A stretch of DNA of 23,291 nt, from positions 1 through 23,291 of the IMG/VR virus record IMGVR_UViG_3300043540_000606; one strand, given 5' to 3'. The translations under genes and the position numbers were made by a program. The notes under the pieces were generated by a model. It was not told where the DNA came from. It searched no databases and was given only the letters and a program-made list of their open reading frames with translations. This document shows, in pieces, positions 1 through 23,291 of this stretch. The stretch is from a virus. How positions within the stretch are numbered: position 1 is the first letter of the stretch; each line of letters opens with the position of its first letter.

Positions 1-1
1 G

Positions 2-58
2 ATGATTATTCCAAAGAAAGCAATAGTAAAAATTAGCAAGTTAAAAATAGGGAGGTGA
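2..58 (+). CDS. 3' end of an upstream gene (partial)
   Basis: The window opens inside an open frame that ends at a TGA at 56-58. It gives about 18 basic residues ending KISKLKIGR. The stop lies inside the Shine-Dalgarno site of the next gene, the same tight packing seen elsewhere in this window. The gene's true start is outside the window. The stretch is too short to recognise, and another frame closing at position 36 cannot be excluded. Confidence 0.25.
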   Translation: MIIPKKAIVKISKLKIGR

Positions 59-64
59 TGTGTA

Positions 65-1207
65 TTGAAGTATGAAGATTTAACAGAGGAACAAAAAAAT
101 AAAGTTAGAAGGATTCAGAACAAGGAAGATGCAGAAAAAATTGCGAAAGAATTTAACAAAGGATGGAGAACTGTTTACTCATGGAAAGAAAAATTGACGC
201 AGAATGAATTTAAAGATGAGGAAATAAAAGATTTTATCGAATCACAAAAGCGGGCAAACATTGTAGAAGTATCAAATAAGTTTGATGTTTCAATTGCACA
301 CATCCAAGGCATTATTTCAAAACTACAAAACGAAGGCAAGCTTATAGATGTTGTTGGAGAACAGATTCAGCGCTTTTCTACAATGCCATCAGGAACTGTT
401 CAAAAGATTGATATCCAGCCATTTTTTAATAAGTGGATAAGATTCGGAGTAGTTTCGGATACGCACTTAAATTCCAAATATGAAAGGCTTGATGTTCTTA
501 ATGCGTTATATGATAGTTTTGAAGAAGAAGGAATCAAAACAGTATTACACGCAGGCAATATTATAGAAGGATATGACAGTCATATCAACCAATTCGATGT
601 TATCAATATTGGAATTGATGAACAGGTTAAATATTTAATTAAGAATTATCCTCAAAGAAAAGATATTATAACTCATTTTATAACAGCGGATGACCATGAA
701 GGTTGGTATGTTAAACAAAACCACATTAATGTTGGAAAGGTTATTGAAAATGCCGCTATTGAGGATGGCAGAAATGACTTACACCATTTGGGATACATTG
801 AAGCCGATGTAGAAATTAATTATGGAGAACGACCTACGGTTATAAAAATAATGCATCCAGGTGGTGGTTCTGCTTATGCAAAATCCTACAAACCACAGAA
901 AATTATTGAATCTTTTGCAGGAGGAGAAAAGCCAGATTTTTTAGTCATTGGGCATTACCATAAAATGATTTCAGATATTGTAAGGAATGTGCCTTATGTT
1001 GGTGCAGGTTGCACAGCAGACCAAAGCCCGTTTCTTAGAAAATCTCCAATTCAAGTTGATATTGGCGGTTTTATTATTGACTTGATGATAGACGAAATAG
1101 GTAATGTAAGGCGCTTTAGACCTGATTGGTTTATTTTCTATAATAAGAAGTTTTATCAGCAAGATGTTAAGAAGGAGTATACAAGACAATGGGAATATAA
1201 ATGGTAA
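65..1207 (+). CDS. HTH-metallophosphoesterase (calcineurin-like)
   Basis: This 380-residue protein starts at TTG; a near-perfect GGAGGTGAT site at 52-60 supports that start. Residues about 5-45 look like a helix-turn-helix (KIAKEFNKGWRTVYSWK) and 52-100 like a second winged-helix segment. From about 124 it is a calcineurin-like metallophosphoesterase: D132-x-H134 (VVSDTH), G164-N165 where the family usually has GD, DDHE at 209-212 in place of GNHD/E, a downstream HPGG, and GHYH near 297. Family members hydrolyse phosphodiesters with two metal ions; phage members are often called SbcD-like or DNA-repair exonucleases. Two DNA-binding segments before the catalytic domain suggest a DNA substrate (inference). 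The protein is probably cytoplasmic. No substrate can be named. Confidence 0.85.
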   Translation: MKYEDLTEEQKNKVRRIQNKEDAEKIAKEFNKGWRTVYSWKEKLTQNEFKDEEIKDFIESQKRANIVEVSNKFDVSIAHIQGIISKLQNEGKLIDVVGEQIQRFSTMPSGTVQKIDIQPFFNKWIRFGVVSDTHLNSKYERLDVLNALYDSFEEEGIKTVLHAGNIIEGYDSHINQFDVINIGIDEQVKYLIKNYPQRKDIITHFITADDHEGWYVKQNHINVGKVIENAAIEDGRNDLHHLGYIEADVEINYGERPTVIKIMHPGGGSAYAKSYKPQKIIESFAGGEKPDFLVIGHYHKMISDIVRNVPYVGAGCTADQSPFLRKSPIQVDIGGFIIDLMIDEIGNVRRFRPDWFIFYNKKFYQQDVKKEYTRQWEYKW

Positions 1208-1246
1208 AAAACTTGCGTATCTCATACTAAACTTTTAATTATTCGA

Positions 1247-1258
1247 AAATAGCTATTT
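1247..1258. repeat. Perfect palindrome AAATAGCTATTT, possible operator
   Basis: The 12 bases are a perfect inverted repeat without a spacer, sitting in the non-coding gap about 135 bp upstream of the promoter. The size fits a dimeric repressor site, but it is AT-rich and could arise by chance. Confidence 0.3.
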
Positions 1259-1351
1259 ATAAAATTTTTCAAAAATATCTTGGAAAAAATAATTTTCAGA
1301 ACTTAAGAACCCAGTAATTATCCGTAGTTAATGATTTTTAAGAAATTTTTT

Positions 1352-1378
1352 AAAAATCTGTAAAAAAATCTGTAAAAA
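1352..1378 (+). repeat. Overlapping direct repeat, 12-base period
   Basis: The 15-base sequence AAAAATCTGTAAAAA occurs twice with a 12-base offset (1352-1366 and 1364-1378), ending three bases before the -35 box at 1382. Two sites about one helical turn apart beside a promoter suggest cooperative binding of a regulator (inference). Confidence 0.45.
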
Positions 1379-1381
1379 CGG

Positions 1382-1409
1382 TTGCAAAAATAAAAAAACC
1401 TATTATAAT
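1382..1409 (+). promoter_or_regulatory. Sigma70/sigmaA-type promoter for the 1451 operon
   Basis: TTGCAA (1382-1387) and a consensus TATAAT (1404-1409) are separated by 16 bases. The expected start is near 1416, about 35 bases before the first ATG, and the leader contains AAGGAGGC. The direct repeats lie immediately upstream, so a regulator could act here. Confidence 0.65.
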
Positions 1410-1450
1410 ATAATAAAATTAAAAGAAACAAAGGAAATAAGGAGGCAAAG

Positions 1451-1849
1451 ATGAAAGTAAGTGAATGCACATTATTACCAAAAGGGTTTAGGTTATTTTT
1501 GAAGAACAAGTTGCAAGAACTTGGAGTAGATGAACCCGCTTTAATCTTTACAGGAAGGAAAGGAAGTTATTACTGGAAAGATACAATTTATATTGGAAAT
1601 TACGATAAAGCTCATGCACTCAAGTCGGCAGTGCTCCATGAACTTGCTCATCATATAAACCATAAGATTAATGAGAAGAAATATTGGGATGACGAATTTA
1701 AAGCATTTTTGGTAAAAGTTCCAAAACCTCATGGAGCGGAATTCTTCGATATCCTTTTGGATTTAATAAAGGAATCTCATATACGGCATAATTGGAGAGG
1801 AGAATATCGGAGTTTAAAGAAGGAATATAAAAATAGGAGGCAAGGATGA
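1451..1849 (+). CDS. HExxH zinc-metalloprotease-like protein (SprT-like)
   Basis: The 132-residue protein has the zincin signature H63-E-L-A-H67 (VLHELAHHINH), with a likely third metal ligand in PHGAEFF at H94. The order HExxH, about 26 residues, then HGxxF is typical of SprT/WLM-like domains. It is short, little more than the catalytic fold, with no signal peptide or membrane segment, so it is probably cytoplasmic. It is the first gene after the promoter at 1382, which would fit early expression. Cleavage of a host or DNA-bound protein is possible, but no substrate can be read from the sequence. Confidence 0.7.
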   Translation: MKVSECTLLPKGFRLFLKNKLQELGVDEPALIFTGRKGSYYWKDTIYIGNYDKAHALKSAVLHELAHHINHKINEKKYWDDEFKAFLVKVPKPHGAEFFDILLDLIKESHIRHNWRGEYRSLKKEYKNRRQG

Positions 1850-2025
1850 AGAATAAATTTGAGAATTTCAAAAGGTTTAAAAAGTGGGGCACGAAATGGG
1901 TTTTCATTGATGAAAGTGTCTGGAGTTTAGACCCATTAACAAGCGGTATATTTTTTGGAATACCAGTAGAAAACTTTAATTTAAAGTATTTAAAAAGATT
2001 TGGGTTTAGACTCTGTAAGACCTGA
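1846..2025 (+). CDS. Small hypothetical protein, 59 aa
   Basis: An ATG at 1846 overlaps the preceding stop (ATGA), with AGGAGG five bases upstream, so translation is probably coupled. The product is basic and aromatic-rich (FENFKRFKKWGTKWVF) with no membrane segment. After its TGA the same frame runs open into the next gene, but that gene has its own ribosome site and ATG. I recognise no family. Confidence 0.6.
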   Translation: MKNKFENFKRFKKWGTKWVFIDESVWSLDPLTSGIFFGIPVENFNLKYLKRFGFRLCKT

Positions 2026-2058
2026 CCTATTAAGGCAGGCAGAGGAAGGGAGGTTAAA

Positions 2059-2292
2059 ATGAAAGTAGATATTAAAACAAACATTGGAAGAGGAGATGAC
2101 CCAGCTCCAACAATTGCCCATTATGTCCGTGCAAGATGGGGAAAAGGTAAAGTAATTTTGACAGGCAAAGCAACTTGCCAGGGAAAAACCTGGAATGTGA
2201 GGCATACATACTTTTTTGAGACATTCTTAAAACAAAGCAAGGAAGAAATTTTGAAAGATTTATTTCCATACGATTACATAGGGGGCAAGTAA
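2059..2292 (+). CDS. Hypothetical protein, 77 aa
   Basis: A good ribosome site (GGGAGG) lies 7-8 bases before the ATG. The protein reads as a small beta-rich domain (KVDIKTN, KVILTGKATCQGKTWNVRHTYFF) followed by a helix (SKEEILKDLF). There are no catalytic motifs, membrane segments or cysteine clusters. Its stop overlaps the next start (TAATG), so it belongs to the same operon. Function unknown. Confidence 0.6.
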   Translation: MKVDIKTNIGRGDDPAPTIAHYVRARWGKGKVILTGKATCQGKTWNVRHTYFFETFLKQSKEEILKDLFPYDYIGGK

Positions 2293-2501
2293 TGAAAGAA
2301 GACACATTTGTTGATTTAGCCTTAAAGGGCGAACTCTATGAAAATCAATACTTTCCAAAAATGTTTAGCGCAAGATTTGAGAACATCAGACAACTACAAT
2401 CATTTCTAAAACTATCTTCTTATCTTGTATCCGTGAACAACGTTTGTGAAACTTTAGCACTTAATTATAAAGTGTTTCAGGGATTAAAAAAGGGCGGATA
2501 A
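2292..2501 (+). CDS. Hypothetical protein, 69 aa
   Basis: The start overlaps the previous stop by one base (TAATG), with GGGGGC upstream. The product is mostly predicted helix (IRQLQSFLKLSSYLVSVNNVCETLALNYKVFQGL). After the TAA at 2499-2501 the same frame continues for 19 codons and contains ILCNRCG, a half zinc-knuckle, before another TAA at 2562-2564. This may be a remnant of a longer or adjacent zinc-binding gene. Function unknown. Confidence 0.5.
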   Translation: MKEDTFVDLALKGELYENQYFPKMFSARFENIRQLQSFLKLSSYLVSVNNVCETLALNYKVFQGLKKGG

Positions 2502-2603
2502 AGAGATGCTATTACTGAAACTAAAGAAATTCTTTGTAATAGGTGTGGAGCCGCAAAATAAGGATGAACTATAAATTATTCGAGGTAACTAAAGGAGGTT
2601 AAG

Positions 2604-2801
2604 ATGGATAAATCCATTGACGAAATTATTGCTTGTATGAGAGCAATTAGAGACATTGTGGAAAAAGACAAAACAAAGGAAAGAGAATATTTTTTTCAGT
2701 ATCGAGATTTACAAGAAAGTCTGCATAAGGTAGACCCATTGAATTCAGAGTGCAATATTGGGATTCACGGATTACCTTATTTTGCGGGCTTCAAAGATTA
2801 A
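2604..2801 (+). CDS. Hypothetical protein, 65 aa
   Basis: AAAGGAGG lies eight bases before the ATG. The first half is helical and charged (IDEIIACMRAIRDIVEKDKTKEREYFFQYRDLQESL). The second half is less structured and ends GIHGLPYFAGFKD. No known motif or membrane segment. It belongs to the run of small genes read from the promoter at 1382. Confidence 0.6.
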   Translation: MDKSIDEIIACMRAIRDIVEKDKTKEREYFFQYRDLQESLHKVDPLNSECNIGIHGLPYFAGFKD

Positions 2802-2810
2802 GGAGGTAAG

Positions 2811-3026
2811 ATGACAAAAAGAGAAATTGTTGAAGGTTGGCTGCAATGGTTGAGAGATAGCATTGCAGGAACAATCGAAAATGTCGAGAACGAAGAGCTT
2901 GATAGTATGAGGGATGATGAAATTGATATCGATTTTATCATCCATGGACTAAAGGAAAGTATTGAAATGGATTTGGGAAAATTTGAGCGAGGAATCCGTC
3001 GTGAAGTATCGAAAGGAAACAAGTAA
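2811..3026 (+). CDS. Small acidic hypothetical protein, 71 aa
   Basis: The gene has an AAGGAGG ribosome site. The protein is strongly acidic in its middle (ENEELDSMRDDEIDIDF) and predicted helical at both ends. Small acidic phage proteins sometimes mimic DNA or bind host factors, but nothing here shows that. Its stop overlaps the start of the HNH gene (TAATG). Confidence 0.6.
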   Translation: MTKREIVEGWLQWLRDSIAGTIENVENEELDSMRDDEIDIDFIIHGLKESIEMDLGKFERGIRREVSKGNK

Positions 3027-3757
3027 TGCCAAGAGGAGTTTATGTAAGAAAGCCCTTTACTGAAGAGCATAAGAGAAAAATAAGTGAAGCACATAAAGGA
3101 AAATCTCTTTCTGAAGAGATAAGACAAAAAATAAGTGAAGCACAAAAAAGAATTGGAAATAAGCCACCGTCTTTTAAAGGTAAACATCTTTCGGAAGAGA
3201 CAAGAAAGAAATTAAGCGAAACACATAAAGGAAAACCTTCTCCAATGGAAGGCAAGCATCATTCCGAAGAGACTAAGAAGAAAATGAGCATAGTAATGAC
3301 AGGTAAACCTCATTCTTCTAAAGGAAAACATTATTCTAAAATAAGTATAGCAGCAAAAGGAAAACAAAAGTTTCTTGGAAAGCATCATTCCGAAGAAGCT
3401 AAAAGAAAAATAAGTGAAGCAGAAAAAGGGAGACCTTCCCCTATGAAAGGAAAACATTATCCTAAAATGAGCGAGGTAAAGAGAGGAAACCGAAGCCCAA
3501 ATTGGAAAGGTGGCAAATCTTTTGAACCCTATCCTCCCACTTTTACAAAAGAATTGAAAGCGGCAATTAGACAGCGAGATAATTATACCTGCGCTATTTG
3601 CGGAAAATATCCTGCCTTTGATGTGCATCATATCGATTATGATAAAAAGAATTGCGAACCAGAAAATTTAATAACCCTTTGTAAAAATTGCCATGCAAAG
3701 ACAAATTTCAACAGAGAATATTGGAAGGATTATTTTAACAATCTTAAAAGGAGGTGA
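3026..3757 (+). CDS. HNH homing endonuclease with NUMOD3 repeats
   Basis: The 243-residue protein has two parts. Residues about 12-155 carry some seven imperfect copies of a motif like GKHLSEETRKKLSEAHKGK, the NUMOD3 DNA-binding module of homing endonucleases. Residues about 175-240 form an HNH nuclease: C189-x2-C192, DVHH at 199-202, N214 and C219-x2-C222-H223, with the cysteines probably binding structural zinc. Such proteins cut DNA at long recognition sites and spread their own gene. No intron is evident here, so it looks free-standing. Its TAATG overlap with the previous gene shows it is built into the operon. The coding repeats are visible in the DNA (recurring AAAATAAGTGAAGCACA-like stretches) and could recombine. 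Confidence 0.9.
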   Translation: MPRGVYVRKPFTEEHKRKISEAHKGKSLSEEIRQKISEAQKRIGNKPPSFKGKHLSEETRKKLSETHKGKPSPMEGKHHSEETKKKMSIVMTGKPHSSKGKHYSKISIAAKGKQKFLGKHHSEEAKRKISEAEKGRPSPMKGKHYPKMSEVKRGNRSPNWKGGKSFEPYPPTFTKELKAAIRQRDNYTCAICGKYPAFDVHHIDYDKKNCEPENLITLCKNCHAKTNFNREYWKDYFNNLKRR

Positions 3758-3761
3758 AAGC

Positions 3762-3941
3762 ATGACTTATTTACAACTCCATCATGTAACTGGAGTAGAA
3801 GTAAGCGTGAAAGATGACCCAGTTCTTATCCACCTTGATGTGGAAGGAGAACAGGAAATTGATATAACTTTCTATTTTGATACAGAAGAAGACAAAAAGA
3901 ATTTTATATCAAGTATTAAAAGTATGAGGAAGGAGGATTAA
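3762..3941 (+). CDS. Hypothetical protein, 59 aa
   Basis: The frame is open upstream to 3693, inside the HNH gene. The real start is most likely ATG 3762, four bases after the HNH stop and preceded by AAAGGAGGTGAAAG. The product is a small beta-rich acidic domain (VSVKDDPVLIHLDVEGEQEIDITFYF) with a short charged helix at the end (TEEDKKNFISSIKSMRKED). Function unknown. Confidence 0.6.
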   Translation: MTYLQLHHVTGVEVSVKDDPVLIHLDVEGEQEIDITFYFDTEEDKKNFISSIKSMRKED

Positions 3942-3942
3942 A

Positions 3943-4131
3943 ATGCAAAAACAATATGCCATATTTGAAGGCAATAAAATAATAAAGATGTCAAGAGATA
4001 AACAGGAATTAATTGATTTTAGAAATTCCTTCCCTGAGGAAATAAAAAGGAATTTATTGCTTGCGGAAAGAATTGTTTCTGGAGAAGAAGAATGGAAGCA
4101 AGGCTTTTGGCAGTTTATCAAAGGAACATAG
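3943..4131 (+). CDS. Hypothetical protein, 62 aa
   Basis: The ribosome site (AAGGAGG) lies inside the end of the preceding gene, one base separates stop from start, and translation is probably coupled. The sequence opens like a small beta-hairpin (QYAIFEGNKIIKMSRDKQEL), as in many short phage proteins, and continues as a helix. No motif. It is the last gene before the promoter at 4147. Confidence 0.6.
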   Translation: MQKQYAIFEGNKIIKMSRDKQELIDFRNSFPEEIKRNLLLAERIVSGEEEWKQGFWQFIKGT

Positions 4132-4146
4132 ATTTTATCAGGAAAC

Positions 4147-4174
4147 TTGATTTAATTTGAAAATATTATATAAT
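4147..4174 (+). promoter_or_regulatory. Sigma70/sigmaA-type promoter for the 4201 operon
   Basis: TTGATT (4147-4152) and TATAAT (4169-4174) are separated by 16 bases, in the 69-base gap before an HTH gene. Transcription would start near 4181, with AAAGGAGG following before the ATG at 4201. Both boxes are close to consensus. Confidence 0.6.
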
Positions 4175-4200
4175 ATGAATAGAAATAAAAGGAGGTTAAG

Positions 4201-4395
4201 ATGGGACAAAAACAAAACTATTATAGTATAAAAGAAATCGCCGATTACTTTGGCGTCTCGGATGCAACAATAAGAAAACAAGTCTTGTCAGGAAAAATCA
4301 AAAGCCTAAGAGTAGGTAGGCTTTATAGAATACCCCGTAAAGAATTTGAAAAACTTCTCAATAATAAAACTAAAGATGGTTCAATTAACAATTAG
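4201..4395 (+). CDS. Excisionase/MerR-type HTH DNA-binding protein
   Basis: The 64-residue protein is almost entirely an HTH_17/excisionase-family domain: YSIKEIADYFGVSDATIRKQVLSGKI forms the helix-turn-helix, followed by the wing LRVGRLYRIPRKEFEKLL. Such proteins act as small repressors, excisionases or recombination directionality factors. No integrase is visible in the window, so a regulatory role is more likely (inference). It is the first gene after its own promoter, which fits a regulator. AAAGGAGG precedes the ATG. Confidence 0.8.
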   Translation: MGQKQNYYSIKEIADYFGVSDATIRKQVLSGKIKSLRVGRLYRIPRKEFEKLLNNKTKDGSINN

Positions 4396-4549
4396 CTTAT
4401 TACCTGAGGTTTTTGCGGGAGTTATAGTAGCGTTCTTATCATGTGTCATTTTATACCTATTCGAGAATTATACCTCGGCAGGGAAATTTATAATTAAAAT
4501 CAGGAATGCTCTACCTGGATATAGAGCAAAGGAGGACAAAGATGGCTGA
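4376..4549 (+). CDS. Small single-pass membrane protein
   Basis: The frame opens at 4346, but ATG 4376 (MVQLTISLLPEVF) overlaps the previous gene least and gives 57 residues. It has one clear transmembrane segment, roughly VFAGVIVAFLSCVILYLF, followed by a basic tail. The ribosome site is weak, so translation may depend on coupling with the HTH gene. It overlaps the next gene by eight bases. It could be a holin-like or superinfection-exclusion protein, but the sequence does not decide. Confidence 0.45.
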   Translation: MVQLTISLLPEVFAGVIVAFLSCVILYLFENYTSAGKFIIKIRNALPGYRAKEDKDG

Positions 4550-4961
4550 GTTACAAAAACTCAAAGTGGAAGAAATTACCACTAAAACGAAGAAGGACGG
4601 GAACCCGTTCTGGCTTGTAAAGTCGGGCAACACGACTTACATGTGCTTTGATTCCAAAATCAAAGAAATGCTTGGGAAAGAGGTTGAAGTTTATGTAACC
4701 TCAAAAGAGACCGAAAACTATGATGGAACAAGGGGCATGGCTCACTACATTAATTTACCAAAGCCTAAAGCAAATTATGCAAAACAACAACAGGCAAACC
4801 CAGATGCAATGATTTTAAGTTATGCAAAAGACATTGTAGTTGCAAAAATGCAATGCTCAACAGAAACTAAAACAATAGAGCAATTAGGTTCGGAAGTTAA
4901 AGTTCTGTATGAAATGTTTAAGAAGCTATTAGAACCAAAAGAGGAAAAGAAGGAGGAATAA
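4542..4961 (+). CDS. OB-fold protein, probable ssDNA-binding protein
   Basis: A longer frame begins at 4506, but ATG 4542 has AAAGGAGG at the right distance and gives 139 residues (MAELQKL). Residues 1-75 have the strand pattern of a compact OB fold: KVEEITTKTKKDGNPFWLVK, then TTYMCF, then a conserved-looking KEVEVYV, as in phage ssDNA-binding proteins. A linker rich in Gln and Lys and a helical C-terminal region (SYAKDIVVAKMQ, EVKVLYEMFKKLLEP) with an acidic-basic tail follow; the latter may mediate oligomerisation or partner binding. Its place just before the HTH and replication-type genes supports a role in replication or recombination (inference). Confidence 0.6.
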   Translation: MAELQKLKVEEITTKTKKDGNPFWLVKSGNTTYMCFDSKIKEMLGKEVEVYVTSKETENYDGTRGMAHYINLPKPKANYAKQQQANPDAMILSYAKDIVVAKMQCSTETKTIEQLGSEVKVLYEMFKKLLEPKEEKKEE

Positions 4962-4962
4962 A

Positions 4963-5406
4963 ATGGATGGGAGTAAACTTGAATTAGATAATTTAGCCCC
5001 CGAAGATGTACTTGAAGAACTTAAAGGTTATTATACAGAAAGAATGTTTGCTCACAGGTGGATAAAAATTGAAACTTATCACGAGATAGGCAAAGCAATT
5101 CTCGAAGGTAAAGTCGGTATAGACACGGTTATGGAAGCTACAAAAAGTAGCAGGAAAACTGTGGAAACTTGGATAGCATTTGCAAAAGAATTTAAAACGG
5201 TAGAAGAAAGCCCATTTACTAAAAATCAAAGCTGGGAAGATATCAAAGAACGGTATGCTCCTAAACCTAAAAGAGAAAGTTTTAGAATAGGAGATTTGAA
5301 GAAGATTCTTAATAATAGAAAAATAGATAACTTTAATATTGGACGCAAACAAGCAAGCGATGAAGATGAAGCAATTCTTGGGATAATAGAAAATAAAGGG
5401 AGGTGA
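4963..5406 (+). CDS. HTH protein, probable replication-module component
   Basis: The 147-residue protein contains a helix-rich region with YHEIGKAILEG followed by a turn-helix (VMEATKSSRKTVETWIAFAKEF). This pattern recurs in phage DNA-binding proteins near replication genes. The end is basic and Asn-rich (KKILNNRKIDNFNIGRK). AAGGAGG precedes the ATG, one base after the previous stop. The neighbours (an ssDNA-binding candidate and a winged-helix protein) suggest a role in replication initiation or partitioning. The family is not certain. Confidence 0.6.
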   Translation: MDGSKLELDNLAPEDVLEELKGYYTERMFAHRWIKIETYHEIGKAILEGKVGIDTVMEATKSSRKTVETWIAFAKEFKTVEESPFTKNQSWEDIKERYAPKPKRESFRIGDLKKILNNRKIDNFNIGRKQASDEDEAILGIIENKGR

Positions 5407-5409
5407 AAA

Positions 5410-5436
5410 AAGGGGAGGGTGCAAGCCTTTCCCCTT
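5410..5436 (+). promoter_or_regulatory. Stable hairpin over the only Shine-Dalgarno-like sequence of the 5448 gene
   Basis: Bases 5410-5419 can pair with 5427-5436 (AAGGGGAGGG with CCTTTCCCCTT-type partner, ten pairs including two G-U), closing a seven-base loop. The stem holds the only purine-rich ribosome-binding sequence before ATG 5448. No T-run follows, so a terminator is unlikely. A translational operator or thermosensor-like element is a reasonable reading. Confidence 0.5.
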
Positions 5437-5447
5437 AAGCATAGTAT

Positions 5448-6407
5448 ATGGACATTTTAAATATAGTCAAGTTAAAGCTATCAGCAAGGGAACTAAAAGT
5501 AATGATACTTTTACAATTAGAAGGTGCGATGAGGAATAAAGATATAGTAGAAGAACTTGGGTTAACTGAAAGCAATATCTCAATAATTCTTAAAAAGTTA
5601 GAGGAAAAAGGTTATATTTTAAAAAGAGGTAGATATTATTCCTTAAATGAAAAGATATTAAATCAATATATATTAAATCAATATATTCCTGCGGGAATAC
5701 CGATGAACACTAATAGCAAAAGCACCGAGACAAAAGAGCAGTATCTTTATAATACTCCTTATATTATATCTTTAAATGATTACTATTTAAGGAATAATAA
5801 TACTAATTCAAATAATAACTTAAATAATAATTCAAATAATAATTTAAATAATAATTTAAATAATAATTTAAATAATAATTTAAATAATGAAGGGTTAAAA
5901 AATACTAAAAGAAGGAGTTTAAAGAAAATGACTCCAGAAGAACAGAAACAAGCTTTTCGACTCGTGAAAGAATTTCGTTTAATTAGAGGTTTAAAATCCT
6001 GGAACGCAACTGACCAAGAAAGGGAAATGAATCACGCTAAAAGGTTTATTATTTTAAGGAAAGAGACAGTTGAAGAACTTGTCGGCTTAATGTATCAGGT
6101 TAAAGAAAAATTATCTTTTGAATGGAGCACTTTTTGGAGTTTAGGGACTTTATGGACTAAAGAGAGTCAATGGAAGGCAAAGTTAGAAGAGTTAGAGACT
6201 AAAAAACCTTTAAATTTCCATCAGTGGTTAGATATTCATAAAGACTTGCCAGATTTAGATTATAGAACTTTGCCTACAAATCAGCAATGGGAAAGGGCAA
6301 AGCGGTTTGTTATGGCTTTCAAAAAAGCAGGAAACGAAATTATTCCAACAGCCGATGAATTGGAAAAATATCATTTGGCAGTAAAAATACTGACGGAGAA
6401 AAAATGA
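5448..6407 (+). CDS. Winged-helix replication-initiation-type protein with Asn-rich linker
   Basis: This 319-residue protein has three parts. Residues about 8-66 form a MarR-like winged helix (ARELKVMILLQLEGAMRNKDI, ESNISIILKKLEEKGYILKRG). Residues about 115-148 are an Asn-rich linker made of tandem L/S-NNN units. Residues about 158-319 form a helical, tryptophan-containing domain (FEWSTFWSLGTLWTKESQWKAKLEEL). This layout of HTH, disordered linker and helical domain is common in phage replication-initiation (DnaD/O-type) proteins, and the location after the ssDNA-binding candidate fits. An in-frame stop at 5442-5444 fixes the start at or after 5448. There is no ordinary ribosome site, only the hairpin at 5410-5436. 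Function is inferred from layout. Confidence 0.65.
   Translation: MDILNIVKLKLSARELKVMILLQLEGAMRNKDIVEELGLTESNISIILKKLEEKGYILKRGRYYSLNEKILNQYILNQYIPAGIPMNTNSKSTETKEQYLYNTPYIISLNDYYLRNNNTNSNNNLNNNSNNNLNNNLNNNLNNNLNNEGLKNTKRRSLKKMTPEEQKQAFRLVKEFRLIRGLKSWNATDQEREMNHAKRFIILRKETVEELVGLMYQVKEKLSFEWSTFWSLGTLWTKESQWKAKLEELETKKPLNFHQWLDIHKDLPDLDYRTLPTNQQWERAKRFVMAFKKAGNEIIPTADELEKYHLAVKILTEKK
5820..5891 (+). repeat. Coding 12-base minisatellite (Leu-Asn-Asn-Asn units)
   Basis: Six tandem 12-base units of the type TTAAATAATAAT, one starting with TCA and the last ending in GAA, encode residues 125-148 of the replication-type protein. Similar AAT-rich sequence extends upstream from about 5792. Because each unit is four codons, gain or loss of a unit changes linker length without a frameshift. 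Confidence 0.85.
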
Positions 6408-6418
6408 GGAGAAAAAAA

Positions 6419-6739
6419 ATGGATAGGGTTGGAAAAGATTTTAACCTGGAAAAGTTTAAAAAAGTTGCACAAGAACAACAGAAGAAGATAAGGGAAAACA
6501 CTCAAAGAGTTAAAGATGAACTCAAACGCTATTATGAAACAGGGACTTTTGTAGAGATGGTATGCAAGGATGGAAGTGGAAGGTATAATTGCAGGACTAT
6601 TTCCTCGGCACTAGAAGGAATTATTGGAGTTGTCTTAGAATTAGACGATGGAACAGTTTTAAAATTCGGAGTTACTTGTCCTTATTTTAAGAGCAGTATT
6701 TGTATTTTAACGGATAAAGGGAAAAAGAAGGAGCTATGA
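6419..6739 (+). CDS. Hypothetical protein, 106 aa
   Basis: Two starts are possible. ATG 6404 overlaps the preceding stop (ATGA) and adds MRRKK. ATG 6419 has AGGAG seven bases upstream and is preferred. The N-terminal third is a charged helix (FKKVAQEQQKKIRENTQRVKDELKRYY). The rest is a beta-rich domain (TFVEMVCKDGSGRYNCRTI, GVVLELDDGTVLKFGVTCPYFKSSICIL) with four cysteines not arranged as an obvious zinc site. Function unknown. Confidence 0.55.
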   Translation: MDRVGKDFNLEKFKKVAQEQQKKIRENTQRVKDELKRYYETGTFVEMVCKDGSGRYNCRTISSALEGIIGVVLELDDGTVLKFGVTCPYFKSSICILTDKGKKKEL

Positions 6740-6740
6740 A

Positions 6741-6887
6741 ATGGGGATAATTAGTGGGGGCAGTTTTAAAATTCGTGTTAAGAGAAAAGAATGGTTAATA
6801 GGAGCAAAGCATAAGCATTCCAGACGAAAAGTTAAGAGGCTTATCCATAAAGAGGAACGGAGGAAACTTAAGTATGGTTTTATATGA
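6741..6887 (+). CDS. Small highly basic protein, 48 aa
   Basis: An ATG at 6741 follows AAGGAG at a good distance, two bases after the preceding stop. The product is very rich in Lys, Arg and His (RVKRKEWLIGAKHKHSRRKVKR...), which suggests nucleic-acid binding. It fills an otherwise empty gap of about 150 bases. No family is recognised. Confidence 0.5.
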   Translation: MGIISGGSFKIRVKRKEWLIGAKHKHSRRKVKRLIHKEERRKLKYGFI

Positions 6888-6912
6888 ATATAAATTATAA
6901 AGGAGAAAAATT

Positions 6913-7746
6913 ATGAAAACTACGAATCGTTATAATTTGCCCGAGCCCTTTTTAAATGCGATGAAATCAAGTGAATATGAAGTAGAACCCAATAGAATTT
7001 CAGTTACTTCATTAATAGCACCACCATTAATGAGGAAATTGGCTATTGAGCATTGGGATGAAATAGAAGAAGATGTAAGTGAAAGGCTTTGGGCATTACT
7101 TGGGAGTGCTATCCATTCGGTATTGCAGAGGTACGGAGAAGGCGAGAATTTTGAAGTTGAAAAGAAGTTTGAGTTATCAGAAGATAAGTGGACTTTAGTT
7201 GGGCATACTGATTTGATAGATAAAACTCTCAAGTCTATTGAAGACTACAAAGTAACAAGTGTTTGGAGCTTTTTACTCGGGGATAAAATTGAATGGGAAA
7301 GGCAGTTAAATTGTTATGCTTACCTCGCAAGGAAGAGTGGATACGAAATTAATCATCTTTTTATCAATGCAATACTGAGGGATTGGCAAGTTAATAAAGT
7401 TGGCGAAGAAGGTTATCCAGAAATACCATTTTGGAGAAAAGAGATACCGCTTTGGACTTTAGAAGAACAAGAGTTATACATTAAAGAACGGTTGAGTTTA
7501 TTTAGCAGAGAAGCAAGAGAATGCACTGATGAAGAAAAATGGAAACGAGGCGGCGAGATTGCTCTTATGCAGGAGGGGAGAAAGAAAGCTTTAAGGCTTT
7601 ATGCTAATGAAGATGAGGCAAGCAAAGTAACTTTAACGAAAGGACAGTATTTTGAAAAACGGAAAGTTACATATTTTAGATGTTTGAATTATTGCAGAGT
7701 TCGGCAATTTTGCCCGTATAATCCTTATAGGAAGGAGGAAATATGA
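6913..7746 (+). CDS. PD-(D/E)XK nuclease with C-terminal cysteine cluster (Cas4/AddB-like)
   Basis: The 277-residue protein shows RecB-family motifs: H68 in ALLGSAIHSVLQ, D100 in GHTDLID, D111-x-K113 in IEDYKV, and the Q motif in ERQLNCYAYLAR (about 130-140). Cysteines at 204, 257, 261 and 267 match the one-plus-three spacing of Fe-S cluster nucleases such as Cas4 and AddB. Family members cut DNA ends as 5'-3' or 3'-5' exonucleases, and phage copies usually serve recombination. An adjacent helicase or annealing protein is not obvious, though the OB-fold protein at 4542 could be a partner. AAAGGAG precedes the ATG. Confidence 0.8.
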   Translation: MKTTNRYNLPEPFLNAMKSSEYEVEPNRISVTSLIAPPLMRKLAIEHWDEIEEDVSERLWALLGSAIHSVLQRYGEGENFEVEKKFELSEDKWTLVGHTDLIDKTLKSIEDYKVTSVWSFLLGDKIEWERQLNCYAYLARKSGYEINHLFINAILRDWQVNKVGEEGYPEIPFWRKEIPLWTLEEQELYIKERLSLFSREARECTDEEKWKRGGEIALMQEGRKKALRLYANEDEASKVTLTKGQYFEKRKVTYFRCLNYCRVRQFCPYNPYRKEEI

Positions 7747-7934
7747 ATAGAAAGTTAGAAAACATTGTAGTATTTGCAATTCTTATGCAGAGTAATGGAG
7801 GCATTATAGATAAATCTCCAGCATATATTTTGGAAAAGTTCAGGTGTAGAAATATGGGAATAGGTTTATTAGACCCTATCAATGAGAGAATTTTTCAGAA
7901 ATGGAAAGATAAATGGGATAAGGAAGTGAAATAA
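7743..7934 (+). CDS. Hypothetical protein, 63 aa
   Basis: The start overlaps the nuclease stop (ATGA) and has AAGGAGG upstream. The sequence (MNRKLENIVVFAILMQSNGGIIDKSPAYILEKF...) reads as a small helical protein ending in a Lys/Trp-rich tail (FQKWKDKWDKEVK). No recognised motif. Translation is probably coupled to the nuclease. Confidence 0.55.
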   Translation: MNRKLENIVVFAILMQSNGGIIDKSPAYILEKFRCRNMGIGLLDPINERIFQKWKDKWDKEVK

Positions 7935-8101
7935 TGACAATACAATTTTGGTTAGGTTTTATTATTGGTTGTTTAGCTTCAGTAGTCTTTTGGCTAATCA
8001 TTCTGGTTATTTCTCTGAGGCATGTATTAGGTGGCCTTGAAGATTTGTTTAAGCAATTCAATGAATTATCACAAGAGTTTGAAAAGGAATTTAAACACTA
8101 A
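7934..8101 (+). CDS. Small membrane protein with coiled-coil-like tail, 55 aa
   Basis: The ATG overlaps the previous stop (TAATG) after GGAAGTG. Residues about 5-28 are one hydrophobic segment (FWLGFIIGCLASVVFWLIIL). The rest is a charged helix (GGLEDLFKQFNELSQEFEKEF). A membrane anchor plus a helical cytoplasmic tail occurs in several phage small-protein classes. A holin or spanin role is not indicated by position, which is far from lysis genes. Confidence 0.55.
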   Translation: MTIQFWLGFIIGCLASVVFWLIILVISLRHVLGGLEDLFKQFNELSQEFEKEFKH

Positions 8102-8113
8102 AGGAGGTGTGTT

Positions 8114-8488
8114 ATGAGTGAAGAAGAGTCAGAGTTTGGAAAAGGTTTTATTTATAACCTTATTTTATTTGCAAAACATTGGTGGAAAAGGGTTGAGTAT
8201 AGTCATGCAATGAGGAAAATTAATAACCCAGAAGAGGGCGCTTTAGAATTATGGTTCAATGGAGCTTCTGACCATTTGTACGAATTGGAAATTCCCGAAA
8301 AATTTAAAGGAACTGAAATTGAAGAGATAGCAAAATTTATTAGGGAAAAAGGGTTAGAATTTGGGCATGGCTTTAAAGAAAAACCAACTCAAAAGGATTT
8401 TGACGAAATTTTTGATAAACTTGAGAAACTTGCTATGCTCGTAGATAAAGAATTAGGTCTTGAAGATGTTGAAGCAGAATGGAAGTAA
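8114..8488 (+). CDS. Hypothetical protein, 124 aa
   Basis: AAAGGAGG precedes the ATG. The N-terminus is acidic, then a Trp-rich amphipathic stretch (YNLILFAKHWWKRVEY). The core GALELWFNGASDHLYELEIPEKF looks like a compact alpha/beta domain, followed by helices (IEEIAKFIREKG, DEIFDKLEKLAMLVDKELG). No catalytic motif or membrane segment is obvious. Function unknown. Confidence 0.65.
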   Translation: MSEEESEFGKGFIYNLILFAKHWWKRVEYSHAMRKINNPEEGALELWFNGASDHLYELEIPEKFKGTEIEEIAKFIREKGLEFGHGFKEKPTQKDFDEIFDKLEKLAMLVDKELGLEDVEAEWK

Positions 8489-8490
8489 AC

Positions 8491-8808
8491 ATGGATACAA
8501 AATATAAGTTTGCTTATTCAATTAAAGATGGGTATCTTTTTAAAAAGGCAAAGAAGAGTAAACACTTCCTGGAAAGTCCTGAAGCGATTGCTGTTGACAA
8601 AGATGTTTTTAAGAAAGCAGTTAAGATGAGCCATATAATAGGAGTTAAGGTTTATGAGGTAGAGCATGGGGTTACCTATATAGCGTCGTTGGAAAACTTT
8701 ATAATAAATTCAATTCTCATAGATAGGGGCTTTGGTGAGCAATATGCACTTCCCCTGGAATATTGGGAGAAAGAAGGAAAAGGGTTTGTAAAAGATAGGT
8801 TATTATGA
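8491..8808 (+). CDS. Hypothetical protein, 105 aa
   Basis: Starts at 8479 (MEVNMDTKY) and 8491 (MDTKY) are both possible. The second follows the previous stop and has GGAAG just upstream, so it is preferred, though weakly. The protein mixes strands and helices (YKFAYSIKDGYLF, VFKKAVKMSHIIGVKVYEVEHGVTYIASLENF). No known domain is recognised. Confidence 0.55.
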   Translation: MDTKYKFAYSIKDGYLFKKAKKSKHFLESPEAIAVDKDVFKKAVKMSHIIGVKVYEVEHGVTYIASLENFIINSILIDRGFGEQYALPLEYWEKEGKGFVKDRLL

Positions 8809-8817
8809 GGAAAAGGG

Positions 8818-8946
8818 ATGTATTCTAAGTTGTTCAGAAAAAAGAAAAAAGTCGCTATTATAAAGGCAAAGAAATTTAATTATCCTTTTGAGGATTATAC
8901 GAGGAAGTTTAAAGCGAGAGAAACGAGGAGGTTAAGATGGAGTTAG
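8818..8946 (+). CDS. Small basic protein, 42 aa
   Basis: A short frame starts at ATG 8818 after GAGG and AAAAGGG. The product is Lys/Arg-rich (KLFRKKKKVAIIKAKKF). It overlaps the next gene by ten bases and contains that gene's GAGGAGG site. It fills an otherwise empty 128-base gap; its size makes it uncertain. Confidence 0.45.
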   Translation: MYSKLFRKKKKVAIIKAKKFNYPFEDYTRKFKARETRRLRWS

Positions 8947-9206
8947 GGACAATTGTATGGACAAGGAGTATTAACGAAAGAGTTGCAAGAGATTTAAAAT
9001 TTGCTGAATTTGTGGCAGCAAGTTTTAAAAGGTATTGCAAAGGAGACTTTGGAGAGTTATGCGATGAAGACAAAAAGGAAAATGAATTGGCTTTGAAAGA
9101 AGGATATAGGATACTTGCAAGTTACAAGTATGGTAAGGAAAAAATATGGATAATAACCGAAGCCGATAGGAGTGTAACGACGATTTTATTCCCCGAGGAT
9201 TATTAA
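8937..9206 (+). CDS. Conserved 'plasmid-related' family protein, 89 aa
   Basis: The sequence closely resembles a small family found on plasmids, phages and genomic islands, often labelled plasmid-related protein or (wrongly) type I restriction subunit M. Recognisable parts are GTIVWTRSINERVA near the start, the core CKGDFGELCDEDKKENELALKEG, and the end IWIITEADRSVTTILFPEDY. From memory of the family, not a search, function is unknown. It is one compact domain without membrane segments. A GAGGAGG ribosome site gives high confidence in the gene. Confidence 0.8.
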   Translation: MELGTIVWTRSINERVARDLKFAEFVAASFKRYCKGDFGELCDEDKKENELALKEGYRILASYKYGKEKIWIITEADRSVTTILFPEDY

Positions 9207-9207
9207 G

Positions 9208-9375
9208 ATGTATAAGTACGAAGAATTATTAAGGCGATGGAAGAAGTGGACAGAGAAGAAGCAATACCTTGAAAGTTTTAGGTTTTTAAACTCAATATCA
9301 GAAAAAAGGCGGTTGGCAAAAGTAACAACTTGTAATAAAAGGCTTGATGAAATAAATAAGGAGTTAGGAAGATAG
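9208..9375 (+). CDS. Small coiled-coil-like protein, 55 aa
   Basis: The ATG follows the previous stop by one base, with GAGG nine bases upstream. The product is a strongly charged, helical, Trp-containing sequence (YEELLRRWKKWTEKKQYLESF... RLDEINKELG), typical of small two-helix phage proteins. Function unknown. Confidence 0.5.
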   Translation: MYKYEELLRRWKKWTEKKQYLESFRFLNSISEKRRLAKVTTCNKRLDEINKELGR

Positions 9376-9379
9376 AAAA

Positions 9380-9601
9380 ATGAACGACGAAAGAACAATA
9401 GAAGAGATGTTAGAATCATTGCCCGCATCAATCGAAATTAGAGATGGTGAGGTATATGATGGAACTTACACTTTGGTAGTAAGAAAAAAAGAAGGTTGGT
9501 TAATTACTTATTAAGGTCCACATTTTACCTTTAAAATTAGCCAAGATAAGGAATTCAAAAAAGCACTTAAAGGAATAATAAACTTTCTTTCAGGGAATTA
9601 A
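9380..9601 (+). pseudogene. Small gene interrupted by an in-frame TAA
   Basis: ATG 9380 opens a frame of 44 codons ending at TAA 9512-9514. The same frame continues for 28 codons with protein-like sequence and no further stop until TAA 9599-9601. Before the stop it reads TLVVRKKEGWLITY; after it, GPHFTFKISQDKEFKKALKG. The two halves together look like one 73-codon protein with a beta-rich start and a helical end. A single nonsense change (for example from TAT, CAA or GAA) would explain it. TAA is an ordinary stop elsewhere in this window, so a global code change is excluded. A short functional product or readthrough remains possible. Confidence 0.5.
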
Positions 9602-9617
9602 TAGGAGGATAAAAAGA

Positions 9618-9842
9618 ATGGAAAATAATGATTATGAAGAGTTAAGAGAAATACTTTTAGGAGTATTAAAAGTAGTAAACGAGTTAACCGTTAAAGTTGC
9701 ACAACTTGAAGAGAATATGAAAAAGATTGGGTTCTACGAGATTAAGAGTAGTGATGAAATTATTAAAGGCTTAAATAAAAAAATTGTTAATAAGGTCCAA
9801 AGTAAAGAAGGGGAGGAAATACAAAGATGGATAAAAAAGTAA
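9618..9842 (+). CDS. Coiled-coil protein, 74 aa
   Basis: A TAGGAGG site lies before the ATG. Residues about 8-38 have heptad spacing (LREILLGVLKVVNELTVKVAQLEENMKKIG), predicting a coiled coil. The basic tail ends EIQRWIKK. The end overlaps the next gene by 16 bases. Function unknown; oligomerisation is likely. Confidence 0.6.
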   Translation: MENNDYEELREILLGVLKVVNELTVKVAQLEENMKKIGFYEIKSSDEIIKGLNKKIVNKVQSKEGEEIQRWIKK

Positions 9843-10015
9843 CCTTAAAGGAATTTTTTGAAGGAACAATGCCTACATGGTTTTCCAAAGCTTTTTACGA
9901 AGTTTATAGTATTTGGTGCGATGGAGAGGTTATTGCTCAAATTGTTAACTGTAGATGTAAAGACACTTTTAAAACAGAATATTTCAAGCAAGACAAGGAG
10001 ATGAAATATGAGTAA
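9827..10015 (+). CDS. Hypothetical protein, 62 aa
   Basis: ATG 9827 follows GGGGAGG and overlaps the previous gene. The sequence has an aromatic core (TWFSKAFYEVYSIWCDGEVIAQIVNCRCKDTF), with three cysteines that are not a clear zinc motif. It ends in a charged tail overlapping the next start. No family recognised. Confidence 0.55.
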   Translation: MDKKVTLKEFFEGTMPTWFSKAFYEVYSIWCDGEVIAQIVNCRCKDTFKTEYFKQDKEMKYE

Positions 10016-10235
10016 ACAACTCTGGGAAGAAAGCGATGAACTTCCTTCTGGAACTTTATTCTATGGTGGTATAGATAGGGGAATGTGTACACAACTTACA
10101 CACCTTGAGAGAGGAGTTATGAATTTTTCAACTGGCAAGAGAGAAGATGTTCATCAATATATTACATTTTCAATTAAGTCTATTAAGCAACTTATTAAAA
10201 AGTTAAAAGAAGCAGAGAAGGAGGCGAAAAAATGA
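10008..10235 (+). CDS. Hypothetical protein, 75 aa
   Basis: The start overlaps the previous gene by eight bases, with CAAGGAG upstream. The first half appears beta-rich (LPSGTLFYGGIDRGMCTQLTHLERGVMNF), the second a Lys-rich helix (SIKQLIKKLKEAEKEAKK). The ATGA overlap with the next gene points to coupled translation. Function unknown. Confidence 0.6.
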   Translation: MSKQLWEESDELPSGTLFYGGIDRGMCTQLTHLERGVMNFSTGKREDVHQYITFSIKSIKQLIKKLKEAEKEAKK

Positions 10236-10510
10236 TTATAGACGGAAATGTATTGCGTTTTTTAGAACAACATTCTGCTTTAATTTATTATTTGTTTGAA
10301 GTTTTTCACGAAATTGATAAATACTTTCCTGATGCACCGATTGAACTTTCTATTTTAGAAGAGTATGGTGGTATACCAGAAAAACTTGAAGTTGGGATTA
10401 TAACGATTATGCCACCAGAAAAAGCACTCGAAATTCTTAATAAGTTTCGAAATGATTGGTATTTGGCTCATTATGAAGACTTAATAGTCATAAATTTAAA
10501 ATGGAGATGA
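10232..10510 (+). CDS. Hypothetical protein, 92 aa
   Basis: AAGGAGGCG precedes an ATG that overlaps the previous stop. The protein alternates helices and strands (VLRFLEQHSALIYYLFEVFHEIDKYF, KLEVGIITIMPPEKALEILNKFRNDWY, DLIVINLKW), as in a small alpha/beta domain. No active-site motif is seen. Confidence 0.6.
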   Translation: MIIDGNVLRFLEQHSALIYYLFEVFHEIDKYFPDAPIELSILEEYGGIPEKLEVGIITIMPPEKALEILNKFRNDWYLAHYEDLIVINLKWR

Positions 10511-10511
10511 A

Positions 10512-11003
10512 ATGAGAGAAATAACTAAATCAAGACTTCGGGAAATAAACTATAAACTCTGGAGCTCAATAGTTCGAAATCGCTGCGAATCTGTGTGTGC
10601 TAAATGCTATCTTGATAATTTAGCGAAAGGAATGACTCCAGAAGAAGCAAAGGAAAAAGCAACTAAACATGTGGATGCACATCATATTTTTGAAAAGGGT
10701 ATGAACCATAGTTTAATGTTTGACCTTGATAACGGTATTTGCTTATGTTTTTACCACCATAAATATTGGATACACTCCATAGCAATACCAGAAAAAGACC
10801 GAGAAGACTTTATCATTAAAGTGATAGGTAAGGAAAAATATGAAGAGTTAGAGGCGAAATCAAAGCAAATTGTTAAAACTAATTTGGAATTCTATGTAGA
10901 GAATTTCCGAAGGCTTTATGATATCGCAATGGCAGAAAACTTAAGACCGTGGGAGATAGTTCCAAAGTATATAGTAAAATTATATGAGGAGGTGAAAGGT
11001 TGA
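10512..11003 (+). CDS. HNH/NinG-like zinc nuclease
   Basis: The 163-residue protein has cysteines in RCESVCAKCY near the start, then DAHHIFEKG, FDLDNGICLCFYHHKYWIH. This is the His...Asn...His arrangement of ββα-Me nucleases, most like phage NinG/Rap recombination proteins in which the HNH follows a zinc-binding cysteine pair. NinG/Rap-type proteins act on branched DNA such as Holliday junctions, but the assignment to that subfamily is tentative. The C-terminal third is helical. The gene starts one base after the previous stop, with GGAGATGA upstream. Confidence 0.7.
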   Translation: MREITKSRLREINYKLWSSIVRNRCESVCAKCYLDNLAKGMTPEEAKEKATKHVDAHHIFEKGMNHSLMFDLDNGICLCFYHHKYWIHSIAIPEKDREDFIIKVIGKEKYEELEAKSKQIVKTNLEFYVENFRRLYDIAMAENLRPWEIVPKYIVKLYEEVKG

Positions 11004-11206
11004 GAAAATTTTTTATAACCTTGGGTATTTTAATAGGATGTCTTTGGCTTTTGGCAGCAAGCGGGGTAATGATTTGGGATTTATATCGCATTACAATCTC
11101 GTGGAAAATAAAAATAAATATTATAGTAGATTTTATTTCCATAATTGTTTGTATTTTGTTTGCAGTTATATTGTTTATAGTATTCAAAGAGGAAGTGAAA
11201 GAATGA
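11000..11206 (+). CDS. Two-pass small membrane protein, TTG start
   Basis: A TTG at 11000 follows a strong GAGGAGGTGAAAGG site and overlaps the preceding stop. The 68-residue product has two transmembrane helices, about residues 4-26 and 40-63, with a short basic loop and an acidic tail (FKEEVKE). Such two-helix proteins can be holins or inhibitors of host membrane functions. There is no lysis gene nearby to support a holin role. Confidence 0.6.
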   Translation: MRKFFITLGILIGCLWLLAASGVMIWDLYRITISWKIKINIIVDFISIIVCILFAVILFIVFKEEVKE

Positions 11207-11550
11207 ATCGAAGGGAATATTTTAAGTTGTGCGAGGATATAACAAAATATCTTACTCAAAGGCCCTTTCGGAACAGAACTTTAAGAGAGTTTTTGAAGGT
11301 TAATGAGATATTTTCTTTTTCTTATGGATTTAACAGTTGGAAAATAGAATTTGAACCTCGTATCAAAAGTACCTTAAGGAGGCAAAGAATGAAAACAATT
11401 ATAGCAGTTAAAGTCAAGGATGGCTGGCTTGTAGAAATCAAAGAAACAAGGCATTTATATTCAAAAGATGATGTCCTAAAATTAATTAGACAAAACAATT
11501 TGGAAGTCCGCAAGGAAAGTTCCAATGATGAAAAAATTATTGCGGATTAA
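11203..11550 (+). CDS. Hypothetical protein, 115 aa, with a strong internal start at 11389
   Basis: The frame is open from 11038, but ATG 11203 (MNRREYFKL) has GAGGAAGTG upstream and overlaps the previous stop. Inside it, AAGGAGG lies six bases before an in-frame ATG at 11389, giving a separate 53-residue product (MKTIIAVKVKDGWLVEIKETRHLY). The first half is basic and helical. The second is a small beta-hairpin domain of the VKVKDGWLVEI type common in short phage proteins. It may be a fusion of two once-separate genes, or one gene giving a long and a short form. Confidence 0.55.
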   Translation: MNRREYFKLCEDITKYLTQRPFRNRTLREFLKVNEIFSFSYGFNSWKIEFEPRIKSTLRRQRMKTIIAVKVKDGWLVEIKETRHLYSKDDVLKLIRQNNLEVRKESSNDEKIIAD

Positions 11551-11561
11551 TAAGGTTAGGG

Positions 11562-11969
11562 ATGAGACCAAAAGGTAAGTATTTAGAAATTGCCAGAGCA
11601 GTTGGAAGTGCAAAGCAATTCTTTAAGGGACCAAACAAAGTAAATAAAAGTATAAAGGCACAAGTCAGAGTGCTTGGTTGTATGGTTAAAAATAACCTTA
11701 AGGAAACTGATGGGAAGTTTGTTGGTATTGTTGATGAAGCTGAAAAAGAATTTGAAGAATACCTCAAAGATAATTTGCATTCAAACAAGTTTCATAAAGA
11801 TACAGGAAAGCAAGTAACTTATTTGTTAGTGAGAGTGTTTTATGACAAAGTTATTGATAAAATTAGCTATGCTATAAGCCTTGAAGAACCTAATTTTGAC
11901 ATGGGGAAGTTTAGAAGACAGTGTGAAACTGCTGATTGGCACAGGTATTGTTTAGATAAGAAAGTTTAG
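11562..11969 (+). CDS. Hypothetical protein, 135 aa
   Basis: The ATG follows AAGGTTAGGG, a weaker ribosome site than most here. The protein is basic and mainly helical (YLEIARAVGSAKQFFKG, KETDGKFVGIVDEAEKEFEEYLK, KQVTYLLVRVFYDKVIDKISYAISL) and ends with Cys and Trp residues (FRRQCETADWHRYCLDKK). No known domain recognised. It is the last gene before the promoter at 11983. Confidence 0.6.
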   Translation: MRPKGKYLEIARAVGSAKQFFKGPNKVNKSIKAQVRVLGCMVKNNLKETDGKFVGIVDEAEKEFEEYLKDNLHSNKFHKDTGKQVTYLLVRVFYDKVIDKISYAISLEEPNFDMGKFRRQCETADWHRYCLDKKV

Positions 11970-11982
11970 TTTTCGATTTTAT

Positions 11983-12010
11983 TTGAAAATATTTGGTTTT
12001 TTGTTATACT
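11983..12010 (+). promoter_or_regulatory. Strong extended -10 promoter of the modification/packaging operon
   Basis: TTGAAA (11983-11988) and TATACT (12005-12010) are 16 bases apart, with TGT immediately before the -10 (extended -10). The predicted start is near 12017, just before the first leader hairpin. No other comparable promoter is visible downstream in the window, so it may drive the genes from 12432 onward, probably late genes. Confidence 0.7.
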
Positions 12011-12017
12011 AAAAATA

Positions 12018-12084
12018 GGTAAGATTTACTCTTCATCTTGCCCTCCTTTATTTCCTGGGAGGTAGGAATAGAACCCTGCCTCCT
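12018..12084 (+). promoter_or_regulatory. Leader hairpins with mutually exclusive pairing
   Basis: Three pairings can be drawn: 12018-12025 with 12035-12042 (eight pairs, one G-U); 12042-12046 with 12058-12062 (CCTCC/GGAGG); and 12058-12066 with 12075-12083 (nine pairs, one G-U). The last two compete for the same GGAGG, as in attenuators and riboswitches. No terminator T-run follows. The block starts about where transcription should begin. Confidence 0.4.
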
Positions 12085-12096
12085 TGAGTGTGTAAG

Positions 12097-12235
12097 ATGG
12101 GAGAATGTAAATTATGCAAGGCGAAAAATGTATTGAAAAGAATAAAATATAATTTGACTCAAGAATGGGGAGTATTGTATTTACTGTAAAGTAATACAAG
12201 TTGGTTTTAGGAAAGTATGCGGAAGCTCTCCATAG
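12097..12235 (+). pseudogene. Small zinc-ribbon ORF broken by a one-base frameshift
   Basis: ATG 12097 opens a frame reading MGECKLCKAKN and ending at TAA. Near GGGG at 12167-12170 a neighbouring frame takes over with EYCIYCKVIQVGFRKV. Removing one G from that run joins them into a 45-residue protein with C4-x2-C7 and C27-x2-C30, a typical zinc ribbon. Two CxxC knuckles falling either side of one frame change is unlikely by chance. The ribosome site is weak, and the region overlaps a hairpin-rich RNA. It could be a decayed gene, a sequencing error or a programmed shift. Confidence 0.45.
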
Positions 12236-12405
12236 ATGGGATGGAAGCTCTTGCGATATCAAGAGCGGGATACAGGGCGCAAATGGGGAAAGCCCTGTGA
12301 AAGAAGGAAGGCTCGGAGTTTGCTCCTCCTTTACTCCGAGCCCAACTATAAGAGAGTTAGCATGATAACCGAGGAACTTCAATCATCCTTTGTCCTTGGT
12401 TATTA
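12219..12405 (+). ncRNA. Candidate structured RNA or riboswitch-like leader
   Basis: This block is more GC-rich than its surroundings and holds a series of strong hairpins: 12247-12253/12260-12266 (7 perfect pairs), 12272-12278/12292-12298 (7 perfect), 12310-12319/12333-12342 (10 perfect) and 12365-12375/12393-12403 (11 pairs, one G-U). The sequence GGAAGCTCT is repeated at 12221 and 12243. No coding frame explains it; a 61-codon frame from 12236 reads as non-protein-like. It lies directly before the YhhQ-type gene (start 12432), so it could be a cis-regulatory RNA sensing a queuosine precursor, or a separate RNA. I could not match it to a preQ1 riboswitch, group I or II intron, tmRNA or RNase P RNA. 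Confidence 0.5.
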
Positions 12406-12431
12406 CAAAATTTTAGGATAGGAGATGAGAA

Positions 12432-13145
12432 ATGGAAGTTAAGAAGATTGAAGGCTGGGATAAGATTAATTATCCTACACCGATGTTTGTAAGAATGTCA
12501 ATTGTTTACGCCGTGGCACTTGTTTTAAGTAATGTCATTGCAGTTAAAATTTGGCACATTGGAAACTACATTTTCTTGCCAGCAGCAGTTATTCTTTTTC
12601 CAATTGTTTATATTGTTTCTGATGTGATGACAGAAGTCTATGGTATGAAATTATCCTTACTGGCTATTCGTATGAATGTAGTTGTAAATGTCTTGCTTGT
12701 CTTTGTAACTTGGTTAGCAACAAAACTACCTCCAGCAATATTTAGTCAAAATATGCAAGTTGGTTTTCAAACAATATTTCATTGGACTTGGAGAATAGTA
12801 GTTGCATCCATGATAGGTTATTATTTAGGGGACTGGTCTAATAGTGCAGTAATTTCAAGAATGAAGGTTTTACAGAAAGGTAAAAATTTTCCTTGGAGAG
12901 CTTGGGTTTCAACCGTAGTGGGTGAAGGTATTGATACACTTTGTTTTATAACAATAGCGTTTGCAGGGACGATGCCTTTGAAAGCTCTTCTAACTATGAT
13001 TTTAGCGCAGTATTTGTTTAAGATTAGTTATGAGGCAGTATGCCTTCCTATAACAACAAGAGTTACAAGGTGGTGGAAGAAAAAAGAATCATTTGAAGTG
13101 TATGATTATACAGATGACCTTATAAAAACTTATAGACCGCTTTAG
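12432..13145 (+). CDS. yhhQ: Queuosine-precursor transporter (YhhQ/VUT family)
   Basis: The 237-residue polytopic membrane protein has about six transmembrane segments and the signatures of the vitamin-uptake-like VUT family: LSNVIAVKIW, FPIVYIVSDVMTEVYG, a WSNSAVISRMK loop, and RAWVSTVVGEGIDTLCFI. YhhQ imports preQ0/preQ1 in bacteria. The length is normal (YhhQ is about 220 residues) and the tail is acidic and hydrophilic. The start follows AGGAG in the structured leader. Adjacent queF and dpdA-like genes make precursor salvage for DNA modification the natural role. Precise substrate (preQ0, preQ1 or both) is inferred. Confidence 0.88.
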   Translation: MEVKKIEGWDKINYPTPMFVRMSIVYAVALVLSNVIAVKIWHIGNYIFLPAAVILFPIVYIVSDVMTEVYGMKLSLLAIRMNVVVNVLLVFVTWLATKLPPAIFSQNMQVGFQTIFHWTWRIVVASMIGYYLGDWSNSAVISRMKVLQKGKNFPWRAWVSTVVGEGIDTLCFITIAFAGTMPLKALLTMILAQYLFKISYEAVCLPITTRVTRWWKKKESFEVYDYTDDLIKTYRPL

Positions 13146-13154
13146 GAGGTAATT

Positions 13155-13613
13155 ATGGAGTATGTTTCAAAGATTGAGGAGATGTCCGATGCAGAGTTAG
13201 AAAAAAGAATAAAAGACACTCTGGCAGTTAAATTAAAAGCTATTAAGGTTATACCTTTCATAGCAGTCGAGAAACCTACGATTGAATATGTTTACCCAGA
13301 ATTAATAGCAAGATGTCCAATGACAGGTATAAAGGACCTTTATAAAGTAAAAATTAAATTTATCCCTAATGGAAAGATACCAGAACTTAAAAGTTTAAAA
13401 TACTATTTTATGGCTTATGAAGAAATTCCAATTTCACACGAATACTTAACTGTAAAGATTTATGAAGATTTCCAGAATACCATTCAACCACATAAGTTAG
13501 CAGTTGTATTGTTTGTAGCTACTCGTGGAGAAATTATAACTACAGTTGAATATGGAGACAAAGAGCTTCTCGATTTTGGAAGGGCAAAACAAGATGAGGA
13601 TTTTGGAAGATAG
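13155..13613 (+). CDS. queF: NADPH-dependent 7-cyano-7-deazaguanine reductase QueF
   Basis: This 152-residue protein matches unimodular QueF. Active-site Cys54 lies in YPELIARCPMTG and Asp61 in the following KDLY, near-identical in position to Bacillus Cys55/Asp62. The QueF motif E-L-K-S-L-K-Y-Y at 77-84 fits the E(S/L)K(S/A)hK(L/Y)(Y/F/W) pattern for NADPH binding, and HE at 95-96 matches the substrate-binding pair. QueF reduces the nitrile of preQ0 to the aminomethyl of preQ1. The retained motif argues against the amidinotransferase variant QueF-L. AGGAGG precedes the start; it lies nine bases after the transporter. PreQ1 would feed the transglycosylase encoded next. Confidence 0.9.
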   Translation: MEYVSKIEEMSDAELEKRIKDTLAVKLKAIKVIPFIAVEKPTIEYVYPELIARCPMTGIKDLYKVKIKFIPNGKIPELKSLKYYFMAYEEIPISHEYLTVKIYEDFQNTIQPHKLAVVLFVATRGEIITTVEYGDKELLDFGRAKQDEDFGR

Positions 13614-13616
13614 ATT

Positions 13617-15002
13617 ATGAAGTTGTATTTTGTAGTTAATGAGGCAAGCTTTAAATTTTTCCGTAATTCTGAGATTAAAAGATTTTTGATTTGCTATTAT
13701 TACTCTAAAGATATTTACCTTAAACATCTTTTTAGGGGTTTTAAACTTGATGACTTATTTTTGGATTCGGGTGGATTTGAGGCATTGAAAAATGGAGCAA
13801 AAATAGATGTTAAGCAGTATGTGCAGTATGTTAAAAGAAACTCTGATATGTTAACTGTGTATGCTAATCTTGATTCAGAGGACATTGGAGAAAGTGCGGG
13901 AAACCTGGAATTTATGGAACAAGAAGGATTAAAACCTATTCCAGTTTGGCACGCCACAGAACCCATAGACCTATTTGAAAAGATGTCCGAAAAGTATCCG
14001 TATGTTGCAGTTGGTGGAGTAGAATACGGGGCAAATAAAGAGATTACTGAAAGAATTACAAGAGAGATATTCCCTATTGCGGAAAGAAATAAAACTAAAA
14101 TTCATTCTTTTGGTATGACCTTTGTACATTTGTTAAGAGATTATCCCTTTTACTCTGCTGATTCATCAACTTGGACAGCTGGCATGAGATATGGGACAGT
14201 CTTTAACTTTGATAACAGGAAGAACTTAATTGGTAAAGTCTGGAGGGACGATAAACATTTCTTAGTTCAGGCATTCAATAAAGCAAAAGAAGTGGGATTG
14301 GATATAAATGAATCTTTGTTTATGAAAGGAGATGGACGGGAAATTACGAAATGGAATGTTTATATATGGAAACTCTTATCAGATGAATTGGAGCAGAAAA
14401 ATGATACATACTGGGAAGAAGAAAATAGCCGAGAAGCCGAACTGAAAATTTCGAAAAGTCCAGGGGATAGACTTCCACCAGAAACGAAAGGCAAGATAGC
14501 AGAAATAGTTAAAGACCCTCAAATAGAAGCAAAACGATTAGCGAGGTTAAGAGAAAGCTTAACAGACTTTAGAACAGGAAAGTATGCCACGAATTTACCT
14601 TATTATTGTAATAATTGCTATGTAAAAGACAAGTGTCCTTTCTATCAAGCACCCAAGAATCCAGACGATAAGGTATTATGTGCATTACGAGATGAATTTA
14701 AGAAATGGTTTTCACCTAAAGATTTTGATTACAGAGAAGAAGAAATTGTAAACCAGACTCGAAGTCGTATAATCAATATTCTATTACAAAGAGCGGCATT
14801 CAACTTATGGGCTGAACTTCTCGATGGGGGAATTCAAGATAAAGCTCTAACAAGTTTATTGAATGGGATAGTGGATAGGTTGGAGAGAAAAGTCCCACTT
14901 ATCCAACAGGTAAATGAAGGCAGTGGAGATATAATTATGGTTCCTGCTGAAGAAGTGAAGAAATTGGCAGAGAAGCTTTCAAATAAGGTGAAAGATGATT
15001 GA
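13617..15002 (+). CDS. dpdA: DpdA/TGT-like DNA guanine transglycosylase with C-terminal Cys-rich domain
   Basis: Residues about 1-260 form a TGT-like barrel: DSGGF at 50-54 (general-acid/base Asp of TGT), AVGGVEYG at 131-138 (like ALGGV in TGT), KIHSFGMT near 161-168, and DSSTW at 182-186, where the nucleophilic Asp lies in DpdA proteins. The TGT zinc site CXCX2C is not seen in the core. DpdA enzymes swap guanine in DNA for a 7-deazaguanine; here preQ1 is the likely base. Residues about 300-461 are extra: basic helices, then C331-x2-C334-x5-C340 and C355 (a likely zinc or Fe-S site), then a helical tail. The gene ends inside the start of the large terminase, where a small terminase gene is expected and none is seen. 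The start has a weak GGAAG site. Confidence 0.8.
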   Translation: MKLYFVVNEASFKFFRNSEIKRFLICYYYSKDIYLKHLFRGFKLDDLFLDSGGFEALKNGAKIDVKQYVQYVKRNSDMLTVYANLDSEDIGESAGNLEFMEQEGLKPIPVWHATEPIDLFEKMSEKYPYVAVGGVEYGANKEITERITREIFPIAERNKTKIHSFGMTFVHLLRDYPFYSADSSTWTAGMRYGTVFNFDNRKNLIGKVWRDDKHFLVQAFNKAKEVGLDINESLFMKGDGREITKWNVYIWKLLSDELEQKNDTYWEEENSREAELKISKSPGDRLPPETKGKIAEIVKDPQIEAKRLARLRESLTDFRTGKYATNLPYYCNNCYVKDKCPFYQAPKNPDDKVLCALRDEFKKWFSPKDFDYREEEIVNQTRSRIINILLQRAAFNLWAELLDGGIQDKALTSLLNGIVDRLERKVPLIQQVNEGSGDIIMVPAEEVKKLAEKLSNKVKDD

Positions 15003-16248
15003 ATTATACGACGCACTGGATTTTATTAAAAAAGAAAAACACAGTAGTAGTGTAATGATGTTTACAGGTGTTTTTGAAAAGGTTAAAGAAGCCTACGAAC
15101 AAAACAAAAGGCATATTTGGATTGAAGGTGGAACTTCTGCGAGCAAGACCTGGAGTATTTTACAATTCCTTATTTATATAGCAAGGACAGCAAAGTCTCC
15201 GTTACTTATTTCAATTGTCTCTGAAAGTTATCCTCATCTTAGACGAGGCGCAATGAGGGACTTTTTTAGGATTTTAAATGAATCACAGGATAATAACCCA
15301 AGATTTAATAAATCAGACCATATTTATAATTTTGGGAATGGTAAGGTTGAATTCTTCTCGGCAGACCAGCCAGACAAATTAAGAGGTGCAAGAAGAGATA
15401 TTCTTTTTATAAATGAGGTTAATAATATTTCTTATGATTCTTTTAGAGAGTTGGATTCACGAACGAGGCTTTGCACCATTTGCGACTGGAACCCTGTAGG
15501 TGAATTCTTTTTCCATACTAATAGATTGAAAGATAGACCTGACAGTTACTATATTCATGCAACTTATAGAGATGCTTTAAATGTAGTGCCTCCAGAAGTT
15601 ATAGATAACATTTTGGCAACAGGAGAGGATGACCCGAATTGGAAGCATATTTACATAGATGGGCTTTTAGGAAAAGTTGAAGGGCTTGTATATCCACACT
15701 TTGAAATAGTTAAAGAATTACCTCAAGGAGATTATTTCTATGGGCTTGATTTTGGGTATTCAAATGACCCGACCGTTCTTGTAAAAGAAGTACTTATTGG
15801 AGATTCTTTGTATATGCAAGAACTTATCTATGAAACAGGACTTACAAATCAGAAGATTGGTGAGAAGATGGAAGAGCTTGGAGTCAGAAAACACTATGAT
15901 GAAATATTTGCAGATTCAGCAGAACCGAAATCTATTGAAGAAATTAGTTTAATGGGTTTTAATATCAAAGGCGTTGAAAAAGGACCTGGAAGTGTCGAAT
16001 ATAGGCGTCAGAAGAGAAGGCAGTATAAACAATATTGGACAGAAGATTCAATTAATTGTATTAAAGAACAACGAAATTTTAGATACATAGAAGACAAGGA
16101 TGGAAAGTTAACCGAGAAAACTACTCATGTTTGGAGTCATGGGATGGATGCAGTGGATTATGGTTTAATGGGGAAACTGGGAATTAGAAACCTGATATTG
16201 GCTCCCGAAGGAGTAGATAAAGAAAGCACTTGGAGGCGATATGGATAA
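14995..16248 (+). CDS. terL: Terminase large subunit (PBSX/Terminase_3 type)
   Basis: The 417-residue packaging motor-nuclease has Walker A GGTSASKT at 45-52, Walker B ILFINE ending at E141, and RNase-H-like nuclease aspartates in GLDFGYSNDPT (D252), ADSAEP (D307) and the final GMDAVDYG (D385/D388). It hydrolyses ATP to drive DNA into the prohead and cuts the concatemer. Length and motif order are normal for the SPP1/PBSX type. The start (ATGATTGA) overlaps the DpdA-like stop by eight bases, with AAGGTG upstream, so the two genes are translationally tied. Confidence 0.95.
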   Translation: MIELYDALDFIKKEKHSSSVMMFTGVFEKVKEAYEQNKRHIWIEGGTSASKTWSILQFLIYIARTAKSPLLISIVSESYPHLRRGAMRDFFRILNESQDNNPRFNKSDHIYNFGNGKVEFFSADQPDKLRGARRDILFINEVNNISYDSFRELDSRTRLCTICDWNPVGEFFFHTNRLKDRPDSYYIHATYRDALNVVPPEVIDNILATGEDDPNWKHIYIDGLLGKVEGLVYPHFEIVKELPQGDYFYGLDFGYSNDPTVLVKEVLIGDSLYMQELIYETGLTNQKIGEKMEELGVRKHYDEIFADSAEPKSIEEISLMGFNIKGVEKGPGSVEYRRQKRRQYKQYWTEDSINCIKEQRNFRYIEDKDGKLTEKTTHVWSHGMDAVDYGLMGKLGIRNLILAPEGVDKESTWRRYG

Positions 16249-17512
16249 TAAAATTGACGAGAACACTTTCCTTGAGTTAGGTGTTACAGGTCTTTCAAGG
16301 TGGGGAGGGACAGTAAATGAAGAATTCTTACCTGAATTACAGGGTAGGAAAGCAATTCAAGTTTACAGGGAGATGTCCAACAATGACCCAATTATCGGGG
16401 CAATCTTATTTGCAATCAAAATGTTATGCAGGCAGGTTGTTTGGCGAGTAGAGTTAGGAGGAGATACTGACGAGGATAAAAAGGCAAAAGATTTTTTAGA
16501 AAGTTGTATGAACGATATGTCTACAAGCTGGGAAGATACAATAAGCGAAATCCTTTCTATGCTTACTTATGGCTTTTCTTATCATGAAATAGTTTATAAG
16601 CTAAGATTAGGAGACCAAGATGATTCGTCTAAAAAGAGTAAGTATAATGATGGTTTAATTGGTTGGAGAAAGCTTTCTATTCGTTCACAAGAAACACTTT
16701 ATGAATGGGTATTTGATACTGCTGGCGGTATTCAAGGGATGAAGCAAATTGCACCACCTGATTATAGGGTTTGTTTTATACCAATAGAAAAAGCTTTGTT
16801 ATTCCGAACGGAAGTAACAAAAGGGAATCCAGAAGGAAGGTCAATTTTAAGGAATGCTTATAGACCTTGGCATATGAAAAAGAGCATTGAAGATATTGAA
16901 GGCATAGGGATTGAAAGAGATTTAGCAGGTTTACCCGTTGCATGGGTTCCACCTGAAGTGTCATCTCCATCAACTGATGAAGGAAGAACGGCCCTTGAAA
17001 AGTTTAAAACTCTCGTCACTAAAGTAAGGAGAGACCAGCAAGAAGGAATTATTATGCCTCTTGACTACGATGAGAGAGGGAATAAAAGGTATGATTTTAC
17101 CCTTTTAAGTTCGTCTGGTCGGCAGTTTGATGTTGATAAAGTAATCAACCGGTATAATCAACAAATAGCGCAAACTGTGTTAGCAGATTTTATTATGTTA
17201 GGAACTGAGAAAGTTGGAAGTTATGCGTTATCAAGCAATAAGACTCATATCTTTGCGCTTGCAATTGGAGCTTTCCTTGATGAGATAGAAGGAGTTTTAA
17301 ACACTCATGCAGTCCCGAGGTTGTTTAAGTTAAATCCTTTCAATGTCGAAGAATTTCCTAAAATAAAGCATGGAGAGGTAGAATCAGTCGATTTAACTGA
17401 ACTTGGAGACTTTATCAGTAAATTAGCATCAGCTGGTATGCCGCTATTTCCTAATGCAGACCTTGAAGAATATTTACTAAAGGTTGCGAATTTGCCAGGG
17501 GCGAATAAATGA
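16241..17512 (+). CDS. Portal protein (DUF935/Mu gp29-like)
   Basis: The 423-residue protein resembles the DUF935 portal family: early YREMSNNDPIIGAILFAIKMLCRQVVWRV, SEILSMLTYGFSYHEIVYKL, then LAGLPVAWVPPEV and a late region with DFIMLGTEKVGSYALSSNKTHIF. Portals form the dodecameric ring through which DNA enters and leaves. It overlaps the terminase gene by eight bases and the minor head gene by four, the usual packaging order. Confidence 0.9.
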   Translation: MDNKIDENTFLELGVTGLSRWGGTVNEEFLPELQGRKAIQVYREMSNNDPIIGAILFAIKMLCRQVVWRVELGGDTDEDKKAKDFLESCMNDMSTSWEDTISEILSMLTYGFSYHEIVYKLRLGDQDDSSKKSKYNDGLIGWRKLSIRSQETLYEWVFDTAGGIQGMKQIAPPDYRVCFIPIEKALLFRTEVTKGNPEGRSILRNAYRPWHMKKSIEDIEGIGIERDLAGLPVAWVPPEVSSPSTDEGRTALEKFKTLVTKVRRDQQEGIIMPLDYDERGNKRYDFTLLSSSGRQFDVDKVINRYNQQIAQTVLADFIMLGTEKVGSYALSSNKTHIFALAIGAFLDEIEGVLNTHAVPRLFKLNPFNVEEFPKIKHGEVESVDLTELGDFISKLASAGMPLFPNADLEEYLLKVANLPGANK

Positions 17513-18378
17513 CATTCGTTACTTCAAAGCCTAAGTTTACAATCAAAGCAAATCCAAACGCTATTTTAAGAATAGCAGATAGTAAATTACCTAAACTACA
17601 GAAGATTTTGTATCAGAATTTGAAGAGTTTAAAAGACAGTGTTTCGGTTTCTGATTTGGCAAAAGCAATTGAAAATGATGATTTATCGGGAGCAGAAAAC
17701 CTAATTGGAAGTATTGATATTAAGTCTATAGAGGATATATTTAAAGAAATCTTTGAAGCAAGTGGGAATGTTGCTATGAAATCCATTATTCGAAAGCAAG
17801 CAGTGGGAATAAGTTTTGATTTATTGAACCCGAGAGCTATTGCTTTTATAAAGAAACATACTGCAGAATTGGTAACTAATGTGTCTGATGAAAACAAGCA
17901 AGCAATAAGAGCTATTATTCAAAGAGCATTTGAAGAAGGAGGTCATCCTATGATTCAAGCTAAGAGAATAATCAATTATATAGGGCTTACTGAGAAGCAA
18001 GCGAATGCAGTCGAGAATTTTTATCAGAGACAAATCAATCAAGGTGTAAAACAATCTATAGCTGAATCTCAAACCGAAAAATATGCTGATAGGCTTTTAC
18101 AATATAGAGCACAAACAATTGCACAGACAGAAACTATGAGGGCAAGCAATGAAGGTGAAAGAGAAGGTTGGAGGCAAGAGGTGGACGCAGGAGTAATAAA
18201 TGAAAATGAATGGGAAAGAGAGTCAGTTGCTACAGATGATGAATACACTTGCGAATTTTGTTTAGATATGGATGGTAAGCGGGCTCCAATCAATGGGACT
18301 TATCCTGGAGGAGTAGAGGGTCCACCATACCATCCAAATTGCAGGTGTACTGAAATACTTGTTGAGAGGGAAAAATGA
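17509..18378 (+). CDS. Mu F-like minor head (head morphogenesis) protein
   Basis: The 289-residue protein has a helical N-terminal half and the Mu F-like C-terminal signature: AQTIAQTETMRASNEGEREGW, ATDDEYTCEFCLDMDGK, and PPYHPNCRCTEIL. The CxxC and HxxCRC clusters are typical and probably bind a metal. These proteins join portal and shell during head assembly. The start ATGA overlaps the portal stop. Confidence 0.9.
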   Translation: MTFVTSKPKFTIKANPNAILRIADSKLPKLQKILYQNLKSLKDSVSVSDLAKAIENDDLSGAENLIGSIDIKSIEDIFKEIFEASGNVAMKSIIRKQAVGISFDLLNPRAIAFIKKHTAELVTNVSDENKQAIRAIIQRAFEEGGHPMIQAKRIINYIGLTEKQANAVENFYQRQINQGVKQSIAESQTEKYADRLLQYRAQTIAQTETMRASNEGEREGWRQEVDAGVINENEWERESVATDDEYTCEFCLDMDGKRAPINGTYPGGVEGPPYHPNCRCTEILVEREK

Positions 18379-21300
18379 GCGATTTATCAAGAGAGTATTT
18401 AGAAACATTATTAGAAAAAGCGAAAGAGTATTTACCTTCTTGGCTTATGGAACAGATACGCACTGCAAGCATTCCTGCTTCAGGAGGTAAATCAAAGGGC
18501 AGGGAGTATGAACCTACTTTACTTGAAAAGATGGCTTTAGCAGATATGAAGCCAAGTAAACTTAAAAATGTTTCTGATTCAGAGCTTAGGGAAGCTTGGT
18601 TGCGGTTGAACCAGTGGTATGGAACTGCAAAGAAAAATAAGCGTGCAGTAGAAGATTTTGTAAATGCGGCTGTTTATGTAATGGATGAATTTGACAATCG
18701 GGGCTTTGAATATGATAAAAACCTGGATTTAGTTAAAGAAGCAGAGAAGCTCCGTGAAGTCCAGAAGTCAGAAGGGATTTTAAGTAAGTTAAAGGACCTT
18801 CCAGATGAAGTTGTTGTTATTCCAAATTTTGTAGATATAGTTGGTTCAGTAGCTATGGGAAAAGAAAATCCTAACGATATAGATGTATTATTTAGAGGAG
18901 ATAGGGATTGGGATAGTGGAGGTAGAAATTACCTTATTCAAGCCGATAATGTTTGGTTGCCTATTAGGAAAGTTTTAGACCCAGAGAAAAAAGGAATTCT
19001 GCATTTCATAGATTCGCCTCAAGGGAGTCATGCCGATTTTATACCTTGTTATTCACTTGTATTGAGAAAAGAAAATTTGAAACGACAAGTAGTAAAAGCG
19101 GTTTTAGAGCCTATTACCCATTATGAGCCAACAAAACCTTTGATGGCAGGTTATACTGATTTTTTTTCTGCTGATGAGCTTTGGAAAGATTGGGGAAGCA
19201 AGCAAGATTGCCCGATGTATATTTCGCCTAAGATAGATGGTTTTAGGACGATTATTCAAAAGAAAGGCAGTAAAGTAAGTATTTGGTTTGAAGATTCAAA
19301 AGAAGAGAGAGCCGATAAGCTTCCCAGTTTGGTTAAAGCATTAGAAGGGCAACCTGATTTAATTATTGAAGGCGAGTTAGTAGTCCGTCAAGGCAAGAAA
19401 TATGTTGCCCGTCCTCAAGTGCTTTCATTCTTGGCTGGCAAGATAGTTGGCATACCGGAAGTTTATTTGTATGATTTATTGTATTTAGATAAAGATGTTC
19501 ATACCCAACCGTTTTCTGAACGATTTGAGATGCTTAAAAATCTTGATTTAAAAGGCGGATTTTTTATCTTACCGCAAGAGGAAGTAGATAATCAAAAAGA
19601 TTTCTTGGATACAGCTAAGAAGATGGCATCATGGAGAAGCGATATACCTCTTGAAGGGGTAGTAGCAAGAAGGGCAGATATGCCTTATACTTTTGGAGCA
19701 ACGAATGATTATGCTAAATTCAAATTCTGGGTAGAGTTAAAAGTCAAAGTTTTGAAGGTGGTTAAAGTTGGAAATGGTTACACTTACGATTGTGCTTTAA
19801 GAAGTAATGATTCAAGAAGCGATATTCCATTGGGTAGCACCTTTGTAAGCAAAGATAAATTAGCTAATGAAGGGGATACATTGAATGTTCATATTGAAGA
19901 GCTTATTTTATACCCGGATGGTTCAGTAGCTTGGGGCAAACCTTATCCTGAAGGACCTGATAAAAGCCGCCCTGCTTATATAGTAAGCCAAGCAATCGAT
20001 ATGGCAAAGCGAGGACATTGCCTTAAAGAAGTCACTCAAAAAGGAGTGCCAAGTTCGGGAGAAGGTAAAGTAGTTTTTGTTGGCGCTTCGCCAGATAGGT
20101 GGGAGCAGGCAAGAGGAAAGCCTTTCATAGGACCTTCTGGAGAAACTTTTAATGAATTATATTTAAAACCTCTTGGACTTACTCGGAAAGATGTATTTCT
20201 AACTAATGCAGTGCCTTTGTATTTAAGTTCTGATGGTCAAGCAAGAGAACCGAGTAGTGAAGAAATCCAGGAATGGCATGATTGGTTAAAGAATGAATTA
20301 GACCGAGTCAATCCTCAAGTGGTTATTGCTTTAGGGCAAAATACTAAACAAACATTAGGAGAATTAGCAGATTTTGTGTTGCCACATCCAGCTTTAGTTA
20401 GGCGAATTGAGAAGAGCGAAGAATTAACAAGGAAGTTGAAACAAATTAAGTTAGCGTTAAGTCAGGTTAAAAAATTAGAAGAAGTTGAAACTCGAGGAAA
20501 TGCGGCTGAAAACTTTTGGAGTGAAAACTGGTATAAGATGTTTCCACCTTCTGGAAAAGGGAGATTTGTTTATCAACACCATTGGAGAGGTTTAAGTGAA
20601 GAAGAAACTAAACTTGACGAGAAAGAGCTTTTAAAAACTGACCATAGCGTTCATGGAGATTTGAGATTTGAAGATGGTGACGAACTTTGGGGCTTTACAG
20701 TATTTCTTGGAACTACTGAAGATGTTAGGAAAGCAGGTGGAGATAGGTTAAGTAGTTTAAAGCCTAATGATAATTTGCAGGGCTCATTTAAGCTTGGAGA
20801 ACCGAAAGAGTGGTTGGATGTTGGTATTAAAAAACCTTATATTAGCGAGCCAGGGCAAGTAGGTGCTACAAGTGAAAAATATTCTAAATTCTTTGCAGTT
20901 GATTATGGGACTTATGAAATGGGGGTATGGAGAGAGCACATGTTCGAAGTCTTTCTTAATGGGCAAAAATTAAAAGGCAGGTTTATAATAGAATTTGCTC
21001 CAGTAGGAGGACACAGGATTTGGTTAATAGATAAGCCTACAGACCAAACTCCATATGCAGAATCTCATAATATTGATGATGTTATGAAAGAGTTAAAAAC
21101 CAAAAAGCAGAAATATCTTATTTGGTGCAAACCTGGCGAGAAACCGAAATTAAATGTTTTGAAAATTGACAAAGAAATTTTTTGTGATATAATTAAAGCT
21201 GATAATGAGAAGCAAATAGTTGAAGGAATAGTATTAGAGCCTGATACTCTTGATACTCAAGGCGATACTATTACTGCTGATGAAATAGAGAAAGCAGCGC

Positions 21301-21530
21301 ATAGGTTCTTGGTTAAGTCAAGAGTAGTAGGAGATAGTCACAAGAAAGTAGCTGGTGCAGAAGTAGTAGAAAGCTACATCGTTCCCGATGACATTCAATT
21401 GGGGAATCAAAAAGTTAAAAAGGGTAGTTGGGTTATTGGAGTGCATGTCACAGATGATAAATTGTGGGATGCAATTAAAAATGGTGAATACACTGGTTTT
21501 AGTGTAGGAGGTTTTGCTATTCGTGAGTAG
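18375..21530 (+). CDS. Multi-enzyme head protein: nucleotidyltransferase, ATP ligase, UDG-like, LigD-like phosphoesterase and XkdF protease
   Basis: This 1051-residue protein carries at least five regions. About 145-230: pol-beta-type nucleotidyltransferase (G157-S158, D168-x-D170, D221 in HADF). About 278-540: ATP-dependent DNA ligase with K286-I-D-G, EGE at 332-334, YDLLYLD, EGVVAR at 427-432, K448-F-K450, and an OB-like segment. About 560-690: uracil-DNA-glycosylase-like fold (GKPFIGPSGE at 581-590, LTNAVP, HPALV), but without the GEAPG active-site form or the family-4 Fe-S cysteines. About 728-890: LigD-like 3'-phosphoesterase (HH at 735-736, H760-G-D762-L-R-F-E, GTYE, GQKLKGRF). About 940-1051: XkdF/S78_2 protease with H989 in GDSHKK and S1043 in GFSVGG. 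An XkdF alone is about 270 residues, so most of this is fused cargo. Combining DNA-end processing with head maturation is unusual. Activity of each domain is inferred. Confidence 0.85.
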   Translation: MSDLSREYLETLLEKAKEYLPSWLMEQIRTASIPASGGKSKGREYEPTLLEKMALADMKPSKLKNVSDSELREAWLRLNQWYGTAKKNKRAVEDFVNAAVYVMDEFDNRGFEYDKNLDLVKEAEKLREVQKSEGILSKLKDLPDEVVVIPNFVDIVGSVAMGKENPNDIDVLFRGDRDWDSGGRNYLIQADNVWLPIRKVLDPEKKGILHFIDSPQGSHADFIPCYSLVLRKENLKRQVVKAVLEPITHYEPTKPLMAGYTDFFSADELWKDWGSKQDCPMYISPKIDGFRTIIQKKGSKVSIWFEDSKEERADKLPSLVKALEGQPDLIIEGELVVRQGKKYVARPQVLSFLAGKIVGIPEVYLYDLLYLDKDVHTQPFSERFEMLKNLDLKGGFFILPQEEVDNQKDFLDTAKKMASWRSDIPLEGVVARRADMPYTFGATNDYAKFKFWVELKVKVLKVVKVGNGYTYDCALRSNDSRSDIPLGSTFVSKDKLANEGDTLNVHIEELILYPDGSVAWGKPYPEGPDKSRPAYIVSQAIDMAKRGHCLKEVTQKGVPSSGEGKVVFVGASPDRWEQARGKPFIGPSGETFNELYLKPLGLTRKDVFLTNAVPLYLSSDGQAREPSSEEIQEWHDWLKNELDRVNPQVVIALGQNTKQTLGELADFVLPHPALVRRIEKSEELTRKLKQIKLALSQVKKLEEVETRGNAAENFWSENWYKMFPPSGKGRFVYQHHWRGLSEEETKLDEKELLKTDHSVHGDLRFEDGDELWGFTVFLGTTEDVRKAGGDRLSSLKPNDNLQGSFKLGEPKEWLDVGIKKPYISEPGQVGATSEKYSKFFAVDYGTYEMGVWREHMFEVFLNGQKLKGRFIIEFAPVGGHRIWLIDKPTDQTPYAESHNIDDVMKELKTKKQKYLIWCKPGEKPKLNVLKIDKEIFCDIIKADNEKQIVEGIVLEPDTLDTQGDTITADEIEKAAHRFLVKSRVVGDSHKKVAGAEVVESYIVPDDIQLGNQKVKKGSWVIGVHVTDDKLWDAIKNGEYTGFSVGGFAIRE

Positions 21531-22398
21531 ATTAGAAGATTTGGATGTTGCAGAGGTAAGTTTAGTACCTCGTGCAGCGAATAAAAGAAAGTTTTTAATT
21601 TTAAAATCTGAGGAGGTTAGTATGGATGAAATTTTAAAAGGGATATTAGAAACTGACTTAGAGAATAAGGACAAGGTAGAAAAAGTCCTGAAAGATTCGG
21701 GACTTTCCGAAGAAGCGGCTAATGCTGTTAGGGCTGCTTTGAAAATCCTTGTTTCCTATAAAGATGAATTACCTAAAGACATTTTAGCGACTTTAGGAGA
21801 ATTAGCAGGTTATGGTTACCCTGCACCAGGTTATGGGTATCCAACTCAAAAAGCTAAAGAGGAAAACAAGGCTGAAGAAGATAAGAAGAAGTATGGCTAT
21901 CCTGCCCCAACAAAAAAGTCAGACGGTTCATACGACTTTTCTAATGTTCCTGAAGAAGTTAGACCTGCAATAGAAACTCTTTGGAAAGAGCACGATGTTG
22001 CAGTTAAGAAAGCTGCAGAGTTAGAAAAAGCTTTACAGGAAGAGAAGGATAAAGTGGCACGCAAAGAATTTATTGCTAAAGCCGCTGAATTTGATAACCT
22101 TTCAATAAAACCTGAAGAATTCGGTTTAGTATTGAAGGCAGTTGCCGAAAAAAGCCCTGAAGATTATGCAAAGCTTGAAGCTGTCCTCAAAGCTGCCAAT
22201 GAATCAATCAAACAAAGTAAAATCTTTAGCGAAATTGGTTCAAGTAGAGTTAGTGGAGGAACGGCTATGAGCAAAATTGAAGCTATAGCAAAAACATATA
22301 TTGAGAAGGATGCAAAGGTAACAAAAGAGCAAGCAATTCAAAAAGTCCTTGTTGAGCATCCCGAACTCTACGAAGAGTATTTAAAAGAGGTGAGTTAA
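21523..22398 (+). CDS. Scaffold-like protein carrying the detached XkdF C-terminal motif
   Basis: The frame opens at a TTG (21514), but GTG 21523 overlaps the preceding TAG and has AGGAGG 11 bases upstream, giving 291 residues. The first 26 (SRLEDLDVAEVSLVPRAANK) are the motif that normally ends an XkdF-type protease, so this piece sits in the +1 frame relative to the protease. Then come helices, a Tyr/Pro-rich repeat (YGYPAPGYGYP and KKYGYPAPTKK), a charged coiled coil (AAELEKALQEEKDKVARKEF), and a helical end (TKEQAIQKVLVEHPELYEEYLKEV). Position between protease and decoration protein fits a scaffold, probably cleaved by the protease. Confidence 0.7.
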   Translation: MSRLEDLDVAEVSLVPRAANKRKFLILKSEEVSMDEILKGILETDLENKDKVEKVLKDSGLSEEAANAVRAALKILVSYKDELPKDILATLGELAGYGYPAPGYGYPTQKAKEENKAEEDKKKYGYPAPTKKSDGSYDFSNVPEEVRPAIETLWKEHDVAVKKAAELEKALQEEKDKVARKEFIAKAAEFDNLSIKPEEFGLVLKAVAEKSPEDYAKLEAVLKAANESIKQSKIFSEIGSSRVSGGTAMSKIEAIAKTYIEKDAKVTKEQAIQKVLVEHPELYEEYLKEVS

Positions 22399-22399
22399 G

Positions 22400-23128
22400 A
22401 TGGCACATGAAATTCCAGTTGAAATGTTAACTTTTACCGCTGGAGCAGATTTATCGGCAAATCAGTATTATGCTGTTAAAGTAGATTCCAGTGGAAATGT
22501 GGTGCTTGCAGGTGCTGGAGAAAATGCTATTGGAATTATACAGAATAAGCCTACTTCTGGGCAAGCCGCAAGCGTTATGGTTCTTGGTGAATCAAAAGCT
22601 GTTTACGGAGCTTCAGTTACTGCAGGCGGAAATTTGTCTGTAAATGCTAATGGTAAATTGATTCCAACATCTGGAAATGCCGCTGTTATTGGTGTAGCAT
22701 TGGAAAGTGGAAGTGCTGATGAAACAAGGAGTGTATTACTGATTACCAGGACTTCGGCTGGAGCAAATCAACACTCAGTTTTGTCAATTCCAATTATACT
22801 ATCCAAGATAACTGGCGCTGTCGATGTAGTAACCAATTATGTTCCTGGTTTTGCAGGAACAATTAACAAAGTTAGTTTTGTAGTTACTGACCCAGCGACT
22901 ACAGCCTCAAAAGCAGTTACACTTAATTTGAAAATTAACACAACCGACCTTACAGGCGGAGTAGTTTCTTTGACAAGTGCAAACTGCACTCCATTGGGCA
23001 AAGTAATAGATGGAACAACGGTTACTGGGAATAATGTATTTGGTGCGACTGATTCCATTAGCGTAAAAGCGAGTAGCGTTACAGCCTTTGCTGAAGGTCA
23101 AGGCGTCTTACTCATTGTTTTAGGATAG
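22400..23128 (+). CDS. Capsid decoration/stabilising protein (DUF2190-like) with extra C-terminal beta domain
   Basis: Residues about 1-115 match small head-decoration proteins of the DUF2190 type (ADLSANQYYAVKVDSSGNVV, AIGIIQNKPTSGQAASVMV, VIGVALESG). Residues about 118-242 form a second beta-rich domain full of Thr, Ser and Val (FVVTDPATTASKAVTLNLKI), roughly doubling the usual length. The N-terminal part would bind the capsid; the C-terminal domain would be displayed outside and might bind a surface or sugar (inference). GAGGTG precedes the ATG. Confidence 0.8.
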   Translation: MAHEIPVEMLTFTAGADLSANQYYAVKVDSSGNVVLAGAGENAIGIIQNKPTSGQAASVMVLGESKAVYGASVTAGGNLSVNANGKLIPTSGNAAVIGVALESGSADETRSVLLITRTSAGANQHSVLSIPIILSKITGAVDVVTNYVPGFAGTINKVSFVVTDPATTASKAVTLNLKINTTDLTGGVVSLTSANCTPLGKVIDGTTVTGNNVFGATDSISVKASSVTAFAEGQGVLLIVLG

Positions 23129-23138
23129 GGGGTGTAAT

Positions 23139-23291
23139 ATGCCAAATCCAACAATTAGTGATGTCCATGTAAACATACCATTGACGAATATATCTATTGC
23201 TTATATTCAAGCAGTAACAGGTTTTGTTGCAGACCAAGTATTTCCTAATGTCCCCGTGTTAAAACAGAGCGATAGATACTTTAAGTATTTG
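23139..23291 (+). CDS. Major capsid protein, N-terminus (partial)
   Basis: The first 51 codons start at ATG 23139 after GGGGGTGT and run off the window. The sequence (PTISDVHVNIPLTNISIAYI... FVADQVFPNVPV... QSDRYFKYL) is the typical start of phage major capsid proteins of the group following a DUF2190-type decoration gene. The gene order supports it. The fold cannot be seen from this piece alone. Confidence 0.8.
   Translation, partial: MPNPTISDVHVNIPLTNISIAYIQAVTGFVADQVFPNVPVLKQSDRYFKYL

Follow-up and report, generated by a model that had tools for sequence, protein, structure and literature searches.

Repair-type domains fused to a head protease in a family of uncultured viruses

Closest described systems

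Phage polyvalent proteins are encoded near virion genes, and both packaging and injection are predicted for them; where they carry assemblin-like peptidases, these are always C-terminal (main text of Iyer 2017, PMC5512222). The theme of these proteins in that main text is conflict, and it mentions neither UDG, LigD-type 3′-phosphoesterase (PE) or DNA ligase domains in polyvalent proteins, nor XkdF. Bacterial LigD (NHEJ) combines PE, ligase and polymerase-like domains. In the uncultured archaeal virus ANMV-1, a protein annotated as an ATP-dependent DNA ligase (AJP62006, KP703175) has a nucleotidyltransferase (NTase), ligase, OB fold and PE, with the portal gene adjacent; in its main text, the paper on ANMV-1 mentions neither a ligase nor repair nor a portal. 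Standalone XkdF proteases, such as phiMK gp120 and ORF34 of a Lactococcus phage, lie in a slot after the terminase and portal genes. The phiMK protein is named DNA methyltransferase/prohead protease; its 156 aa match XkdF only, and the "DNA methyltransferase" part of the name looks like an annotation transfer.

The window analysed here (the whole stretch of 23,291 nucleotides, IMG/VR record IMGVR_UViG_3300043540_000606) encodes a fusion protein that shares features with all of these. Like the polyvalent proteins described in the main text of PMC5512222, it joins several unrelated enzymatic domains in a single chain and is encoded close to virion genes, and its C-terminal domain is an assembly-type peptidase, as in some of them; its theme is DNA-end repair rather than conflict. 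With LigD it shares a PE homologue with the metal triad, a ligase and a polymerase-like domain, all in one chain. Unlike LigD, its ligase is archaeal/eukaryal-like, its polymerase-like domain is a putative member of the Polβ superfamily and not of AEP (Pfam found no AEP domain in the fusion), and a UDG and a protease are added; no Ku was identified. The likeness to LigD drawn in the original prediction thus holds for the PE domain and fails as an ancestry of the whole. The ANMV-1 protein, which lacks the UDG and XkdF domains of the window protein, is colinear with the fusion for NTase, ligase, OB fold and PE. Its protease belongs to the same family, and occupies a similar slot, as the standalone XkdF proteases, which unlike the fusion have no repair domains. 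Nothing specific on the combination of repair domains with a head protease was found in open-access text, which takes in only a minority of subscription journals and, from the 2017 paper, the main text without the FTP supplement. The phage polyvalent protein is a known kind; the repair-type architecture, its spread and its PE-XkdF core appear to be undescribed in the open-access text searched.

Domains and active-site residues

The fusion gene and its surroundings comprise the following features.

14995..16248, + strand, terminase large subunit (TerL; context)
16241..17512, + strand, Mu-type portal protein (context)
17509..18378, + strand, MuF-like head morphogenesis protein (context); its 3′ end overlaps the fusion gene start
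18375..21530, + strand, fusion gene, 1051 aa; ATG at 18375, TAG at 21528-21530
18387..18743, + strand, N-terminal helical domain (NH), family-conserved (custom HMM; all-helical in AF2)
18798..19079, + strand, Polβ-superfamily NTase-like domain (motifs; Pfam matches in some members)
19155..19736, + strand, ATP-dependent ligase adenylation domain (Pfam, motifs, PDB profile search)
19734..19943, + strand, ligase OB-fold domain (custom HMM; alignment to ANMV-1 and the relatives)
20010..20450, + strand, UDG-superfamily (family 4-like) domain (Pfam, PDB profile search, motifs)
20526..21146, + strand, LigD-type PE domain (profile, AF2 and Foldseek, active-site tally)
21189..21524, + strand, XkdF (Peptidase_S78_2) head maturation protease domain (Pfam; H989, S1043)
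21523..22398, + strand, scaffold-like head gene; its GTG start overlaps the fusion stop
22400..23128, + strand, head protein, phrog_673, "head scaffolding protein" there (context)

The fusion is a single open frame of 1051 codons without an internal stop, so that one polypeptide carries, from N- to C-terminus, the helical domain, NTase, ATP-dependent ligase with OB fold, family 4-like UDG, LigD-type PE and XkdF protease. The domain identities first proposed from the letters alone were upheld overall, by Pfam and, for the PE, by a family profile with AF2 and Foldseek. Matches of the window protein above the curated Pfam cut-offs are XkdF (aa 939-1048, E 1.5e-32), UDG (aa 564-681, E 2.6e-21) and DNA_ligase_A_M (aa 280-450, E 5.8e-12). 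The candidate catalytic residues of XkdF are conserved, H989 in 61 of 62 and S1043 in 60 of 60 family members.

The window ligase has motifs I, III, IV and V as KIDGFR, EGELV, LEGVVAR and AKFKF, and its residues K286 (motif I), E334, E427 and K448/K450 are intact. The ligase Lys is kept in 57 of the 58 scored members, and motif I is KxNG in 31 of the 58. All scored ligases of the proteins with a methyltransferase (MT) have KxNG (25/25), while proteins without one have mostly KxDG (24 D vs 5 N), as does the window with its canonical KIDGFR and no MT; the ligase and methyltransferase therefore travel together. A ligase profile matched the archaeal/eukaryal ligase 3gde in the PDB at 3e-31 and the LigD ligase 1vs0 at 1e-15. 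Direct descent of the ligase from LigD was ruled out, archaeal/eukaryal ligases scoring far better. The OB fold was assigned from its position and pattern, not from a library match.

Taken singly, the window PE matches LigD_N in Pfam below the cut-off (E 0.019), as a single sequence, and 27 of 65 family members match it. The PE family profile found five LigD-PE chains as its only PDB matches up to E 1 (best 8e-5), and the AF2 model of the domain (pLDDT 94.2) gave seven LigD-PE chains (prob 1.00) as the only confident Foldseek matches. Judged from profile and predicted structure, the PE assignment, weak from the window sequence, is certain at the level of the family. In LigD of P. aeruginosa (PaeLigD), His42, His48, Asp50 and Arg52 bind manganese and phosphate, and His84 and Tyr88 are required for activity (PMC8656161). 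Window residues Q734, H736, H760, D762 and R764 match PaeLigD Gln40, His42, His48, Asp50 and Arg52, a pairing based on motif order and a HMMER alignment outside which the first His (H736) falls. Within the family H736 is found in 69/69, H760 in 73/73, D762 in 73/73 and R764 in 72/73. No counterparts of His84 and Tyr88 were recognised in the PE sequence, where the invariant K806 and W813 occupy the region.

The top PDB matches of the UDG profile are family 4 UDG and UdgX (6e-20). The window domain has TN (N611) and HP (H671), with GASPD in place of GEAPG. In comparison with family 4 UDG and UdgX, GASPG stands for GEAPG, the Glu is replaced in nearly all UDGs of the fusion family, and the window lacks the four-Cys cluster. 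The domain has at most one Cys in 45 of 47 members, fewer than the 4Fe-4S cluster of family 4 calls for. The UDG-like fold first suggested is borne out at the level of the superfamily (profile, TN, HP). Excision of uracil is not assured, the GEAPG Glu being Ala and the Fe-S cysteines absent; the activity of the window UDG is uncertain with a usual catalytic residue missing.

The NTase is the weakest call among the domains. G157-S158, D168 and D170 are present in the window, and the DxD is nearly invariant in 67 members. The third Asp (xDLVL), common in the family, is S227 in the window; it is Asp in 57 of 65 members and Ser in 7. The window NTase has no Pfam match; NTP_transf_2 matches the NTase of 4 of 51 members and, above the cut-off, that of L110 (3e-4). 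A fold search with the NTase gave no significant match, a profile search of the PDB with NH and NTase found nothing, and neither did tblastn when the phage records were searched with just the NTase part. With a usual catalytic residue replaced, activity of the window NTase seems uncertain. The NH domain weakly resembles Pyr_excise in 2 of 51 members (best E 0.0021, below the cut-off); as a pyrimidine-dimer glycosylase it would supply an AP lyase.

Genome position, relatives and module exchange

The fusion gene lies where the head protease gene is expected, with MuF on one side and the scaffold gene on the other. Its predicted location inside the head gene cluster is confirmed by TerL, the Mu-type portal and MuF upstream and by the scaffold-like genes downstream. 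TAGGAGG (Shine-Dalgarno) precedes the GTG start of the scaffold-like gene, and the overlap of this gene with the fusion is, on the sequence features, translational coupling and not frameshifting. A programmed frameshift from the fusion into the next gene need not be invoked and was rejected, given this overlapping start and its Shine-Dalgarno sequence.

A first search for relatives with the window protein as the single query found none. The PE part used in tblastn led to ANMV-1, and the search succeeded once ANMV-1 joined the window protein as query, successive searches giving 8 viral contigs, then 34, then 78, plus 4 genome contigs. The non-redundant set has 81 loci (L numbers; ANMV-1 included) and the window, with PE in 73 and PE with XkdF in 62, although contig ends make some counts too low, and a small number of near-identical contigs from different samples (e.g. 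L092/L093) are counted twice. The comparison with other metagenomic XkdF fusions, suggested at the outset, therefore yielded about 70 relatives, from independent metagenomes, of which about 60 have PE and XkdF together. When 50,697 phage records were searched with fragments from three members of the family, the ligase-PE module was found only in ANMV-1, the other matches being ordinary XkdF proteases, ligases and UDGs. Those relatives that the records name were sampled in the subsurface or at seeps (SURF and JdFR MAGs, ANMV-1).

The synteny terminase-portal-MuF-fusion-scaffold is kept across the family: among the 56 loci whose upstream sequence is long enough, 48 have MuF or portal there (35 of them within 300 bp), TerL lies upstream in 32 of 39 loci, and a scaffold-like gene follows downstream in 50 of the 62 loci with downstream sequence. 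A PE without a detected XkdF was found in 11 loci, some of which lie on truncated contigs; XkdF is absent from ANMV-1 and L011. The protease therefore cannot be the sole reason for the location in the head cluster.

NTase, methyltransferase, ligase and UDG modules are variably present among the relatives. The commonest architecture is NH-NT-MT-LIG-OB-UDG-PE-XkdF (n=15), followed by that of the window, NH-NT-LIG-OB-UDG-PE-XkdF (n=12, the window and 11 others), NH-NT-MT-LIG-OB-PE-XkdF (n=5), and NH-UDG-PE-XkdF and NH-NT-LIG-OB-PE-XkdF (n=4 each); rarer ones go down to NH-PE-XkdF (L031), and the UDG is shuffled in position in L033. Because the minimal forms NH-PE-XkdF and NH-UDG-PE-XkdF point to it, PE-XkdF is taken as the core around which modules are exchanged. 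Methyltransferase modules are present in 24 of the 62 members with PE and XkdF. Among the nucleic-acid enzymes added in other members are D12 methylase (L034, L047 and L110) and class I methyltransferases. Extras of single members are a D12 adenine methylase, a metallo-β-lactamase fold, a 2H phosphoesterase (L072) and an intein. All domains are under purifying selection, as estimated from dN/dS medians of 0.18-0.31 by domain with no pair above 0.48 (simple Nei-Gojobori on close pairs excluding the window, whose relatives are saturated).

The chance that the ORF is an assembly chimera, or an accidental read-through of adjacent genes, is negligible. The window ligase-OB is nearest to L065/L078 (ligase 59% and 56%) and the remaining domains to L006/L008/L016, with NH, NTase, UDG and XkdF at 60-80% identity to the L006/L008/L016/L034 lineage. 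However, the frame is open throughout, and the two in-frame crossovers, 30-40% diverged from both lineages, are those of natural recombination and not of misassembly. The chimera raised as a possibility in the original prediction was ruled out by the relatives: contigs of independent origin, tens of them, show the domains joined in the same way. Architecture and synteny both recur on this scale, which is more than chance would give.

Possible roles of the fusion

The enzymes most simply go into the prohead, because they are fused to a prohead-acting protease within the head gene cluster. The predicted packaging, processing and injection of polyvalent proteins (PMC5512222) serve as precedent. 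The fusion is read here as a head-cluster polyvalent protein with an end-healing kit that the protease would target to the prohead and that is probably delivered with the genome, a reading to which we give a probability of about one half. The protease domain would bring the fusion into the prohead together with the scaffold or core, and would cut the scaffold and probably its own linkers too; once freed, the repair domains would stay with the DNA in the head and reach the next cell together with it. There the PE would clean blocked 3′ ends (3′-phosphate, 3′-ribonucleotide) to a clean 3′-OH, the NTase-like domain may add nucleotides to fill a gap, the ligase would seal, and the UDG-like domain would find or remove uracil, such that a genome damaged in long extracellular storage would be healed ahead of replication. 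The chain has no AP lyase or endonuclease and base-excision repair would therefore be incomplete. Points against a repair kit are the Ser in the window NTase, the loss of the UDG Glu, the lack of recognised counterparts to PaeLigD His84 and Tyr88, the KxNG ligases and the relatives without XkdF.

The main rival to virion-borne repair, itself rather unlikely, is that the enzymes work in the producing cell during head assembly and packaging: kept at the portal or prohead by the protease domain, they would heal nicks and blocked ends of the concatemer and avert stalling of the terminase, and then be cleaved off and lost. The same synteny and protease fusion fit this role, ATP and dNTPs are at hand in the producing cell, and the XkdF-less ANMV-1, L011, L090 and L104 still adjoin a portal gene. 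Free proteins could, however, do late repair, and packaging-time work alone leaves the fusion to an enzyme-severing protease unexplained. Action at entry on host targets or defences, by nucleotidyl transfer to host protein or RNA or by masking or methylating the incoming DNA, with repair secondary, is improbable. Conflict is the predicted role of the NTases, 2H phosphoesterases and methylases in phage polyvalent proteins, and the methyltransferases, D12 and 2H domains noted above are of these kinds, but the invariant core is a DNA 3′-end phosphoesterase and UDG and ligase are among its commonest partners, a set that suits repair and not a toxin. That the domains are pseudo-enzymes, serving as internal core or scaffold mass or as head DNA binders, is decidedly improbable: the UDG Glu to Ala change, the KxNG of 31 of 58 ligases and the seven Ser-bearing NTases would suit it, whereas the PE triad is invariant, the ligase Lys is all but invariant, the window ligase motifs are canonical and the dN/dS of each domain is at or below about 0.3.

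About 60 uncultured viruses have such head-protease fusions at the same genome place, a hint that in some viruses a repair kit may travel with the DNA. A wider reading is tentative and falls a little short of probable: that uncultured tailed viruses of a widespread group carry a self-sufficient kit for DNA-break and base repair in a head protease, release it by proteolysis in the head and deliver it with the genome. We know of no tailed phage for which entry repair by a particle-borne enzyme set of this kind has been shown. The family is common in metagenomes and nearly absent from the phage records, and so offers a large natural set of module combinations with which to ask which repair steps matter; the PE-XkdF core is a clear assay target. 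Slow decay of packaged DNA, and its deamination, would presumably be a real problem in subsurface and seep settings. If the proposed role is true, there are viruses whose genomes are mended on entry by the virus's own enzymes, brought along inside the particle.

Methyltransferase domains and divided members of the fusion family

D12-type adenine methylase domains are present in the fusion chain itself in five relatives (L011, L012, L034, L047 and L110), and across the family the KxNG variant of ligase motif I (canonical form, KxDG) and a methyltransferase module co-occur in 25 of 25 cases. One of these relatives is the following:

L110:3644-11419, fusion family member, 2592 aa

This protein contains an intein-splicing domain together with LAGLIDADG/HNH domains, and its matches to the ligase and the LigD-type 3'-phosphoesterase are fragmented. 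A second, diverged copy in a MAG labelled Dehalococcoides (L116) is divided between two neighbouring ORFs, one with the N-terminal helical domain, ligase and OB fold, the other with the phosphoesterase. For the N-terminal helical domain (window 18387-18743), two relatives gave weak matches to Pyr_excise (best 0.0021).

Related proteins and head genes

In ANMV-1 (L002), the ligase gene is followed by:

L002 5868-9368, Cys-rich protein, 1166 aa

The end of this protein resembles by eye the MuF C-terminus (CDYCRDMW...PPYHEHCRC); MuF was not called in it by Pfam. At window 21523-22398 and L003:3292-4341, the scaffold-like gene begins with the motif RLEDLDVAEVSLVPRAANKRKF, and the XkdF protease gene of a Lactococcus phage begins with a similar motif. 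In phiMK, the part of a 156-aa protein (L113 2450-2920) matching the query is the XkdF domain; the record names the product DNA methyltransferase, which is probably an annotation transfer.

Genes upstream of the terminase

Immediately upstream of the terminase, three genes resemble a 7-deazaguanine cassette:

within window 12432-15002, YhhQ-type transporter (Vut_1, 8e-40)
within window 12432-15002, QueF-like protein (1e-12)
within window 12432-15002, queuine tRNA-ribosyltransferase-like protein (phrog_887, 4e-51)

The role of these genes is possibly DNA modification.
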